Source of the DNA: Ardenticatena maritima
Lineage (GTDB): Bacteria > Chloroflexota > Anaerolineae > Ardenticatenales > Ardenticatenaceae
DNA: 64,000 nucleotides
Reading direction: 5' to 3'
Assembly (NCBI RefSeq): GCF_001306175.1
Contig: NZ_LGKN01000005.1
Span: 1-64,000 of the forward strand
Positions 1 to 64,000 of this stretch are shown here, piece after piece. The translations under genes and the position numbers were made by a program. The first letter of the stretch is position 1. The number at the start of each line of letters is the position of its first letter. The notes beneath the pieces are model-generated. The model was not told where the DNA came from, made no database searches, and saw only the letters and a list, made by a program, of their open reading frames with translations.

Positions 1-112
1 GTTGCTCAACGCGGCCAGCATCGGCGCGATGATTCTGACGACCGAAGCGCTGGTGACGGACCTGCCCGAAAAGGAAAAGGCCGACGCCGGCACGCCGCCG
101 ATGGACTTCTAA
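1..112 (+). CDS. groEL: Chaperonin GroEL, C-terminal fragment
   Basis: Only the last 36 codons are in the window; the reading frame enters at base 2 and stops at a TAA at 110-112. The residues [18 protein letters not shown] match the highly conserved end of the GroEL equatorial domain (usual form ASVAGLLLTTEALV). The tail is short and acidic and ends P-P-M-D-F instead of the common GGM repeat, as in many Chloroflexota chaperonins. GroEL folds cytosolic proteins in an ATP-driven double ring with GroES. The identification rests on a short but diagnostic segment. Confidence 0.9.
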
Positions 113-135
113 GCCCGCGTTCCTGAGACGACACA

Positions 136-172
136 CGCCCTCGCGCCAACACGGCGCGGGGGCGTTTTGTTT
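136..172 (+). terminator. Rho-independent terminator of groEL
   Basis: A 12-bp GC-rich stem (CGCCCTCGCGCC pairing with GGCGCGGGGGCG, one G-T pair) with a 5-nt loop is followed by TTTTGTTT. It lies 24 nt after the groEL stop and before the convergent end of the cobalamin operon. Confidence 0.85.
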
Positions 173-211
173 ATGGAGAGGAAAAACGACCGAAGCGCGG
201 CGCGTGCAAGC

Positions 212-1555
212 CTACGCGCCCCACCATTCCCCCGCCCAATGCACATGCACATACGACGCCACCAACCGCCCGCGGCGGTAGCCCTCCGGCAACACATCAC
301 CACCGCGGCGCGGCAACACCACCCACGCCGCCGTCTCGCGCGACGGGGTGAACCCCTCCCAGCGGCTCCAATGGAACACGTGCCCCCGCAAGCGCACACC
401 GTCGCGCGCCACCCAATGCGGGCGCGCCGGTTCAACTTCCACATATCCCAGCCGTTCGCGCCGCGCCTGCATGACCGCGTTCCCCGGCACAAGCCCCACC
501 ATGGGGAAAGCGCGCCCTTCCTGTGTGATAATCGCCTGCATCAAGTACATGAAGCCCCCACACTCGGCATACAGCGGCACATCCGCTGCATGCGCCGCAC
601 GCACATCGGCGCGCAAAGCCGCATTGTCCGCCAGGGCTTCGGCATACAGTTCGGGGAAACCGCCGCCAATGTACAACGCATCCACATCAGAGGGGAGCGC
701 ACGGTCGCGCAACGGGCTGAAGGGCACAATCTCCACGCCTGCATCGCGCCAGACATCGAGATTGTCCTCGTAGTAGAAACTGAACGCCTCATCACGCGCC
801 ACGCCGATACGCCGAAAGGCGCAAGGGCGCGGCGGCGGCAAGGAAGCCGCCCCACACAACGGGGGGGCTGCGTGCGCCAGCGCGAGCAACGCCGCCACAT
901 CACACGTCCGCTCCACCAAATCCGCCGCGGCATGAACGAACGCCGCCCACGCGCCTGGTTCAACCGTGGGCACCAGCCCCAAATGGCGCGACGGCACCTG
1001 CGCCGACGCCTCGCGGGGCACAACTCCCAACACGGGTAAGCCTGTCGCCTGTTCGACCGCCCGGCGCACGCCGTCGCCATGCGCCGCACTCCCCACCCGA
1101 TTGAGAATGAAGCCCGCCAGCGGCAGATCGGGGGCGAATGTGGCGAACCCGTGCGCCATCGCCGCGGCGCTCCGCGCCACGCGCGCCACATCCAGCACGA
1201 GCACTACGGGCGCACGCAACAACCGCGCCACCTCCGCCGTGCTCCCCCGGTCGTCCTCATAGCCGTAGCCGTCGAACACCCCCATCACGCCTTCGATGAC
1301 GGCAATGTCCGCATCGCGCGCGGCACGCCCAAACAGCGCCGCTACACGCTCGGGGGAGACCATCCACGTGTCCAGATTGCGCGAGGCGCGCCCGGTGGCG
1401 AGGGTGTGGTAGGTGGGGTCAATGTAATCGGGACCAACTTTGAAGGGCTGCACCGCCAACCCGCGGCGCGCCAAAGCCGCCATCAGGCCGGTGGCCAGCG
1501 TGGTTTTGCCAACCCCGCTGTGCGCACCGGCCACAACCAAACGCGGAATCGTCAT
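212..1555 (-). CDS. cbiA: Cobyrinate a,c-diamide synthase CbiA
   Basis: 447 residues. It amidates the a and c side chains of (cobalt-)cobyrinic acid using glutamine and ATP. The N-terminal half is a dethiobiotin-synthetase-like ATPase with the P-loop AGAHSGVGKTT near residues 8-18 and the conserved GPDYIDPTYH segment. The C-terminal half is a class I glutamine amidotransferase with the nucleophile Cys in Y-A-E-C-G-G-F-M-Y-L (near 330) and a conserved HVH motif near the end. It is the last gene of the B12 operon. The ATG chosen here shares one base with the bioY stop codon (TGATG); a GTG one codon upstream is also possible. Length is normal for CbiA/CobB. Confidence 0.95.
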   Translation of the reverse strand: MTIPRLVVAGAHSGVGKTTLATGLMAALARRGLAVQPFKVGPDYIDPTYHTLATGRASRNLDTWMVSPERVAALFGRAARDADIAVIEGVMGVFDGYGYEDDRGSTAEVARLLRAPVVLVLDVARVARSAAAMAHGFATFAPDLPLAGFILNRVGSAAHGDGVRRAVEQATGLPVLGVVPREASAQVPSRHLGLVPTVEPGAWAAFVHAAADLVERTCDVAALLALAHAAPPLCGAASLPPPRPCAFRRIGVARDEAFSFYYEDNLDVWRDAGVEIVPFSPLRDRALPSDVDALYIGGGFPELYAEALADNAALRADVRAAHAADVPLYAECGGFMYLMQAIITQEGRAFPMVGLVPGNAVMQARRERLGYVEVEPARPHWVARDGVRLRGHVFHWSRWEGFTPSRETAAWVVLPRRGGDVLPEGYRRGRLVASYVHVHWAGEWWGA

Positions 1556-2130
1556 CACTCACTCTTCAAGCCCAGCAGTTTCCAGCCCGACGGCAACGCC
1601 AGCGCCGCCAGCACCAGTTTGAACAGGTCGCCGGGAATGAAGGGCAACAAGCCCATCACCAGCACCTTGTCTGTGCCCACAAATTTCGCTAGCCAGGGCA
1701 AGCCGAACAGGTAAATCACCACGTTGCCAATCAACATCGCCAGCGCCGCCGTCCAGACGCGACGGTCCCAGCCCCGTTCACACAGCCAGCCGACGACGAA
1801 CGCCGCCGCCACAAAGCCGAACAGATACCCCGCGGTGGGTCCCACCAGCACCGCCAATCCGCCTTTCCCGCCGGCAAAGACGGGCAAGCCCGCCGCGCCT
1901 TCGGCAAGGTAGGCGAGCATTGCCGCCGCCCCCGCGCGGCTGCCCAACAGCGCCCCCACCAGCAAGACGGCGAACGTTTGCCCGGTGATGGGCACAGGGC
2001 TAAACGGCAAGGGGATGCTGATTTGCGCGGCGACAGCCGTCAACAGGCTGCCCAGCACCACCAGCAGCGCTTTGTGTCGCCAGGTGGCTTGCGGCCAGAT
2101 GGCTTGGGTGATGGTTGGGTAGTGTGTCAT
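1555..2130 (-). CDS. bioY: BioY biotin transporter substrate-binding subunit
   Basis: 191 residues, about six membrane helices. It matches the BioY family (S-component of biotin ECF transporters): an N-terminal helix followed by Q-I-S-I-P-L-P-F-S-P-V-P-I-T-G-Q-T-F, then the Gly-rich L-L-G-S-R-A-G segment, the G-P-T-A-G-Y-L-F-G-F motif, and a C-terminal F-I-P-G-D-L-F-K motif. BioY can import biotin alone or with a shared EcfAT module; no Ecf genes are nearby. A strong ribosome site (GGAAGGAGG) precedes the ATG. Its position between cobT and cbiA is unusual for a biotin transporter. The family call is firm; the substrate is inferred from the family. Confidence 0.93.
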   Translation of the reverse strand: MTHYPTITQAIWPQATWRHKALLVVLGSLLTAVAAQISIPLPFSPVPITGQTFAVLLVGALLGSRAGAAAMLAYLAEGAAGLPVFAGGKGGLAVLVGPTAGYLFGFVAAAFVVGWLCERGWDRRVWTAALAMLIGNVVIYLFGLPWLAKFVGTDKVLVMGLLPFIPGDLFKLVLAALALPSGWKLLGLKSE

Positions 2131-2195
2131 GTGTATCCTCCTTCCTGTTTGTTTTTTCTCACGGATGCAAATGCACCCATGCGAAAATACACCTT

Positions 2196-3287
2196 TCAGG
2201 CTTCCAGGATACGCCCTTCTTTTTCTGTTTTCTCAATCTCCTCGGAAACGCCCGCCTCGGCAAACGTCGCCATCTCGTTCAGGACGGCGCACGCCGCGTC
2301 CAGCACGTGGAAGGCGAGCGCCGCGCCCGTGCCTTCACCCAGCCGCAAATCGAGGTTCAGCAGTGGGTGAAGCCCCAGCCAATCCAGCATGATGCGGTGC
2401 CCCCGCTCTTGCGAGTGATGCGCGGCAATGAGGTACGGGCGCACCTGCGGCGCCAGCGACACGGCAATCATCGCCGCCGCAGTTGAGATGAAGCCATCCA
2501 CCACCACGGGGCGACCCGCCGCCGCCGCGCCCAGAATCGCGCCGGCTAGCCCGCCAATTTCAAAGCCCCCCACCTTGGCGAGCACGTCCACCCCATCGTA
2601 GGGGTCGGGACGGTTGGCGGCAAGCGCCCGCTGGACAGCGCCAATTTTGCGCGCCACGCCTACCTCATCCAGCCCGGTGCCGCGCCCCACAATTTCGCCC
2701 GGCGCACGCCCGGTAATAGCCGCGGCAATCGCCGCCGACGGCGTGGTGTTCCCAATGCCCATGTCGCCGGTGGCGAGCACATCCAGCCCGCGCGCCACTT
2801 CGGCTTCGACAACCTCAATCCCCGCTTCCAGCGCGGCGATGGCTTGCTCGCGCGTCATCGCCGGTTCAACCGCAATGTTGCCCGTGCCATAGCCAATTTT
2901 CTTCACCACCAGGTCGGGGTGTGGGTCCAAATCAACAGCGACGCCCATGTCCACCACGACCACACGCGCCCCCGCATGCCGCGCCAGCACGTTGATGGCT
3001 GCGCCACCCCGCAGGAAGTTGTACACCATCTGGGGCGTCACTTCCTGGGGGAATGCGCTCACGCCTTCGGCGACCACGCCATGGTCGCCCGCCATGGTGA
3101 CGACCGCTTTGTCGCGCAGGCGGGGGCGGGGCGTGCCCAAAATGCCCGCCAGTTGCACCGACAATGTTTCCAGCCGCCCCAAACTTCCACGCGGCTTGGT
3201 CAATTGGTCTTGCCGCTCACGGGCGGCCTGCATAGCGGCTTTGTCCAGCGGACGAATGGCGGCAATGGTTGCGTTGAGTTTTTGCAT
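2196..3287 (-). CDS. cobT: Nicotinate-nucleotide--dimethylbenzimidazole phosphoribosyltransferase CobT
   Basis: 363 residues. It makes alpha-ribazole phosphate from nicotinate mononucleotide and dimethylbenzimidazole for the lower ligand of B12. Visible family motifs are T-K-P-R-G-S-L-G-R-L-E near residue 30, A-G-D-H-G-V-V-A-E-G-V-S-A-F-P-Q, G-D-M-G-I-G-N-T-T-P-S-A-A-I, and a late R-L-G-E-G-T-G-A-A-L-A holding the catalytic Glu. The reading frame stays open about 290 bases upstream, but the start is set at the ATG at 3287, which has AAAGGAGG at proper spacing and gives the normal family length. It lies 11 bases downstream of cobA. Confidence 0.96.
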   Translation of the reverse strand: MQKLNATIAAIRPLDKAAMQAARERQDQLTKPRGSLGRLETLSVQLAGILGTPRPRLRDKAVVTMAGDHGVVAEGVSAFPQEVTPQMVYNFLRGGAAINVLARHAGARVVVVDMGVAVDLDPHPDLVVKKIGYGTGNIAVEPAMTREQAIAALEAGIEVVEAEVARGLDVLATGDMGIGNTTPSAAIAAAITGRAPGEIVGRGTGLDEVGVARKIGAVQRALAANRPDPYDGVDVLAKVGGFEIGGLAGAILGAAAAGRPVVVDGFISTAAAMIAVSLAPQVRPYLIAAHHSQERGHRIMLDWLGLHPLLNLDLRLGEGTGAALAFHVLDAACAVLNEMATFAEAGVSEEIEKTEKEGRILEA

Positions 3288-3298
3288 GACAGCCTCCT

Positions 3299-4048
3299 TT
3301 ATCGTGAAAATCGATTGGTTGCACACGACGGCATGAGATGCACAACCTCCCCCACAATCACCAGCATGGGCGTGGGCATGTCGGCGGCTTCCACCGCCTG
3401 CGCCAACGTCGCCAGCGTCGCCGCAACCACCTGCTCGTGCGGTGTGCCGCCGGCGCTGATGGCGGCGGCGGGTGTGTCGGGCGCGCGCCCGGCGCTGAGC
3501 AGCGCCGTGCAAATGGCAGCGATATTTTTGCGCGCCATCAGCACCACCAGCGTGGGAATGCGCGCCAGCGCCGACCAATCCAGCGACGAGGCGGCTTTGT
3601 CCGGCGTTTCGTGCCCCGCCACCACTGCGAACCCACTGGCGACGTCCCGATGCGTCACGGGAATGCCCGCCAACGCCGGCACCGCAATCGCCGACGAGAC
3701 GCCCGGCACCACCTCAAACGGGACGCCCGCTTCCAGCAACGCCAGCATTTCCTCGCCCCCGCGCCCGAAGACAAACGGGTCGCCGCCTTTCAGGCGCACC
3801 ACCTGTTGCCCGGCGCGCGCCCGTTCGACCAACAGCGCGTTGATGGCGTCCTGGGGCATGGTGTGCCGACTGGCGGCTTTGCCCACGAAAATGCGCTCGG
3901 CGTGCGGCGGCGCTTCGTCAAGCAATTCGGGGGCAATCAAGCGGTCGTAGAGCACGACATCGGCGCGTTGCAGGGCGCGCAGCCCCCGCAAGGTGATGAG
4001 GTCCGCCGCGCCGGGTCCCGCGCCGACGAGATAGACTTTGCCGCTCAT
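3299..4048 (-). CDS. cobA: Uroporphyrinogen-III C-methyltransferase
   Basis: 249 residues. It transfers two methyl groups from SAM to uroporphyrinogen III (C2 and C7) to give precorrin-2, the branch point to B12 and siroheme. The tetrapyrrole methylase fold shows at [15 protein letters not shown] near the N-terminus, the [18 protein letters not shown] loop near residue 90, and V-P-G-V-S-S-A. The start overlaps the stop of the upstream CobJ fusion by ATGA, which implies translational coupling. The last dozen residues are not conserved in the family. Confidence 0.96.
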
Positions 4049-5316
4049 GCTTCATCCTCCGTCGGGTGGTGTTCCGCCAGCCATGCGGCGATGGCGTCGC
4101 GCAGGCGGACGGCGGTACGCGGCGCTTGCCCGCCGCTGCTCACCGCCACCAGCACATCATCGCGGCGCAGCACCGCCGGCACGTAGAAGGTGCCCTCTTC
4201 GGGCATATCGGCGACGTTGCAGGCGATACCGCACGCGCGCGCTTCCGCAGCAACCGCCGCATTCACCTCGCGCCGGTCGGTCGCCGCAAACACCAGATCT
4301 GCACCCGCCACGTCCCCTTCACGGTAGGCGCGCGCCACCCATTCCAGACGCCCCGCCACCGCCCACTGCTGAATCGCCGTTGTCGCCGTGGGACTGATGA
4401 CGCGCACCCGCACGCCGGCGTCGAGCAATCCGCGCACTTTGCGCGTGGCGACACGCCCACCCCCCACCACCACGGCGCGCAGACCGTGCGCCGTGTTCAG
4501 CAAGAGGGGGTAGAGTGTGTTGGTGGAACGCGCCCCGCGCGCGGCGCTGGACGGTTCGGCAAGCGGCGCTGGCTCTTCGGCAAAGTAGCCGCGCGGCGTC
4601 GCCATGCAAGGACCGACAAAGCGGGTCTGGCTGTTGCCAACGATGACGATGGTGAACATGTCCACCGCGTCGGGTTGGGCGTCGGCAAGGGTGGTAAGTT
4701 GCACGGTTTCGGTGGGACGGCTCACATTGCGCACGACGGCGACGGGCGTCTGCGGGGGGCGTTCGGCGCGCAGAATGTCGAACGCACGCGCCAGTTGCCA
4801 ATCGCGCTTGCGGGAACGGGGGTTGTAGAACGCCACCACAAAATCGGCGCTGGCGGCCGCCCAAATGCGCCGCTCGATGACGTGCCACGGCGTGAGCAAA
4901 TCGCTCAGGCTGATGGCGCAAAAATCATGCGCCAGCGGTGCGCCCACCCGCGCCGCGGCGGCGAACATGGCGCTCACCCCCGGATGCACCACCACTTCGG
5001 GATGCGCGCCATCCCACGCCAGGTCGGCAAGCACTTCAAACAGCGTGCCCGCCATGCCATAGACGCCCACGTCGCCACTACTCACCAGCGCCACAACGTC
5101 GCCCGCGCGCGCGATTTTCACAGCCGTGCGCGCGCGCGCCACTTCTTCCCCCAAATTGAACCCGATGCGCCGCTGGTCAGGGCGCAAGAGGGGATCGAGC
5201 GCCTGCAAGTAGCCCTGGTAGCCCAACACCACGTCGGCCTGTTGCAGCGCGTGCAAGGCGTCGGGCGTCATGTAGGCGGGATCGCCCGGTCCCAAACTCA
5301 CGAGATGGATGCGCAT
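4045..5316 (-). CDS. cobJ: CobJ precorrin-3B C17-methyltransferase fused to precorrin-2 dehydrogenase (Met8/CysG-N)
   Basis: 423 residues in two parts. Residues 1 to about 245 are a ring-contracting C17-methyltransferase (CobJ/CbiH): [29 protein letters not shown], and F-Y-N-P-R-S-R-K-R typical of CobJ. Residues about 265-423 are a Met8/CysG N-terminal-type NAD-binding domain: [12 protein letters not shown] near 282-293, [21 protein letters not shown], which oxidises precorrin-2 to sirohydrochlorin and can chelate metal. An upstream in-frame extension is rejected: GGAGG precedes the ATG at 5316. The gene overlaps cobM-cbiG by 19 bases and cobA by 4. Confidence 0.92.
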
Positions 5317-7223
5317 ATGCCCCTCCCTTCGGATTGCGCCAACGCGACCGCCACCGTACACCGCTTGAAACGCTGTTTGGGCACCAGCAACGCGCCTTGC
5401 GCCACGGCAACCGCGGCTGGTTCGGCAACGCCGGGCAAGCCAAAGCGCGCGGCGGCGCTGGGTGAAAACGGCGCGTCCAGCGCCCGCAAGTCGTCGTGTT
5501 CGACAATGCACAAAGGCACGCGCCACCGCTCCGCCAACCGGCGGATGCCGGCTTCGTCGGCTTTGATGGCGGCGGTGGCAACCGCTTTGAGGGCGTCGGC
5601 GGCGAGCCCGTGCCGGGCGAGCACGGTTTGCACGGCGGCTTCGAGTTCTTCCGCCGGCACGCCCCGCCGACACCCCACCCCCACCACCAGCACGGGCGGG
5701 CGATAGAGCACGCCCCGCCCGCGCAAGGATTGCCACTCGGCGCGCAAACGGTGGCTGACCAGCACCACCGCGGCATAGGCGGGGTCGAGCAGGTCGGCGG
5801 GCGTTTCAACCCTCTGCACCTGTTCGGGCGGCAACGCCGCCAACGCCTGTGTGAGGAACGCGGCTTCGTCCGGCAAATCGGGTTCGACAAAGAGCCCGAT
5901 CCGCTCCCCGTTGACCAGCGCCGCGGCGGCATGGGTGAGGGCGCTCTCCGGCGCGATGCGCCAGCCACGCTCGCGCCCCAACAGGTCGAGTGCGGGCACG
6001 CCGCGCAAATCGCTCGCTGTGGTGATGACGGGGGTAGCGTGCAGATGCGCGGCGATGGTGGTCGCCAGGGTGTTCGCGCCGCCCAAGTGCCCCCCCACCA
6101 GCGGGATGACGAAACGCCCCGTATCGTCGCAGACCACCACGGCGGGGTCGTGCTGTTTGTCGCGCAGGTGCGGCGCGATGAGGCGCGTCGCCGCGCCCAC
6201 CGGCATGATGAGCACCAGGCGGCGGCTCTGCGTCCAGAGATGCGCCACAAGGTCGCGCGCGCGTTCGTCGTAGGGCTGAACGCGGGGCTCGTCGTCGGCG
6301 AAACGGCGGGGAACCCACGCGCACCCATCCAGCGCGTCCGCCAGGGTTCGCGCCAGACGGCTTCCGTCGCGGCTGAGGGCGACGATGTGCGTTGCGGCGG
6401 AGAACGAGTCGCCGCGGCGCACCGGTCGCTTGATGGGCGCGCCATGGGGGCGAAAGCGATGCCGCCAATCGGGAGCGTAGAGGTGCGAAGTGGCGGGCGG
6501 CGGTGCGTCGCCCAGAACGTCGCCCACGAGGATGAGCGCCTGGCGGGTGAAGCCGGCGGCGCGCACCTGTTCGGCGATGGTGGCTAACGTGCCGCGCACC
6601 ACTTGCTCATCTTCCCACGTGGCGCGATAGACCACCGCCACGGGCGTTTCGGGCGTGTAGCCGCCGGACGCCAGAAGGTCGTCCACCACCTGCTGGATAC
6701 GGCTCACGCTGAGGAAAATCGCCAGGGTCGCGCCGTGGGCGGCAAACGCCTGCAACGATTCGTTGCGCGGCAAACCGGTTCGGCCGGCGGCGCGGGTCAA
6801 AATGATGGATTGCGCGACGCCGGGCATGGTCAATTCCCGTTTGATGCGGGCGGCGGCGGCGAAGAGGCTGGAAACGCCGGGCACAATCTCGTAGGGCACA
6901 CCGGCGGCGTCCAGGGCGTGCATTTGCTCGGCAATCGCACCGTACACGGCGGGGTCGCCGCTGTGCAAACGCGCCACAACACCGCCGCGGCGGGCTTCTT
7001 CCACCATGGCGGCGATGATGTCGGGCAATGTCAGCCCGCTGGTGCCTTCGATGCGTGCGGTCGGCGGTGCAAACGCCAGCACGTCGGGATGCACCAGGCT
7101 GTCGGCGTAGAGCACAAGGGTGGCTTCGGCGAGCACGGCGCGCGCGCGCAGGGTCAGCAGGTCGGGCGCGCCGGGACCTGCGCCGATGAAATAGACGGTG
7201 CCGGGATGCGGCATGTGGGTCAT
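5298..7223 (-). CDS. cobM: CobM precorrin-4 C11-methyltransferase fused to CbiG cobalt-precorrin-5A hydrolase
   Basis: 641 residues. Residues 1 to about 245 are the C11-methyltransferase CobM/CbiF: F-I-G-A-G-P-G-A-P-D-L-L-T-L-R near the start, L-H-S-G-D-P-A-V-Y-G-A-I-A-E-Q, and E-I-V-P-G-V-S-S. Residues about 275-640 are CbiG, which opens the delta-lactone of cobalt-precorrin-5A and releases acetaldehyde: G-H-L-G-G-A-N-T-L-A in the core domain and G-V-G-C-R-R-G-V-P-A-E-E-L-E in the C-terminal domain. CbiG belongs to the anaerobic route. The start overlaps the CobI stop by ATGA; an ATG three codons later is an alternative. Confidence 0.94.
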   Translation of the reverse strand: MTHMPHPGTVYFIGAGPGAPDLLTLRARAVLAEATLVLYADSLVHPDVLAFAPPTARIEGTSGLTLPDIIAAMVEEARRGGVVARLHSGDPAVYGAIAEQMHALDAAGVPYEIVPGVSSLFAAAARIKRELTMPGVAQSIILTRAAGRTGLPRNESLQAFAAHGATLAIFLSVSRIQQVVDDLLASGGYTPETPVAVVYRATWEDEQVVRGTLATIAEQVRAAGFTRQALILVGDVLGDAPPPATSHLYAPDWRHRFRPHGAPIKRPVRRGDSFSAATHIVALSRDGSRLARTLADALDGCAWVPRRFADDEPRVQPYDERARDLVAHLWTQSRRLVLIMPVGAATRLIAPHLRDKQHDPAVVVCDDTGRFVIPLVGGHLGGANTLATTIAAHLHATPVITTASDLRGVPALDLLGRERGWRIAPESALTHAAAALVNGERIGLFVEPDLPDEAAFLTQALAALPPEQVQRVETPADLLDPAYAAVVLVSHRLRAEWQSLRGRGVLYRPPVLVVGVGCRRGVPAEELEAAVQTVLARHGLAADALKAVATAAIKADEAGIRRLAERWRVPLCIVEHDDLRALDAPFSPSAAARFGLPGVAEPAAVAVAQGALLVPKQRFKRCTVAVALAQSEGRGICASIS

Positions 7224-7951
7224 GGGGTCTCACTCCTCTCTGCTTCGGGACGCCGCACGATGAGCAAGGAAAGGTAGGGCGCGGGCGCGTCGGGCAGGGC
7301 GGTGATGTCGTGGATGATGCGCTCTTCGGGCATGCCCACGCGCTCGGCGTAGATGGTGTGCGCCAGCAAACCCGCTTCGCGCAGTGCCGCGACGATGCGC
7401 GGCAAAACGGGTCCCACTTTCAGCAGGATGACAGTGTCGAAATCGGCGAGCAGGCGGCGCAGGGCGGCGGCGTCGGTTTCATACGAGGCGGGCAAGATGG
7501 CAACGCGGTTGTTGGTGGTGGCGAGCGGGAAAAAGGCGCGCGCCGCCGCAGCGGAAAACGACGGAACGCCGGGCACAACACGCAAGGCGATGTGTGGATG
7601 GCGCTCACGCAGTGCCGCGGCAATGTAGATGAAAGTGCCATAGAGCAGAGGGTCGCCCAGCAAGATGTACGCGCCCGCTCCGTCGCCCAACGTCGCGGCA
7701 ATGGTGTCGGCGGCGGTGCGCCAGGCGGCGCGCAGGGCGTCCATGTCGCGGGTCATGGGCAAGGGAAGTTCAACGATGCGCTGGTCGGCGCGCAACCAGG
7801 GGCGCGCAATGCGCAACGCCAGGCTCTCTTCACCGTCGCGACTGCGCGGCACAAAGACCACGTCGGCGTGGTCGAGCACGCGCACGGCTTTCACGGTCAG
7901 CAATTCGGGGTCGCCGGGTCCAACACCTACGGCGGTGAGTGTGGCTGTCAT
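7220..7951 (-). CDS. cobI: Precorrin-2 C20-methyltransferase
   Basis: 243 residues. It methylates C20 of (cobalt-)precorrin-2 with SAM. The tetrapyrrole methylase pattern is clear: A-V-G-V-G-P-G-D-P-E-L-L-T-V-K-A at residues 7-22, V-V-F-V-P-R-S, L-L-G-D-P-L-L-Y-G-T-F in the middle, and V-V-P-G-V-P-S-F-S-A-A-A. The G-D-P-E-L-L-T-V-K and D-P-L-L-Y-G-T-F forms are characteristic of CobI/CbiL rather than other methylases of the pathway. It overlaps both neighbours by 4 bases (ATGA). Confidence 0.94.
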   Translation of the reverse strand: MTATLTAVGVGPGDPELLTVKAVRVLDHADVVFVPRSRDGEESLALRIARPWLRADQRIVELPLPMTRDMDALRAAWRTAADTIAATLGDGAGAYILLGDPLLYGTFIYIAAALRERHPHIALRVVPGVPSFSAAAARAFFPLATTNNRVAILPASYETDAAALRRLLADFDTVILLKVGPVLPRIVAALREAGLLAHTIYAERVGMPEERIIHDITALPDAPAPYLSLLIVRRPEAERSETP

Positions 7952-9177
7952 GGTTGCTCCTCGTGCTGATAGCAGACAATCCAGATGGGGTTTTCGGCGC
8001 GCAACCGTTCAGACGCGCCAATGGGCACGCCATGGTTGATTTGCACCTGATACCAACGCGCGGTCGGGAGCACCCGCCGCACGTGGTAGAGGTTGTCGAG
8101 CGTGGCAAGGGTGCACACCAGCCGCCCCCCCGGACGCAAACGCGCCCGCACCGCCGCCAGAATCTCCGCCAGCCGACCGCCGCTCCCCCCGATGAAGACG
8201 GCGTGCGGCGCAGGCCAATCGGCGCAGGCGTCGGGGGCTTCGCCCAGCACGGCGTGCACGTTGGGCGCGGGAAAGCGGTTCAGATTGGTGCAGAGATGCG
8301 CAAACATGTGCGCCCGCCGTTCAACGGCGAAGCAGCGCGCCGAGGGCACCGCGCACGCCAGTTCGATGCTGACGGCGCCGCTTCCCGCGCCGATGTCCCA
8401 GACCACCTCGCCGGGGCGCACGCGCAACTCCGCCAGCACCAGCAAGCGGATTTCGCGCTTGGTGATTTGGCGCGCGTCGGTGGCAAACAGATGGTCGGGG
8501 ATGCCGGGCGGTTCGGGCGAGCGCGGCGGTGCAGGCTGCCAGACCACGAAGACGTTGAGCGGGGCAAAGTCGGTTTGGGCGGCGGCGGCGAGTGTGCCGC
8601 GCCAGATGCGTTCGTCGGGCAGCGCCAGGTTTTCGCAGACGGCGGCGGGTGCGTCGGGGGGCATGCCGGCGTCCAGCAAAGCGCGGGCGACGACGGCGGG
8701 CGTCTGCACGGGGTCGGTGAGGATGGCGGCTTTGGGGGCGACGAGCGCCTGCGCCACCACGTCGGCGAGTGGGCGGGCGTGGGCGCTGAGCAAAGCGGCG
8801 TCGTGCCAGGGTTCGCCCAGGGCGGCGAACGCCAGTTGGAAGGCGCTTGGCGCGGGATGGATGCGCAGCGCCTCGGCGGGGAAGAAGCGGCGCAGTGTGG
8901 CGCCGATACCGTAGCAAAGCGGGTCGCCCGACGCCAGCACCACCACACGCCGCCCCTGCGTCCATGCGGCGCGGACGGCGTCCACCACCTGCGCGATGTT
9001 GTTGCCGATGGGCAGGCGCTCGGCATGGGGGGTGGGGGCGTCCGCCAGATGCCGCCGACCGCCAACCAGCAAGTCCGCCTGCGCGAGCAGGGTTTGCAGG
9101 TGGGGGGGCAAGCGGTCGGCGCGCCCGTTGACGCCGATGATGTGGATGGGCGGCTGGTGGGATGACACGCGACTCAT
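7948..9177 (-). CDS. cobL: Precorrin-6B methyltransferase/decarboxylase CobL (CbiE-CbiT fusion)
   Basis: 409 residues. The N-terminal half (about 10-200) is the CbiE tetrapyrrole methylase (V-G-G-R-R-H-L, L-A-S-G-D-P-L-C-Y-G-I-G, P-A-P-S-A-F-Q-L-A-F). The C-terminal half (about 215-409) is the Rossmann-type CbiT with D-A-R-Q-I-T-K-R-E-I-R and the SAM motif W-D-I-G-A-G-S-G-A-V-S-I-E, then F-I-G-G-S-G-G-R-L. Together they methylate C5 and C15 and decarboxylate the C12 acetate. The ATG at 9177 overlaps the cbiD stop (ATGA) and has AGGAGG upstream; a GTG at 9183 is an alternative. Confidence 0.95.
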   Translation of the reverse strand: MSRVSSHQPPIHIIGVNGRADRLPPHLQTLLAQADLLVGGRRHLADAPTPHAERLPIGNNIAQVVDAVRAAWTQGRRVVVLASGDPLCYGIGATLRRFFPAEALRIHPAPSAFQLAFAALGEPWHDAALLSAHARPLADVVAQALVAPKAAILTDPVQTPAVVARALLDAGMPPDAPAAVCENLALPDERIWRGTLAAAAQTDFAPLNVFVVWQPAPPRSPEPPGIPDHLFATDARQITKREIRLLVLAELRVRPGEVVWDIGAGSGAVSIELACAVPSARCFAVERRAHMFAHLCTNLNRFPAPNVHAVLGEAPDACADWPAPHAVFIGGSGGRLAEILAAVRARLRPGGRLVCTLATLDNLYHVRRVLPTARWYQVQINHGVPIGASERLRAENPIWIVCYQHEEQP

Positions 9178-10376
9178 TGACACCCCTCCTCTCCCTCAGC
9201 GGCGCGCTCGACAAACAGGCGTGAAGGCCGCGGCGGGGGCGACGCTTCTCCCGCAGGCTCGGCAACAGCGCGGGCGCGGGCAAGCGCCGTACCGTCGAAA
9301 TCCACCAGCACCACCTCAATCTCCATGCGCGCGCCCATGTCGGCAACAAAAGCGGCGCATTGGCGGGCGGCTTCTTCAACCACACGGCGCACAGGACGCC
9401 AATCGTCCGCCGCGCGGCAAAGTTCCAGGAAGTGGCGGGCGGTGTTGGCATGACGCACGGCGTCCACCAGCGCGGGCGCACTTCCCACGTCCCGGCAAAT
9501 GTCCGCCAGAAAGGCAAAATCCACCTGATTGCCCGCCACGTGCGTGGTCATGTGCCCTTGGGCGGTTTTCACCAATTTGCCAATCATGCCCACCAGCGAC
9601 ACACGCGGCACGCCGTAGGCGGCGCACGTTTTCAACGCCGCACCCGTGAAGACGCTCATCTCCACGAAGACGTTTTCGGGCAAATCGGGGTAGAAAGTGC
9701 GGGCGTAGGCTTCCGAACGCCCACCGGTAGCTAGCACAAGGTGCTGCGCCCCGCTCAGCGCCGCCATTTCCGCCGCCTGCACCACACTCGCCCGCCATGC
9801 CGCCGTCGAATAGGGAAAGACCACGCCCGTTGTGCCCAAAATGCTGATGCCCCCCACAATGCCCAGCCGAGGGTTGAGCGTCTGTTGGGCGAGCCGCTCC
9901 CCTTCAGGAACTTCGATGATGACTTCAACAGCGCGGCGGTCGAGCAGGTCGCCCAGGACAGCGCGCACATGGTCGTCAATCATGCGGCGCGGCACAGGGT
10001 TGATGGCGGGACCGCCCACGGGCAAGCCCAGACCAGGGCGCGTCACCCGCCCCACCCCAACGCCCCCCTCGATGGTCAAGCCGGCGGCGCGGGTCGTATC
10101 CCAGCGCACACGGGCGCAAATGCGCGTGCCGTGCGTGATGTCGGGGTCGTCGCCGCCGTCTTTGATGATGCAGCAAGCGGCTTCCTCGGCGCTCACCCGC
10201 CACGCAATCGGCTGGAAGAACGCCTCGAACCCAATCGGCAGGCGCACGCAGACAGCGGAGACGGGACGCCCCGTGATGAGCGCCTGCGCCGCGGCGGTGG
10301 CGGCGGCGGTGGCGCAAGCGCCTGTTGTGAAGCCCCAACGCTTGCCCTGTTTGTTGCGCGGTGGTACGTGATGCAT
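9174..10376 (-). CDS. cbiD: Cobalt-precorrin-5B C1-methyltransferase CbiD
   Basis: 400 residues. It methylates C1 in the anaerobic pathway. The N-terminal G-F-T-T-G-A-C-A-T-A-A-A-T-A-A matches the CbiD signature, followed by K-D-G-G-D-D-P-D-I-T-H-G-T, G-G-V-G-V-G-R-V-T-R-P-G-L, A-I-N-P-V-P-R and G-G-I-S-I-L-G-T-T-G-V-V. The start has GAGGAGAG just upstream. The last 30 or so residues, rich in Pro, Arg and Glu, lie beyond the conserved domain. CbiD with CbiG and CbiX is good evidence that cobalt is inserted early. Confidence 0.95.
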   Translation of the reverse strand: MHHVPPRNKQGKRWGFTTGACATAAATAAAQALITGRPVSAVCVRLPIGFEAFFQPIAWRVSAEEAACCIIKDGGDDPDITHGTRICARVRWDTTRAAGLTIEGGVGVGRVTRPGLGLPVGGPAINPVPRRMIDDHVRAVLGDLLDRRAVEVIIEVPEGERLAQQTLNPRLGIVGGISILGTTGVVFPYSTAAWRASVVQAAEMAALSGAQHLVLATGGRSEAYARTFYPDLPENVFVEMSVFTGAALKTCAAYGVPRVSLVGMIGKLVKTAQGHMTTHVAGNQVDFAFLADICRDVGSAPALVDAVRHANTARHFLELCRAADDWRPVRRVVEEAARQCAAFVADMGARMEIEVVLVDFDGTALARARAVAEPAGEASPPPRPSRLFVERAAEGEEGCQ

Positions 10377-10391
10377 ACGCTCTCCTCACGT

Positions 10392-11054
10392 TCACGTATG
10401 CGGCGCGTCGCCCAGTGCCAGGCGCAACAGGGCGTTGACGATGGCAACCGCAACCGGCGAACCCCCTTTGCGCCCCGCGGTGGCAATCCATGCCACGTCG
10501 TGGCGGTGCATGAGCGCGGCTTTGCTTTCAACCGTGTTGATGAACCCCACCGGCACGCCCACAATCAGCGCGGGACGAATACGCTCCGTATCCAGCAGGT
10601 GCAGCGCCTCAAAGAGCGCCGTAGGCGCGTTCCCCACCACCAGCACGCCCCCATCGAGCAAGCCTTGCTCGGCGGCGATGCGCACACCCGCGGCACTGCG
10701 CGTGATGCCCTCGCAACGGGCGCGCTCGGCGGTGGTCGCTTCATGCACGAAGCAGTACGCCGCCCCGCCCAGGTCTCGGAGACGGCGCATGTCCAACCCG
10801 ACGCGCACCATGTTCACGTCGCAGACGATGGGCGCGCCCTGTTGCAGGGCGGCAACCCCTGCGGCTACCGCGCCCGCGCTGAAACGGGTAATGTGCGCGA
10901 ACTCAAAATCGGCAGTGGCGTGGATGATGCGCTCCACGATGGGCGCTTGTTCGGGCGGCAAGCGGACGCCCGCCGCCTGCAACGTGCGCCGAATCACGGC
11001 GAACGATGCCGCGCTAATCTGTTCCGGCTGTTGGGGTGAAGACGCCTTGCGCAT
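10392..11054 (-). CDS. cbiC: Precorrin-8X methylmutase CbiC/CobH
   Basis: 220 residues. It moves the methyl group from C11 to C12, giving (cobalt-)hydrogenobyrinic/cobyrinic acid. The catalytic His lies in I-I-H-A-T-A-D-F-E-F-A near residue 45. Other family segments are I-V-C-D-V-N-M-V-R-V-G, V-V-G-N-A-P-T-A-L-F-E and P-A-L-I-V-G-V-P-V-G-F-I-N-T-V-E-S-K. C-terminal G-R-K-G-G-S-P-V-A-V-A-I-V-N-A-L is typical. Spaced 12 bases from cbiX and 15 from cbiD in the operon. Confidence 0.95.
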   Translation of the reverse strand: MRKASSPQQPEQISAASFAVIRRTLQAAGVRLPPEQAPIVERIIHATADFEFAHITRFSAGAVAAGVAALQQGAPIVCDVNMVRVGLDMRRLRDLGGAAYCFVHEATTAERARCEGITRSAAGVRIAAEQGLLDGGVLVVGNAPTALFEALHLLDTERIRPALIVGVPVGFINTVESKAALMHRHDVAWIATAGRKGGSPVAVAIVNALLRLALGDAPHT

Positions 11055-11066
11055 GGTCGCCGCCTT

Positions 11067-11993
11067 TCAATGCTGATGCCCGTGGTCGTGGTCGTGGTGG
11101 TGGTGATGATGGTGGTGATGGTGATGCCCGTCCAGCCCCCGCAAGCCGTGATGGTGGTCGCTGGTTTGGGGCAAGCCATGCTCATGCTCGAAGCCGGGCA
11201 TGCGATGGCGATATTTGCACAGGTCGCAATTCATCGCGGCGCGCCCTTCCATGGCTTCTTGCAGGCGCTGTTGCACCAGCGCGAGAATGCGCTCATCAGC
11301 GCCGAGCGGTTCCGCCATCAAAAATTCGTGTTCGGGATGCGCACGTGCGGCGTCCGCCACCATGCGGGCGATGTTTTTCAGGATGATGCCCGTGAAGAAG
11401 AAGTGCGGCGTCACGATGATGCGGCGTGCGCCCAGCCGCACACAGCGTTCCAGCCCGGCAGGCACGGTCGGCGCGGTGAGGCTGTAAAAAGCGGTCTCCA
11501 CCCAGCCGTAGCCGCGCCCTTCCCAGAGCAGGCGCGCCAGTTTGAAGACGTTGGAGTTGGAATCGGGGTCGCGGCTGCCGCGCCCCACAAGCAAGACCGC
11601 CGTCTCGTCCAGCGGGATGGGGCGTGTGGACGCGGCAAGGGCGGCTTGGGTGCGGTCGTCCAGCGTTTCGACAATGAACGGATGCACGCCGAGCGGTGTG
11701 GCGTAGTCAATGCGCACGTGCGGCCATTCGCGGCGCGCCCAGTTGAGGATGGTGGGCACGTCGTTCTTTTGATGCCCCGCCGGACCAAGAAAGAGCGGCA
11801 ACGCGATGATGTGGGTAGCGCCGTTTGCGACGGCTTCGCGCAAGCCAACGATGATGGGCGGGTCGGCGAGTTCCAGATAGCAGGGCACGGTCGGCCAATC
11901 CAGGTAGCGCGACAAGGCGCGTGCAAAGGCTTCAAATTGGGCGACGCCTTCGGCGTCACGCGTTCCGTGGGCAATCAACAAGACGGTTGGCAT
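11067..11993 (-). CDS. cbiX: Sirohydrochlorin cobaltochelatase CbiX, long form with metal-binding tail
   Basis: 308 residues. It inserts Co2+ into sirohydrochlorin. Two homologous CbiX/SirB-type domains are present: the first begins L-L-I-A-H-G-T-R-D with the catalytic His; the second begins [16 protein letters not shown] with Arg in that place. After residue 250 comes [11 protein letters not shown], matching the MXCXXC motif that binds an Fe-S cluster in long CbiX proteins of the Bacillus megaterium type, followed by a tail of about 35 residues dominated by His with an uninterrupted run of about 11. The tail probably buffers or delivers metal (inference). It overlaps the upstream gene by 19 bases; GAAGGAG precedes the ATG. 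Confidence 0.94.
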
Positions 11994-13732
11994 GTCGGCT
12001 CCTTCTCTCCTGGTTTGATGGGATGTTCGGGATGCGTCGTCTGGTGCAAGACCTGCAACGCCCGTTCGACATGGTGGGCTTCAACGTGTGGCGCGCCGTC
12101 GAGCACCGCCTGGTCGCCCGCGGCGCGCACCACGCCCCCCAGTTCGCGCAGGCGCAGGGTCAGGCGTCCGGGCGGCGCACGGCGGGCGGCTTCGGCGATG
12201 AGCGCGTCAACTGCGGCGCGGGTGAAGTGGGGGATACGCCCGTCGCGCGCCACTTCCTGCGCCACGAAGCGCGCCAGCGCGGCGCGGTTTTCGGGCGTGT
12301 CGGGCATGCTCGTCGCCATGTGGACTTCGTAGCCGTAGCCCTGCATGCGCGAACGCAAAGCAGGATGCAGGCGCTGCAAGTCGTCGGTGTTGCCCGCCAG
12401 CACCAGCACCACGTCGCAGGGCACGGGGTCGGTGCGCACCATGCTCCCACTCGATGCGGGGGAGCGCCCGGTAATCGCCAGTCGCCGCGACTGGATGGCG
12501 CTGAGCAGGTGTTGCTGGGTTTCACGCGAAAGCGTGCCCACTTCGTCAATGAAGAGCACGCCCCCATGCGCCTGATGGAGCGCGCCCGCTTCCACCAGAT
12601 GGTGGGGTGGTGTTTCGCGCCCCCCGGACTGGAAGGGGTCGTGCCGCACGTCGCCCAGCAGGGCGCCGGCGTGCAAGCCGGTGGCGTCCACAAAGGGCGC
12701 ACGGCGGGGGTGCTGGCGTACCAGCAGGCGGGGCGTATGCGCTTGCTGGGTCGGCGATGCCGTGGTGCGCCAGAAAAGCCACACCACGCCCGCCAGCAGC
12801 AGCACCCACTGCCACGCCCCCGTGAAACGGGCGGCAAACGCCGCGACGCCCAGCCCCACCACCGCCAGCGCCAGCAGAAAGCGGCGCACCAGCAGCCGAC
12901 GACGCACGGCGGCTTCGGCGGCGGCGATGAGACGCGCGCCGCGCCCGGCGGGAACGGTGCGGATGCGCGGGCTGATGGGTTGCTCCGGGTTGGGGAGCAC
13001 TAGCACGTCATGCAAGGTGTGGGGGGTCAGCAGTTCCGCCATGGCTTCGCCCAGCATGCTTTTGCCCGTGCCCGGTTCCCCCACCAGCAGAACAAAACGG
13101 CGCTGGCGAGCCGCCACCTGAATGACATGCACGGCGTGCGGCTGACCAATCACCTGCGCCAGGCGCAAGGGCGGCACGGGAATGTCGGCGGTGGTCTCCC
13201 ACTCGGCGGTGTCGCAGGCGGTGCAGACGCGCAAGGCGGCGTGGCTGTCGTAGCGGGCGAGCGCCAACAACGCCTCTTTCCGCGCTTGCTGGGGGGCATG
13301 CGGGGCGCGCAGTGCCGTGGCGAGCAGGCGCTCGGCAACGGCGAGCGCGGACGGCGTGGGCGCGTCGAGCAGGGCGACCACGGCATGCAGAACGGTTTGC
13401 CACTGCCGCGGGGTTGGCGCGGCGGGCAGGGGCGTTTCCACGCCGCGCCGCCACCAAGCCGCCAGGGTGCGGGCGCTTTCTTCACGCACAAAACGCTCGC
13501 GGTCGTCCGCCAGGCGCCACAGCACCGCCCGCTCATCAGTCGAAGGGGTGGGCGTGTGCGCCAGCCGCCGCGCGGCAACCCATCGCACCGTCCAATGGGG
13601 CGCGTTCGCCAGAACCGCCACGGGGTCGGGTGCGAAAAGGCGTTCCAGCCAGGGCAACGCCGCCCCCAAGGCGGCGGGGGGCGCATGGCGAAGAAGCGGC
13701 AGCAGCACCGACCAGCGCCACATGTCAAACAT
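11975..13732 (-). CDS. Membrane-anchored LonB-like AAA+ ATPase without protease domain, HEAT-like N-terminus
   Basis: 585 residues from the ATG at 13732 (an ATG three codons later is possible). Residues 1 to about 175 are helical with alternating Trp/Arg/Ala, resembling HEAT/ARM repeats. An AAA+ core follows: Walker A G-E-P-G-T-G-K-S at 218-225, Walker B G-V-L-F-I-D-E at 391-397, sensor N in L-A-G-N-T-D at 446-450, and arginines at H-P-A-L-R-S-R. Two hydrophobic segments (about 284-300 and 306-321) lie between Walker A and B, exactly where archaeal LonB carries its membrane anchor, and [14 protein letters not shown] also matches LonB. The S16 protease domain with its Ser-Lys dyad is absent: the protein ends after the ATPase lid. 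It overlaps both neighbours in the B12 operon. Function unknown. Confidence 0.8.
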
Positions 13733-14783
13733 GCGCCCCCGCAAGCAGACGGCGTTGTGTGCGGCGCGCCAGCCCATAGCCCGCCAGCATGCCCGCCAGC
13801 AACGGCGTCAACAGGATGAGCAGGGCGCGCACTTTCACCCAAAACGGCGGCGAGACGCCGCGCACGGGGAGGATGGTCTCGTCGGTGAAGGATTCGCCGG
13901 TTTCGTCATACAGAACGGTAAAGCGCAAGCGGTGCGGCGCGCCGTCGAAGAGGTGCATGGCGGCGTGGGTGTGCCCCGCCTGCAAGGGCATGGTGAAACG
14001 GTAGATGGGCTTTTCATCTTCGGTGTGAATGGCTTCCACCAGAATGCGCCCGGCGGGCAGGGGCTGGTTGTTGAGCGGGATGACGTTCAGGTGGAAGCCG
14101 AAAGGCGTGCCCACCACGGCTTCGGTCGCGTCAAATGCGCCCTCGATGCGGAAGGTGGGCGTTTCATACGACCACTCATTTTCAGCGGGGGGCGTCTCAT
14201 GTTCGCCGCCATGCGCGGCAACGGGGGCGCTCCACAGCCCGGCAAGCAAGGCGCACGCCGCCAACACCAGCAAGCGCGACGCCGACCGCCCGATGAGCAG
14301 CCCCGCCGCCAGCCCCACGCCAAAAAGCCCACCAAGAAGCGCCAAAAAGTTGCGCCGTTCGGCGGGGTTTTCGCCAATGGTGAGCGTGGCGCGGGCATGT
14401 TGGCGGTCGCCGTTGGGCAGTTGGGCTTCCACGTCGAAGGTGTAGGCGCCGCGAATGGGATAGACCAGCCCCACTTCAACACGCCCGTTCTGCGCAAGAG
14501 CGGGAATGTCGAGCAGTTGCGAGCCTTCGACGTAGGGGAAATCGGTTCCCAAGAGGCGGGGCGGTTGAGGGGCGGCAAGATGCAGCCAGACGAGCCCCTC
14601 AATGGGGTTGCCCTCGGCGTCGCGCAGGTCGAGTGTGGTGGTGGTGAAGGTTTCATCCGGAATGATGGCTTGCACGGGGGGATTGGTGGTGATGCGCACG
14701 GTCAGCGCGGAAGCCGCACGGACGCGCGCGCCCCCGACCAGCGCCAGAGCAACGAGCAGGCAAAGCCAGAGGTAGCGTTTCAT
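13725..14783 (-). CDS. Unrecognised exported membrane protein of the cobalamin operon (two beta domains, His-rich motifs)
   Basis: 352 residues. I do not recognise a named family with certainty. A signal peptide ([15 protein letters not shown], cleavage after about A-R-V-R-A) is followed by an extracytoplasmic beta-rich domain (about 25-135), two membrane segments (about 145-185), a second beta-rich domain (about 190-310) that resembles FixH/YtkA-like domains, and a last membrane helix (about 315-340) with a basic cytoplasmic end. Potential metal ligands are A-H-G-G-E-H-E at the start of the second domain and H-T-H-A-A-M-H within it. The ATG at 14783 has AACAGGAG upstream. Its position between cbtB and the LonB-like gene under a B12 riboswitch suggests cobalt handling at the membrane (inference). 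Confidence 0.75.
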
Positions 14784-14799
14784 GTGCACACTCCTGTTG

Positions 14800-14988
14800 T
14801 TAGTGGCATGGGACGACGTAGAGCGCATGGCGCAGTTCGTGGAAGGCGTCATGCAGGGGTGGGTAGTTGGTGAAAAGCACCGCCCACAGCACGACGCCGA
14901 CGACAATCAGCACCAGCGCCATTTGGACGAAGGCGTGTTCCCAAAGGTGGCTCTGTTCGTGCTGGGTGTGGGTTTCGTGCGTGTACAT
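14800..14988 (-). CDS. cbtB: CbtB-like cobalt transporter subunit
   Basis: 62 residues. A His-rich N-terminus (M-Y-T-H-E-T-H-T-Q-H-E-Q-S-H) leads into one membrane helix (about 22-42), then P-P-L-H-D-A-F-H-E-L-R-H-A-L-Y-V-V-P-C-H. The H-D-x-x-H-x-x-R-H and final P-C-H match the CbtB family of B12-regulated cobalt uptake proteins (about 60 residues, one helix). CbtB normally pairs with the five-helix CbtA, which is not next to it here; the following 352-residue membrane protein may take that place (inference). It lies 13 bases after the ATPase/VWA gene. Confidence 0.82.
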   Translation of the reverse strand: MYTHETHTQHEQSHLWEHAFVQMALVLIVVGVVLWAVLFTNYPPLHDAFHELRHALYVVPCH

Positions 14989-15001
14989 GGATCTGCTCCT
15001 T

Positions 15002-16903
15002 TCATTTCAGGGTTTGCTGAACCACGCGCACAACCTGCTCCGCCGAAACGTCTTCCAGCGGGATGTGGACGCCGCGCAAGGCGGCGGCGAGTTCGGCGGC
15101 GCGCCCATGGCGCACAACGCCTTGCTCGGTGTCGAGCACGATGGCGGTGATGGGCTGGGCGGCGAGGTGGGCGGCGGCGTCCAGCGTGGCGTGCCAGGGG
15201 TCGCGCCCGTCCAGCGGCACGTTGGCTTTGCCGTCGGTAATGAGCACCAGCACGATGGGGCGTTCGGGTGTGGTGCGGTGGGCGCGCGCAATCATCTCGC
15301 CGGCGAGCGTGAGAGCGTGCGCCAACGGGGTGCGCCCGCCGGTGGGCAATGTGCGCAAGGCGCGTTCCGCCAGTTCGACGCTGTGGGTGGGGGGCAAAAG
15401 CACCTGCGCCTGTGGTCCACGAAAGGCGATAAGCGCCACGTCGTCACGCTGGCGGTAGGCGTCGCCCAAGAGCGTGAGCACGGCGCCTTTGGCGGCTTCC
15501 ATGCGCCGACGGGCAGCCATGGAGCCTGAGGCGTCCACCACGAAGAGAATGAGCGTGCCCGTGCGCCCTTCGCGCACTTTGCGGTGCAGGTCGTCGCGCT
15601 GGATGGTGATGTGGGCGTCGCCGCGCCCCAGGGCGGTGCGCAGGGTGGCGTCGAAGGCGATGTCGGTAGCGTGGGGGTCGCGCACGGCGCGCACGTAGCG
15701 CCCGCGGGGGCTTTGGGTGGCGGCGGCGCGGCGGCCGTGGGGGCGGGGGGGAGAAGCCGCCCCCACAACCTGGATGTGAGGTGTTGCCGTCGGCGACGGT
15801 GCGAAGGTTTCTTCTTCGACGCCGTCCGCCGGGGGGGAATCGCCGTCGGGCGACGGCTCAGGCGCGTCGCCCTCGGCGTTGGGGGGCGTGTCGGTCAGGT
15901 CGCGCATGAGGTCGTCCAGCCGCTGGCGGTCGAGATGGGGCTGTTCAAAGGGTTGCCGGCGGCGGCGGTGGGGCAAGACGAGTTCGGCGGCGGTGCGCAC
16001 GTCGTCGGGGGTGACGTGGGTGCGCCCGTCAAACGCCGCGAGCGTGCAGGCGGTTTTGCAGAGAGTGATGTCGGCGCGCACGCCTTCGACTTCAAACTCC
16101 ACGCAGAGCCGCGCGATGAAGGCGAGCATGTCATCGTCAAGGTGGACGTGCGGCAAGCGTTCGCGCGCGGCAAGAATGCGCGCGCGCAAGGCGTCTTCTT
16201 CGGCGCGCCAGGCGGCGGCAAAGGCGTGTGGGTCGCGTTCAAACGCCATGCGCCGCCGCACCACCTCGGCGCGTTCGGCGGGGTCGGTCGGCGCGACCAC
16301 GTCCACCATCAACCCGAAGCGGTCGAGCAATTGGGGGCGCAGGTCGCCTTCTTCGGGGTTCATCGTGCCGATGAGCACGAAACGCGCGGGGTGGGTGATG
16401 GCAAAGCCTTCGCGCTGCACCGTGTTGACGCCCATCGCGGCGGCGTCGAGCAAGAGGTCAACCAGGTGGTCGGCGAGCAGGTTGACCTCGTCAATGTAGA
16501 GCACGCCGCGGTGCGCGGCGGCGAGCATGCCCGGCTGGAAGGCATGTTCACGCTCGCGCAAAACGCGCTGGATGTCGAGCGTACCCACCACGCGGTCTTC
16601 GGTCGCGCCCAACGGCAGGGTGATGAAAGGGGCAGGGCGCGTTTCGACCTGGCGGTCGGGTTGGCGGCAGGTGGGGCATGCGTCGCAAGGGGCGTCGGGG
16701 TCGCAGTTGAAGGCGCACCCCACAACCGTGCGGATGGGCGGCAGAAGCGCCGCGAGGGCGCGCGCGGCGGTGCTCTTCGCCGACCCCTTGTGCCCACGGA
16801 TGAGCACGCCACCGATGGCGGGGTTGACGGCGTTGAGCAGGAGCGCGGTTTTCAGTTGGTCTTGCCCGACGATGGCGGTAAACGGGTAACGTGGTTGGTT
16901 CAT
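15002..16903 (-). CDS. ChlI/ChlD-type AAA+ and VWA chelatase subunit (putative cobaltochelatase component)
   Basis: 633 residues combining both small subunits of Mg-chelatase-type enzymes. Residues 1 to about 330 are ChlI-like: F-T-A-I-V-G-Q-D-Q at the start, Walker A R-G-H-K-G-S-A-K-S-T near 36-45, a four-Cys insert (C-D-P-D-A-P-C-D-A-C-P-T-C), Walker B L-Y-I-D-E-V-N-L-L, and an arginine-finger region. A Pro/Glu/Asp-rich linker (about 345-430) leads to a VWA domain with the MIDAS motif F-V-V-D-A-S-G-S-M-A near 470. Such proteins power metal insertion with a large CobN/ChlH subunit, absent from this window. It is the first gene after the B12 riboswitch, so cobalt is the likely metal, although CbiX in the same operon is a simpler cobaltochelatase. 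Confidence 0.88.
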   Translation of the reverse strand: MNQPRYPFTAIVGQDQLKTALLLNAVNPAIGGVLIRGHKGSAKSTAARALAALLPPIRTVVGCAFNCDPDAPCDACPTCRQPDRQVETRPAPFITLPLGATEDRVVGTLDIQRVLREREHAFQPGMLAAAHRGVLYIDEVNLLADHLVDLLLDAAAMGVNTVQREGFAITHPARFVLIGTMNPEEGDLRPQLLDRFGLMVDVVAPTDPAERAEVVRRRMAFERDPHAFAAAWRAEEDALRARILAARERLPHVHLDDDMLAFIARLCVEFEVEGVRADITLCKTACTLAAFDGRTHVTPDDVRTAAELVLPHRRRRQPFEQPHLDRQRLDDLMRDLTDTPPNAEGDAPEPSPDGDSPPADGVEEETFAPSPTATPHIQVVGAASPPRPHGRRAAATQSPRGRYVRAVRDPHATDIAFDATLRTALGRGDAHITIQRDDLHRKVREGRTGTLILFVVDASGSMAARRRMEAAKGAVLTLLGDAYRQRDDVALIAFRGPQAQVLLPPTHSVELAERALRTLPTGGRTPLAHALTLAGEMIARAHRTTPERPIVLVLITDGKANVPLDGRDPWHATLDAAAHLAAQPITAIVLDTEQGVVRHGRAAELAAALRGVHIPLEDVSAEQVVRVVQQTLK

Positions 16904-16947
16904 GGTTCGACCTCATGCGTGCGCGCGAAAAGGGGGAAGCGCCGACA

Positions 16948-16979
16948 ACAAAAAAGGCGACTTCGCGAGGAGAGTCGCC
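16948..16979 (-). terminator. Second terminator between B12 riboswitch and operon
   Basis: On the minus strand GGCGACT pairs with AGTCGCC around a 10-nt loop and is followed by TTTTTTGTTG. It lies 45 bases before the first operon gene and after another hairpin, so it could act as a second checkpoint of the B12 attenuation system. Confidence 0.8.
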
Positions 16980-16988
16980 GGGGAGAAA

Positions 16989-17013
16989 CGAAAAACCCGC
17001 CGGAAGGCGGGTT
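16989..17013 (-). terminator. First terminator downstream of the B12 riboswitch
   Basis: Minus-strand hairpin AACCCGCC-TTCC-GGCGGGTT followed by TTTCG. It sits directly downstream of the riboswitch aptamer and is the expected expression platform that ends transcription when adenosylcobalamin is bound. Confidence 0.82.
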
Positions 17014-17049
17014 GCGTGCGAGAGAAGCGACACGCTCGGCCCCCTTTTC

Positions 17050-17215
17050 CGCGAAGGTGGTACACGAGCCACAGTGCAGGCGGAGTATCGGGCTTCACGC
17101 TCGCGGGCGTGTTACCGTTGCGGGACAGCGCCGGACTTTCACCGGTCTTCCTCCATTGTGCGCCGCGCATCCGGGCGACTGGCGCACCTGCACCGAGCCA
17201 TATGCAATTGTCAAC
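17050..17215 (-). promoter_or_regulatory. Cobalamin (B12) riboswitch
   Basis: Read on the minus strand, the region contains the conserved cobalamin aptamer core: GGTGAAAGTCCGGCGCTG and TCCCGCAACGGTAAC (17111-17143 region), preceded by GGAGGAAGACC, and the B12-box-like AGCCCGATACTCCGCCTG (about 17078-17096). The order and spacing fit the family. The outer limits are approximate. It controls the whole 16-kb minus-strand operon and is followed by two terminator hairpins. Confidence 0.93.
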
Positions 17216-17232
17216 AGGTCAAAGCAGGCGCG

Positions 17233-17260
17233 ATTGTAAGAAAAACCGAACGGGCGTCAA
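17233..17260 (-). promoter_or_regulatory. Promoter of the cobalamin operon
   Basis: Minus strand: -35 TTGACG and -10 TACAAT separated by 16 bp. Transcription would begin near 17226, about 10 bases before the riboswitch. Confidence 0.7.
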
Positions 17261-17598
17261 GCGGCGGGACACGAACAGCGCGCAAAACGACGCTGAGCGA
17301 GACGGGTTCGCAACCTAACGGGTGTTTGGTCAGCGTGTTCGGGTTGATTTTGCAAACAAAGGAAGTTTGCGTATGTTTGATGCGTAGATTTGCGCATACT
17401 TTGTATCACAAAATAATTCGCAACCCGACGGGGGTTTTTGCCACGCGAGTGGGTTGCGAAATGCTTTGTGTGTCAAAGGAATTTTGCGAATAAAACAAGG
17501 TGTTTTGCGCGTGTGGCGAGCCACTGAGAGGCGCGCTGCGCGGCGATTTGACACATGCAAGGCTTTTGGGTATCGTTGCGCCAGATTGAGCGCACGCT
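17261..17598. other. CRISPR leader-like region without genes
   Basis: About 340 bases with no convincing gene, richer in A and T than its surroundings and directly before the first CRISPR repeat. It holds an imperfect 21-bp direct repeat (17307-17327 and 17417-17437, both beginning TTCGCAACC), a perfect 10-bp inverted repeat TTCGCAACCC/GGGTTGCGAA (17417-17426 and 17451-17460), and a TGCGC/GCGCA inverted repeat close to the array. Repeat polarity and the decayed distal repeat both place the leader here. Leader function is inferred. Confidence 0.6.
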
Positions 17599-19316
17599 CT
17601 TTCAGCCGTATTCGATCCGCAGGGGATACTGAAAGTCCTCAAGCGCCAAAGCATCCAGAAGGCCGGCAAGATCTTTCAGCCGTATTCGATCCGCAGGGGA
17701 TACTGAAAGCTCGCGTGGGTGTCGTGAAAAGCGCGCCCGCCGTGCTGCTTTCAGCCGTATTCGATCCGCAGGGGATACTGAAAGCCCTTCTGCCCGGGAG
17801 TTGGAAGAAATAGAGACATGCTTTCAGCCGTATTCGATCCGCAGGGGATACTGAAAGGGCGGATTTCTTCGATGACACCTACCAGCTCTACCCCTTTCAG
17901 CCGTATTCGATCCGCAGGGGATACTGAAAGTCTTTTTTTTCGTGTTCGTACCGGCGGCGGCGCTGGCCTTTCAGCCGTATTCGATCCGCAGGGGATACTG
18001 AAAGTTCTGTGGTCAATTGTATATCGTCAATGCCGCAACCTTTCAGCCGTATTCGATCCGCAGGGGATACTGAAAGTCGATATTCCAACGTGGATAAAGA
18101 CGTTGGCGGATGCCTTTCAGCCGTATTCGATCCGCAGGGGATACTGAAAGTGCCTCGACGCAAGGTCTCGGCTGCGGCACGGCTTGCTTTCAGCCGTATT
18201 CGATCCGCAGGGGATACTGAAAGTCAGCAATGAACTGATGGTAGACAGCACGCCCGCTGCTTTCAGCCGTATTCGATCCGCAGGGGATACTGAAAGGCAT
18301 GGTCGCCGTGGCGGTAGGTGGGTTGTTGATTGCTTTCAGCCGTATTCGATCCGCAGGGGATACTGAAAGTACATGCGGCGCTTCAATGCCGACGGCGACG
18401 ATGCTCTTTCAGCCGTATTCGATCCGCAGGGGATACTGAAAGCTTTTCGCTCATGCTTCACCTCCCTGGTCGTTTGTTCTTTCAGCCGTATTCGATCCGC
18501 AGGGGATACTGAAAGTCGCCGTACCCGGCGACCCCCAGGCGACTATCACCATCTTTCAGCCGTATTCGATCCGCAGGGGATACTGAAAGCTCTCGTATCT
18601 CGTTCCGCTCCTCTATCGTCCGACCTTTCAGCCGTATTCGATCCGCAGGGGATACTGAAAGTCCTGGATACGTGCCCTTGCAGATGCCATTCCGCCCTTT
18701 CAGCCGTATTCGATCCGCAGGGGATACTGAAAGACGTGGTGGTTGTGGCGCTTGAACGTCCGGCTTACGGACTTTCAGCCGTATTCGATCCGCAGGGGAT
18801 ACTGAAAGCTAGCAAAAGCACCCGCCAAACGACGTGCCACAGCCTTTCAGCCGTATTCGATCCGCAGGGGATACTGAAAGCCGATAAGTCCACCGATAAA
18901 ATAGAGTTTCCGCCGCTTTCAGCCGTATTCGATCCGCAGGGGATACTGAAAGGTTCTCGTGTAAGACGTTTCAGGCGACTGTACGGTCCTTTCAGCCGTA
19001 TTCGATCCGCAGGGGATACTGAAAGGACGTGTGCGGGGTCCGGCGGGGGGAGTTCGAGCGTCTTTCAGCCGTATTCGATCCGCAGGGGATACTGAAAGGT
19101 ACATCATGGCGCTCGTTGTGAAGCGAGGGCGCGGCCTTTCAGCCGTATTCGATCCGCAGGGGATACTGAAAGAAAGGTTTTCATTCAGGAGCGCCGGGAC
19201 TGGTCGCCTTTCAGCCGTATTCGATCCGCAGGGGATACTGAAAGCTGTCGGCTGCACGGAGAGAGGCTGGCGTAATATCCTTTCAGCCGTATTCGATCCG
19301 CAGGGGATACACCGTT
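17599..19316 (+). CRISPR. CRISPR array, 24 repeats of 37 nt and 23 spacers
   Basis: The repeat starts CTTTCAGCCGTATTCG and ends GGGGATACTGAAAG; its ends are a 7-bp inverted pair (CTTTCAG/CTGAAAG). Repeats begin at 17599, 17673, 17748, 17821, 17894, 17968, 18040, 18114, 18187, 18260, 18333, 18406, 18479, 18553, 18625, 18697, 18772, 18844, 18916, 18989, 19062, 19136, 19208 and 19280. The first 23 read as identical; the last matches for 31 bases, then its final 6 differ. Spacers are 35-38 nt and all appear distinct. The 3' end ACTGAAAG resembles the 8-nt crRNA handle ATTGAAA(C/G) of type I/III systems, which with the decayed last repeat supports plus-strand transcription from a leader on the left. 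No cas genes are in the window, so the type cannot be assigned. Confidence 0.99.
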
Positions 19317-19330
19317 TCCCCACCCTCACA

Positions 19331-19354
19331 GGCTCCCGAACAGGAGCCTTTTTT
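19331..19354 (+). terminator. Terminator after the CRISPR array
   Basis: GGCTCC-CGAACA-GGAGCC followed by TTTTTT, 14 bases after the last repeat; it would end the precursor crRNA. Confidence 0.85.
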
Positions 19355-19360
19355 GTTGCC

Positions 19361-19383
19361 AGCCCGCCGCGTGCGGGCTTTTT
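19361..19383 (+). terminator. Second terminator after the CRISPR array
   Basis: AGCCCGC-CGCGT-GCGGGCT followed by TTTT, immediately after the first terminator; a tandem arrangement separating the array from uvrC. Confidence 0.78.
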
Positions 19384-19452
19384 GCATGGGCAACGCACGC
19401 GCCACAAGGGCACCCCCACAGAACGCACGCCTTCGGCGGTGTTTGAGGGGCT

Positions 19453-19480
19453 TTGTTTTCACCCCCGGGGCGAGTACAAT
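19453..19480 (+). promoter_or_regulatory. Probable uvrC promoter
   Basis: -35 TTGTTT and -10 TACAAT with 16 bp between them, ending 26 bases before the uvrC start codon. Confidence 0.55.
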
Positions 19481-19506
19481 AGGCGTGGTGTCAAGGAGAG
19501 GAGACG

Positions 19507-21369
19507 ATGGCGCGACGCAAGCAGGAGATTCCAGCCCATATCAAGCCGCAGTTAGACGCCCTGCCGAAACGCCCCGGCGTTTACCTCATGAAGAACCGCG
19601 CCGGCGAGATTCTCTATGTCGGCAAGGCGAAGAACCTGCGCAACCGTGTGCGCTCCTATTGGAGCGCCGCCAGCCAGCGCGTGCCCAAAATCCGCCGCCT
19701 GACCAGCCAGGTGGAAACCATTGAAACCTGGATTACCGACAGCGAACTTGAAGCGCTCTTGCTGGAAAACACGCTCATCAAGCAACACCAGCCGCGCTAC
19801 AATGTGCGCCTGAAAGATGACAAACGCTACCCCTATATCCGCGTCACCTGGCACGAACCCTACCCCAAAGTGATGATGACGCGCCAGATGGTGCGCGACG
19901 GCTCGCGCTACTTCGGACCTTACACCTCGGCGTGGGCGGTGCATGAGACGCTGGATATTCTGCGCAAACGCTTCAAGTATCTGACATGCAACCGCACCAT
20001 CACAGGCAACGATGAACGCGCCTGCCTCTACTACCACATTGGCTTGTGCGCCGCCCCCTGTATCGGCGCGGTCAGCCAGGAAGAATACCGCGCCCTCATC
20101 CAGCAGCTGATGAACTTTCTGGACGGCGACCACGCCACCCTGTTGCGCGACCTGGAACGCGAGATGTACGCCGCCGCCGAGGCGCTGGAATTTGAGCGGG
20201 CGGCGGCTCTGCGCGACCAAATCACCGCGCTGCGCCGTGTCGTCGAACAGCAGAAGGTGGTGGACGTCGGCGGCGGCGACCAGGATGTGGTCGCGTTTGC
20301 CCGTGATGAGCGCGACGCCGTGGTGCAGGTCTTTTTCATTCGCAACGGCAAACTCATCGGGCGCGAAACGTTTACGCTGGACAACGTGGAAGGCGAAGAA
20401 GACGCCGAGCTGATGCAGTCGTTCATTCAGCAATTCTACGACCAGACCGCCACCATCCCCCAAGAAATTCTGCTGCCGCGCGACCTGGACGAGATGGCGA
20501 TTGTGCGCCAATGGTTGAAGCAAAAACGGGGCGCGGATGTGGTGCTGCGTGTGCCGCGCCGGGGCAAACAGCGCGAGCTGGTGGAAATGGCAACCGCCAA
20601 CGCTGTTGAAGCGCTGGAACACCTGCGCTCGCATTGGGCGGTGCAGGAACGCCGCCAAACCGAGGCGATTGATGAACTGCAACAGGCGCTCAGCCTGCCC
20701 AAGCCCCCCGTGCGTATTGAGTGCTACGATGTGAGCCACATGCAGGGCACACATGTGGTGGGGAGCATGGTCGTTTTCGAGAAAGGACAACCCCGCAAAA
20801 GCGACTACCGCAAATTCAAAATGCGCCACCAGCGCAATGATGACTTTGCCAACATGCAGGAGATGCTGCGCCGCCGATTGGACAACTGGCGCGAGGCGCA
20901 ACGCAAACCCGGCGGCGACAAATGGGGCATTCTGCCCGACCTGATGGTGATTGATGGGGGCAAAGGGCAACTGAACGCCGCCGTCGCCGTGCTGGATGAA
21001 TTCGGGTTGAGCGACACCGTTCCGGTGATTGCGCTGGCGAAGCGCGAAGAAGAAATCTTCATGCCCGGCGTCAGCGAACCCATCAAACTCGATCGGTCTT
21101 CGCCCGCCCTGCACCTGCTCCAACGCGCCCGCGACGAAGCCCACCGCTTCGCCGTCTCCTACCAGCGCACCTTGCGCCGCAAAGCGGGCTTGCGCTCCTC
21201 GCTGGAAGATATCCCCGGCATTGGTCCCAAGCGTCGCGCGCGGCTCCTGCGCCATTTCGGGAGTATCGAGGCGATTCGGCGGGCAAGCGTGGACGAACTG
21301 GCGGCTGTGCCCGGCATGACGCGCGCGGTCGCCGAACTGGTCAAGCGGACGCTCAACAACGACGCGTGA
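19507..21369 (+). CDS. uvrC: Excinuclease ABC subunit C
   Basis: 620 residues, normal for UvrC. It makes both incisions around bulky DNA lesions with UvrA/UvrB. The N-terminal GIY-YIG nuclease (about 20-100) reads P-G-V-Y-L-M-K followed by I-L-Y-V-G-K-A-K-N-L-R-N-R-V. A UVR domain (E-F-E-R-A-A-A-L-R-D-Q near 227) follows. The RNase H-like second nuclease is seen in E-C-Y-D-V-S-H-M-Q-G-T and L-M-V-I-D-G-G-K-G-Q-L. The end holds a tandem helix-hairpin-helix (I-P-G-I-G-P-K-R-R-A-R-L-L). The start has AAGGAGAGGAG upstream. It probably heads a three-gene operon. Confidence 0.98.
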   Translation: MARRKQEIPAHIKPQLDALPKRPGVYLMKNRAGEILYVGKAKNLRNRVRSYWSAASQRVPKIRRLTSQVETIETWITDSELEALLLENTLIKQHQPRYNVRLKDDKRYPYIRVTWHEPYPKVMMTRQMVRDGSRYFGPYTSAWAVHETLDILRKRFKYLTCNRTITGNDERACLYYHIGLCAAPCIGAVSQEEYRALIQQLMNFLDGDHATLLRDLEREMYAAAEALEFERAAALRDQITALRRVVEQQKVVDVGGGDQDVVAFARDERDAVVQVFFIRNGKLIGRETFTLDNVEGEEDAELMQSFIQQFYDQTATIPQEILLPRDLDEMAIVRQWLKQKRGADVVLRVPRRGKQRELVEMATANAVEALEHLRSHWAVQERRQTEAIDELQQALSLPKPPVRIECYDVSHMQGTHVVGSMVVFEKGQPRKSDYRKFKMRHQRNDDFANMQEMLRRRLDNWREAQRKPGGDKWGILPDLMVIDGGKGQLNAAVAVLDEFGLSDTVPVIALAKREEEIFMPGVSEPIKLDRSSPALHLLQRARDEAHRFAVSYQRTLRRKAGLRSSLEDIPGIGPKRRARLLRHFGSIEAIRRASVDELAAVPGMTRAVAELVKRTLNNDA

Positions 21370-21383
21370 AGAAAGGAGTTGCC

Positions 21384-22025
21384 ATGAGCATTTGGGGCAA
21401 AGTGCGGCGCGCGCTCGGGCTCGAACCGACGCTGCGCCCGCGTGAATCAACCGACGAAGTGGGCTCGCCCATTGACGAAGAGGCGTACACCGCGGCGCTG
21501 CTCGCCAACCGCGCCGAAAAAGACCGCTTCTTCAAGGAAGACCCACGCTCCCCCCTGCCGCCCGACGTGCGCGCCACATTCCAGGGGCTGGCGTACTATC
21601 CGCCCAACCGCACCTTGCGGTTGGTGCTCCCGCTGGAACGCGACCCCTCGGGCGAGCGCATTGTCATGCAAACCAGCACCGGCGATGAGCAGGTGTACGA
21701 GCGGTTGGGCTACGTCTCGTTCGAGGTGGACGGCGAGCCCACCCGCCTGGCGATTTACCGCGACGTGCGGAGCGGCGCCCTCTTCCTGCCCTTCCGCGAC
21801 GCCACCAGCGGCTCCGAAACCTACGGCGCAGGGCGCTATCTGGAACCCGTCCTGCTGGACGACAACACCGTGCTGGTGGATTTCAACCTGGCCTACAACC
21901 CGTTTTGCGCCTACAGCGACCAATGGAGTTGCCCACTGCCGCCCATGGAAAACTGGTTGCGCGTGCCCATTCGCGCCGGCGAAAAAGCCTTTTCCGCCCA
22001 CACCACCCAACCAGACGAGGTGTAG
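21384..22025 (+). CDS. DUF1684 family protein
   Basis: 213 residues, soluble. It matches the DUF1684 family, whose function is not established: the signature C-P-L-P-P-M-E-N-W-L-R-V-P-I-R-A-G-E-K lies near the C-terminus (about 180-200), preceded by F-L-P-F-R-D-A-T-S-G-S-E-T-Y-G-A-G-R-Y-L and V-L-V-D-F-N-L-A-Y-N-P-F-C-A-Y. The ATG at 21384 (AAAGGAG upstream) is preferred over an in-frame GTG 18 bases earlier that overlaps the uvrC stop. It sits 14 bases after uvrC and is probably co-transcribed. Confidence 0.85.
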   Translation: MSIWGKVRRALGLEPTLRPRESTDEVGSPIDEEAYTAALLANRAEKDRFFKEDPRSPLPPDVRATFQGLAYYPPNRTLRLVLPLERDPSGERIVMQTSTGDEQVYERLGYVSFEVDGEPTRLAIYRDVRSGALFLPFRDATSGSETYGAGRYLEPVLLDDNTVLVDFNLAYNPFCAYSDQWSCPLPPMENWLRVPIRAGEKAFSAHTTQPDEV

Positions 22026-22028
22026 CCG

Positions 22029-22784
22029 ATGCCGCGCTTCATCATTCCCCACCCCGACGATGTCGCCGATGATGTGCGTTGCTACTACCGCCACGCCCGC
22101 CGCATGCCCGAACCGGTTGTCGAATTGGGCGTGGCGCATGGGCGCTACACCCTCACCCTCGCCGACCAGCAAATCCGCATGGTGGCGGTCGGCGAAGACG
22201 CCGGGCTCCTGCAAGCGTTGCACGCTTTCGCGCAGGAGCGCCACCTGCCTGTGGAGATTCTGACGGCGGCGTGGGAAACCGTGCGCTTGCCTTTTCGCCC
22301 CGGCATGCTCTTTTTGCCCGAAGGGCGGCTGGCGCGTCTGCTCACCTACGAGGCGATCATGCGCTTCTTGCGCCACGTACACGGCTTGTTGCAGGTGGGC
22401 GGCAAATTCATGTTCGACCTGCCCCTGCCCGACATGCACGCCATCGCCCCCTACCTGCTGCCCACCGGGCAAACCCTCATCTGGCGGAAAAGCACCCCAC
22501 TGGATGGCGGGGGCGTGCGGCATGTGTGGGAACGGCGCGCCTACGACGTGGTGGCGCAAATTGAGACGCGCCACATTGTGGAAGAAGAGGTGGACGCCGA
22601 GGGCTTCACCCGCACACGGCGGCACCGCATGGAACAGCGCGGCTGGTTTTGGCCGCGCGAAGTACGCGCCATGCTGGAAGCCACGGGCTTCTTCATCGAA
22701 GCGGTCTACGGTGGGTTCAACGATGAACCGCTGACCGACGCCAGCCCCGTGCAAGTGTGGGTCGTGCGGAAGCCGGCCGGCTAA
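22029..22784 (+). CDS. Methyltransferase-like protein (class I SAM fold), substrate unknown
   Basis: 251 residues, starting 3 bases after the DUF1684 stop. The fold pattern suggests a Rossmann-type methyltransferase: V-V-E-L-G-V-A-H-G-R-Y-T-L-T-L-A (about 29-44) as motif I, an F-L-R-H-V-H-G-L-L-Q-V-G-G-K-F-M-F-D-L-P segment typical of motif post-III, and a C-terminal M-L-E-A-T-G-F-F-I-E-A-V-Y-G-G-F seen in many methyltransferases of the UbiE/Methyltransf_11 type. Motif I is G-V-A-H-G rather than G-x-G-x-G, so SAM binding may be altered. Co-transcribed with uvrC by position. Confidence 0.65.
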   Translation: MPRFIIPHPDDVADDVRCYYRHARRMPEPVVELGVAHGRYTLTLADQQIRMVAVGEDAGLLQALHAFAQERHLPVEILTAAWETVRLPFRPGMLFLPEGRLARLLTYEAIMRFLRHVHGLLQVGGKFMFDLPLPDMHAIAPYLLPTGQTLIWRKSTPLDGGGVRHVWERRAYDVVAQIETRHIVEEEVDAEGFTRTRRHRMEQRGWFWPREVRAMLEATGFFIEAVYGGFNDEPLTDASPVQVWVVRKPAG

Positions 22785-22803
22785 CCATGCCACACAATAG
22801 CAA

Positions 22804-22834
22804 AACGCGCCTGCATGTGGCGTGCAGGCGCGTT
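22804..22834. terminator. Bidirectional terminator between the uvrC group and lepA
   Basis: AACGCGCCTGCA pairs with TGCAGGCGCGTT over a 7-nt loop. On the minus strand it is followed by TTTTGC (lepA end); on the plus strand by a weaker CGGTTCGTT. It separates two convergent units. Confidence 0.8.
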
Positions 22835-22856
22835 CGGTTCGTTCAACAGGCGCGAT

Positions 22857-24671
<1,815 letters not shown>

Positions 24672-24723
24672 GTGCGTCTCACCACCTGCCAACAAAGGGT
24701 CTCATCCTCTTGGGTCTTGCCAC

Positions 24724-24752
24724 AGTATAGTGTTGATTGCCCAAAATGCGAA
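24724..24752 (-). promoter_or_regulatory. Probable lepA promoter
   Basis: Minus strand -35 TTCGCA, 17 bp, -10 TATACT, 53 bases before the lepA start. Confidence 0.55.
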
Positions 24753-24768
24753 TTCTCTTTGCGCCATA

Positions 24769-24798
24769 TTCGCACGAATAGGCGCTCTTTGCTATAAT
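24769..24798 (+). promoter_or_regulatory. Probable promoter of the zinc-ribbon membrane protein
   Basis: -10 TATAAT (24793-24798) preceded at 18 bp by TTCGCA, the same -35 hexamer as the divergent lepA promoter. Divergent promoters share this intergenic region. Confidence 0.55.
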
Positions 24799-24858
24799 CC
24801 GCGCCGTTTGAGCGTGATTGACTTCACGGATCAACGTGAAAAAGGAGACTTGGGGCTC

Positions 24859-25287
24859 ATGGAAAATCTACCCGTCAATATCAGCGTACTGATTCAAGCA
24901 ACGATTGCATTTTTCACTGCGTTTGGGCTGGCGCTCTGGGTCAGTCTGGTCATCTGGACATACAACGATATTCGCGCCCGCACACGCGATATTTTTGCCA
25001 TTTTGCTGGCGGTGCTGCTGGTAGCCGTCTTCAACATTTTCGGCGTACCGCTCTACCTGTTGCTGCGCCCCCGCGAAACGCTGGCGGAGCAATACGAGCG
25101 TTCACTCGAAGAAGAAGCCTTGCTGCAAGAAATCGAAGACCGCCAGGTCTGCCCATCGTGCCACACTCCTGTGCGCGACGACTTCCTGGTCTGCCCGAAC
25201 TGCGCTACACGCTTGAAGAACAAATGCGCCAATTGCGGCAAGTTGATGCGCCTGGAATGGAACGTCTGCCCCTACTGCGGCACGTAA
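24859..25287 (+). CDS. Membrane protein with C-terminal double zinc ribbon
   Basis: 142 residues. Two membrane helices (about 10-33 and 45-65) are followed by a charged helix and two zinc-ribbon knuckle pairs: C-P-S-C...C-P-N-C and C-A-N-C...C-P-Y-C (about 98-141). The ends of the second pair almost coincide with the C-terminus. This layout is common in small Chloroflexota proteins of unknown role; the zinc domain faces the cytoplasm if the basic loop after helix one is inside. The ATG at 24859 has AAAGGAG upstream; the open frame extends far upstream but overlaps lepA antisense. Confidence 0.85.
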   Translation: MENLPVNISVLIQATIAFFTAFGLALWVSLVIWTYNDIRARTRDIFAILLAVLLVAVFNIFGVPLYLLLRPRETLAEQYERSLEEEALLQEIEDRQVCPSCHTPVRDDFLVCPNCATRLKNKCANCGKLMRLEWNVCPYCGT

Positions 25288-25308
25288 GCATACACGCACC
25301 ACATCGCC

Positions 25309-25334
25309 AGCCCCCGCACACGCGGGGGCTTTTT
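25309..25334 (+). terminator. Terminator after zinc-ribbon protein
   Basis: AGCCCCCG-CACA-CGCGGGGGCT-type hairpin followed by TTTT, 21 bases after the stop codon. Confidence 0.88.
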
Positions 25335-25347
25335 CCATGGCTGCGGC

Positions 25348-25376
25348 TTGCCCTGCGGCGCAATGTGCCATACCAT
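25348..25376 (+). promoter_or_regulatory. Probable promoter of the CBS protein
   Basis: -35 TTGCCC, 17 bp, -10 TACCAT, 50 bases before the start codon. Confidence 0.45.
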
Positions 25377-25426
25377 GAATGTATCCATACCCCTTTCAAC
25401 CCGTAAGTCGCCCAAGGAGGTGCGCT

Positions 25427-25837
25427 ATGCCGAAGAGAGTTGCCGATGTGATGAGCCACCGTGTGATTTCGTGCCACCCTCAAACGCCCATTCGTCGTTG
25501 CGCCCGCCGCATGCGTGAAAACGACGTGAGCGCGCTCATTGTGCTGGACGACGACGGATACCTGGCGGGCATTCTCAGCCAGACCGACCTGGTCACCCTG
25601 CGGGCGTATCGTCCTGAGTGGGAAGAGATGGTGGCGGAACACGCCATGATTCGCAACGTGCTCACGGTCACGCCGGATACGCCGCTGGAAGAAGCGTGCG
25701 ATTTGATGGCGCGTTTGCGGGTACACCGCCTTGTGGTGGTGGAAGAAGACGAAAACGGCAAACACCCTATCGGCGTGTTAAGCATGACGGACGTGGTACG
25801 CGAGATGGCGGAAGGCGACGAGAGCGCCAACGCCTGA
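25427..25837 (+). CDS. CBS domain pair protein
   Basis: 136 residues, consisting only of a tandem CBS (Bateman) module: V-A-D-V-M-S-H-R-V-I-S-C in the first repeat, G-I-L-S-Q-T-D-L near residue 43, and H-P-I-G-V-L-S-M-T-D-V-V-R at the end of the second. Such stand-alone pairs bind adenine nucleotides or SAM and act as sensors on partner proteins; the partner is not evident here. A strong AAGGAGG precedes the ATG. Confidence 0.93.
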   Translation: MPKRVADVMSHRVISCHPQTPIRRCARRMRENDVSALIVLDDDGYLAGILSQTDLVTLRAYRPEWEEMVAEHAMIRNVLTVTPDTPLEEACDLMARLRVHRLVVVEEDENGKHPIGVLSMTDVVREMAEGDESANA

Positions 25838-25842
25838 ACCGC

Positions 25843-26493
25843 TTACGCCAAAAGCACCTGCTCCAAAAAATCGCGCACCAGCCGCCCAACGGTTTGGGTG
25901 TGCTCGCCGCTGTACGCATGGTCGGCGTGGGGGATGGTGTGCACCTGCACATGCGCCGCCCCCAACGCCATGCTCTGCAAGACATGGGGCGGCGAGATGT
26001 CATCGTATTCGCCCGTGATGAGCAAGCGCGGGCGTTCGTCCTGGGTGAATGTGGCGGGTGAAAGATGCCAGAGCGGCGTCCCGATGCCGGCAAACGCCTT
26101 GACGCTCTGCACACGCGGCAAGGCGCGCAAGCCCACCCACGCGCCAAAACTGTATCCCACCAGGGCGCGGCGATCGCGCGGCACGCCCGGCTGCGCGCCA
26201 AGCGCCTGCACCGCGGCGACAATGTCGGCTTCTTCGGCTTCGCCCCCGCCAAATGCGCCTTCGCTTTCTCCCACGCCGCGAAAGTTGAAGCGCACCACCA
26301 CAAAGCCGGCGCTCGCCAGCGTCTGCGCCAAGGCGACCACCAGCGGCGTTTCCATAGAACCACCGTAGAGCGGATGGGGATGCGCCACTACGACGCCGCC
26401 GCGGGGGGAGATTTCCGCCGCGGGGCGCACAACGCGCCCGGACAGCAAAAGCCCGTCTTCGGTTTCAAAGGCGATGGGTGTTTCGTTCAGCAT
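25843..26493 (-). CDS. Alpha/beta hydrolase
   Basis: 216 residues, no signal peptide. An alpha/beta hydrolase of the dienelactone-hydrolase/YfhR-like type: H-P-H-P-L-Y-G-G-S-M oxyanion region, F-N-F-R-G-V-G-E-S-E-G, nucleophile elbow G-Y-S-F-G-A (Ser near 120), an Asp in G-E-Y-D-D-I and His in H-A-D-H-A-Y. The substrate is unknown. It starts 20 bases after the substrate-binding protein on the same strand and probably shares its transcript. The start at 26493 is preferred over an in-frame extension lacking a ribosome site. Confidence 0.88.
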   Translation of the reverse strand: MLNETPIAFETEDGLLLSGRVVRPAAEISPRGGVVVAHPHPLYGGSMETPLVVALAQTLASAGFVVVRFNFRGVGESEGAFGGGEAEEADIVAAVQALGAQPGVPRDRRALVGYSFGAWVGLRALPRVQSVKAFAGIGTPLWHLSPATFTQDERPRLLITGEYDDISPPHVLQSMALGAAHVQVHTIPHADHAYSGEHTQTVGRLVRDFLEQVLLA

Positions 26494-26513
26494 GGGCGAC
26501 TCCGCGGTCTGGT

Positions 26514-28151
26514 TCAAGGGGTGCGTGCTTTTTGCTTTGCGCGCATGTCGAGTTGCCAGGTGCGCGGATTCCAGCCGCCGGCGGGCGCGATGCGCCCACG
26601 CACCCACGGTTGGGTCAGCAGCGCCTGCGCGCGGTGGAAAAGCGGCACGTGCGCCGCTTCTTCCACTGTGATGAGCGTGTGCGCCTGACGGTAGAGGTCC
26701 ATGCGGGCGGTGGGGTCTTGCTCATTCATGGCGCTTTCCACCACGTCATCAAATTCACCGCACAATCGCCGCCAGTGGTTCTGGCTGGCTTCACAATGGA
26801 AAGGCGCATAGTACCACTCGTGCAAGTCCGGCACGGGCGAGCACCATTCAAAAAGCCAGGCATGCGCGATTTCGGGCAAGGGAATGGTGCGGTCCAGATG
26901 GGCTTCGTACTCGTCGGCGGGAAGCGGCACCACGTTGACGGTTATGTCAAGCGTGGTACGCCACATTGAGGCAACGGCGTTCGCCACATCCACCCATTCG
27001 GGGATGTCGGGTGTGGCGAGTTGCAACGTGGGAAAGCCCAAACCGCGCGGATACCCCGCCTGCGCCAGCCATGTGCGGGCTTGCGCCGTGTCATACGCGA
27101 CGCCGGTCGGTTCGGTGGCGCCAAACAACGCCGCGGGCGCGAGCGAGGACGCAGCGACACGATCGCCCGGCGACTGGCGCACCAGCAGAGAGCGGTCAAT
27201 CGCCGCCGCAAGGGCGCGCCGCACACGCACACGGTCAACCGGCGGCTTGACGGTGGTGAACCCGATGCCCACGGTGCAGGATTGTTCGACAAGCGAAAGT
27301 TGCTCGCGCAGGGTGTCATCCGTCTGGACGGCGGGCACGGCTTCGGCGGGGAGCGCCAGGCGGTCAAAAAGCCCCGCGCGGTAATCGGCGAGGGCGTCTG
27401 TGGTCAAAGAGAAGTTGATGATGTCGGGGGTGCGTGGCTGCCGCTCAGCCGGGTAGGTTGGGTTGCGTGTCAGGCTGATGGTGTCGGGGGGCAACCAGGC
27501 GGTGAAAACGTAAGGACCGATGCTTTGCAAGCGTTCAGGCGACTGCCAGCCCACATTGCCCGCCGCAATGGCGTTCTGGGGAAGGGGGCGGGCAATCGGC
27601 AACGAGAGCACGGCGGGCAAATCAGCCCCCGGACGCACGAGGTCAATTTCGACGGTTTGCGGGTCGAGCGCCCGCACGCCTACACTCGCCAGGTCCACGA
27701 TGTCCTGGCTTTCGTACACGTCGCGGCACCCTTCGATGATGAAGAGGGCTTCAACAAACGGGGCGCGCGTCGAGGGGGCGCAGGCGCGACGGAGCGAGGC
27801 GACCACGTCATCGGCGCTGAAAGAGGCCACCGGGTTGCCCTGCACATCGCGCCACTGCAAGCCGGTTTGCAGGCGGAAGGTGTAAATGCGCCCGTTCGTA
27901 CTAGCGCGCCACTCGGTCGCCAAATCGGGGACGATGGTAGCGGTCTCCGGGTCGTAGCGCGTCAGGCCGGCATGCACCAGATTGACAAGCAACAGCGAAA
28001 GGTCGTCCTGCGCCAGCGCGGGGTCAAGGGTGGCGGGCAAACCCAACAACGGCAAGTCGAGTGTGGCGGGGGTGGTTTCGCGTTGCAAGGGGGTGCAATG
28101 CACAAGCAGCAGAAGCGCCACAAGCCACGCATGACGCACGAGGGAGCGCAT
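26514..28151 (-). CDS. Extracellular solute-binding lipoprotein, peptide/nickel ABC type (family 5)
   Basis: 545 residues. The N-terminus M-R-S-L-V-R-H-A-W-L-V-A-L-L-L-L-V-H-C is a lipoprotein signal with Cys19. The body follows the family 5 pattern: A-T-L-D-P-A-L-A-Q-D, N-L-V-H-A-G-L-T-R-Y-D-P-E, I-V-P-D-L-A-T-E-W, T-F-R-L-Q-T-G-L-Q-W-R-D, F-S-A-D-D-V-V-A-S-L, and a late W-R-T-T-L-D-I-T-V-N segment. These proteins bind oligopeptides, nickel or similar ligands. No permease or ATPase genes are adjacent. It starts 5 bases after an ECF sigma factor gene, an unusual pairing. Confidence 0.9.
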   Translation of the reverse strand: MRSLVRHAWLVALLLLVHCTPLQRETTPATLDLPLLGLPATLDPALAQDDLSLLLVNLVHAGLTRYDPETATIVPDLATEWRASTNGRIYTFRLQTGLQWRDVQGNPVASFSADDVVASLRRACAPSTRAPFVEALFIIEGCRDVYESQDIVDLASVGVRALDPQTVEIDLVRPGADLPAVLSLPIARPLPQNAIAAGNVGWQSPERLQSIGPYVFTAWLPPDTISLTRNPTYPAERQPRTPDIINFSLTTDALADYRAGLFDRLALPAEAVPAVQTDDTLREQLSLVEQSCTVGIGFTTVKPPVDRVRVRRALAAAIDRSLLVRQSPGDRVAASSLAPAALFGATEPTGVAYDTAQARTWLAQAGYPRGLGFPTLQLATPDIPEWVDVANAVASMWRTTLDITVNVVPLPADEYEAHLDRTIPLPEIAHAWLFEWCSPVPDLHEWYYAPFHCEASQNHWRRLCGEFDDVVESAMNEQDPTARMDLYRQAHTLITVEEAAHVPLFHRAQALLTQPWVRGRIAPAGGWNPRTWQLDMRAKQKARTP

Positions 28152-28156
28152 AGCGT

Positions 28157-28744
28157 TCAAGAAGCAGAAAGCGCCGTTTGCGGCACGCTGATGCGTTGGT
28201 CGGCTTGCAGGTGGTCTTTGAGTTGGCGGCGGGCATGGTAGAGCCGCGACTTGACCGTGCCGACCGGCAAATTGAGAATGCCGGCAATCTCTTCGAGCGG
28301 CAATTCTTGCAGGTAGTAGAGCACCACGACGATGCGATGCTTTTCGTCCAATTTGGCGATGGCGTCCTGCACGGCGCGGACACGCTCGTCGCGTTCGATG
28401 ATGTGGTCGGGTGAAACGTGAATGTGCCGCTGGAACCATTCGCTCACCTTGTCGAGCGGGCTTGTTTTGGGTGTACGGGTGAGCCAGTTGTTTGTCAGGT
28501 TGATGGCGATGCGATAGAGCCACGGTTGCAACGAGTCCACCGATTCATCAATGCGATCCAGATTGCGATAGACGCGAAAGAACGTTTCCTGCAACAAATC
28601 TTCCGCCGCTGCACGATCTTGCGTCATGGCGTAGATGACGCGAAAAATTGACCGCGCATAGCGCAGATAGAGTGCCGCAAAGGCGTCAAAATCACCAGCG
28701 CGGGTTCTCTTCACCAACTCGATATCCGTCGGTTGAGACCCCAT
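28157..28744 (-). CDS. ECF-type RNA polymerase sigma factor
   Basis: 195 residues. Region 2 covers about 15-85 (F-A-A-L-Y-L-R-Y-A-R-S-I-F-R, D-L-L-Q-E-T-F-F-R-V-Y-R-N-L-D) and region 4 about 125-180 (L-P-L-E-E-I-A-G-I-L-N-L-P-V-G-T-V-K-S-R-L-Y-H-A-R-R). The ATG at 28744 follows AACAGGGAG. No anti-sigma factor gene is adjacent: the next gene encodes a lipoprotein. Upstream is a housekeeping-like promoter, so no autoregulatory site is apparent. Confidence 0.94.
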   Translation of the reverse strand: MGSQPTDIELVKRTRAGDFDAFAALYLRYARSIFRVIYAMTQDRAAAEDLLQETFFRVYRNLDRIDESVDSLQPWLYRIAINLTNNWLTRTPKTSPLDKVSEWFQRHIHVSPDHIIERDERVRAVQDAIAKLDEKHRIVVVLYYLQELPLEEIAGILNLPVGTVKSRLYHARRQLKDHLQADQRISVPQTALSAS

Positions 28745-28808
28745 TGTCCGCTCCCTGTTGTGCTCACACAGTCTCATCGGGCGCTCTTTCAGGCGAGAGC
28801 GTTCCGAG

Positions 28809-28837
28809 ATTATAGAAAGCCTTGCCACACAGGCAAA
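28809..28837 (-). promoter_or_regulatory. Promoter of the sigma factor operon
   Basis: Minus strand -35 TTTGCC, 17 bp, -10 TATAAT, 65 bases before the sigma factor start. Confidence 0.6.
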
Positions 28838-28850
28838 TGTCTTGTCAGCC

Positions 28851-29228
28851 TCATTCCAGCAAGGGCAAACGTTTCTGCGCCAGCAAGACGCCGACGCTCC
28901 CGCCTATTAGGTCCACGCCGATGTCGAACAGTTCATCCCGTCCGGGAAGTGAGGCGGTGTAGATGAGTTGCACGCCTTCTTGCAGGCACGCCACCAGCAA
29001 TACCAGCGTCAGCAGCCAGAAGGGGTGGCAAAAACGGGGTGGGAGTGTGCGTGCCAGCAAGACCGCCAGGACGGCGTAGAGAAACGCATGCATGACTACG
29101 TGGGTCCATTCGGGCGTAAAGACGGTTTGGAACCAGCGGTTGTACGTGGCGGAGTAGCGCGTGAAGAGCGCCATGGGAAAGAGAATGCCAACAAGCCAGA
29201 AGAGCAACAAGAGATGCTTGCGGGACAT
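28851..29228 (-). CDS. VanZ-like membrane protein
   Basis: 125 residues with four hydrophobic segments. It fits the VanZ family: H-V-V-M-H-A-F-L-Y-A-V-L-A after the first helix and a final Q-E-G-V-Q-L...P-G-R-D-E-L-F-D-I-G-V-D-L-I-G-G-S-V-G motif, the classic VanZ C-terminal signature. VanZ of the vancomycin cluster raises teicoplanin tolerance; the role of most homologues is unknown. It lies between the glycine cleavage operon and the sigma factor promoter. Confidence 0.88.
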   Translation of the reverse strand: MSRKHLLLLFWLVGILFPMALFTRYSATYNRWFQTVFTPEWTHVVMHAFLYAVLAVLLARTLPPRFCHPFWLLTLVLLVACLQEGVQLIYTASLPGRDELFDIGVDLIGGSVGVLLAQKRLPLLE

Positions 29229-29257
29229 AGGCTGCTCCTTGCGGTTGCGGTGAGGAA

Positions 29258-29294
29258 GACGCCCTGCCAGGTCTCCACAACCCGACAGGGCGTC
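29258..29294 (-). terminator. Possible terminator after gcvPB
   Basis: Minus strand ACGCCCTG pairs with CAGGGCGT around a 19-nt loop, followed by CTTCCTC. The stem is good but the T-tract is poor. Confidence 0.35.
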
Positions 29295-29302
29295 GGTATG
29301 GC

Positions 29303-30814
29303 TTATTCGGCGGGTGGCGTCCAGCGCAAGACAGGCTGGCGTGCAGCGCGGGCTTCATCAAGGCGGCGGACGGGTGTGCGGTGGGGCGCCGATTTCACCA
29401 CCTCGGGCGTCTCTTCCGCTTCGCGCGCAATTTGCTTCATGACGGCGATGAAGCGGTCGAGCGTCTGCTTCGATTCCGTTTCGGTCGGTTCAATCATCAT
29501 CGCTTCCGGCACGGTGAGCGGGAAGTAAATCGTCGGCGGATGGATGCCGTAGTCAATGAGCCGCTTGGCAATGTCGAGCGTGCGCACGCCGTAGCGTTCG
29601 GCTTGCCATTGCCCGCTGAAAACAACTTCGTGCTTGCAAATGCGGTCGAACGGCAAATGATAGACGCCTTTCAACTGCGCGCGCACGTAGTTGGCGTTGA
29701 GCACGGCGTCCTTGGTCATTTCGGTCAGCCCATTGCCGCCCAACGCGCGCATGTAGACGTAGCCACGCACCATGTTGTTGAAGTTGCCGTAAAACGCCCG
29801 CACGCGCCCGATGCTGTCGGGGCGGTCGTAATCCAGGTAGTAGCGGTCGCCATCTTTGGCGACAACGGGCACCGGCAAGAAGCGAGCCAGGTCGGCACGT
29901 ACAGCCGTGGCGCCGGCGCCGGGTCCACCGCCACCGTGGGGCACGCTGAACGTTTTATGCAAGTTGTAGTGCAGAATGTCCATGCCCAGGTCGCCCGGCT
30001 TGGCAACGCCGACCATGGCGTTCATGTTGGCGCCGTCCATGTAAATCAAGCCGCCCACGGCGTGCACCGCCTCGGCAATATCGAGGATGTGTTCCTCGAA
30101 CAACCCCAGAGTGCTGGGGTTGGTAATCATCAAGCCCGCCACGTCTTCGCCCAGTTCGTCGAGCGTGCGTTTGAGCGCGTCGAGGTCGAGATTGCCGTCC
30201 GCGCCGGTGGGGATGGTGACGGTTTCGTAGCCCACCATGGCGGCGGTGGCGGGGTTCGTTCCGTGCGCCGAGTCGGGGATGAGCATGTGTTTGCGCTGAC
30301 GCCCCTGTTTGGCGTGATAGGCGTGGATGATGAGCGCGCCGGTGAGTTCGCCATGTGCGCCGGCGGACGGCTGCAACGTCACCGCAGGCAAGCCGGCGAT
30401 TTCTGCCAGCCATTCCTGCAATTCGTACATGAGCCGCAACGCCCCCTGCACGGTGCTTTCATCCTGATAGGGGTGCAGGTGCGAGAACGCCGGCCAATTG
30501 GCGATGGCGTCGTTGATTTTGGGGTTGTACTTCATCGTGCAAGACCCCAGCGGATAGAAGCCCAAGTCCACAGCAAAGTTGTACTGCGACAGGCGCGTGA
30601 AGTGGCGCACCACATCCAACTCGCTGACTTGGGGCAAGGGAAGTTCATCGCGCACAAACTCCGCCGGGGGCAAATCGGCTTCGGGGACATCGAGCGGCGG
30701 CAGTTCAACACCAGTGCGCCCTTCGGCGCTCCGCTCGAAGAGTACCCCTTCACGTGGAACAAAGCCGTAGGTTTCGTCTTCGGCTGTGTGCATGGGTATT
30801 GCTGTTTGGGTCAT
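29303..30814 (-). CDS. gcvPB: Glycine dehydrogenase (decarboxylating) subunit 2
   Basis: 503 residues. With GcvPA it forms the P-protein that decarboxylates glycine and passes aminomethyl to lipoyl-GcvH. It carries the PLP lysine in [18 protein letters not shown] (near 275), and [22 protein letters not shown] and [11 protein letters not shown] characteristic of the C-terminal half of GcvP. The ATG overlaps the stop of the Mrr-like gene by 4 bases. Length is normal for subunit 2 plus a short Arg/Pro-rich tail. Confidence 0.97.
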
Positions 30815-31254
30815 GAGTGCCCCCCGTTTTCTGCTTCTATTTTCCAGCGCTTGCCGCCAGCGAGTTGTAACATTTTCTGCAAGCGGTCAGCCCCCCAGAG
30901 ATAGACGTGGGCGCGCGTTGTCCAGGCGCGCGCTTCGGGCGTGAGCGTGCCGCACGTGACCATGATACCGCGCTCAATGCCGTAGGTTTCATGCAAATCA
31001 CGCACGAATTGCGCCGCCACAGGTTCATCGAGCACGGCGAGGTCGCGGCGCAGAAGCACCACCCAGGGCTTGCCTTCAACATCCCACGCCAGCATGTCCA
31101 CGCCTTCGACTTCGGTGTCGGCGTCGGGGTCGGCGCGAAAGCCCAACGAACGCAACAACAGGGCAATCATCTGCTTGAAGGTCGCCGACGGCAAGGTTTG
31201 CATTTGTTCAAGGGTAATGTCGCGCATGAGCGCGCGCAATTCCTGTTCGTTCAT
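30811..31254 (-). CDS. Small Mrr/restriction-endonuclease-like protein inside the gcv operon
   Basis: 147 residues. The segment [17 protein letters not shown], then V-E-G-V-D-M-L-A-W and W-V-V-L-L-R-R-D, follows the Mrr-type nuclease pattern (helix, D, then Q/E-x-K). The Asp is present, but the position of the catalytic Q-x-K reads L-L-R-R, so it may bind rather than cut DNA. Downstream [12 protein letters not shown] also resembles Mrr domains. It starts 3 bases after gcvPA and ends overlapping gcvPB, so it is translated within the glycine cleavage operon. Function unknown. Confidence 0.7.
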
Positions 31255-31257
31255 GGC

Positions 31258-32607
31258 TTACAATGCCCGCAATGCGTCAATCAGGCGGTCAATCTCCTCG
31301 CGCGTGTTCATTTCGGTGGCGGTCAGCAACCAATGGTTAGCGAGTTCGGGATAATCGCGCCCGAGGTCGTAGCCGCCAATGATCCCGTGCTCTTCCCACA
31401 AATAGCGGTTGATTTCCGCCGCCGGGCGCGGTGTGCGCACGGCAAATTCGCGCATGAAGTGCCCTTCAAACGCGAGTGAGAAGCCGTCCAGTTGCGCCAG
31501 TTGGTTCGCCAGGTAGTGCGCCTTGTGGTAGCAGAGGTTCGCCACCTGCTTCAGCCCGTTGCGCCCGACCGCCGCCATGTAAATGGTGACAGCCGTCGCA
31601 ATCAGGGCTTCGTTGGTGCAAATGTTGCTGGTGGCTTTTTCACGGCGGATATGCTGTTCGCGGGCTTGCAGGGTGAGCACGAACCCGCGCCGACCGTCCA
31701 CGTCCACCGTCTCACCGGCGATACGCCCAGGCATCTGGCGGACGTATTTTTGGCGCGTGGCGAACAGCCCCACGTAGGGACCGCCGTAGAAGAGCGGAAT
31801 GCCCAGCGGTTGCCCTTCGGCGGTCACAATGTCGGCGCCAAACTCGCCAGGGGGTTTGAGCATGGCGACCGCCACGGGGTCGGCGCTGACCACGAAAAGC
31901 CCGCCGGCGGCATGAATGGCATCGCTAAGCGCCGGCATGGGTTCGATTTGCCCAAAGAAGTTGGGATACTGCACGAGCAAGGCGGCGGTGTTGGCGTCGG
32001 CGGCGGCTTGCACCGCGGCAACGTCGGTCACGCCGGTGTGTGGGTCGAAGGGAATTTCGACCAGTTCGATATCCATGCCCTGCGTGTACGTGGCGAGCAC
32101 GGCGCGGTATTCGGGATGAATGGCGCGGCTGACCAGAATGCGCGTGCGTTTCGAGCGGCTCAGGCGCACCGCCATCAGCGCGGCTTCGGCAAGGGCGGTT
32201 GAACCGTCGTACATGGACGCGTTCGCCACGTCCATGCCGAGCAACTGGCAAACCATCGTCTGGAATTCAAAGATGGTTTGCAGCGTGCCCTGGCTGATTT
32301 CCGGCTGATAGGGTGTGTAGGCGGTGTAAAATTCTCCCCGAAAGAGCAGGTGCGGAATGACGGCGGGGGTGTAGTGGTAGTACGCGCCTGCGCCGAGGAA
32401 GGTGGGATGACGGTCAACCGTGACATTTTGCGCCGCGATGTCAGCAAACAAGCGCTGGATTTCAGGCTCGCTCAAGCCATCGGGCAGGTTGAGTGTCGGA
32501 AACCGTACCGCTTCGGGAATATCGGCAAACAGGTCTTCAATCCGTTCGACGCCGATGGCGGCAAGCATTTCGCGCCGCTCGGCGTCGGTATGGGGTGTGT
32601 ACCGCAT
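31258..32607 (-). CDS. gcvPA: Glycine dehydrogenase (decarboxylating) subunit 1
   Basis: 449 residues. The N-terminal half of the split P-protein: P-H-T-D-A-E-R-R-E-M-L near the start, T-F-L-G-A-G-A-Y-Y-H-Y-T-P-A-V-I, Y-T-P-Y-Q-P-E-I-S-Q-G-T-L-Q-T-I-F-E-F-Q-T-M, and M-P-G-R-I-A-G-E-T-V-D-V-D-G-R-R-G-F, all highly conserved in GcvPA. It pairs with GcvPB encoded downstream beyond the small Mrr-like gene. Confidence 0.97.
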   Translation of the reverse strand: MRYTPHTDAERREMLAAIGVERIEDLFADIPEAVRFPTLNLPDGLSEPEIQRLFADIAAQNVTVDRHPTFLGAGAYYHYTPAVIPHLLFRGEFYTAYTPYQPEISQGTLQTIFEFQTMVCQLLGMDVANASMYDGSTALAEAALMAVRLSRSKRTRILVSRAIHPEYRAVLATYTQGMDIELVEIPFDPHTGVTDVAAVQAAADANTAALLVQYPNFFGQIEPMPALSDAIHAAGGLFVVSADPVAVAMLKPPGEFGADIVTAEGQPLGIPLFYGGPYVGLFATRQKYVRQMPGRIAGETVDVDGRRGFVLTLQAREQHIRREKATSNICTNEALIATAVTIYMAAVGRNGLKQVANLCYHKAHYLANQLAQLDGFSLAFEGHFMREFAVRTPRPAAEINRYLWEEHGIIGGYDLGRDYPELANHWLLTATEMNTREEIDRLIDALRAL

Positions 32608-32623
32608 GGTTGGCCTCCTTGCC

Positions 32624-33010
32624 TTACGCGCCGATATGCGCTGCGTATGCGTCGGCGTCCATGAGGGTGGCGCTTTCTTCGTCCCAGTTCGATGGGCGCA
32701 CCTTGATCATCCAGCCCTCGCCGTAGGGGTCCCGGTTGACCAGTTCAGGGCTGGCGTCAAGCGCTGTGTTGATTTCGACGACTTCGCCGCTGACGGGAGC
32801 ATAGAGGTCGCTTGCGGCTTTGACGCTTTCCACAACGCCAAAAGGTCGCCCCTTTTCAATGGTTTCGCCCACGTCGGGCAATTCGACATAGACCACGTCG
32901 CCCAATTCATGCTGGGCGTAGTCGGTAATGCCAATCACAACAAGGTCGCCTTCTTGTTTCGCCCATTCGTGTTCTTCGGTGTAGAGACGATCATTCGGGA
33001 TGTTGCTCAT
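32624..33010 (-). CDS. gcvH: Glycine cleavage system H protein
   Basis: 128 residues, normal. It carries the aminomethyl group on a lipoyl-lysine, seen in V-V-E-S-V-K-A-A-S-D (Lys near 64). Flanking motifs are Y-T-E-E-H-E-W near the start and N-R-D-P-Y-G-E-G-W-M-I-K. The ATG at 33010 follows AAGGAGCG. It sits between gcvT and gcvPA. Confidence 0.97.
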   Translation of the reverse strand: MSNIPNDRLYTEEHEWAKQEGDLVVIGITDYAQHELGDVVYVELPDVGETIEKGRPFGVVESVKAASDLYAPVSGEVVEINTALDASPELVNRDPYGEGWMIKVRPSNWDEESATLMDADAYAAHIGA

Positions 33011-33091
33011 GGTGCGCTCCTTTCTTGTCTTGATATCGTGTTTGGTTGCACAACACATCAGCCCACAGAACACCCACAGGCAGCGGGCGTT

Positions 33092-34192
33092 TTATTGGCG
33101 CTTGTAAAACGGGCGTTTCACGATTTCAGCCGCCACCGGGCGATTGCGGATGAGTACATCCACTTGCCGCCCAATCTCGGCAAGGTCGGGTCGCACAAAC
33201 GCCATGGCGATATTTTTTTCGAGGAAGGGCGCATAGGAACCGCTCGTCACGACGCCCACGGTTTCGCCGTCAACCTGGACGGGGTAGCCCTGGCGAGGAA
33301 TGCCGCGCCCGCGCATTTCGAGCATGACGAGTTTCTTGCGCAAGCCGGTTTCGCGCAAGCGGCGGGTGGCTTCCGCGCCGACGTAGTCGCCTTCTTTGGC
33401 GACAAAGCGCCCCAAACCGGCTTCGAGGGGCGAGGTTTCTTCGTCAAGTTCGTGCCCGTAGAGCGGCAACGAGGCTTCGAGGCGCAGGGTATCACGCGCA
33501 CCCAAGCCGGCGGGGAGCACGCCTTCATCGCGCCCGGCGTCCAGCAAGGCGTTCCAGAGGTCGGCGGCTTCATCCGGCGCGACAAAGAGTTCAAAGCCGT
33601 CTTCGCCGGTGTAGCCCGTCCGCGCCAACATGACGACATGTCCGGCGACGGTGGTACGTATATGATGGTAGAATTTCACGCTCGTGAGGTCGGTGTCGGT
33701 GAGGCGTTGCAAGATTTCAGCCGCTTTGGGTCCCTGGAACGCCAACAAGGCAAACTCATCACTCCGATTGCGGGCTTCAACGCCGTCAAAATCGGCAAGA
33801 ATGCGGTTGACGTGATTCCAGTCTTTTTCAATGTTGGCGGCGTTGACCACGATGAGGTAGTGGTCGTCGGCAATCTCATACACGATGATGTCATCCACCG
33901 TGCCGCCTGATTCGTTCAGGAACATGGAGTACTGCGCTTTTCCGGGGGTCAGTTTTTCAACATCGTTGGCTGTGAGGTATTGCACAGCGCGGCGTGCATT
34001 GGGGCCTTTGAATTCAAATTCGCCCATGTGGCTAACGTCGAAAAGACCGGCTGCACGACGAACAGCCAGGTGCTCGTCAATAATGCTGGTGTATTGCACC
34101 GGCATTTCCCAACCGCCAAACGGCACCATGCGTGCGCCCATGGCGAGGTGGGTCTCGTACAGCGGTGTGCGGCGTAGGGTTTCGTTGCTCAT
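33092..34192 (-). CDS. gcvT: Glycine cleavage system aminomethyltransferase (T protein)
   Basis: 366 residues. It transfers the methylene group from GcvH to tetrahydrofolate and releases ammonia. Conserved segments include F-G-G-W-E-M-P-V-Q-Y, G-L-F-D-V-S-H-M-G-E, R-T-G-Y-T-G-E-D-G-F-E-L, G-A-R-D-T-L-R-L-E-A and T-S-G-S-Y-A-P. First gene of the gcv operon. No glycine riboswitch is visible upstream. Confidence 0.97.
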   Translation of the reverse strand: MSNETLRRTPLYETHLAMGARMVPFGGWEMPVQYTSIIDEHLAVRRAAGLFDVSHMGEFEFKGPNARRAVQYLTANDVEKLTPGKAQYSMFLNESGGTVDDIIVYEIADDHYLIVVNAANIEKDWNHVNRILADFDGVEARNRSDEFALLAFQGPKAAEILQRLTDTDLTSVKFYHHIRTTVAGHVVMLARTGYTGEDGFELFVAPDEAADLWNALLDAGRDEGVLPAGLGARDTLRLEASLPLYGHELDEETSPLEAGLGRFVAKEGDYVGAEATRRLRETGLRKKLVMLEMRGRGIPRQGYPVQVDGETVGVVTSGSYAPFLEKNIAMAFVRPDLAEIGRQVDVLIRNRPVAAEIVKRPFYKRQ

Positions 34193-34270
34193 ACACTCCT
34201 CCGTGGAGTAGGCTCTTTCGATTGTTCCACAGGTGGAAAAAAAGCCGGATGGCTTGGATACGTCGCCGCC

Positions 34271-34299
34271 ATTCTAGACGCGCCCTGTATAAACGTCAA
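34271..34299 (-). promoter_or_regulatory. Promoter of the gcv operon
   Basis: Minus strand -35 TTGACG, 17 bp, -10 TAGAAT, about 80 bases before gcvT. Confidence 0.7.
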
Positions 34300-34343
34300 T
34301 CAGGGCAAGAAGCAGGATGGCGGGGAACGCGGCGACAGCGGGA

Positions 34344-34379
34344 GAAAAACAAACCGCCTCGGTTGGTCGCCGAGGCGGT
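34344..34379 (-). terminator. Terminator after the small lipoprotein gene
   Basis: Minus strand ACCGCCTCGG-CGACCA(A)-CCGAGGCGGT followed by TTGTTTTT, seven bases past the stop codon. Confidence 0.87.
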
Positions 34380-34385
34380 CATTCA

Positions 34386-34607
34386 TCAGTTTTCGGGCGA
34401 GGGATACGGCGCCGGATAGACGTTTGGGTCGGGGGTGGGCGCTAACACATCAGGCGCAGGATACGGGTAGGCGTCTGTGGGTTGCGACTGCTCTACCGGG
34501 GTGTTCTGTTCCGGGGCGGGGGTGGCGTCGCCACTGCTGCTACTACACGCAGCCACCGCCAGCAAGAGCATCAAGGTCATGGCAAGCAACAAAGCATGTT
34601 TCTTCAT
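34386..34607 (-). CDS. Small Pro/Thr/Tyr-rich lipoprotein
   Basis: 73 residues. A clear lipobox (M-K-K-H-A...L-L-A-V-A-A-C) is followed by about 50 residues of low complexity rich in Pro, Ser, Thr, Asp and Tyr, ending in Y-P-Y-P-A-P and Y-P-A-P-Y-P-S-P. No domain is recognised; it is probably an unstructured surface peptide. The ATG at 34607 has GGGAG upstream. It follows the VanW gene by 91 bases on the same strand. Confidence 0.72.
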   Translation of the reverse strand: MKKHALLLAMTLMLLLAVAACSSSSGDATPAPEQNTPVEQSQPTDAYPYPAPDVLAPTPDPNVYPAPYPSPEN

Positions 34608-34698
34608 ACGCTCCCTCTCAGTGATTGGTGTTGGTTGAACATGGCATGTTTGCCAGGGCACGTATCTTTGCAAACAGCATGCAGGCGGTCAAGCGCTG

Positions 34699-36603
34699 TT
34701 ATCGCTCGCCGCCGCCGTCTTCGCTCACGGGCGCACTTTCCGCCGCGGGCGCAGTTCCAACAAGATAGCGCGCCGCCCACGGGCGATAATTGCTCCAAAA
34801 GACATCGTGGTAGAGCGTCTGGCCGCTTTCATCGGTCACAATACGCTCCACTTTCACCTTTGCCCCATCATGCGCCCAATCCACCTGTTTGGTCACGCCG
34901 GCGGGCAATGAGGGGTCTTCGGTGTAAATGGGTTCGGGTGCCGGCGTCGTTTCCAAAATTGTGGGTCCAATCATCTGCACCGTGCGCCCTGTGTCGGGAC
35001 CGTACAGGTAGAAGGTGATTTCTTCGGTCCGCTGGTTGACTTCGCTTTCGATGAGGTAGTAGTTATCGGTATCGTTGACGAATTTGAAATCCACATAGGG
35101 CGAATAGACCGTTGCATCCATGCCAATGGGGGGCTCGTAGTACGAAACCCGATACCCATGCGCATAGCGCTCGGTAATCTGGAAGCCGCCCCAGAAGGCC
35201 GCGCGGAAAAGCGTCGTTGAGACCTGGCAGACGCCGCCGCCAATGCCCACTTCGGTGCGGTTGCCCAGAATGATATAACTTTCCTCGTAGCCCGTCGCAT
35301 CAACCACCCAGCCCAGATACTTGTTGAAACTAAACTCACTGTGCGGGGGAATGACCACACCGTTGAAACGCGCCGCAGCGACGGCTACGTTTTGCTTGCG
35401 TCCAGCGGGGGAACCGGTGAACGTGCTGTACCCTTTGGCGGCAACCCCTGTAATGTTGAATTTGGCGGCGTCGGCGGTGGAAACAGGCGGCGGTGTGATG
35501 GTTAGCGGCAGTTCAACCTGCGTGCGACCGGCAAGCACGGCGTCTTCAATCGCCGCAAGCGCCGCATCCACATCCAACGTCACCCCGTCCTGGCTGACCA
35601 CCAACGGCGTCAGCACGCCGGTTTGCGGATCGTAATCGAAGCGGGCTTCACGGGCAGGCTGGTTGAGGCGCGCCGCCAGGGCTTCCACCTCAGGGCGCAG
35701 GCTGGAAACATCCAGGCGCACACGCCACCGCCGCGCGCCATCTTCCAGTTGCTCCGGTTCAATGCGAATCATTTGCGCCAGACGCGCCTGGTCAATCGTC
35801 AGGCTCAGCGTGCGTGTGCGCTGCACCACGCCATCCGCCGTGGGCGCCCAGTAGGGCAGGCTGGCTTGCACGTGCAGCGGTTCCGCCAGCAGGCGGCGCA
35901 CAAACGCGGCCGTCTCCGCCGCCGAGGGGATGAGCGGCGGTTCCTCTTGCACCACCAACTCAATGGGCGCACGCTGACCACCGCTCAAAGCGGCACGCAA
36001 GCGCGCTTCGCTGGCTTCCCAATCCAGCGAGCGCCCCATCACCGCCGGATATTCGACGACGTCAAGCCCCACCACTTCCACGCGGGCATCCTGCGGGGGG
36101 CGGGCGATGGCGTTGGCCGCATTGGTCAGAATCGCCGCAATAGCGTGTTCATCCACCGTGTACGCCGGCGGAATATCCACGCCTTCCTGGCTGATTCGCC
36201 ACCAGACAAGCGGGCGTTTCCAAAACGTGTCAGAACGCCCCACCGCATACGCTCGCGCCAGCACTGTTTCAACATCGGGGCGCACCCCCAATTGCCCCAC
36301 CGGCACACGCCAGACATGTTCGCCGGCGCGGATTTCGACCTGCTCGTTGGGCGGCAGGCGCAAACTTTCTTCAATGAGCCGCGCCGCCTCCGCCCTGGAA
36401 AGCCCGCCAACGGGCACACCGTTAACGCTCACACCGGGAAACAGACGCCCCGCATACGCCACCTGAATGGCGAGCACAATCACCAGAGTGACGAGAACGG
36501 GGGTGAGAGCGGCAAACAGGGCAAACCCCCACCATGGGCCAGGGGTGCGGTCGGTATGCGTGTGCGTGTGTGGGAAAGAAAAAGTGCCGACGTTTTGGGC
36601 CAT
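34699..36603 (-). CDS. VanW family membrane-anchored protein
   Basis: 634 residues. A His/Thr-rich cytoplasmic start and one membrane helix (about 25-48) lead to two peptidoglycan-binding-like repeats (V-S-V-N-G-V-P-V-G-G-L-S-R-A-E-A-A near 57 onwards) and a VanW domain (about 430-560): P-A-G-R-K-Q-N-V-A-V-A-A, F-S-F-N-K-Y-L-G, G-I-G-G-G-V-C-Q-V-S-T-T-L-F and H-G-Y-R-V-S-Y-Y. VanW proteins are cell-envelope proteins of uncertain activity. The chosen ATG at 36603 has AAAAGGAG upstream; the open frame extends further but without a ribosome site. Confidence 0.92.
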   Translation of the reverse strand: MAQNVGTFSFPHTHTHTDRTPGPWWGFALFAALTPVLVTLVIVLAIQVAYAGRLFPGVSVNGVPVGGLSRAEAARLIEESLRLPPNEQVEIRAGEHVWRVPVGQLGVRPDVETVLARAYAVGRSDTFWKRPLVWWRISQEGVDIPPAYTVDEHAIAAILTNAANAIARPPQDARVEVVGLDVVEYPAVMGRSLDWEASEARLRAALSGGQRAPIELVVQEEPPLIPSAAETAAFVRRLLAEPLHVQASLPYWAPTADGVVQRTRTLSLTIDQARLAQMIRIEPEQLEDGARRWRVRLDVSSLRPEVEALAARLNQPAREARFDYDPQTGVLTPLVVSQDGVTLDVDAALAAIEDAVLAGRTQVELPLTITPPPVSTADAAKFNITGVAAKGYSTFTGSPAGRKQNVAVAAARFNGVVIPPHSEFSFNKYLGWVVDATGYEESYIILGNRTEVGIGGGVCQVSTTLFRAAFWGGFQITERYAHGYRVSYYEPPIGMDATVYSPYVDFKFVNDTDNYYLIESEVNQRTEEITFYLYGPDTGRTVQMIGPTILETTPAPEPIYTEDPSLPAGVTKQVDWAHDGAKVKVERIVTDESGQTLYHDVFWSNYRPWAARYLVGTAPAAESAPVSEDGGGER

Positions 36604-36675
36604 AGGCCGCTCCTTTTTTGACAACTCAACGCCAGGCGGCGGGCGTTTTTGTGAATGCGGGCTGTTTTGCTGAGA

Positions 36676-36704
36676 AGTATAGCCGCCGTGGTGAGAATGA
36701 GCAA
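36676..36704 (-). promoter_or_regulatory. Promoter of the VanW gene
   Basis: Minus strand -35 TTGCTC, 17 bp, -10 TATACT, 73 bases before the start codon. Confidence 0.6.
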
Positions 36705-36710
36705 CCATTT

Positions 36711-36759
36711 TGGAAACAAGAAACGCTCCGCGCCTTTCTGCACACAAGACGCGGAGCGT
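36711..36759 (-). terminator. Terminator of the pyrimidine operon
   Basis: Minus strand ACGCTCCGCG pairs with CGCGGAGCGT around a 17-nt loop, followed by TTCTTGTTTCC; 20 bases past the pyrD stop. Confidence 0.75.
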
Positions 36760-36778
36760 GCCACACTCTCAGGCTGGC

Positions 36779-37723
36779 TCACCCGGTGCGGTGCGCCAGC
36801 CCAATGATGTCGCGCAAGTGGCGGTAGTCATGCGCTTGCATGAACGCCAGCAATTCGTCGGTGATGTGGCGGAAAGCGTCCAGTCCGCGGTAGTAGACAG
36901 CCGAGCCTACGCCAACCGCGGTTGCGCCCGCCATGAGCAGTTCGACGGCGTCTGTGCCGGTGGTCACGCCCCCTGTGCCGATGATGGGCACATCGGCGGG
37001 GATGGATTGGCGGATTTCGTAGATACATCGCACAGCAATCGGCTTGATGGCGGGACCGCTCAGTCCGCCACTCTTGTTCGTCAAAAGCGGGCGTCCGCTT
37101 TCGACGTCAATCACCATGCCGGGCATGGTGTTGATGGCGGTAATGCCGTCTGCGCCGGCGGCGACCACATCAGCGGCAATCCGCCCAATGTTGGGCACAT
37201 TGGGGGCGAGTTTGACGAAGAGCGGCACGGTACAGACCGGCCGCACAGCCTCGACGACGCTCACCGCGCCCGCACAACTGGCGGCGAACGGCTCGCCATA
37301 GTCATCGTGGACGTTGGGGCAGGAAATGTTGAGTTCCAAAATATCCGGCGACGCCTGCAACACAGTCCGCGCCACCTCGGCGAATTCGTCGGGTGTGCCG
37401 GCGAAGATACTCGCGATGAGCGGCACCCCCAACGGGCGCAAGCGTTGCCGGGCTTCAGCCAGCAGGTGGGCTTCATGGTGCGCGCCGGGGTTGGGCAAGC
37501 CCACCGCGTTGATGAGACCAGCCCCCCAGTCGGCGATGATGGGATTGGCGTGCCCTTTGCGCGGTTGGGGTCCGGCGGATTTGGCGGTCACTGCGCCGGC
37601 GCCCAGGCGGGCGGCTTTTTCCAGCAAGGTGGCGCTGGTGCCCAAAATGCCGCTCGCCAGCACCAGCGGATTGGGCAACCGCACGCCGCACAAGTCAGTT
37701 GAAATGTCAATCATGGTTGGCAT
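36779..37723 (-). CDS. pyrD: Dihydroorotate dehydrogenase, class 1
   Basis: About 314 residues. It oxidises dihydroorotate to orotate with FMN. Catalytic Cys lies in [10 protein letters not shown] (near 138), which marks class 1 enzymes; other motifs are [24 protein letters not shown] and G-T-G-G-V-T-T-G. The sequence is closer to the NAD-linked class 1B than to 1A, but the electron-transfer partner PyrK is not encoded next to it. The start is uncertain: an in-frame GTG lies three codons upstream and another ATG three codons downstream; none has a strong ribosome site. Last gene of the pyr operon. Confidence 0.93.
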
Positions 37724-37766
37724 ACGCTTCACACACGTTTGTTGATTGCCGGCTTTCTACTCTGGT

Positions 37767-39158
37767 TCAACTTTCCAGATAGCGCAAGACGGCGGCGTAC
37801 ATCTCGGCGTCGAGCGCCTGGGCTTCGTGGAGCACGCGCAACAAGTCGCGCAGGCGCATGGTGGCGTGCAGGCGCACGCCCTGCGCGGCAAGGTTCTCAC
37901 GCGCCCCCGATTCGCGGTCAATGAGCACCACCACATCTTCAACCACCAGCCCCGCTTCGCGCAATGTGTGCACGCCTTTGAGCGCCGAGCCGCCCGTTGT
38001 CGCCAAATCCTCAACCACGACCACGCGCTCGCCGGCGTTGTAGGCGCCTTCAATGGTGCGCGCCCGCCCGTAGGTCTTGGCTTCTTTGCGTGGGTAGATG
38101 AAGGGCGCGTTCACGGTGAGCGCCACCGCCGTGCCGATTGGCAAACCCGCGTAGGGAATGCCTGCAATGCGGTCGTAGACAAGTGTGCGCAAATGCTCAG
38201 CATAGCAGTATGCCGCGCGCGCCAGCACGTCGGGGTGCGACGCCATGAGCCGCAAATCAATGTAAATGGGCGATTGTTTTCCGCTGGCAAGCGTGAATTC
38301 GCCAAACTGAATTGCGCCGATACGGTGCAACGCCAGCGCAAGGTCGCGCCAGGCAGGCGGCGGGGGTGTTGTGTCGGCGGTCGCCTGGGCGTTCCGCAGG
38401 GTGTCGCGCAGGGTGCGGGCGGCATTCAGCGGGTCTTCGGCGGCGGCAATCGCCCGCGAAACGGGGACAATCGCCCGCTGGCGAGCGGCGTGCAGCGTCG
38501 CCACCGGGTCGCCCCCTTGCGCGCCAACGCCGGGCAAGAGCAACCACGCATCGGGGGCAAGCGCGCGCACACGCGCCACCGCGTCGGGATAGGTAGCGCC
38601 TACCACCAAGCCAACGCGGTCGCTCCACGCCGTGGCTGTGCGCGCCACATGCTCGTAGAGCGGGCGACCATAGACCGGGAGCGTCTGCACATCGCGCGCG
38701 GCGGGGTTGCTGGTGTGGCAGAGCACAAAAACGGCGCGGCGCGGGTCTTGCAGGAAGGGGCGGACCGCGTCTTCACCGAGGTAGGGGCTGAGCGTCACCG
38801 CGTCGGCGTCCAGCCATTCGTAGCACGCGCGGGCGTAGGCGTCGGCGGTACTCCCAATATCGCCACGTTTGGCGTCCAGCAGAACGGGGAGCCCCAGGGC
38901 GTGGGCGTGGGCAATCGTTTGGCGCAAGGCATCCAGCGCTTCCAGCCCGCCGGCTTCGTAAAACGCTATGTTGGGCTTCACACAACACGCATACTCCGCC
39001 ACCGCGTCGAGCAAACGACGTCCCCACGCCAGCCAGGGGTTGCCCGTGGCATGGTCTTCGGGCGTGAACCAGGCGGGACGTGGGTCAAGCCCCACGCACA
39101 AGGGCGTGTTCAGGCGTTCCTGGCGCTCGGCAACACGCTCGAAAAATGAATCGCGCAT
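37767..39158 (-). CDS. pyrFE: Bifunctional orotidine-5'-phosphate decarboxylase / orotate phosphoribosyltransferase (PyrF-PyrE fusion)
   Basis: 463 residues. Residues 1 to about 265 are a type 2 OMP decarboxylase: L-C-V-G-L-D-P-R-P near 21, the catalytic loop L-L-D-A-K-R-G-D-I-G-S-T-A near 93-105, and P-G-V-G-A-Q-G-G-D. Residues about 280-463 are OPRTase: G-A-I-Q-F-G-E-F-T-L-A-S-G-K-Q-S-P-I-Y-I-D and the PRPP loop V-V-V-V-E-D-L-A-T-T-G-G-S. The pair catalyses the last two steps to UMP. The order is the reverse of the eukaryotic UMP synthase. The linker has T-P-P-P-P. It starts 11 bases after pyrB. Confidence 0.96.
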   Translation of the reverse strand: MRDSFFERVAERQERLNTPLCVGLDPRPAWFTPEDHATGNPWLAWGRRLLDAVAEYACCVKPNIAFYEAGGLEALDALRQTIAHAHALGLPVLLDAKRGDIGSTADAYARACYEWLDADAVTLSPYLGEDAVRPFLQDPRRAVFVLCHTSNPAARDVQTLPVYGRPLYEHVARTATAWSDRVGLVVGATYPDAVARVRALAPDAWLLLPGVGAQGGDPVATLHAARQRAIVPVSRAIAAAEDPLNAARTLRDTLRNAQATADTTPPPPAWRDLALALHRIGAIQFGEFTLASGKQSPIYIDLRLMASHPDVLARAAYCYAEHLRTLVYDRIAGIPYAGLPIGTAVALTVNAPFIYPRKEAKTYGRARTIEGAYNAGERVVVVEDLATTGGSALKGVHTLREAGLVVEDVVVLIDRESGARENLAAQGVRLHATMRLRDLLRVLHEAQALDAEMYAAVLRYLES

Positions 39159-39169
39159 CGTGCTCGCTC

Positions 39170-40168
39170 CTACGCCTCGCCCCGGCAGAGCACCGCCGCG
39201 AGCAACGCCATGCGAATGTAGAGCCCATTGCGCACCTGGCGGAAGTAGGCGGCGCGGGGGTCTTTGTCCACTTCATAACTGATTTCACCCACACGCGGCA
39301 GCGGGTGCATCACCACCATGCGCTCTTTGGCGTGCGCCAGCAATTCGGGCGTGATGGTGTAGTAATCCTTCACCTGTTCGTACTGCGCCAGGTCGGTGAA
39401 CCGTTCTTTCTGCACGCGCGTCACGTAGAGCACATCCGCTTCGCCGATGACTTCATGCACATCGTAGGTTTCGCGCACATCGTAGCCGGCATCGCGCACC
39501 TTGTTCATCAAATCGAGCGGCATGCGCAAGATTTCGGGGCTCACAAAGCGCAGTTTGACGTTGTATTCAAGCAGCAACTCGGTCAGGCTGTGCACCGTGC
39601 GCCCGTAGCGCAAATCGCCCACCATGGCGATGGTCAAGCCGTCAATCGTGCCCATTTCTTCCAGGATGGTGAACAGGTCGAGCAGGGCTTGCGTGGGGTG
39701 CTCGCCGGGTCCGTCCCCCGCGTTGATGACGGGCACGCTCGCATAGTGCGCGGCGGTGGCGGCGCTCCCCTTTTCAGGGTGGCGCAGGACAATCACGTCG
39801 GCGTACTGCTCCAGGGTGCGCACGGTGTCGGGCAGTGATTCGCCTTTGCTCACGCTGGAAAACTGCACGCCCTGCGTGATGGGAATGACACTCCCGCCGA
39901 GCCGCTCCATTGCCGCGATGAAACTGGACGAGGTGCGTGTACTCGGTTCGTAGAAAAGCGCCGCCAGCACGCGGTGCTTCAACAGGTCAATCCCCCCGCG
40001 CGCTTCCACCACCTGGCGCATGCGTTCCGCCAGGGCAAAGAGGTAGTCGAGTTTCTGGCGGTTGAATTGGGAAACGGCGAGAATATCTTGCTGGTAGAAG
40101 GCGTTTTTGCCGGGCAGGTTGTTGAAGATGGTGGCTTCATCAAAGACGAGTGTCTGCTGGTTGGTCAT
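39170..40168 (-). CDS. pyrB: Aspartate carbamoyltransferase catalytic chain
   Basis: 332 residues. It condenses carbamoyl phosphate and aspartate. The carbamoyl-phosphate motif is [12 protein letters not shown] (near 73-84), with [12 protein letters not shown] near 157 and a C-terminal [10 protein letters not shown] typical of aspartate (not ornithine) carbamoyltransferases. An N-terminal extension of about 25 residues precedes the usual start of the fold. No pyrI regulatory chain gene is adjacent. Confidence 0.93.
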
Positions 40169-40222
40169 GGTTCCTCTCCTTTTGGTGTTTGGTTGATCAA
40201 CAACCCAACGATTTGCGAACGG

Positions 40223-41284
40223 TTAGTGTAGTGCGGCATCGCGCACGTTTCGCCCAGTCCCCGGAAGCGCCAGCACGCGCCCTTCCTCGAACGCGGTTTG
40301 CCCGCGCACAACAGTCCGCACGACCCGCCCACGCACGCGCATGCCGGCAAAGGGCGACCACCCCACTTTGGTGAACCAGCCTTGTTCGGGGAGCACCCAT
40401 TCGGCGTCGGGGTCAACTTCGACATAGGTGTCGGGTTGCGCCGGCAGGTTGAAGATGGCGCGCGGGCGTCGGTGCGTCAGGTCAATCAGTTTTTCCATGG
40501 AAAGCCGCCCCTCATGGACGGCGGTCAGCAGCAAGGGGAGTGTGGTTTCCAACCCCGGCACGCCGGGCGGCGGCGTGGGGCTTTGTTTTTCTTCGATGGT
40601 GTGCGGTGCGTGGTCGGTGGCGATACAATCCACCACATCCAAATGCGCCCACAACGCATCGCGGTCGGCGCGTGTTGCCAAGCGGGGGCGCATATCGCCG
40701 AACGCGCCCAAACGGGGCAGGTCATCTTCCGTCAGCCAGAGGTGATGGGGCGTCACTTCGCACGTGATGGGAAAACCGCGCTCCTTTGCCAACCGAATCG
40801 TCTCAATTTCAGCGGCGCGGCTCACGTGGCAAAAGTGGACATGCGTCCCGGTGAGCGCCGCCAACGCCGCCAGAGCGGGCACAAAAAGCCCCTCCGCATG
40901 CACCGCAACAGGTCCAGCACCGCGCCAGTGGCGCAGGTGGCGCATCACCACCGCCAACGATTCAACGCGCAGCGGTCCAAACGTATCGTTGACGTAGATT
41001 TTCAGCCCGGCGGCGCGTTGTTGCAACGCGGCAGGCAACGGCGCGTTGGTGTCCGTCGCGCCGAGAAAAATGCCATAGTCGCACCGCGCCCCTGCGCGTG
41101 CGCGAGCGTCCGCCAGGGCGAACGTCTCCGCGTCAGTAATGGGGGGCGAGGTGTTGGGCATCGCCAACACGGTGGTGACACCCCCCGCCAGGGCGGCGGC
41201 GGTACCTGTGGCGAATGTCTCTTTGTGCTCGCCGCCCGGTTCGCGCAAATGCACATGCACATCAATCAATCCAGGAAGACGCAT
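40223..41284 (-). CDS. pyrC: Dihydroorotase
   Basis: 353 residues. It cyclises carbamoyl aspartate to dihydroorotate. The metal site shows as [14 protein letters not shown] near residue 5, the carboxylated Lys in [11 protein letters not shown] (near 95), H-F-C-H-V-S-R and [11 protein letters not shown]. The compact form, starting almost at the HxH motif, resembles the dihydroorotase domain of animal CAD and related bacterial enzymes. First gene of the pyr operon. Confidence 0.95.
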
Positions 41285-41306
41285 CGCTTCGCTCCTTCAT
41301 TCAAGA

Positions 41307-41341
41307 TAGAAAAAAGGGCAACTCCTTGAAGAGTTGCCCTT
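41307..41341 (-). terminator. Attenuator-like terminator in the pyr leader
   Basis: Minus strand AAGGGCAACTC pairs with GAGTTGCCCTT, followed by TTTTTCT, ending only about 25 bases before the pyrC start. A perfect intrinsic terminator between promoter and first gene indicates attenuation control. The effector (PyrR, UTP or other) is not shown by the sequence. Confidence 0.85.
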
Positions 41342-41421
41342 GAAAAATCAACAGTGCGACGGTTTGCCCGCAACCGTGCCCCGCCAGCCATATGCCGTTG
41401 TGGGTCTCGTCCGCTCCACAT

Positions 41422-41451
41422 AAAAAAACCCGGCCTCTTGCAATTGCCGGG
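41422..41451 (-). terminator. Upstream terminator in the pyr leader
   Basis: Minus strand CCCGGC-(11 nt)-GCCGGG followed by TTTTTTT. It lies about 85 bases upstream of the other leader terminator and immediately after the predicted transcription start. Confidence 0.75.
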
Positions 41452-41456
41452 ATTGC

Positions 41457-41485
41457 ATGCTACACGATTTTGCCGACTTTGCCAA
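41457..41485 (-). promoter_or_regulatory. Possible pyr operon promoter
   Basis: Minus strand -35 TTGGCA, 17 bp, -10 TAGCAT. The predicted start would fall at the first base of the upstream hairpin, so a more distant promoter cannot be excluded. Confidence 0.45.
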
Positions 41486-41534
41486 ATCAACACGGGGCGC
41501 AAGCCCCCGCCCGCTCCCATTGACCGACAACCAT

Positions 41535-41564
41535 TTGCCAAACTGCGCGGCTTCTGTGTAGAAT
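41535..41564 (+). promoter_or_regulatory. Promoter of merR-cvpA
   Basis: -35 TTGCCA, 18 bp, -10 TAGAAT, 33 bases before the MerR start codon, divergent from the pyr leader. Confidence 0.55.
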
Positions 41565-41597
41565 GCCCACCAGTAGAAACCACACGTGCGGGGTTGT

Positions 41598-42140
41598 ATG
41601 AAGCGCATTGGAGAAGTTTCAGCCGAATTGGACGTTTCACCTCACACCATCCGCCGCTGGGTGGAAACGTTTGGCGCTTTTCTGAGCCCGCACGCCCGCC
41701 AAACCCACCGCTACACGGATGAAGATATCGCCGTTTTGCGCACGATTGCCCGCCTGCGCCGCGAGGGGCGCTCATTCGACGCCATCACCGAAGCCCTGCG
41801 CGACGCCGAGCCTTCATCGCCGGCTTCGCTGGCGCGCACCACCACGCCGGACGACGAGGCTTGGCAACAGGTGTTGGCGCACGTGCAGGAAACCCACCAC
41901 ACCTTGCTGAACACGCAACTGGCAAACCGCGATTTGCTGGCGGTCATCGTGCAAGATAACTTCGCGCTGAAAGAGGAAAACGCCCGCCTGCGGCGGCGCA
42001 TGCAAGCCCTGGAAGAAGAGTTGAGTCGCCTCAAAGAAAGCGACTGGAACCATCGCCTTTCGTTGGAAGAGCGCTTGGCGCTTCTGGAACGCCAACTTGA
42101 AGCGTCCAAACCCTGGTGGAAACGACTGTTGGGACGCTGA
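41598..42140 (+). CDS. MerR-type transcriptional regulator with coiled-coil tail
   Basis: 180 residues. The N-terminal winged helix reads I-G-E-V-S-A-E-L-D-V-S-P-H-T-I-R-R-W (about 4-21) with R-Y-T-D-E-D-I near 41. After a linker (about 75-95), residues about 95-165 form a long charged coiled coil, and the protein ends S-K-P-W-W-K-R-L-L-G-R, a likely amphipathic membrane-touching end. No effector cysteines are present. The gene is followed at 20 bases by a CvpA-type membrane protein. A GTG 12 bases upstream is an alternative start. Confidence 0.87.
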   Translation: MKRIGEVSAELDVSPHTIRRWVETFGAFLSPHARQTHRYTDEDIAVLRTIARLRREGRSFDAITEALRDAEPSSPASLARTTTPDDEAWQQVLAHVQETHHTLLNTQLANRDLLAVIVQDNFALKEENARLRRRMQALEEELSRLKESDWNHRLSLEERLALLERQLEASKPWWKRLLGR

Positions 42141-42160
42141 GCACAAAGGAGCGCACCGGT

Positions 42161-42715
42161 ATGTGGATGGACATCATCCTTCTGCTCATTCTCATTACTT
42201 CAATGCTTGCCGGCTTCTCGCAAGGCACGGTCTGGCAACTCATCAACATTGGCGCGCTCTACTTCGGCGTGAGTGTCGCGGCGGGCTATTACACGCGCGT
42301 CACGCGCCTCATGCGCAAATACCTCGGACCGTCTGACACGCTCACCCGCGATACCATTGTGTTTCTGGCGATTGTGTTTGGTATCTGGGGCGCGATTATG
42401 CTCGCCTCGCGGTACAGTTTTCGCGGCGTGAACATCAAAACCGGCCGCACACTCGACCAACTTGGCGGGATGGTGATTGGGCTGGTGGTTGGTTTCGTCT
42501 GGTGCTTGCTGTTGTTGCTGGTGCTCGGGTTTATCACCAGCGTCCCCTGGCCCCAGTACGACGGGGCGCGCATGTTCATTGTCAACGGGCTGCGCCATTC
42601 GTTCCTGCGCCCCTTCATCCTCAGCCTGCTTCCGCTGCTGGTTGAGGTGATTTCGCCCTGGATTCCAGGCGGTACACCACCCATCTTCACAACGATTTTC
42701 AGCGTCATTCGCTAA
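42161..42715 (+). CDS. CvpA family membrane protein
   Basis: 184 residues, four membrane segments (about 3-20, 28-45, 68-88, 108-130). The pattern fits CvpA: M-D-I-I-L-L-L-I-L-I-T-S-M-L-A-G-F-S-Q-G at the start and L-G-G-M-V-I-G-L-V-V-G-F-V-W in the third helix. In other bacteria CvpA affects envelope homeostasis and colicin V export. The ATG has AAAGGAG upstream and lies in the transcript of the MerR gene. Confidence 0.82.
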   Translation: MWMDIILLLILITSMLAGFSQGTVWQLINIGALYFGVSVAAGYYTRVTRLMRKYLGPSDTLTRDTIVFLAIVFGIWGAIMLASRYSFRGVNIKTGRTLDQLGGMVIGLVVGFVWCLLLLLVLGFITSVPWPQYDGARMFIVNGLRHSFLRPFILSLLPLLVEVISPWIPGGTPPIFTTIFSVIR

Positions 42716-42835
42716 GCCGTTTTCGCCGTCGTCCTCAACGTCGCCCCCCGCGCAGCGTTGCGGCTGCGCCGCCCTCTTCGTCTGCGCGAGGCGCATACGC
42801 GCTTCCCCAAACAACCAACCCCACAGGAGCACCGC

Positions 42836-45800
42836 ATGCTTCGCTCTCCTCGCTGGCTGCTGTTCGTCATCGTATGGCTGCTGCTCGCCGCAACAGCCCC
42901 ACACCCCACCACCAACCTGCTCACCAACCCCGATTTTGAAGACGGCTTGACCGGCTGGGCGATCCACCCTTCAACCGCCACGGTCGCGCTCACGACGGAG
43001 GCATGGAGCGGCAACCAGGCGGTCGCGCTTTCCAAAACAACCGCCACGGGCTATGTTCGCCTCTCTCAGCGCGTCCCCGTCACCGGCGGCGCGACCTACA
43101 CCATGGCGGGCTGGGTGCGCTGGCGGTCTCCACATCTGAGCAACGCCAAGTTGCAAGTGCGCTGGTATAGCGCAAGCGGGGCGCTGGGCGGATACCTCGA
43201 TACGCCTGCGGCGGCGCGCGCCGACACCTACCAGCGTCTGGAAACAACGCTCACCGCCCCACTCGATGCGGTGGAAGCCGAAATCGCCTGCTACACGTAT
43301 GTGAACCAAGCGCCGCCTGATGAGCCGCTCCTCTGCGACGCGTTCACCTTCACGCTCGCCGACACGCCCACACCGACACCACCTCCCACGGCTTCCCCCA
43401 CCGCCACGATGCTCCCCACGCCCACAAGCACATCGTCGCCCGCCCCCACCAGCACACCTACGCCGACGGCACCCCCTACACCGACCGCCAGCGCCACCCC
43501 CACGGGCACCCCCACACCGCCCCTGCCCGCCTTCGGCACGCTCGTGCTGAACGAAATCCTGCCCGCCCCTTCCGCCGTGGATTGGGACGGCGACGGCGTC
43601 GCCAACGCTCAGGATGAGTGGATCGAACTCGCCAACTTCGGCGCAACCCCGCTCGACCTCACCGGCTGGCAACTCGACGATGCCGAGGGCGGCTCTGCGC
43701 CCTACACCTTCCCGCCCGGCTCGCTCATCCCGCCCGGCGGCTTCCTGCTCCTCTTCCGCACCCAAACCGGCCTCGCCCTCAACAACGACGGCGACAGCGT
43801 CCGCCTCTTCACCCCTGACGGCACCGCCTGGGACTCGTTCACCTTCTCCGCCACCACCCCAGACGCCAGTTTCAGCCGCGACCGCACCACCTGGCACGAC
43901 GACTGGCCTCCCAGCCCCGGCGCGCCGAACACGCCCCCACCTCCCCCCACCCCCACGCCGACCCCGCCTGCTGTGGTTCCCCTGCTTATCAGCGAAGTGG
44001 TGTACGACGGGACGCAAAGCGGCGACGGCGACGAATTTGTGGAACTGTACAATCCGACCGATACCGCTATTCCGTTGGCGGGCTGGGGGATTGGTGATGA
44101 AGAAACACGCGGCGGGAGCGAAAGCCTGTACCGGTTCGACGGCGATTTTACCCTCGCGCCGCACGGCACGCTGGTCATTGCGCGGGATGCCGCCGCGTTT
44201 CATGCCCGCTTTGGCGTTTGGCCCGATGCGGAGATGAACCCCGTCAGCGATACGGTGCATGTGCCCACCCTTTCACGCGATACCACATGGGGACGCGGGC
44301 ATTGGGCGCTGAGCAACAGCGGCGATGAAGTGGTGCTGGTGGACCCCTTCGGGCGGGTGGTGGACGCGCTTCCTTTCCGCAATGCGGACTATGCCGCCGT
44401 TGGGCGGACGGGGCACGACATTAGCGCGCCTGCGCCGCGGGCGCTCCATCGGGTGGTGGAATTACAAGGTACACATTTGAACGACATTCTCGCTTACGAC
44501 GCGCCTTCGCCTGGTGAACCGCGCCACATTCCACCCCCGCCAGCCTCTATGCCGCCCGCCTACGCATTCGGACCGTTTCGCGCCTACCGCGGCGTCCTGC
44601 ATGCGCACACGACGTACAGCGACGGCAGTGGACCGCCGACGCTGGCGTTTGCCACAGGGCGCGCCAATGGGCTGCACTTCCTTGCCATCAGCGACCACAG
44701 CCACTGGTTCACACCTGAGGAGTGGGCGCGCCTGGGCACCGTCGCCGATGCCGCCAATCAGCCGGGGGCGTTTGTGGCGTTGCGCGCGTTCGAGTGGACC
44801 AGCCGCGAGCATGGGCACATCAACGTCTGGCGCACAGATGATTTCTTCTCGCGCGAGATGCCCGGCGGCGAATCGGTGCAGGCGCTGTACGACTGGCTGG
44901 CGGCGCGTCCCAAGGCGCTCGCCGAGTTCAACCACCCGTTCGAGGGGCACTTCGACGATTTTGTGCTGCGTGAAGAGGTGCGCGGTCAACTCGTTCTGCA
45001 AGAAATCGCCAATAGCGCGGCGGTTTTGCGCTTTGCCGAAGCCTATTGGCGCGCGCTCTGGCGCGGCTGGCGGGTCGCTCCCGTGGCGAACCTGGACACC
45101 GAATCGGCGAATTGGGGGCGCGACGGCGATCTTCGCGCCGGTTTGCTCGCCACCGACCTGACCCGCGAGGCGCTTTTCGAGGCGATGCTCGCGCGCCGCG
45201 CCTTCAGCACGGAAGATGCTTCGCTGGCGCTCGCCCTGCGCAGTGGGGAGACCTGGATGGGCGGCGACATTCCCCCCGGCGAGACCACGCTCACCTTCTA
45301 CGTTGCGGATGAAGAGGGCGAACCCCTGACGCTTGAACTGTGGCGCGAAGGCGCACCCGTCTGGCGCGTCGGTCTCACACCCTCCGCGACGCCCACCACA
45401 CGCACGCTCACCATTGAAGCCGCTCCCGGCGAGGTGCTGCTGGCGCGTGCCGTGCAAGCCGATGGGCAAGAAGCGTGGAGCGCCCCGCTCTGGGTGCAGG
45501 GTGTTTGGAGTCCACCGGGCGTGTTGGTCAATGAGGTGTTGCCCGCGCCCCGCCAGACCGACTGGAACGAGGACGGGGTCAGTGATGGGGATGATGAGTG
45601 GATTGAACTCTACAACCCGCTCGATCGTGCGGTTGGGCTGGGGGGCTGGCAGTTGGATGATGAAGAGGGCGGCAGTCGTCCCTACACGTTCCCACTGGGC
45701 ACGGTTATCGCGCCGCACAGTTATCTAGTGCTCTTCAAGAAAACGACCGGCGTCAGTCTCAACGATGCAGGAGATACCGCGCGCCTGATTGCGCCGACGG

Positions 45801-46612
45801 GGGCTGTGGTGAGCGAGATACCCTATGCGCACGCCGCCAATGACGGCAGTATCGCCCGCGACGACAAAGGGCGTCTGCACACGAACTGGCCGCCCAGCCC
45901 CGGCGCGCATAACCGCGCCCCAGAGACGCCCACCACCCCGGCGTCACCGCCACCACCACTGCTTTCTACGCTGGCGGACGTGCGGCATATGCCACTCGGT
46001 ACACGGCTGAGCGTGGAAGGCGTGGTGAGTGTACCGCCGCATCTGCTGGGGCATGGCATTTTCTACGTGCAAGATGCGGAAGCGGGGTTGAAAATCTACG
46101 CGCCCGCGCTCGACCTGTCGGCTTTGCACCCCGGCGACCGTGTACGCCTGACGGGGGTCTTGCGCACGTTCCACAACGAGCGCGAACTGCGCCTGGAAAG
46201 CGCCGCTGACATTGTGCGACTGGACACTGGTGAAGCCCCAACGCCGCTATTTGTGCAAACAGCATTGCACCCGGCGCACGAGGGGCGTCTGGTGCAGGTG
46301 GATGGCGCGGTGTTGCGCTGGTACTACAACCGCTGGTGGCTCGCCGTTTCTGATGCAGAGGTAGAAATCTACGTGCGGCAAAGCACTGGTCTGCGCCGTC
46401 CCTGGCTCGAACGGGGGATGCACCAGCGTATTGTTGGGATTGCCGCCACCTGGGACGATGGTATGCGCATTCTCCCCTTCGACGCCACGCACATCACCAC
46501 GCTCTCCTCCACATCTGCGTCCAACGCGGCACGTCCAACAGTGCGCACCGCCCCGCGGTATCGCCCACGCACACCACGGATACGGTTCTGGCAGCGCTAC
46601 TTTGCGCTGTAG
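42836..46612 (+). CDS. Secreted multidomain protein: lamin-tail domains, PHP domain, OB-fold
   Basis: 1258 residues. After a signal peptide (about 1-22) come a carbohydrate-binding-like beta domain (about 25-172, beginning N-L-L-T-N-P-D-F-E-D-G), a Thr/Pro linker (about 175-232), two lamin-tail domains (about 233-370 and 382-530; motif L-N-E-I-L-P-A-P and D-E-W-I-E-L), a PHP metal-dependent phosphoesterase-like domain (from about 583; H-A-H-T-T-Y-S-D-G at 589-597 and I-S-D-H-S-H-W), a third lamin-tail domain (about 898-1040) and an OB-fold (about 1055-1215). Lamin-tail and OB domains often accompany secreted nucleases; PHP domains cleave phosphoesters. It is likely a secreted phosphoesterase acting on nucleic acid or phosphate polymers (inference). 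CAGGAG precedes the ATG. Confidence 0.85.
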   Translation: MLRSPRWLLFVIVWLLLAATAPHPTTNLLTNPDFEDGLTGWAIHPSTATVALTTEAWSGNQAVALSKTTATGYVRLSQRVPVTGGATYTMAGWVRWRSPHLSNAKLQVRWYSASGALGGYLDTPAAARADTYQRLETTLTAPLDAVEAEIACYTYVNQAPPDEPLLCDAFTFTLADTPTPTPPPTASPTATMLPTPTSTSSPAPTSTPTPTAPPTPTASATPTGTPTPPLPAFGTLVLNEILPAPSAVDWDGDGVANAQDEWIELANFGATPLDLTGWQLDDAEGGSAPYTFPPGSLIPPGGFLLLFRTQTGLALNNDGDSVRLFTPDGTAWDSFTFSATTPDASFSRDRTTWHDDWPPSPGAPNTPPPPPTPTPTPPAVVPLLISEVVYDGTQSGDGDEFVELYNPTDTAIPLAGWGIGDEETRGGSESLYRFDGDFTLAPHGTLVIARDAAAFHARFGVWPDAEMNPVSDTVHVPTLSRDTTWGRGHWALSNSGDEVVLVDPFGRVVDALPFRNADYAAVGRTGHDISAPAPRALHRVVELQGTHLNDILAYDAPSPGEPRHIPPPPASMPPAYAFGPFRAYRGVLHAHTTYSDGSGPPTLAFATGRANGLHFLAISDHSHWFTPEEWARLGTVADAANQPGAFVALRAFEWTSREHGHINVWRTDDFFSREMPGGESVQALYDWLAARPKALAEFNHPFEGHFDDFVLREEVRGQLVLQEIANSAAVLRFAEAYWRALWRGWRVAPVANLDTESANWGRDGDLRAGLLATDLTREALFEAMLARRAFSTEDASLALALRSGETWMGGDIPPGETTLTFYVADEEGEPLTLELWREGAPVWRVGLTPSATPTTRTLTIEAAPGEVLLARAVQADGQEAWSAPLWVQGVWSPPGVLVNEVLPAPRQTDWNEDGVSDGDDEWIELYNPLDRAVGLGGWQLDDEEGGSRPYTFPLGTVIAPHSYLVLFKKTTGVSLNDAGDTARLIAPTGAVVSEIPYAHAANDGSIARDDKGRLHTNWPPSPGAHNRAPETPTTPASPPPPLLSTLADVRHMPLGTRLSVEGVVSVPPHLLGHGIFYVQDAEAGLKIYAPALDLSALHPGDRVRLTGVLRTFHNERELRLESAADIVRLDTGEAPTPLFVQTALHPAHEGRLVQVDGAVLRWYYNRWWLAVSDAEVEIYVRQSTGLRRPWLERGMHQRIVGIAATWDDGMRILPFDATHITTLSSTSASNAARPTVRTAPRYRPRTPRIRFWQRYFAL

Positions 46613-46627
46613 CGCACCGCTCGCCAC

Positions 46628-46660
46628 AAAAAAACACGCCCGCGCGATTGCGGGCGTGTT
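46628..46660. terminator. Bidirectional terminator
   Basis: AACACGCCCGC pairs with GCGGGCGTGTT around GCGATT. On the minus strand a run TTTTTTTGTG follows, serving the glycosidase-like lipoprotein; on the plus strand GCCTTTT follows, serving the PHP protein. Confidence 0.88.
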
Positions 46661-46687
46661 GCCTTTTGGGCTGAATTGCTATCAATC

Positions 46688-48034
46688 TCAATCTTTAGGC
46701 ATCGCCTTCAACGCTTCGTATGCCGGGCGCACAATGGTTTCCGGATAGGCCGGCTCGGTAATGCACCAGTAATATTGTTCATCGTCGGGCGTCCAGTCGT
46801 AGTTGCACACATAAATGAGCGACATCAAGCCAATCCATGGACGCCAGTTTTCCTTGGCGAACTGGTACGCCCGCACCAGGTACTCGGCTTGCTGTTCGGG
46901 CGTTACCGCGTGCCAGTGGTAGGGCGAATCGGGACGTGGGTCGGTTGTCCAGCCCATTTCGAGAATGGCCACGCGCCGGTTGGTATCGCCGTATTCTTCC
47001 ATCACAGCCCGCAAATCTTCGACACGGCGGAACGTAAACCAGCGCCCTTTCCCGTACACATCGGGGTTGGCTTCCACTTCATCAGGGCTGACTTCGGGCG
47101 GGGCTTTGAAACCGGGCGCATGCGCTCCCAATACGTCAAAATAGCCCTCGCTGTTGCCGCCCATGGCTTCGTACATGCCGCGCAGATACTCCACATCGTT
47201 CATCGCCACCGGCATGGGGCCACCCGTCGGCGACAACCCAGCACTGATGACGATGGCGTTGGGGTCGGCGCTCTTGATGGCGTTGTACGCTACGCGGAGC
47301 ATTTCCACATATTCGGCCGGGTTGGGCGGCTGGTTGCACCATTCACGCGCCAGGTTGGGCTCATTCCAGATAGAATAGGCGGCAATGCGCCCTTTGTAGC
47401 GGCTCGCCATCGCGTAGAGAAAGTCTGCGTAGTCTTGCAGATTTTGTGGCGGGCCCATCTCGCCGCCGCCGGTGCAGTTCGGGTTCGCCCAAGCCGGCTG
47501 GCGGTCAACACGGGCGAGGATTTTCAGCCCAAATTCGTCATGCGCCATCTCGACAATGCGGTCGGGGCGGCTCCAGTCGAAAGCCCCCTTTGCCGCACCC
47601 TCGATTTCACGCCAGGCGAAATCCTGTTTCACCCAGCGGAACCCCGCATCGCGGATGAGCCCCAAATCGCGGTGCGCCACTTCGGGACGCCACCACATGA
47701 AGGCCTGCATGCCGTAGTCGGGCGAGGTCATCACATCCATGAAGTCGGAAGTTGAGGCCGCCGGCGGTGAAGTTGGCTCCGGCGCAGGTGTGGGTTGTTC
47801 ATTCTCTTGCGCCTCGCCCCCCGTTGCGCCTTCTTCGGTTTGCCCTTCAACGACGGCTTCGGTTGCTGTTGGTTCGGCTGTGGGAGCGGTCGTTTCAGTT
47901 TCAGGTTTCGGTGTAAAGGTTGGTTTGAGCGTCAGAGCGGTGGTGGGAGTGACATCAGCCTGATCACCACCGCCACACGCCGCTAACAAAACCAACAACG
48001 CCATCAGGGTCACCATCAACCAGCGTTTTTGCAT
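46688..48034 (-). CDS. Lipoprotein with GH39/clan-A glycoside-hydrolase-like domain
   Basis: 448 residues. The lipobox L-L-V-L-L-A-A-C-G-G-G gives Cys20; a Thr/Pro/Glu-rich linker covers about 25-95. The remainder is a TIM-barrel of the GH39/GH5 clan: acid/base in A-Y-S-I-W-N-E-P-N-L (near 220), probable nucleophile in V-A-I-L-E-M-G-W (near 345). The substrate is unknown. It is a paralogue of the C-terminal domain of the next gene (shared G-F-x-W-V-K-Q, W-N-E-x-N-L, I-V-I-S-G/A, W-x-x-G-M-I/L). Likely surface-anchored. Confidence 0.85.
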   Translation of the reverse strand: MQKRWLMVTLMALLVLLAACGGGDQADVTPTTALTLKPTFTPKPETETTAPTAEPTATEAVVEGQTEEGATGGEAQENEQPTPAPEPTSPPAASTSDFMDVMTSPDYGMQAFMWWRPEVAHRDLGLIRDAGFRWVKQDFAWREIEGAAKGAFDWSRPDRIVEMAHDEFGLKILARVDRQPAWANPNCTGGGEMGPPQNLQDYADFLYAMASRYKGRIAAYSIWNEPNLAREWCNQPPNPAEYVEMLRVAYNAIKSADPNAIVISAGLSPTGGPMPVAMNDVEYLRGMYEAMGGNSEGYFDVLGAHAPGFKAPPEVSPDEVEANPDVYGKGRWFTFRRVEDLRAVMEEYGDTNRRVAILEMGWTTDPRPDSPYHWHAVTPEQQAEYLVRAYQFAKENWRPWIGLMSLIYVCNYDWTPDDEQYYWCITEPAYPETIVRPAYEALKAMPKD

Positions 48035-48052
48035 GTTCTACTCCTTTCTTGC

Positions 48053-48086
48053 GTAAAGGAAGGGTGACGTGTGCGACGCCACCCTT
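48053..48086 (-). terminator. Possible terminator after the large glycosidase-like gene
   Basis: Minus strand AAGGGTG pairs with CACCCTT around a 13-nt loop and is followed by CCTTTACG. The T-tract is short, so read-through to the paralogous lipoprotein gene is possible. Confidence 0.4.
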
Positions 48087-48107
48087 CACATTTTCATCAA
48101 CCGGCTT

Positions 48108-51074
48108 TTATTTCGGCATAGAAGCCAGGGCATGGTACGTCGGCAAAGGATTGCCGTATTCGTCCACAATCCCCCACTGCGCCTGTTCGGAGCCGGGCGC
48201 GACCATCTTGAAGTTGAGGTTCCAGAGAATCATGCCGCCAACCCAGCCCCAGTTTTTCGCCATCTGGTAGGCTTGCACCGTCCAGGCGGCTTGTTCTTCG
48301 TAGGTGTTATCGTTGGCGTAGGCATAATGTTCGTTGACCGCAGGCCCAACCGCCCAACCAAATTCGGTTGCCCAAATCTTCTTCGCCGAATCGCCGTTGG
48401 CGACCATCACGTTGCGGTAGCCTTCCATAGTGCCGCGGAAGCACCAGGAGTGGTGGCGGTTCTCGAACGGACCACGGAACGTTGCCGTGGGGTCTTGCAC
48501 AGTGCGCCAATCGCCGTCGGCAGGGCAGTTGTAGCCGCTGGGGTGTGCGCCAATGGCGTCGCTGTAATTCTTCAAGCCGGCGTTGTACATTTCTTGCAGG
48601 TATTCAATGTCATCACGGGCGAGGTTGCCCACATTGCCGGCGGGCGTCAACGCACCGCTGATGACGATGATGCTGGGGCAGGCTTCCTTGATAGCCACAT
48701 ACGCCGGTTTGAGCAAGTTCATGTAGTCCGCGGCGCTCAGCGGCTGGTTGCCCCATTCGTAGTGCAAGTTCTGCTCATTCCAAACTTCAATTGCACCCAA
48801 GCCTTTGCCGCAGTAGCGCTTGGCGACTTCGCGCACAAAGTTGGCGTAGGTGTTGGGGTCAGCCGGCGGACCTTCCACGCTCAGGTCGGCGCCTGCGGGG
48901 CGTGCCCACTGCGGCGCTTTCACAATGGAGAAGAGCACCTTGATGCCGTGGCGGTTCGCCGAGTCAATGATGGCGTCCATTTCGCCCCATTGAATTTGCC
49001 CCGGCGCCGGCTCAAAGACTTTCCACTCAATTTGTTGCTTCACCCAATTGAAGCCCAACCCCTGCACCAACTGCATAATCTGGTCTTTGTTCATGTAAAT
49101 CATGTGCGCCTGAATGCCATACGCCATAGGCCCACTTGGCGCTGTGCTGGGCGGCGGTGGCGCCGCCGGTTTTGGCGTGGGTGTTGGCGTTGGCGCGTTG
49201 GGGTCGGGTGTCGCCGTCGGTTCAGGCGTGGGTGTCGCCGTGGGTGTTGGTGTCGCTTCGGGTGTGGGCGTCGGCGAGGGAATGATGACCTCTTGCGAGA
49301 ATTCGCCGTAGGTGGTGGCACCACCGTCATCGGAGACGCCCACAACGATCTGGTAGCGCCCACTTTCTTCAGGCACTGCGAGCGCCACGCTCTTGCTCAG
49401 GTCGCGCACATCGCTGATGATTTCTTCGCCCTTTTCGTTGCGCACTTTGACGACCAGCGAGAAGGTGTTTTGCTGTGCGGCTTGTGCAGCGTTGCCCGAG
49501 CGATACGCTTCGATGACATCGAGCACCGCCGGGTTCGCCAGATGCGTATCCACCGTGGTGACACCCGCCAGGTTGAACGCCTGGAGCATGTTCAACTTGT
49601 ACGCCACCGAGGCGGGCGTTTCCAGGTGCAAAACGCGCTGCGTGCTGGAAGAATCAGCGAACAACACGCGCATGGCATGCGTGGTTTCGTCCGCCGCCAG
49701 CACGCCGTTTTGCAAGGCGGGCAAATTGAAGGCGATTTCCTGCCCCGGCGCGACTTCGGTTGATTCGAGGTCAATTTCAACCTGGGCGAGCGTGGCCAGC
49801 ACTTCGGGGTACGCCACAGCAACAGGCGTTTCGCCGGAGAGGTCGTATGCCCCCACAGGCAACACCGCTTCCAACTCGTAGCGGTTGACTTTGCCCGTCG
49901 CCCACGTCAGCAAGGCGGCGACTTCACCACCTTCACGCCACGCTTCGGGGTCGAGCGGGAGCGTGAGGCGTACCTGGTCGGCGGCGTTGCCAATCGCCAC
50001 AAGGTCGTAGGCGCCACTGTCGAAATCCGTTTCGGAGATGCGCTGCGGTGTCGGCACACGCACAATCAACACTTTGCCGCGCTCATGCAGGGCATCGGCA
50101 AGTTGGCGAATAAAAGAGGCAAATTCCTTCCGCAATGCCGGGTCCACATTGCGGTAGTCAATTTCCAATCCGTCGTAGTTGCGTTCAACCGCCAACGCCA
50201 CCAACTGCGAGACGTGATCGCGGATGACGAGCGGTTGTACCAGAATGTTGTCGGTCAAATCGCTGCGAATCACGCCATCGGCTTGCTGGTTGTGCACCAC
50301 AGGCACCACAAGGACGCCGTTTTCACGCAAGCCGGCTGGTTCTTCGGCGAGTTGCCCCAGCGTGCCATCGGCATTGGCGATGTAGAGGCGCGGGCTGGCG
50401 ACATTCGCCGTGCGCACCAACGCGGCGGCATCGCTTAGGCCGGGCGCCAGTTCCACGCCAGTGGTTGGCACAACAGGCGCCGTCTGCACCACGGCAAAGG
50501 CGCGCGGCACACGGTCCAGGTAGGCGTCAATTTCATCGTCTTCACGATAGAGCGTGTGCGGCACCCACGCCCATTGCGCTCCATCCCACACATAGACATC
50601 AAGCGTTTCATACGGTTCCGATTCATTGGGAATTGGAATAGCCAGCCGCAAGCGGGCTTCCACATCTTCATCTTTGGCGTCAAGCACATACACCGGACTG
50701 CGTACATCCACCTGCGGCGGCAGTGCCTGCAACGCCATCGCCATTTCTTGCGTCAGGTCTTCATCCGCCAGCGGGATATTGCCTTCCAGAAACTCCACAC
50801 GCGGGACGCTTGCCATCCGCACTTTTAGCGGGGCTTGAGCCGCTTCTACCACAACTTGCGTGCCATCCGGGTCGTTGATTGACGCCCCGACGGGGAGTTC
50901 CGTATAGCCTCGGTCAAGGATGCGATCGAAGAGGGAAATGGGGGGGAGCCAAAGCGCCAACAGCAACAACAGTGGAATGACGACAAACGAGACAATCCGC
51001 GCGGCAGACCCTTCAAAGAGCGCCGTCAGCGTCTCCCACACTGTTGGCGATTGCGGTGTTTGTTCATGTTCCAT
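48108..51074 (-). CDS. Membrane-anchored protein: GH18-like barrel with lost catalytic residue plus GH39-like domain
   Basis: 988 residues. A short cytoplasmic start and one membrane helix (about 26-44) lead to a beta-rich part (about 50-200), a GH18-like barrel (about 225-480), an Ig-like/cell-adhesion-type beta domain (about 480-600), a Pro/Thr linker (about 605-640), and a GH39-like barrel (about 645-988). In the GH18 part the strand-4 motif reads D-G-L-E-I-D-Y-R at 301-308, where active enzymes have D-G-x-D-x-D-x-E, so the acid Glu is Arg. The C-terminal barrel retains E-V-W-N-E-Q-N-L and A-T-E-F-G-W, both candidate catalytic Glu. Likely acts on or binds wall or exopolysaccharide (inference). 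Confidence 0.83.
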   Translation of the reverse strand: MEHEQTPQSPTVWETLTALFEGSAARIVSFVVIPLLLLLALWLPPISLFDRILDRGYTELPVGASINDPDGTQVVVEAAQAPLKVRMASVPRVEFLEGNIPLADEDLTQEMAMALQALPPQVDVRSPVYVLDAKDEDVEARLRLAIPIPNESEPYETLDVYVWDGAQWAWVPHTLYREDDEIDAYLDRVPRAFAVVQTAPVVPTTGVELAPGLSDAAALVRTANVASPRLYIANADGTLGQLAEEPAGLRENGVLVVPVVHNQQADGVIRSDLTDNILVQPLVIRDHVSQLVALAVERNYDGLEIDYRNVDPALRKEFASFIRQLADALHERGKVLIVRVPTPQRISETDFDSGAYDLVAIGNAADQVRLTLPLDPEAWREGGEVAALLTWATGKVNRYELEAVLPVGAYDLSGETPVAVAYPEVLATLAQVEIDLESTEVAPGQEIAFNLPALQNGVLAADETTHAMRVLFADSSSTQRVLHLETPASVAYKLNMLQAFNLAGVTTVDTHLANPAVLDVIEAYRSGNAAQAAQQNTFSLVVKVRNEKGEEIISDVRDLSKSVALAVPEESGRYQIVVGVSDDGGATTYGEFSQEVIIPSPTPTPEATPTPTATPTPEPTATPDPNAPTPTPTPKPAAPPPPSTAPSGPMAYGIQAHMIYMNKDQIMQLVQGLGFNWVKQQIEWKVFEPAPGQIQWGEMDAIIDSANRHGIKVLFSIVKAPQWARPAGADLSVEGPPADPNTYANFVREVAKRYCGKGLGAIEVWNEQNLHYEWGNQPLSAADYMNLLKPAYVAIKEACPSIIVISGALTPAGNVGNLARDDIEYLQEMYNAGLKNYSDAIGAHPSGYNCPADGDWRTVQDPTATFRGPFENRHHSWCFRGTMEGYRNVMVANGDSAKKIWATEFGWAVGPAVNEHYAYANDNTYEEQAAWTVQAYQMAKNWGWVGGMILWNLNFKMVAPGSEQAQWGIVDEYGNPLPTYHALASMPK

Positions 51075-51100
51075 GAATGGACCTCCCTACACAGTTCGTT

Positions 51101-51167
51101 CACAACAAAAGAGCCATGAGCATCATGAAAAGGCGCAACCTTTTCAAAAGTGATGCGCAATGGCTCT
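51101..51167 (-). promoter_or_regulatory. Long leader hairpin / attenuator-like structure
   Basis: Minus strand: three stacked paired segments (AGAGCCAT/ATGGCTCT, TGATGC/GCATCA and GAAAAGG/CCTTTTC) form a 58-nt hairpin followed by TTTTGTTGTG. It lies between a good promoter (51238-51266) and the start of the 988-residue gene, 27 bases before its ATG, so it is either an attenuator of that gene or the terminator of the ABC exporter gene 150 bases upstream. Confidence 0.7.
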
Positions 51168-51237
51168 TCTCTGCTCAAAAGAATTCAATTCTGCACCGGT
51201 ACATGTTTCATTCTGTTTCCTCATGAAACCGGCGCGG

Positions 51238-51266
51238 ATTGTAGCACAGCCAACTTTGAACGCCAA
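51238..51266 (-). promoter_or_regulatory. Promoter of the large glycosidase-like gene
   Basis: Minus strand -35 TTGGCG, 17 bp, -10 TACAAT. It implies a leader of about 155 nt that includes the long hairpin. Confidence 0.65.
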
Positions 51267-51324
51267 AAGGTCAAAAAAACATGTGTTGATGGCAACAGAA
51301 AGCAAATAAGCGCATTTGCCTGCC

Positions 51325-53061
51325 CTATTCGTTTGCATGCTGGCGTCGGTAGAGCCGCGCATACAAGCCATTTTTTGCCAGCAATGTCGCGTGGTCGCCC
51401 TCTTCAACAATGCGCCCGCCATCCATCACCAGAATGCGGTGGGCGATGCGCACCGTGCTCAAACGATGCGCAATGAGAATGGTTGTGCGCCCCGGCAAGA
51501 AACGCGCCAACGCTTGCTGTATCGCCGTCTCACTCTCGCTATCCAACGACGATGTGGCTTCATCCAGAATGAGAATGCGCGGGTCGCGCAAGATAGCCCG
51601 CGCCAATGCAATCCGCTGGCGTTGCCCCCCACTCAACTTGACGCCCCGCTCGCCCACCGGCGTCTCGTAACCGTTCGGCAATGCCATGATGAACTCATGC
51701 GCGTAGGCGGCTTTGGCGGCGGCTTCTACCTCGGCGTCGGTGGCGTCAAGACGACCGTAGCGGATGTTTTCACGCACAGTCGCCGCAAACAAAATGGTAT
51801 CCTGCGGCACGAGCGCCATCTGTTGCCGCAGGCTCGCCAACGTCACAGTGCGGATATCGTATCCGTCAATGAGAATGCGCCCCGCCGTCGGTTCATACAA
51901 GCGCAAAACAAGATTGGCGAGCGTGGTTTTGCCCGCGCCGCTCGGGCCTACCAGCGCCACCACTTCCCCCGGCGCAATGCGCAGCGAAATATCGCACAGC
52001 ACGGGCGTTTGCGCGTTGTACGCAAACGACACATGCTCAAAGCAAATCTCGCCCCGTAGCGGGGGCAACGTTTGCGCGTTGGGCGTATCGGCAATCATCG
52101 GCGGTGTATCCAGCAAGGCGAAAAGGCGTTGCGCCGCCCCAACGGTTTGCTGAAACGCGCCATAGACGCCCGCTAGCGTATTCACCGAGCCGCTCATGAG
52201 GCTGGCGTAGAAGAAAAAGGCGAACACGTCCCCCACCGTGAGCGCCCCACTGAGCGCCTGCCGCCCGGCAAACCACGCCACCACCACAAACGCCACCATG
52301 AAAAGCATCCCCACCGTCGGCGTCAGCAGCGCCAACATGCGCGCCCGACGCAACGCCGCCTGCACGGTCTTCTGCACGCTCGCCACAAACCGCTCGCGGG
52401 CATACGCTTCGCGCCCAAACGCTTGCACCAGCCGCATGTTCGCCAGCGTCTCTGTCGCTACCGCTGTCGCTTCGGCAAGATGGTGCTGAATGGCTTCACT
52501 TTCTCGCCGCAGGACACGCCCGCTCAAGCGTGTGATGAGCCCCACCAGCGGCATCACCAGCAAAACCAGCACCGCCAGCCGCCAGTTCAGCCAAAAGAGA
52601 ATGAGCACCGCGCCGACCAGCCGCAAGGTATGCAACACCAGCGCGGTGATGCTCGTGGTCAACCCCTGCTGGATGGTGGCAATATCGTTCGTCAGGCGCG
52701 AAACGAGTTCACCGCTCTGGGCATTGTCGAAAAAGGGGAGCGAAAGCCGCAAAAGGTGCTCGAAGAGGTGTACGCGCACATCGGCGGTCATCTGCTCGCT
52801 GACCCGGTGCAGGAGATACGTTTCAACAGCGCTACTCACAGCGCGCACCACCAACACGCCAATCAACAGCAACGCCGCACGGTTCAGCGCCGCCGCGTTT
52901 CCGTCAACAAACGCCGCGTTGACCACATCACGAAACAACAGGGGAATGAGAAGCGCCAGCAGGGCTGACACCAGAACAGCGCCTATTGCCGCCCCAAGCA
53001 GGAGACGGTAAGGCGCAAGAAACCGCAGCAGACGTTGCAAATGGCGTGTACGGTTCAGCAT
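51325..53061 (-). CDS. ABC-type multidrug/lipid exporter, fused permease and ATPase
   Basis: 578 residues, a half-transporter expected to work as a homodimer. Six membrane helices (about 15-300) are followed by an ATPase: Walker A G-P-S-G-A-G-K-T-T (near 373), Q-loop V-P-Q-D-T-I-L-F, signature L-S-G-G-Q-R-Q-R, Walker B I-L-I-L-D-E-A-T-S-S and H-loop I-A-H-R-L-S-T. This is the MsbA/LmrA/BmrA class; the substrate cannot be read from sequence. The ATG at 53061 is chosen; a GTG two codons earlier is possible. Confidence 0.93.
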   Translation of the reverse strand: MLNRTRHLQRLLRFLAPYRLLLGAAIGAVLVSALLALLIPLLFRDVVNAAFVDGNAAALNRAALLLIGVLVVRAVSSAVETYLLHRVSEQMTADVRVHLFEHLLRLSLPFFDNAQSGELVSRLTNDIATIQQGLTTSITALVLHTLRLVGAVLILFWLNWRLAVLVLLVMPLVGLITRLSGRVLRRESEAIQHHLAEATAVATETLANMRLVQAFGREAYARERFVASVQKTVQAALRRARMLALLTPTVGMLFMVAFVVVAWFAGRQALSGALTVGDVFAFFFYASLMSGSVNTLAGVYGAFQQTVGAAQRLFALLDTPPMIADTPNAQTLPPLRGEICFEHVSFAYNAQTPVLCDISLRIAPGEVVALVGPSGAGKTTLANLVLRLYEPTAGRILIDGYDIRTVTLASLRQQMALVPQDTILFAATVRENIRYGRLDATDAEVEAAAKAAYAHEFIMALPNGYETPVGERGVKLSGGQRQRIALARAILRDPRILILDEATSSLDSESETAIQQALARFLPGRTTILIAHRLSTVRIAHRILVMDGGRIVEEGDHATLLAKNGLYARLYRRQHANE

Positions 53062-53081
53062 GGGCACCGTGTCGGGGTGAA

Positions 53082-53112
53082 GAAAAAGGCGAGGGGAGCC
53101 GTCCCCTCGCCT
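53082..53112 (-). terminator. Terminator of the marR-clpP operon
   Basis: Minus strand AGGCGAGGGG-ACGGCT-CCCCTCGCCT followed by TTTTCTTC, 17 bases past the clpP stop. Confidence 0.88.
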
Positions 53113-53128
53113 TGCTCAACAAGCGGGC

Positions 53129-53758
53129 TTATTTTTGTTCAGGCATGGATTCGCCAAGCACTTCGTCCACCAGACCGTACTCTTTCGCCTGATGCGCGTC
53201 CATGAAGAAGTCGCGGTCGGTGTCGGCTTTGATGCGTTCCAGCGGTTGCCCGGTATGCTTGGCAAGAATGTTTTCCAGGCGCTCACGCAAGCGCAAAATT
53301 TCGCGCGCGTGAATTTCGATATCGGTGGCTTGCCCGGTGATGCCGCCACCGGCAATCAGCGGCTGGTGCATGTGAATGGTGGCGTTGGGAAGCGCATAGC
53401 GCCGCCCCGGCGTCCCCGCCGCCAACAACACCGTCCCAAAACTCGCCGTCGAACCAATCGCAAACGTGGCAATCGGCGCGCGAATGAGTTGCATGGTGTC
53501 GTAAATCGCCAACCCGGCATGCACCGAACCGCCCGGACTGTTGATGAACATCTGAATTTCGCGTTCCGGGTTTTCGCGGTCCAGGTAGAGCAACTGCGCC
53601 ACAATCAAGTTGGCGACTTGCGATTCAATCGGCGTCCCCAGAAAGACAATGCGCTCTTTGAGCAAGAGCGAGTAAATATCGTAGGCGCGTTCGCCCCGCC
53701 CCGTTGTCTCAATCACCATCGGCACGAGTGCGTTCAGCACCTCATACGGATTCTGCAT
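53129..53758 (-). CDS. clpP: ATP-dependent Clp protease proteolytic subunit
   Basis: 209 residues. The serine peptidase of the Clp chamber: catalytic Ser in [15 protein letters not shown] (near 105), His in A-T-I-H-M-H-Q-P (near 130) and Asp in [10 protein letters not shown] (near 180). [18 protein letters not shown] is the oxyanion/handle region; canonical ClpP has G-Q-A-A-S-M-G where this one has G-S-T-A-S-F-G. No clpX follows, so this may be one of several ClpP paralogues. It starts 9 bases after a MarR gene. Confidence 0.95.
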
Positions 53759-53767
53759 ACGTCCTCC

Positions 53768-54262
53768 TTATGCTTTGTCGGTTGATGAACCGTTGGTCGC
53801 ATTGTAATCGTCCTGGTGCATTGAATCCAGCAGACGACTCAACAACGAGACCAAGGTTTGCAATTCATCGTCTTCAAACGACTCAAAAAGTTTCGCAATG
53901 AGCACGTTGTGTGCGGCATAGACTTCTTGCACCAATTCTAGCGCTCTTTCGGTCGGGATGACGAACACAACGCGACGGTCGAGGGGATTGCGGCGGCGCT
54001 CCACCAGGTTCAGCCGCTCAAGGCGATCAACAACGCCCGTCATGGTTGCCGCATCTTGTTGCGTGGCTTCGGCAAGTTGATTCATCGCGCACTGCCGCTC
54101 TTTGATCATGTACGCCAACGCCAAAAACTGCGGCAACGTAATGCCATAGCGGCTAATATGCTGGTTGAAGCGCTTTTGCGCAAGCCAACTCAGATGCATG
54201 AGCAGGCGCGAAGCCTGCTCGACAGCACGTTTTCGTTGGGCGTCATCAGATTGCCGTTTCAC
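53768..54262 (-). CDS. MarR family transcriptional regulator
   Basis: 164 residues. A winged helix with Q-R...L-P-Q-F-L-A-L-A-Y-M, M-N-Q-L-A-E-A-T-Q-Q-D-A-A-T-M-T-G-V-V-D-R-L-E-type recognition helix (about 60-85), and wing R-R-R-N-P-L-D-R-R-V-V-F-V-I (about 90-105). The GTG at 54262 with GAGGCGG upstream is preferred; a TTG five codons earlier is an alternative. The gene is followed directly by clpP, and a palindrome lies between its promoter and start, so it probably represses its own operon. Confidence 0.87.
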   Translation of the reverse strand: MKRQSDDAQRKRAVEQASRLLMHLSWLAQKRFNQHISRYGITLPQFLALAYMIKERQCAMNQLAEATQQDAATMTGVVDRLERLNLVERRRNPLDRRVVFVIPTERALELVQEVYAAHNVLIAKLFESFEDDELQTLVSLLSRLLDSMHQDDYNATNGSSTDKA

Positions 54263-54292
54263 ACATCCGCCTCGCAAAACACTTCATCACTT

Positions 54293-54302
54293 CAAAATTT
54301 TG
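54293..54302. promoter_or_regulatory. Possible MarR operator
   Basis: A perfect 10-bp palindrome CAAAATTTTG lies just downstream of the -10 box of the marR-clpP promoter, a typical place for an autorepressor site. The size is at the low end for MarR operators. Confidence 0.4.
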
Positions 54303-54310
54303 TGTTGCAA

Positions 54311-54338
54311 ATTATAGTCGGTGTGAAAGACACGTCAA
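54311..54338 (-). promoter_or_regulatory. Promoter of marR-clpP
   Basis: Minus strand -35 TTGACG, 16 bp, -10 TATAAT, about 49 bases before the GTG start. Confidence 0.72.
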
Positions 54339-54503
54339 TGCAGCGGCGTCTCCGGATTGAATGGCGGCCATTTTCTCATCCAATTCTCACACTCTCTCCA
54401 TAACTTCTCCACATTTTGAGCGTATACTTTCTGCAGAACGTGGGGGAGTGTGTCGGAACCAACAGAGGCATACGCCCTATTTCACCATCCAAGGAGGGGA
54501 CCC

Positions 54504-55181
54504 ATGAAACGCAAATGGCTTTTCGGACTTGGTGCGGCGGCGCTCGCATTGGCGTTGACGGCGGGCACGGTGTTTGTCAACACGTCGGTGGTGCACGCCG
54601 ACGCGCCGGACGGTGTGCCGCGCGGCAAAGGCTTCTGGAAGCACGCCGCCCCCTGGTTCGGGCGTGAGACGTTCAACACCTTGCTCGCTGAGGAATTGGG
54701 GATTTCGGTTGAGGAACTGGAAGCCGCCCGGCAACGCGCGCTCGACCGTGCGTTGGCGCTGGCGGTTGAAGAAGGTATCCTCTCCGAAGAAAAAGCCGAC
54801 CTCATCGAAGCCCGACATGTGATGCGCGACTACTTTGACCCGCTGGCGGTGCTTGCCGAGCAACTCGGCATGACGGTTGACGACGTCAAAGCCGCCATGC
54901 GCGACGGCTCGATTCGTGAGGCGCTGGCAACGCTTGACCGCCAGGCGCTGCGCGACGCCATGGAAGAAGCCTGGAACGCCGCCATTGACCAGGCGCTGGC
55001 GGACGGCGCTATTTCGGAAAGCGCCGCCGAACGTCTGCGCCAGATGCACGCCTTCAGCAATGGGTTGGGGCGCTACAGTGCGCCGGGGTGGTATCACCGT
55101 TACACCACGCCCGGCTTTGCCAAGCCGCACCCAGGGCGTGGGCATGCCTTTGGCAAACATGGCTTTGGATTTGACCGCTAA
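54504..55181 (+). CDS. Secreted helical protein, divergent from marR-clpP
   Basis: 225 residues. A signal peptide (M-K-R-K-W-L-F-G-L-G-A-A-A-L-A-L-A-L, cleaved after about V-H-A) precedes a mostly helical protein. Two similar units are visible: L-A-E-E-L-G-I-S-V-E-E-L-E-A-A near 60 and L-A-E-Q-L-G-M-T-V-D-D-V-K-A-A near 120, each followed by a helix ending in a G-I/A-I-S-E turn. The C-terminus is rich in Gly, His, Phe and Pro. No named family is recognised. AAGGAGGGG precedes the ATG. Confidence 0.75.
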   Translation: MKRKWLFGLGAAALALALTAGTVFVNTSVVHADAPDGVPRGKGFWKHAAPWFGRETFNTLLAEELGISVEELEAARQRALDRALALAVEEGILSEEKADLIEARHVMRDYFDPLAVLAEQLGMTVDDVKAAMRDGSIREALATLDRQALRDAMEEAWNAAIDQALADGAISESAAERLRQMHAFSNGLGRYSAPGWYHRYTTPGFAKPHPGRGHAFGKHGFGFDR

Positions 55182-55199
55182 CCCCCTCCCTCACACAAG

Positions 55200-55238
55200 A
55201 CGCCCGACGGATGCACTCCCGTCGGGCGTTTTGTTTTG
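55200..55238 (+). terminator. Terminator after the secreted helical protein
   Basis: ACGCCCGACGG pairs with CCGTCGGGCGT around an 8-nt loop, followed by TTTGTTTTG, 18 bases after the stop. Confidence 0.9.
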
Positions 55239-55264
55239 TTGCCAGGCGTCAACGCGGCTACACT
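55236..55264 (+). promoter_or_regulatory. Promoter of the VWA membrane protein
   Basis: -35 TTGTTG, 17 bp, -10 TACACT, 42 bases before the start codon and directly after the preceding terminator. Confidence 0.55.
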
Positions 55265-55305
55265 AGCCCTGACCTGAACAGACCAACGAACGTGGGAACG
55301 CGCGC

Positions 55306-57189
55306 ATGAACTTCCTGACGCCGCTGGCTTTGGGGCTTGCCGCCCTCAGTATCCCCATCATCGTGCTCTACCTGTTGCGCCGACGCCGCGAAGAGCGCGA
55401 GGTGTCAAGCACCTTGCTCTGGATGCGCATGGTGCGCGACCTGGAAGCCAATGCGCCCTGGCAACGCTTGCAGCGCCATCTCCTGCTCTTTTTGCAATTG
55501 CTGGCGTTGCTCCTGCTGACGCTGGCGGCGGCACGCCCCTTCATCCGTGTGGCGGGGGAAAGCGCCGAAACCGTGGTGGTGGTGCTGGATACATCTCTGA
55601 GCATGGCCGCCGCTGACACTGACGACGGCACGCGCTTTGAAAGCGCCAAACGCGCCGTCTTGAACGCCTTCGACCAAATGCCCACAAATGGGCGGCTCAC
55701 GCTCCTGACCGCCGGCATAACGGCGCAATTGCGGCTCGCCAACTCACACGACCGCCTGGCGCTGCAAGAGATACTCGACACCCTCCACCCCACCGACCCC
55801 GACAGCAACCTGACGCCCGCGCTGTTGCTCGCCGGCGCAACCGTCGCCCGCCAGCCCAACAGTCGCATCATCGTGGTAAGCGACGGGGCGGTGCGCCCCC
55901 CCGATACGCCCATCACACTCAGCGCGCCGGTCGCATTCGTGCGTGTGGGTAGCCGCGGCGACAACGCCGGCATTGCGATTGCGCGCCTGGAACGCGCCCA
56001 AAACGAAACGCAACTCTACGTGCAGGTGCGCGCCTTCGGCGAAACCGAAAGCGCACGGCGTATCGTGGTTGAAAGCGTGGACGGAACGCCACTTGCCGCT
56101 TTTGAAGTGGTTGCACCGCCCAACGGCTACGCCGACCACACGTTTGCCCTGCCCGCCGTCGAAGCCGTGCATGTGCGGCTTTCCCCCACCGATTTCTACC
56201 CGCTGGATGATGAAGCGTGGGCGGTGCTCCCCGCCGCCGACCGCCGCCGCGTGCGGTTGGTGACGCAAGGCAACATTTTCCTGCAAACGGCGCTGGCGCT
56301 GCTGCCCGGCGTGGAAACCGAAGTCGTGCCGCTGGACGCTGACCTGAGCAACGCCGCCCCCGCCGACCTGACCATCCTTGACGCCGGCTGGCAAGGCGAA
56401 GCCCTGCCGGAAGGCAACCTCTTCGTGATTGCCCCCATGCAAAGCACGCCCCCCATCACCGTCACGGGGGCGCTTTCGCTGCCGGTTGCCGCCCCCGCCA
56501 CCGCCAACGACCCGCTGCTAGCCTACGTAGACCTGGACGACCTCGCCATCCTCGACGGCGTGGCGACGGCACTGCCGCCGTGGGCGCGCCCCGTGCTGAT
56601 TGACCGCGCCAGCGGTGCGCCTTTGCTCTGGCTCGGCGAAGAGAACGGGCGCGCCATTGGCTTGCTCGCGTTCGACCTGCACCACAGCGATTTGCCGCTA
56701 CGGGTGGCGTTCCCCGTCCTGATTGCCAACCTTGTGGACGCTCTCACCACCAGCCGCGCCGACGTGCCCGCCAGTACGGTTGTCGGGCGTCCGTTGCGCG
56801 TGCAAGTGCCGCCCCCCATCAGCGCCGTTCCCATCACACTGCCCAACGGGCGCACCACCACGCCGGAACCGCGCAACGGCGCGATCACGTTCACCCCGCA
56901 AGAGCGCGGCATCTACCGCATGCAGTGGGGCGACGAAGAAACCGCCTTCGCCGTCAACGCCTTCACGGAACAAGAAAGCAACCTCACCCCCGCCGAAAGC
57001 CTGCGTGTCGGCATCACCACCGACGGCGCGGCGCGTCCCCTGCCCACCGAAGAAGGACGCCGCGAAGTATGGCGCTGGCTGGCGCTAGCCGCCTTTGCCG
57101 TGCTCGTGCTGGAATGGCTCATCGCCCATCGCGACGCCTGGCGTCTGCGTCGCGTCGGCAAATGGGGCTGGCATCACCACCGCTCCTGA
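55306..57189 (+). CDS. BatA/VWA domain membrane protein
   Basis: 627 residues. The N-terminus is the BatA-type aerotolerance domain: L-T-P-L-A-L-G-L-A-A-L-S-I-P-I-I-V-L-Y-L-L-R-R-R-R (helix about 5-25) and a second helix about 60-78 ending A-A-R-P-F. A VWA domain follows (about 85-230) with D-T-S-L-S-M as a MIDAS motif (canonical D-x-S-x-S), then beta-rich extracytoplasmic domains, and a last helix at about 585-605. It resembles the Chloroflexota VWA proteins that pair with MoxR ATPases; no moxR gene is adjacent. Role unknown. Confidence 0.88.
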   Translation: MNFLTPLALGLAALSIPIIVLYLLRRRREEREVSSTLLWMRMVRDLEANAPWQRLQRHLLLFLQLLALLLLTLAAARPFIRVAGESAETVVVVLDTSLSMAAADTDDGTRFESAKRAVLNAFDQMPTNGRLTLLTAGITAQLRLANSHDRLALQEILDTLHPTDPDSNLTPALLLAGATVARQPNSRIIVVSDGAVRPPDTPITLSAPVAFVRVGSRGDNAGIAIARLERAQNETQLYVQVRAFGETESARRIVVESVDGTPLAAFEVVAPPNGYADHTFALPAVEAVHVRLSPTDFYPLDDEAWAVLPAADRRRVRLVTQGNIFLQTALALLPGVETEVVPLDADLSNAAPADLTILDAGWQGEALPEGNLFVIAPMQSTPPITVTGALSLPVAAPATANDPLLAYVDLDDLAILDGVATALPPWARPVLIDRASGAPLLWLGEENGRAIGLLAFDLHHSDLPLRVAFPVLIANLVDALTTSRADVPASTVVGRPLRVQVPPPISAVPITLPNGRTTTPEPRNGAITFTPQERGIYRMQWGDEETAFAVNAFTEQESNLTPAESLRVGITTDGAARPLPTEEGRREVWRWLALAAFAVLVLEWLIAHRDAWRLRRVGKWGWHHHRS

Positions 57190-57280
57190 CCGCTTCGCGC
57201 GCAAAGGCTTGTGAGTTTGCCCCCCTTGCATACAATGCCGATGACCAACACCAATGAAGCCTGCGCACAGGGGGCAAACC

Positions 57281-57691
57281 GTGCAAGTGGAAGTCTTTAC
57301 GCTCTGCGACGCCGCAACCGATACATTCGGCAAACTGAATATCCTCGGCGCTTTCGACACCATCACGGCGCACAAAGTCCCCGTGGTGCATCGCCAATGC
57401 GCCATTGCCCTGCGCTTGCGTTTTCGGCGCGTCGAAGGCTCGCTGCACCGTCTGGCGCTGGCGTTCGTGGATGAAGACGGGCACAACGTGCTCCCACCCC
57501 TGAACACCCAAATCACCGTTCCTTTTGGCGAACACGACCTGACGCGCGCCGTCAATTTCATCTTGAACCTGCAAAACCTCACGCTTCAATCATTTGGGGA
57601 ATACGCCATCGAACTGGCGGTTGACGGGCGGCTCGAAGCCTCGCTCCCGCTGTATGTGCGCCCCGCCACGCAAAAGGAGCAAGAAGCATGA
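57281..57691 (+). CDS. DUF6941-like small protein
   Basis: 136 residues from a GTG at 57281 (AGGGGG upstream), which matches the usual family start V-E-V-F-T-L-C-D-A; an in-frame ATG at 57254 would add nine residues. F-G-K-L-N-I-L-G-A-F-D-T-I near residue 18 is the recognisable motif. The rest is predicted beta-sandwich with F-G-E-Y-A-I-E-L-A-V-D-G. Such proteins are of unknown role. It overlaps tmk by ATGA. Confidence 0.7.
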   Translation: MQVEVFTLCDAATDTFGKLNILGAFDTITAHKVPVVHRQCAIALRLRFRRVEGSLHRLALAFVDEDGHNVLPPLNTQITVPFGEHDLTRAVNFILNLQNLTLQSFGEYAIELAVDGRLEASLPLYVRPATQKEQEA

Positions 57692-58332
57692 GACGCGGGC
57701 TTTTCATCACGTTTGAAGGACCAGAAGGCGCGGGCAAAACCACCGTCATTCGCGCGGTTGCCGAACACCTACGCCAACGGGGCTACAACGTCGTGCTGAC
57801 GCGGGAACCGGGCGGAACACCTATCGGCGACCAAATCCGCACCGTCCTGCTCTCACCGGACAACAACGCCATGCACCCCGAAACCGAGTTGTTGCTGTTC
57901 AGCGCGGCGCGGGCGCAACATGTTCGCGAACGCATCTTGCCCGCACTTGAAGAGGGCGCGATTGTGCTGTGCGACCGGTTCGCCGATTCAACCCTCGCAT
58001 ACCAGGGCTACGGGCGCGGGCTCGACCTGCCCGCCCTGCACGCCATCACCCAATTCGCCACGGGCGGCCTCACACCCGACCTCACCATCCTGCTCGACAT
58101 TGACCCCGCCCAGGGGTTGGCACGCCGCCGCGCCGCCAGCGCCCAAGGCGCTGAGTGGAATCGCATCGACAACGATGAATTGGCGTTGCACCAACGCGTG
58201 CGCGAAGGATATTTGCGGCTCGCCGCCGAGAACCCTGAGCGGTGGGTTGTGGTGGACGCTTCCGCCCCTGTTGACGACGTGATCGCGCAGGTGATTGCCG
58301 CCATCGAAGAACACTTGAAGAAAAAAGCCTGA
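57688..58332 (+). CDS. tmk: Thymidylate kinase
   Basis: 214 residues. It phosphorylates dTMP to dTDP. P-loop F-E-G-P-E-G-A-G-K-T-T (9-19), the DR motif C-D-R-F-A-D-S-T-L-A-Y-Q-G (near 95-107), and L-T-R-E-P-G-G-T-P-I-G are all present. Length is normal. The start overlaps the stop of the preceding small gene. Confidence 0.97.
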   Translation: MRRGLFITFEGPEGAGKTTVIRAVAEHLRQRGYNVVLTREPGGTPIGDQIRTVLLSPDNNAMHPETELLLFSAARAQHVRERILPALEEGAIVLCDRFADSTLAYQGYGRGLDLPALHAITQFATGGLTPDLTILLDIDPAQGLARRRAASAQGAEWNRIDNDELALHQRVREGYLRLAAENPERWVVVDASAPVDDVIAQVIAAIEEHLKKKA

Positions 58333-58351
58333 CAGGCACTCTGTCAGGCTT
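58325..58351. terminator. Bidirectional terminator between tmk and the zinc-ribbon gene
   Basis: AAGCCTGACAG-GCACT-CTGTCAGGCTT. The stem overlaps the end of tmk and touches the stop codon of the convergent gene; on the minus strand TTTTTTC follows. Confidence 0.85.
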
Positions 58352-58755
58352 TACATGACCATGTCAATCCCGCCACCGCCGCCACCGCCGAACGAATCGC
58401 CCAGCGATTCCTCGATGCTCTCAGGGTCTTCCCCCGCCTCCAACCGTTCAACCACTTCATCAAACTCATCGCCCAACTCGTCGCCCAATTCGCCCCCCAA
58501 CTCTTCCTTCATCTTGCGCATGAAACGCGCCATGCTCTTGGGGTCGTTTTCGTCAAAATCCCCCCAGCGGTCGGGGTCAGCCAGGGCTTCCAAGCGCGCC
58601 TCTTCGGAGCGCACCACCGACACCTTAGAGATGAGCCGCTTCAACTGGTCGCTTCCACACCGCGGGCAATTGGGTTGCTGAATGTTGTGGATACTCCGAT
58701 GCAACACCGTCACCTTACGCCCACACGCCTGACAGCGATATTCGTAAATCGGCAT
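58351..58755 (-). CDS. FmdB family zinc-ribbon protein
   Basis: 134 residues. The N-terminal M-P-I-Y-E-Y-R-C-Q-A-C-G...C-P-R-C-G-S (1-37) is a one-zinc ribbon of the FmdB/putative regulatory protein family. Residues about 60-120 are highly acidic (repeated G-E-L-G-D-E-L-G-D-E-F-D-E) and the end is a Gly run followed by I-D-M-V-M. Function is unknown; some homologues are said to regulate amidases. AAGGAGG precedes the ATG at 58755. Confidence 0.88.
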   Translation of the reverse strand: MPIYEYRCQACGRKVTVLHRSIHNIQQPNCPRCGSDQLKRLISKVSVVRSEEARLEALADPDRWGDFDENDPKSMARFMRKMKEELGGELGDELGDEFDEVVERLEAGEDPESIEESLGDSFGGGGGGGIDMVM

Positions 58756-58891
58756 ACGCGCCTCCTTCCACTTCCCCTCTGTTTTTCGCTTCTTGTTTCC
58801 TGCGGGGATCAATTACAATAAATCTTGACCGTGCATTATAATGCCATCCAAGCAGAGCCAACAAAAAGGGTGTGCGCCCGTGAGGAGAAAC

Positions 58892-59557
58892 ATGAGCAAA
58901 GAGCACTTGTTGCAAGAACTGGAAGCGCTCGATTTCGCCCCTGACCGCGAACCTTATTTGCCGCCGCCTTCGCCGCTGGTCATCGTCATTTCGGGTCCCA
59001 GCGGCGTCGGCAAAGATGCAACCATCAAGCGCATGCAAGAATTGGGCGTGCCGTTTCATTTCGTCGTCACCGCCACAACACGCCCACGCCGCCCTGGTGA
59101 AGTCCACGGCAAGGATTACTTTTTCGTCTCGCTGGAAGAATTCGCCGAGATGATTGAGAAAGGGGAACTGCTGGAATACGCCGTGGTGTATGGCGACTAC
59201 AAAGGCATCCCCAAACAACAGGTGCGCGAGGCGCTTGCCAGCGGCAAAGACGTGGTCTTGCGGATTGACGTGCAAGGGGCGGCGACCATTCGCAAAATCA
59301 TCCCCAACGCGATCTTCATCTTCCTGACCGCCGAGAGCGAGGAAGAACTCGTCTTGCGCCTCATGGAACGCAAGACCGAACCGCCCGACAAACTCAAACT
59401 GCGTATTGCAACAGCGCGGCAAGAGATGAAGCGGTTGGATGAGTTCGACTATGTTGTTGTCAACCGCGACGGCGCGCTGGATGAGACCGTCCACCGCATT
59501 TGCGCCATTGTGGAAGCCGAAAAATGCCGTGTACGCCAACGGGTGATTGAATTGTGA
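58892..59557 (+). CDS. gmk: Guanylate kinase
   Basis: 221 residues. It phosphorylates GMP. P-loop I-S-G-P-S-G-V-G-K-D-A near 36-46 has Asp where most guanylate kinases have Ser/Thr. Other motifs: T-A-T-T-R-P-R-R-P-G-E-V-H-G-K-D-Y-F-F, L-L-E-Y-A-V-V-Y-G-D-Y-K-G-I-P and D-V-Q-G-A. The N-terminus is about 25 residues longer than E. coli Gmk. The start at 58892 has GAGGAG; -10-like TATAAT at 58837-58842 has no clear -35. Confidence 0.94.
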   Translation: MSKEHLLQELEALDFAPDREPYLPPPSPLVIVISGPSGVGKDATIKRMQELGVPFHFVVTATTRPRRPGEVHGKDYFFVSLEEFAEMIEKGELLEYAVVYGDYKGIPKQQVREALASGKDVVLRIDVQGAATIRKIIPNAIFIFLTAESEEELVLRLMERKTEPPDKLKLRIATARQEMKRLDEFDYVVVNRDGALDETVHRICAIVEAEKCRVRQRVIEL

Positions 59558-59567
59558 GGACGCGCGA

Positions 59568-60404
59568 ATGAGCACATCTCCACCACTGCCGGAACGCCCT
59601 CCACGGATTCTGCCGCTTTATCGTGTTTGGCTCACGTATCTGCTCATTCTCATCAATCTGGGCGTCTTTCTGGTGGAGACGGTGCTGGGGCTTCTGTGGG
59701 GCGCCGGTCTCAACGCCACCACAAACACCTGCATGTTGCTCTTCTTTGGCGCAAAATTCAATCTGTTCATTCAGGCGGGGCAATACTGGCGACTGATTAC
59801 GCCGATTTTTCTGCACATTGGCATCTTCCACTTGCTTGTGAACATGTTTGCCCTGCGCATTTTGGGAAGCGATATTGAGAGCCTTTTCGGCACGGCGCGC
59901 TTTGCCATCATCTATCTGGTGGCGGGAGTAGGCGGCACGATTGCCAGCATGTTGTTCAATTCGTCCATCTCGGCGGGCGCATCCGGCGCCATTTTTGGAC
60001 TGATTGGCGCCGAAGCCGTCTTCCTTTACATCAACCGTGATTCGCTGGGCATTTTCAGCGATGACCGCCTGCAAAGTCTCCTCGGCGTTATCATCATCAA
60101 CCTGCTGTTTGGCGTTGCCGTGCCGGGCATTGACAACGCCGGGCATATCGGCGGCTTGCTTACGGGGGCGCTGGTGGGCTGGCTGCTCTCGCCGCGCTAC
60201 GAAGAAATCCCCGCCACCCTGCCAGACGGTCGACCGGTCATCGCCATACGCGACACGAACCCGCTGCGCCGCTCACTTCCCAAAGTTGCGGCGCTCGTGC
60301 TTGTGATTGTTGTTCTCGTTCCACCGCTGAGCCGCTATGCGCCCACAGACCACATTGACGTGCGGGTTGCCCGCGCATGTGGCTATCACATCACGTCGCG
60401 CTGA
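59568..60404 (+). CDS. Rhomboid family intramembrane serine protease
   Basis: 278 residues with six or seven membrane helices. Catalytic Ser in G-A-S-G-A-I-F-G (near 139) and His in D-N-A-G-H-I-G-G-L-L-T-G (near 191) are present, as is the W-R-L-I-T-P-I-F-L-H-I-G-I-F-H-L-L-V-N-M segment. Rhomboids cleave membrane proteins within the bilayer. It starts 10 bases after gmk. The last 50 residues (after the seventh helix) are not conserved. Confidence 0.93.
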   Translation: MSTSPPLPERPPRILPLYRVWLTYLLILINLGVFLVETVLGLLWGAGLNATTNTCMLLFFGAKFNLFIQAGQYWRLITPIFLHIGIFHLLVNMFALRILGSDIESLFGTARFAIIYLVAGVGGTIASMLFNSSISAGASGAIFGLIGAEAVFLYINRDSLGIFSDDRLQSLLGVIIINLLFGVAVPGIDNAGHIGGLLTGALVGWLLSPRYEEIPATLPDGRPVIAIRDTNPLRRSLPKVAALVLVIVVLVPPLSRYAPTDHIDVRVARACGYHITSR

Positions 60405-60434
60405 ACCAACTCCGCCAATGAGAGGAGGGGCACG

Positions 60435-61262
60435 ATGAACGCCTTGCATGTTCGCCAATCACCCATCGCCGGCACCTGGTATCCGGGGGACGCGTTCACC
60501 CTACGGGCAACCATTCGCCGCCTGCTGGACGAAGCCGAACCGCCCCCGCTTCCATCAACGCCGTTCGGTTTCATTGTGCCCCACGCCGGCTTGGCGTACA
60601 GCGGTCCCACCGCGGCGCACGCCTACAAACTGCTCGAAGGTCGCCGCGTTGAACGTGTGTTTGTGCTCGGTCCCAGCCATTTCGCCTACGTGGGCGACGC
60701 GGCGACAACCTCGGAACCGGCGTGGGCGACCCCGCTGGGCATTGTGCCGCTCGCGCTGGATGCGCTGAGTGCGCTGGCGGAACGCTTCCCGCTCAATGCC
60801 ACCCGCGGCGACCGCGAACATAGCATCGAAATACAACTTCCATTCCTGCAAGTGGTGCTCGACCGCTTTGAACTGGCGCCGCTTATGCTCAGCGCCCACA
60901 CGGTTTCAGCCTGTCGCCGCCTGGCGGACGCCCTCGTCCACGTGTTCAACCCCAAAACCGACATCATCCTTGCCAGTAGCGACCTGAGCCACCTCAACGA
61001 TTATCGCCTGGTGGAAGAACGGGACGCCGAATTTGTGGCGGCGCTGGAAGCCTTCGACATTGAGCGCATTGCCGAACTGGCGGTTGACCCCGAAACAACC
61101 GTGTGCGGGCGCTTCCCCATCCTGACGCTGCTCTTCGTCGCCCAAACCCTTGGTTTCACCAACCTCACCGTCCTGCACCAGACCCACAGCGGACACGTGA
61201 CAGGTATGCTTGTGCCGGGGCAATACACCGTCGGCTATCTCGCCGCCGCCATCCATGCATAA
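60435..61262 (+). CDS. amrB: MEMO1-family protein (AmmeMemoRadiSam system protein B)
   Basis: 275 residues. It has the MEMO core: S-P-I-A-G-T-W-Y-P-G-D near residue 9, P-H-A-G-L-A-Y-S-G near 50, G-P-S-H and E-H-S-I-E-I-Q-L-P-F-L-Q, S-S-D-L-S-H, all metal-site or fold residues of this dioxygenase-like family. The usual partners AMMECR1 and radical SAM AmrS are not in the window. GAGGAGG precedes the ATG. Confidence 0.9.
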   Translation: MNALHVRQSPIAGTWYPGDAFTLRATIRRLLDEAEPPPLPSTPFGFIVPHAGLAYSGPTAAHAYKLLEGRRVERVFVLGPSHFAYVGDAATTSEPAWATPLGIVPLALDALSALAERFPLNATRGDREHSIEIQLPFLQVVLDRFELAPLMLSAHTVSACRRLADALVHVFNPKTDIILASSDLSHLNDYRLVEERDAEFVAALEAFDIERIAELAVDPETTVCGRFPILTLLFVAQTLGFTNLTVLHQTHSGHVTGMLVPGQYTVGYLAAAIHA

Positions 61263-61281
61263 CCCAAGCGGAGCCAGGCGT

Positions 61282-64000
61282 ATGGAGACCTACGCCATCG
61301 TGGCGGTGGATATGACCACCCGCCAGAAAATGGGCTTTCTGGTACACGGCATGGAAGAGCAAACCACGCCGGAAGAACGCGCCGCGCTGCTGCAAAAAAC
61401 TTTCCACTACGCCATCCCCACCGACTTGCAAGGCAAAGTGCAAGTCGGGCATCTTGTCTGGGTGCCGTTTGGGCGCATGAAGCGGCAAGGCGTGGTGGTC
61501 GGGTTCGATACCGAAGCCCCCGTTTCCACCGTCAAAGCCATCGAAAAACTCGCGCACGATGCCCCCGTCCTGCGTCCCTACCAAATCGAACTCGCTTTCT
61601 GGATGAGCCGCGAATACCACGCCCCCTTGTGGGATACGCTCGTCCTGCTCATCCCCCCCGGCTTGTTGCAAGGCACACAAACATGGCTGGTGCTCCGTGA
61701 AGACGCCCCGACGCCCACCCTGCGCAGCGCCGAGCGCCGCGTGCTTGCCTGGCTGCGGGTGCAAGGCGGGCGCGCCCCCCTGCGCGACATCGAGCATCTG
61801 CTGGGCAGTCGTCGCCGTGCACAGCGCGTCATCGCCGCGCTCGAAGCCGCGGGGCTGGTGGTGCGCGAAGAGGTCGAACGCGAAACGCGCGTGCGCCCCC
61901 GCCGCGAAAAATTCGTCCGCCTTGTGCTGAACCCGGAGCGCCTGCGCCGCCGTTTTCGTGAACTGGGACGCCCATCCAAACGCGCCGACGTGCTGGAATG
62001 GCTTGCCGCCGCTCCCCACCAGCGCGCCACCGTCGAAGAAGTGTGCGCCGGCGTGGGGTGCCGCCCCGCCCTGTTGGAAGAGATGGCGCAAGCGGGCGAT
62101 ATCCGCCTCGTGCCGGAACGCTACATGGTGCGCCTGGCGGTGCCGCTCGAAGACGCCCTGTCAGCCGTGCGGGGCGAACAGCAACAAGCCGTGGTGCGCT
62201 TTCTTGCTGAACAGGGCGGGCAAGCCGAAATCAGCGCCGTGCGCGACGCCACACACGCGCCGCCCCCCGTCTTGCGGGCGTTGGTGCAGCGCGGCATCCT
62301 TGCCGACGCGCCGCAACCCGCCACGGTTGAACTGGCGCTTTCTCCCGCGCACCTCTGGCGTCGTCTCATGGAACTGCGCCAAAGCCAAAAATACGCCGCC
62401 ATTCTGCACTACCTGCAACGCAACCCCATCGAACTGACCGTCGCCGAAGTGCGCCGCGCCACAGGCGCTTCCTACGACCAGTTGCGCCGCCTGGCTGAGG
62501 TGGGCTTGATTACCATCGAGGAGCGCGAGGTCTTTCGTTCACCGCTTGCCGAACGCGCCTACGCCCCCACCACACCCCCGCCCCTCACGCCCGACCAACA
62601 AGCCGCCTGGGAGCAGATTCGCCCCGCCATTCACCGCCGCGATGGGCAAGTCTTTGTCTTGCAAGGCATCACCGGTTCAGGCAAAACCGAGTTGTATCTG
62701 CGCGCCGTCGCCGAGGTGCTGGAACAGGGGCAACAAGCCATCGTGCTGGTGCCTGAAATTGCGCTTACGCCGCAAACGGTAGCGCGTTTTGCCGGGCGCT
62801 TTGGCAACCGCATCGCGCTTCAACATTCGCGGCTTTCCGCCGGCGAACGGTTCGACGAATGGCGACGGGCGCGCGACGGGCTGGCGGATGTCGTGGTTGG
62901 GTCGCGCAGCGCCATTTTTACGCCTGTGCCCAACCTGGGGCTGATTGTCATTGATGAAGAGCACGAGTGGACCTACAAGCAAGACGCCATTCCCGGCATG
63001 CAAGCGCCCCACTACCACGCCCGCGATGTGGCTGAAACGCTGGCACGCCTCACCGGCGCAACGGTCATCCTGGGGAGTGCCACGCCGAGCCTGGAAGCCT
63101 ATGTGCGCGCCCAACAGGGGCGCTACCACCTTGTGCGTATGCAAAACCGCGTCATCCGCTACACCAGCCCGCAAGACCACTTCCGCATGCTGGTTGAGAC
63201 GAGCGACGCCGCCCCAGACGCCCCACCGCTGGCGGCGGAACGCCTGGCGGGAGATTTGCCGCCGGTGCAGGTGGTGGATTTGCGCGCGGAGTTGCGCGCC
63301 GGGCACAAGAGCATTTTTAGCCGCGCCCTCATCAAAGCCATGCAAGCCACTCTTGCGGCGGGGGAACAATGCCTGCTCTTCCTCAACCGCCGCGGCACCG
63401 CCACCTTCGCCATGTGCCGCGATTGTGGGTGGGTCGCCAAATGCGACCGGTGCGATATTCCGCTGACATGGCACAGTGGGCAAGCGCGCATGGTCTGCCA
63501 TCAGTGCAACACCACCGCGCCGCTCCCGCGCATCTGCCCCTTTTGCCTGAGTACGCGCGTCAAAACGTTCGGCGTCGGCACGCAACAAGTGGAAGAAGTC
63601 GCGCAAGCGCTTTTCCCCCAAGCCCGCATCTTGCGCTGGGACCGTGATACAGCGCTCGCCCCCGACGCCCACGAGCGCATTTTGAACACGTTTGCATCGG
63701 GGCAAGCCGACATCCTGATTGGCACGCAGATGATTGCCAAGGGGCTTGACCTGCCCAACGTCACGCTGGTGGGGGTCATCTCCGCCGACACCGCCCTACA
63801 CCTGCCGGATTTTCGCGCCGCGGAGCGCACGTTCCAGTTGCTCACGCAAGTCGCAGGGCGCGCAGGACGCAGTGCGCGCGGCGGGCGTGTCATCGTGCAA
63901 ACGTACACCCCACAACATTACGCCATCCTCGCCGCCGCCGAACACGACTACGAGCGCTTTGCACGCGCGGAACTGGCTTTTCGGCAAACCCACGCCTACC
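61282..64000 (+). CDS. priA: Primosomal protein N' (PriA helicase), 3' end outside window
   Basis: 906 residues are visible and the frame is open at the right edge. PriA restarts stalled forks. Residues 1-100 form the 3'-DNA-binding domain; about 135-420 hold an enlarged region with several winged-helix-like repeats, longer than in E. coli. The helicase follows: Walker A G-I-T-G-S-G-K-T-E (near 465), D-E-E-H (near 555), G-S-A-T-P, then eight zinc Cys (C-R-D-C, C-D-R-C, C-H-Q-C, C-P-F-C) around 712-755 and Q-V-A-G-R-A-G-R near 860. It starts 19 bases after the MEMO gene. Confidence 0.96.
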   Translation, partial: METYAIVAVDMTTRQKMGFLVHGMEEQTTPEERAALLQKTFHYAIPTDLQGKVQVGHLVWVPFGRMKRQGVVVGFDTEAPVSTVKAIEKLAHDAPVLRPYQIELAFWMSREYHAPLWDTLVLLIPPGLLQGTQTWLVLREDAPTPTLRSAERRVLAWLRVQGGRAPLRDIEHLLGSRRRAQRVIAALEAAGLVVREEVERETRVRPRREKFVRLVLNPERLRRRFRELGRPSKRADVLEWLAAAPHQRATVEEVCAGVGCRPALLEEMAQAGDIRLVPERYMVRLAVPLEDALSAVRGEQQQAVVRFLAEQGGQAEISAVRDATHAPPPVLRALVQRGILADAPQPATVELALSPAHLWRRLMELRQSQKYAAILHYLQRNPIELTVAEVRRATGASYDQLRRLAEVGLITIEEREVFRSPLAERAYAPTTPPPLTPDQQAAWEQIRPAIHRRDGQVFVLQGITGSGKTELYLRAVAEVLEQGQQAIVLVPEIALTPQTVARFAGRFGNRIALQHSRLSAGERFDEWRRARDGLADVVVGSRSAIFTPVPNLGLIVIDEEHEWTYKQDAIPGMQAPHYHARDVAETLARLTGATVILGSATPSLEAYVRAQQGRYHLVRMQNRVIRYTSPQDHFRMLVETSDAAPDAPPLAAERLAGDLPPVQVVDLRAELRAGHKSIFSRALIKAMQATLAAGEQCLLFLNRRGTATFAMCRDCGWVAKCDRCDIPLTWHSGQARMVCHQCNTTAPLPRICPFCLSTRVKTFGVGTQQVEEVAQALFPQARILRWDRDTALAPDAHERILNTFASGQADILIGTQMIAKGLDLPNVTLVGVISADTALHLPDFRAAERTFQLLTQVAGRAGRSARGGRVIVQTYTPQHYAILAAAEHDYERFARAELAFRQTHAY

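Follow-up and report, generated by a model that had tools for sequence, protein, structure and literature searches.

A protease-free LonB-type ATPase with a HEAT-like N-terminus, encoded with a CbtB-like peptide and an Ig-like membrane protein in the cobalamin operon of Ardenticatena maritima

Lon is known as a protease, and the occurrence of a LonB-type ATPase without a protease domain in the cobalamin operon of the Chloroflexota bacterium Ardenticatena maritima raises the question of what such a protein does there. The gene is located in the 64,000-nucleotide stretch (positions 1 to 64,000 of contig NZ_LGKN01000005.1) that was analysed here and is referred to as the window; its product is called HEAT-LonB, and the features of the locus are collected in Table 1. 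A conserved motor-only lineage docked to a metal module would show that the Lon ring has been reused as a remodeller.

Table 1 Features of the HEAT-LonB locus, and CbtB-AB pairs in cyanobacterial plasmids. Positions refer to the window unless another stretch is named.
Feature	Position	Strand	Basis
Cobalamin riboswitch, operon head	17062..17206	(-)	RF00174, 59.3 bits, E 8.2e-12
ChlID-type putative cobaltochelatase subunit, first operon gene	15002..16903	(-)	TIGR02442, 805 bits
CbtB-like single-TM peptide, 62 aa, ending HDAFHELRHALYVVPCH	14800..14988	(-)	PF09489; alignments
AB protein, 352 aa, two Ig-like β-sandwich domains and membrane helices	13725..14783	(-)	Predicted structure
HEAT-LonB ATPase gene, 585 aa	11975..13732	(-)	Without protease domain
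N-terminal HEAT-like helical repeat domain, residues 1-176	13205..13732	(-)	HEAT_2; predicted fold; structural matches
LonB-type AAA+ module and lid, residues 177-562	12047..13204	(-)	TIGR00764; 4zpx
Walker A GEPGTGKS, residues 218-225	13058..13081	(-)	Alignment of 7 sequences
Membrane insert, hydrophobic, residues 285-323	12764..12880	(-)	Hydropathy; predicted helices
Conserved insert, residues 349-371, candidate pore loop	12620..12688	(-)	Alignment of 7 homologues
Walker B VLFIDE, residues 392-397	12542..12559	(-)	Invariant in 7/7 homologues
Sensor 1 AGN, residues 446-448	12389..12397	(-)	Invariant in 7/7 homologues; role by analogy
Arginine-finger candidate LRSR, residues 459-462	12347..12358	(-)	Invariant in 7/7 homologues; role by analogy
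CbiX cobaltochelatase, next gene downstream of the ATPase	11067..11993	(-)	PF01903, E 1.8e-57
Cyanobacterial CbtB and AB-like pairs	L083 6563-8095, L084 6658-8089, L085 6694-8077, L086 6287-8068		

The LonB profile TIGR00764 matches the ATPase with 455.8 bits (E 2.5e-136) and covers model positions 3-390 of 608 only, and the Thermococcus onnurineus LonB (TonLonB) structures 4zpx and 3k1j align to residues 177-560 (E 1.7e-125 for 4zpx). Annotated full LonB genes of Natrinema plasmids are ~50% identical to it over residues 177-519. An earlier note, made from the sequence of the locus, had likened to archaeal LonB both a membrane insertion between Walker A and Walker B and a 14-residue segment, and each is located here: a single strong hydrophobic stretch at residues 285-303 (score 2.19) lies between Lys224 and Asp396 of the two Walker motifs, within the part that aligns with 4zpx and 3k1j, and the LonB signature segment corresponds to residues 427-440. 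The hydrophobic segment is present in the homologues as well, and two helices are predicted at residues 262-323 in a model whose AAA+ part has pLDDT values mostly below 50 (from an alignment of just two sequences). In the seven-sequence alignment Walker A, the insert at 349-371, Walker B, sensor 1 AGN, LRSR and the lid motif show essentially no variation; the 23-residue insert, near-invariant among the seven homologues and common to TonLonB, may serve as a pore loop.

The statement that the chain stops after the ATPase lid without a Ser-Lys dyad is borne out, as the TIGR00764 match ends at position 390 of 608 and the search named beforehand, i.e., for the Lon_C (S16) domain with Pfam and NCBIfam profiles, gives no match in the ATPase protein, in which these profile sets do recognise the LonB-type ATPase and the lid. 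A frameshifted or split protease gene is ruled out, with no protease domain in the six frames of the 64-kb window and none detected by tblastn in the 1.2-1.5 kb after each homologue. In the A. maritima genome Lon_C occurs at five places, all outside the first 64 kb of the ATPase contig, in two Lon-type open reading frames, one bacterial LonB-like frame and two shorter ones with lengths that fit RadA and ComM. By sequence, HEAT-LonB belongs to the LonB ATPase lineage but is no LonB protease, since the defining S16 domain was searched for and is absent. The curated equivalog cut-off of TIGR00764 (516.6 bits) is likewise not reached by the window ATPase; this cut-off alone is misleading, however, because two protease-less homologues (L039 88-2061 and L041 4578-5822) exceed it with 532 and 529 bits. 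Automatic annotation would probably name these two proteins 'ATP-dependent protease LonB', which is an annotation trap.

The same protease-less ATPase is found in seven Chloroflexota genomes, and since all copies end just past the lid, loss of the protease is not decay. The homologue of an Ardenticatena sp. MAG (G400, contig L038) is 75% identical to the window copy, that of G403, from the same family as A. maritima, 59%, and those of four genomes of another class (G157, G229, G266 and G329) 54-55% over the ATPase part. The TIGR00764 match ends at model positions 390-403 of 608 in the scored members, with four homologues at 397-403. Differences between the window gene and L038 are distributed over codon positions 1/2/3 as 47/35/179, which argues for purifying selection on the ATPase. 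A pseudogene is ruled out by this selection together with the reading frames, motifs and truncation point kept across the seven genomes. The distribution is patchy (three of six sampled genomes of the own family and 4 of 41 of the other class), and a scan of genome contigs with P0001 gave an Ardenticatena relative as the sole match. The earlier proposal of a LonB-derived, protease-free unfoldase or remodelling ATPase is thus supported by the searches for an S16 domain and for a downstream protease, and by six further genomes, with remodelling as its putative part.

The N-terminal residues, which had been thought to look like helical repeats, are predicted as paired helices over residues 1-176, most of residues 20-150 at pLDDT 75-93. 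In structure they are most similar to AlkD2 (Z 12.1, 184 residues), PP2A-A, TOG domains and alphaRep; since Z scores near 12 for helical repeats are little above those obtained from unrelated helical models, these matches support a HEAT-like arrangement and no more. The profile HEAT_2 scores 20.5 bits (E 6e-4) in the window ATPase, under the Pfam cut-off of 27.7, and 38.4 bits (E 1.5e-9), above that cut-off, in a stand-alone homologue (G157, L041). The helical-repeat assignment is therefore upheld by predicted fold, structural matches and the stand-alone homologue, and the HEAT profile check holds for that homologue and stays below threshold for the window copy. In G157 the HEAT domain has its own gene (243 aa), which shares a few bases with the start of the ATPase gene; the domain is thus a detachable partner that is fused to the ATPase in most members.

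The constant neighbours of the ATPase are a CbtB-like peptide and one or two AB-type Ig-like proteins, which adjoin it in six of the seven carriers, i.e., wherever the upstream side is readable (the G266 carrier starts at a contig edge and its upstream side cannot be read). In the window the AB gene runs 8 nt into the ATPase gene, and the AB protein is predicted to have membrane helices after each of its two β-sandwich domains; a fold search returned generic Ig-like sandwiches only (arrestin/Vps26, RbmA; best Z 8.5). In G157, G229 and G329 (stretches L040, L041 and L042) the sandwich domains are encoded as two genes, A and B, next to a CbtB-like peptide. In G229 a transposase-like open reading frame (L042 5071-6375), of integrase type as judged by eye, immediately precedes the A gene and suggests that the module is mobile. 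The 62-aa peptide of the window matches PF09489 (CbtB) with 29.2 bits (cut-off 27), and the CbtB-like peptides of the carriers have the motif HxxxHxxRH...CH, in which H, H, RH and CH are invariant. The B proteins have H, ED and DGxxH residues in common, and the conserved residues of both CbtB and B resemble metal ligands and may act as such.

A B profile was detected in 4 of 400 sampled genomes of the phylum, all of them ATPase carriers (hypergeometric 5e-9); the sample holds five carriers, the fifth being G266 with its contig edge. CbtB is present in 23 of the 400, among them four of the five carriers (p 4e-5), and CbtA adjoins CbtB in each of six tested CbtB loci without the ATPase. From this distribution of neighbours, CbtB pairs in these Chloroflexota either with CbtA or with AB and HEAT-LonB, and the latter two are candidate partners of this peptide, for which a role in cobalt transport is predicted. 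CbtAB proteins have been predicted as cobalt transporters in many B12 producers without known cobalt transporters (PMC2667541), and knock-down of cbtB in Methylococcus gave better growth at 1 uM cobalt and so eased the toxicity of the metal, with cbtA guides also positive, a phenotype consistent with cobalt import by CbtAB (PMC13108547).

In A. maritima the module is embedded in a riboswitch-led operon with the order riboswitch, ChlID, CbtB, AB, HEAT-LonB, CbiX, CbiC, CbiD, CbiET and CbiL, in which intergenic gaps from ChlID to CbiL do not exceed 16 nt and the CbiX gene overlaps the ATPase stop by 19 nt. Beyond CbiL follow CbiG, methylases, a CobT-type phosphoribosyltransferase and CbiA; two fusions, TP_methylase with CbiG and TP_methylase with NAD_binding_7, are located at 4045-7223 in the same operon. 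The copy of the module in G400 has the same cobalamin riboswitch, and that in G403 is flanked by corrin methylase genes and accompanied by a cobalamin adenosyltransferase-like gene (by eye). No cobalamin riboswitch is found at the gathering threshold in L040, L041 and L042, or in the short family-member contig L051 (stretches of 7-20 kb). Between the window riboswitch and uvrC there is a CRISPR array (17582-19327) of 24 repeats (CTTTCAGCCGTATTCGATCCGCAGGGGATACTGAAAG) spaced by 72-75 nt, the last of which is degenerate.

Family searches of the A. maritima genome for the cobalt importers CbtA (PF09490), CbiM and NicO gave no match to any of the three, and the module is a possible source of cobalt for its B12 pathway. 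The large subunit CobN is encoded at C5:617899-621348 (L079), at a distance of ~600 kb from ChlID, its presumed partner. Given this CobN and the CbiX gene of the operon, cobalt insertion may proceed by an early as well as a late route in this genome. The idea that CobN is missing, and that the ATPase is hence a chelatase subunit, is ruled out by this CobN gene.

Outside the Ardenticatena family the metal may differ, because CbiC is absent from G157, G229, G329 and G266 (G329 77% and G266 84% complete) and these four carriers probably do not synthesize the corrin ring; a role in B12 alone is ruled out as the general function. The informative neighbours of the module are copper or other metal genes, namely CopA with a CopZ-like gene (G329) and FUR-like, DUF305 and CobW genes (G229). 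Each of the four cyanobacterial plasmid regions read has CbtB with an AB homologue immediately after it (~30% identity over the full length), and three of the four lie in heavy-metal islands that encode P-type ATPases and ArsR/SmtB regulators. Neither HEAT-LonB nor CbtA stands beside CbtB-AB in these plasmid regions, which implies that the ATPase is dispensable for whatever CbtB-AB does; it is an addition to CbtB-AB, so far seen in Chloroflexota only. The module is thus one for a metal of uncertain identity; the Ardenticatena family has recruited it for cobalamin synthesis, and in Ardenticatena cobalt is the likely metal.

The operon context, with CbtB, the Ig-like AB protein and the cobalamin riboswitch, points to metal acquisition, and we give about even chances to the reading that HEAT-LonB is a non-proteolytic, membrane-anchored, LonB-derived AAA+ ATPase that acts as the energy-using partner of a CbtB-AB metal-acquisition complex. 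The protein retains the LonB-type module with its ATP site, membrane hairpin, candidate pore loop and lid and has lost the S16 protease; its ring would be placed on the cytoplasmic face of the membrane. The N-terminal HEAT-repeat domain would be an added docking arm for AB, CbtB or another partner. CbtB would contribute a one-helix peptide with its His/Cys metal-ligand-like tail, and AB would display its two Ig-like domains across the membrane, on the far side. By hydrolysing ATP, the ring may then exert a pull on CbtB or AB or remodel either of them, which would free the bound metal or hand it on inward; alternatively, the pulling may result in assembly of the CbtB-AB complex. For Ardenticatena this would mean a supply of cobalt to CbiX that is controlled by the B12 riboswitch. 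ATPase activity, direct contact of the components, the identity of the metal and the transport direction are all predictions from sequence. Bolder, and rather unlikely, is the proposal that metal uptake through CbtB-AB, with its Ig-like outer domains, is powered by a membrane-anchored ring of the Lon clade without a protease, in place of an ABC or ECF ATPase; such an ATP-driven importer would form a new class.

The main rival, a tentative possibility that is indistinguishable by sequence, assigns to the ATPase a MoxR-like role as an assembly or quality-control chaperone, which would act in the maturation or extraction of a membrane metalloprotein, be it AB/CbtB or an unlisted client, without itself energising metal uptake. 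An intact AAA+ module, a membrane anchor and the absence of the protease fit this role, as do the cyanobacterial CbtB-AB pairs without the ATPase alongside, and HEAT domains are common adaptor surfaces; the strict co-occurrence with B, however, indicates a dedicated rather than a general client, and no other conserved client gene was found. Compared with acquisition, a component of efflux or metal resistance, whose placement in the cobalamin operon would give protection while cobalt is drawn in, is improbable. The P-type ATPases and ArsR/SmtB regulators of the cyanobacterial islands, like the CopA/CopZ neighbours in G329, argue for it, but a B12 riboswitch normally turns genes off when B12 is plentiful, and such control is in better agreement with acquisition. 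The CbtAB knock-down phenotype, too, suggests import (PMC13108547).

It is quite improbable that the ATPase takes part in intracellular corrin metalation, where it would be an additional AAA+ subunit that helps ChlID/CobN or CbiX to insert cobalt. Its gene shares an operon with ChlID, which is close, and CbiX, which adjoins it, CobN is encoded elsewhere in the genome, and the protein has weak matches to ChlI-type AAA+ profiles; on the other hand, it has a membrane anchor, it is constantly accompanied by CbtB and AB and not by chelatases, and the four distant carriers without CbiC would have no corrin ring to metalate. That the ATPase is one half of a two-subunit protease which recruits its protease domain in trans is very improbable, for although a LonB module normally feeds a protease, each S16-like domain in the genome sits within a larger gene elsewhere and no lone protease is found near any homologue.

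HEAT-LonB and its module share features with several known systems and differ from each of them. Archaeal LonB (TIGR00764; 3k1j/4zpx) has the same AAA+ module (residues 177-560 here), insert between Walker A and B, lid and 427-440 signature, whereas the window protein is bacterial, lacks S16, has an extra HEAT-like N-terminus and is encoded in a metal operon. AAA+ proteins of the MoxR, ChlI and CbbQ types serve metal or cofactor systems without proteolysis; unlike these, HEAT-LonB is a LonB by sequence, carries a membrane anchor and lacks its own VWA partner. With CbtAB (PF09490/PF09489) the module shares a His/Cys-tailed single-TM CbtB-like peptide in a cobalamin operon led by a B12 riboswitch, but in Ardenticatena, in whose genome CbtA is absent, the Ig-like AB protein and the ATPase replace it, and the CbtB tail is of the LRHxLYxxPCH type as opposed to the RHxxGFPCH tail of the CbtAB type. 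The cyanobacterial plasmid pairs (pOSC7112.01, pCHRO.01 and others, annotated as hypothetical proteins) have CbtB directly before a homologous AB, yet differ from the Ardenticatena module in that no HEAT-LonB ATPase adjoins them. A search of the open-access literature yielded no account of a LonB that lacks the protease and either has HEAT repeats or lies beside CbtB. Another Lon derivative minus one of its two activities is LonC (MtaLonC), which has lost ATPase activity and kept the protease and is in this respect the mirror image of HEAT-LonB (PMC3391209, PMC9569914).

What the first reader, a model, noticed from the sequence alone, without database searches (positions are those of the whole stretch)
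51101..51266. Long stacked hairpin in the leader of the glycosidase-like gene
A good promoter is followed by a 155-base leader that folds into a 58-nt hairpin with a T-tract, 27 bases before the start codon. TTGCGC occurs in both arms, allowing alternative pairings. It may be a regulatory leader of unknown type.
Basis: seen in the sequence. Interest (0 to 1): 0.5.

Follow-up and report, generated by a model that had tools for sequence, protein, structure and literature searches.

The report
Terminator-like hairpin before a glycosidase gene
Between a well-conserved promoter and a membrane-bound glycosidase gene of a heat-loving Ardenticatena bacterium sits a long RNA hairpin that looks like a stop signal for transcription, so the gene is probably kept low by early termination; this is a familiar kind of control, and what would release it is unknown.

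Summary
On the minus strand a promoter (TTGGCG-17-TACAAT with extended -10, 51266-51238) is followed by a leader of about 155 nt with a 60-nt hairpin (51168-51109, -30.9 kcal/mol, z -6.6), then TTTTGTTGTG, a Shine-Dalgarno site and the ATG (51074) of the 988-residue gene. The promoter is real: sites of this type occur in 44 of 93 orthologue upstream regions of the class, 2 of 93 antisense, 0 of 92 coding controls. In the only other Ardenticatena genome held, the promoter block is 48/50 identical and outer stem and U-tract are kept, at the same 34 nt from the ATG, while 5' leader (39/61) and apex (9/22) drifted. The TTGCGC repeat is not kept; no antiterminator pairing passes its control. Rfam has no match; the hairpin is single-copy. 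Best reading: an intrinsic terminator inside the gene's own leader (attenuator-like gate), possibly also stopping readthrough from the ABC gene. A sensor is not shown. Some sister lineages have other terminator-like hairpins, not all, and leaders are no more structured than nearby upstream DNA. New member of a known kind; modest interest.

The parts
51238..51266 (-). sigma-70 type promoter TTGGCG-17-TACAAT with extended -10 (TGC)
   Evidence: block 51280-51231 is 48 of 50 identical in the sister species; same type found upstream of orthologues in 44 of 93 loci vs 2 of 93 antisense
51075..51231 (-). 5' leader, about 155 nt, transcription start inferred from the -10
51109..51168 (-). 60-nt stacked hairpin, terminator-like
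   Evidence: outer stem conserved in G001
51101..51110 (-). U-tract UUUUGUUGUG following (overlapping the base of) the stem
51082..51087 (-). Shine-Dalgarno GGGAGG
   Evidence: sequence
48108..51074 (-). 988-residue gene: N-terminal membrane segment, GH18-like part, C-terminal GH-A-type glycosidase part
46688..48034 (-). 448-residue downstream gene, similar to the C-terminal part; probable operon partner
51325..53067 (-). upstream ABC exporter gene (580 residues)

Best explanation
The hairpin plus U-tract is an intrinsic transcription terminator placed inside the 5' leader of the 988-residue glycosidase gene. RNA polymerase starts at the conserved promoter, makes about 125-130 nt, and a fraction stops at the U-tract; the rest reads on into the gene and its partner. 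It works as an attenuator-like gate that sets (and perhaps modulates) expression, and as a side effect it also stops readthrough from the ABC gene. Shown: promoter, hairpin, U-tract, their order, and conservation of stem, U-tract and spacing in the sister species. Inferred: that termination happens, that it is partial, and that it is regulated. Not found: any sensor or antiterminator.
For: Promoter upstream of the hairpin, 48/50 identical in G001 and conserved in type across the class, 44/93 sense vs 2/93 antisense vs 0/92 coding. Outer stem and U-tract conserved (11/12 and 15/17 columns) while apex (9/22) and 5' leader (39/61) drifted; hairpins of 60 and 58 nt, both 34 nt before the ATG; one copy in each of the two Ardenticatena genomes, none in the 5 other genomes searched. 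0 of 30 shuffled leaders give as good a U-tract hairpin for the window, also 0 of 30 for G001. Still -20.3 and -18.0 kcal/mol at 55 C. The ABC/ClpP/MarR neighbours were found in only the two Ardenticatena loci, yet the sister-genus species G002 (L066) and G005 (L077) share a hairpin AACCATCG..CGRTGGTT followed by a T-run in an otherwise diverged leader. Over 42 leaders, U-tract hairpins at or below -15 kcal/mol: 14 sense, 6 antisense, 6 in the 150 nt upstream; shuffles mean 6.1, maximum 12 over 30 rounds.
Against: The stem is long for an intrinsic terminator and the U-tract is interrupted by G. Only two species carry this hairpin and the stem has no clean compensatory double change. Full leaders across the class are no more structured than equal-length upstream DNA (mean z -1.04 vs -1.25, p 0.52). 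G004, same genus as G002, has a promoter-like site and a leader but no such hairpin on reading; G003 has no promoter and no leader. In L077 the homologous hairpin is weak on its own (-9.8). 15 of 42 leaders had no U-tract hairpin at all in the scan. Antiterminator controls failed.
Confidence: 0.55

Rival explanations
1. The hairpin is mainly the terminator of the ABC gene, whose 3' end overlaps the glycosidase promoter; its effect on the glycosidase transcript is incidental or small.
For: The ABC gene ends at 51325 on the same strand, about 156 nt before the hairpin; U-tract hairpins in the 150 nt upstream of the promoter are weak (-9.5 in the window, -11.8 in G001) and the spacer is poorly conserved (23/44). 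The ABC gene is upstream in both species that share the hairpin.
Against: The conserved promoter lies upstream of the hairpin, so its transcripts must cross it. Sister-genus species without this ABC neighbour have terminator-like hairpins in their leaders.
Confidence: 0.2
2. The hairpin does not terminate transcription; it stabilises the mRNA 5' end, is cut by an endonuclease, or tunes access to the ribosome binding site.
For: Long, stable hairpin 34 nt before the ATG in both species; long stem and interrupted U-tract; the same DNA also folds strongly with a weaker T-rich tail on the other strand (anti -27.8).
Against: The U-tract UUUUGYUGUG is conserved exactly where a terminator needs it (15/17 columns with the 3' stem); the Shine-Dalgarno lies outside the stem.
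Confidence: 0.15
3. A ligand- or protein-responsive switch: the 5' half of the leader senses something and opens or closes the terminator.
For: Order promoter - 60 nt - terminator - gene; lowest-energy folds of the unfinished leader pair the 5' half with the terminator's 5' arm in both species.
Against: That pairing is no better than shuffles (138/200 and 56/200; consensus fold 433/500); the 5' half is the drifting part (39/61); no Rfam match; no LicT/BglG RNA-binding domain in the genome; the 26-codon ORF in the window's leader loses its start in G001.
Confidence: 0.07
4. A relic of a mobile palindromic repeat that happened to land in the leader.
For: Other leaders in the class contain palindromes that look like inserted repeats (L062, L038).
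Against: Single copy in the genome and conserved stem with drifted apex in a second species.
Confidence: 0.03

Closest known systems
Intrinsic (Rho-independent) terminators in 5' leaders / premature termination in 5' UTRs (E. coli 3'-end mapping, PMC7815308; abstract, outline and section 16 read)
   Same: Stem followed by a U-rich tract between promoter and start codon; would yield short leader RNAs.
   Different: No 3' end has been mapped here; the stem is longer than usual and the U-tract is broken by G. Much of that paper concerns Rho-dependent sites; no Rho element was tested here.
Transcription attenuators and riboswitches with a terminator expression platform (general knowledge)
   Same: Promoter, leader, terminator, gene in that order.
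   Different: No conserved aptamer, antiterminator or leader peptide found.
BglG/LicT antiterminator-controlled sugar genes (recalled; NagY paper PMC9981650 seen in a search listing only)
   Same: Terminator in the leader of a glycosidase-type gene.
   Different: No CAT_RBD protein found in this genome.

Membership tests
Intrinsic terminator | stable stem-loop directly followed by a U-rich tract on the transcribed strand | tested here: met
   U-tract interrupted by G
Intrinsic terminator | RNA 3' ends at the U-tract | not testable with these tools
   no transcript data
5'-leader attenuator | terminator lies downstream of the gene's own promoter and upstream of its start | tested here: met
   by sequence and conservation:
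5'-leader attenuator | mutually exclusive antiterminator, conserved | tested here: inconclusive
   no support, but only two species, so little power
5'-leader attenuator | leader peptide conserved (peptide-type attenuators) | tested here: not met
   ATG of the window's 26-codon leader ORF falls in a gap in G001
Known riboswitch / RNA family | match to an Rfam model | tested here: not met
   (best E 0.27, a snoRNA family, below its threshold)
BglG/LicT system | RNA-binding CAT_RBD antiterminator encoded in the genome | tested here: not met
   0 of 1 genome; control found in 4 of 14 known genomes

The most novel reading that the evidence does not exclude
This membrane glycosidase gene is kept behind a leader terminator in several Anaerolineae lineages, the hairpin being re-made with new sequence each time behind one old promoter, so that an undescribed attenuation control with an unknown trigger acts on it.
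Probability: 0.12. Interest if true: 0.5.

Novelty: new member of a known kind. Interest (0 to 1): 0.25.

Why it matters
If termination is shown, it gives a defined leader-termination site in Ardenticatena and a class-wide promoter that can serve as a fixed point to study how leader control of a surface glycosidase evolves. If not, it remains an ordinary conserved hairpin.

Tried and rejected
Rejected: TTGCGC-based alternative pairing (second copy absent in G001). Not supported: a conserved antiterminator. Rejected: conserved leader peptide. Rejected: Rfam family (and for family f17 leaders 53, 54: only chance-level hits). Rejected: repeat element. Rejected: LicT-type control. Not upheld: a class-wide excess of leader structure over upstream DNA.

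Literature: the searches listed nothing on this leader. PMC4591325: abstract and outline only. PMC7815308: abstract, outline and section 16. Other papers: search listings only.

Full report
What is there. The gene runs on the minus strand (48108-51074, 988 codons). Upstream on that strand lie the ABC exporter (stop at 51325), a promoter TTGGCG-17-TACAAT with extended -10 (51266-51238), a leader of about 155 nt, a 60-nt hairpin (51168-51109), UUUUGUUGUG, GGGAGG and the ATG. The hairpin with its tail has z -6.64, 0 of 200 shuffles as stable; the leader as a whole z -2.29, 3 of 200. Pfam finds only weak GH18 (below cut-off) and GH42 (just above cut-off) matches in the protein.

Where it comes from. 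The nearest relative held is G001, whose contig length (33522) equals that of WFOS01000075.1, titled Ardenticatena sp. isolate S012_161; the protein is 90% identical. The window's genome has 3,559,695 bases, close to the 3,569,367 bp reported for A. maritima 110S (PMC4591325, abstract); that the window is A. maritima itself is inference.

The promoter. Orthologues by the N-terminal 301 residues are found in 223 of 396 genomes of the class at E 1e-15. Of 188 loci handed to the script 124 had an N-terminal hit and 93 were distinct; 90 of the 93 had the full 420 nt upstream. A TTG-type -35 (at least 5 of 6) 16-18 nt from TGnTAnnAT lies within 420 nt in 44 of 93, against 2 of 93 on the antisense strand and 0 of 92 in coding DNA. 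TTGCCA with a 17-nt spacer exactly: 19 against 1 of 93. So a promoter of this type upstream of the gene is conserved, and the one of the window lies upstream of the hairpin.

The hairpin in the sister species. In G001 the promoter block is 48/50 identical, the spacer from ABC to promoter 23/44, the 5' leader 39/61, the outer 5' stem 11/12, inner 6/8, apex 9/22, 3' inner stem 7/10, 3' outer stem with U-tract 15/17 (alignment, counts). The hairpins are 60 and 58 nt, -30.9 and -27.1 kcal/mol at 37 C, -20.3 and -18.0 at 55 C, both 34 nt from the ATG. The apical helices differ in sequence and the outer stem did not vary, so the shape is retained but there is no clean compensatory change. A pattern for the stem is found once in each of these two genomes and in none of the other five searched.

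Other lineages. In the sister genus, L066 (G002) and L077 (G005) share AACCATCG..CGRTGGTT plus a T-run inside an otherwise diverged leader, though in L077 this hairpin alone is weak (-9.8) and the scan's best hairpin lies elsewhere. L064 and L078 share CCCTCAGCRAGCTGAAGGGTATTTTATTG. G004, of the same genus as G002, has a promoter-like site and a leader but no such hairpin on reading; G003 has no leader. The ABC, ClpP and MarR neighbours were found only in the two Ardenticatena loci.

Statistics over 42 leaders of at least 60 nt (two shorter ones, L075 and L091, dropped). U-tract hairpins at or below -15 kcal/mol: 14 sense, 6 antisense, 6 in the 150 nt upstream; shuffles mean 6.1, maximum 12. 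This leans to terminators in leaders. Against it, minimum-energy z-scores are the same in leaders and upstream DNA (-1.04 vs -1.25, p 0.52), both lower than in coding DNA (-0.28). The 42 include closely related leaders (for example L035, L063, L079), so they are not independent.

Switching. Folding the unfinished leader pairs its 5' half with the terminator's 5' arm in both species, but the pairing energy is ordinary (138/200 and 56/200 shuffles as good) and the two-species consensus fold does not show it (433/500). TTGCGC is not kept. No Rfam match, no CAT_RBD protein.

Verdict. A real, conserved terminator-like hairpin inside the leader of the glycosidase gene. It most likely works as an intrinsic terminator that gates the gene, and may double as a stop for ABC readthrough. 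No sensor is shown. It is a new example of a known kind.

Noticed in passing
17062-17206 (-): Cobalamin riboswitch, 59.3 bits; a 28-nt inverted repeat lies nearby at 17399-17478.
   Followed up: no
48108-51074 (-), residues about 301-309: The GH18-like part reads DGLEIDYRN, without the glutamate of the GH18 catalytic motif (motif recalled), while the C-terminal part keeps invariant E767 (WNEQN) and E904 in a 7-sequence alignment: possibly a dead GH18 domain fused to a live glycosidase.
   Followed up: no
L084, L099, L187, L199 leaders upstream of the orthologous gene: In one other family the leader seems closed by a long-range stem (GGCGGTAGRC..GTCTACCGCC with a T-run; GACGGCAGA/TCTGCCGTC against GGACGGTAGAC/GTCTACCGTCC, which look compensatory by eye). 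No Rfam match for L099 and L084. L061 lacks the 5' side in the alignment, and the consensus fold did not pick this stem.
   Followed up: partly
L062 and L038 leaders: Palindromes that look like inserted repeats sit inside the leader.
   Followed up: no
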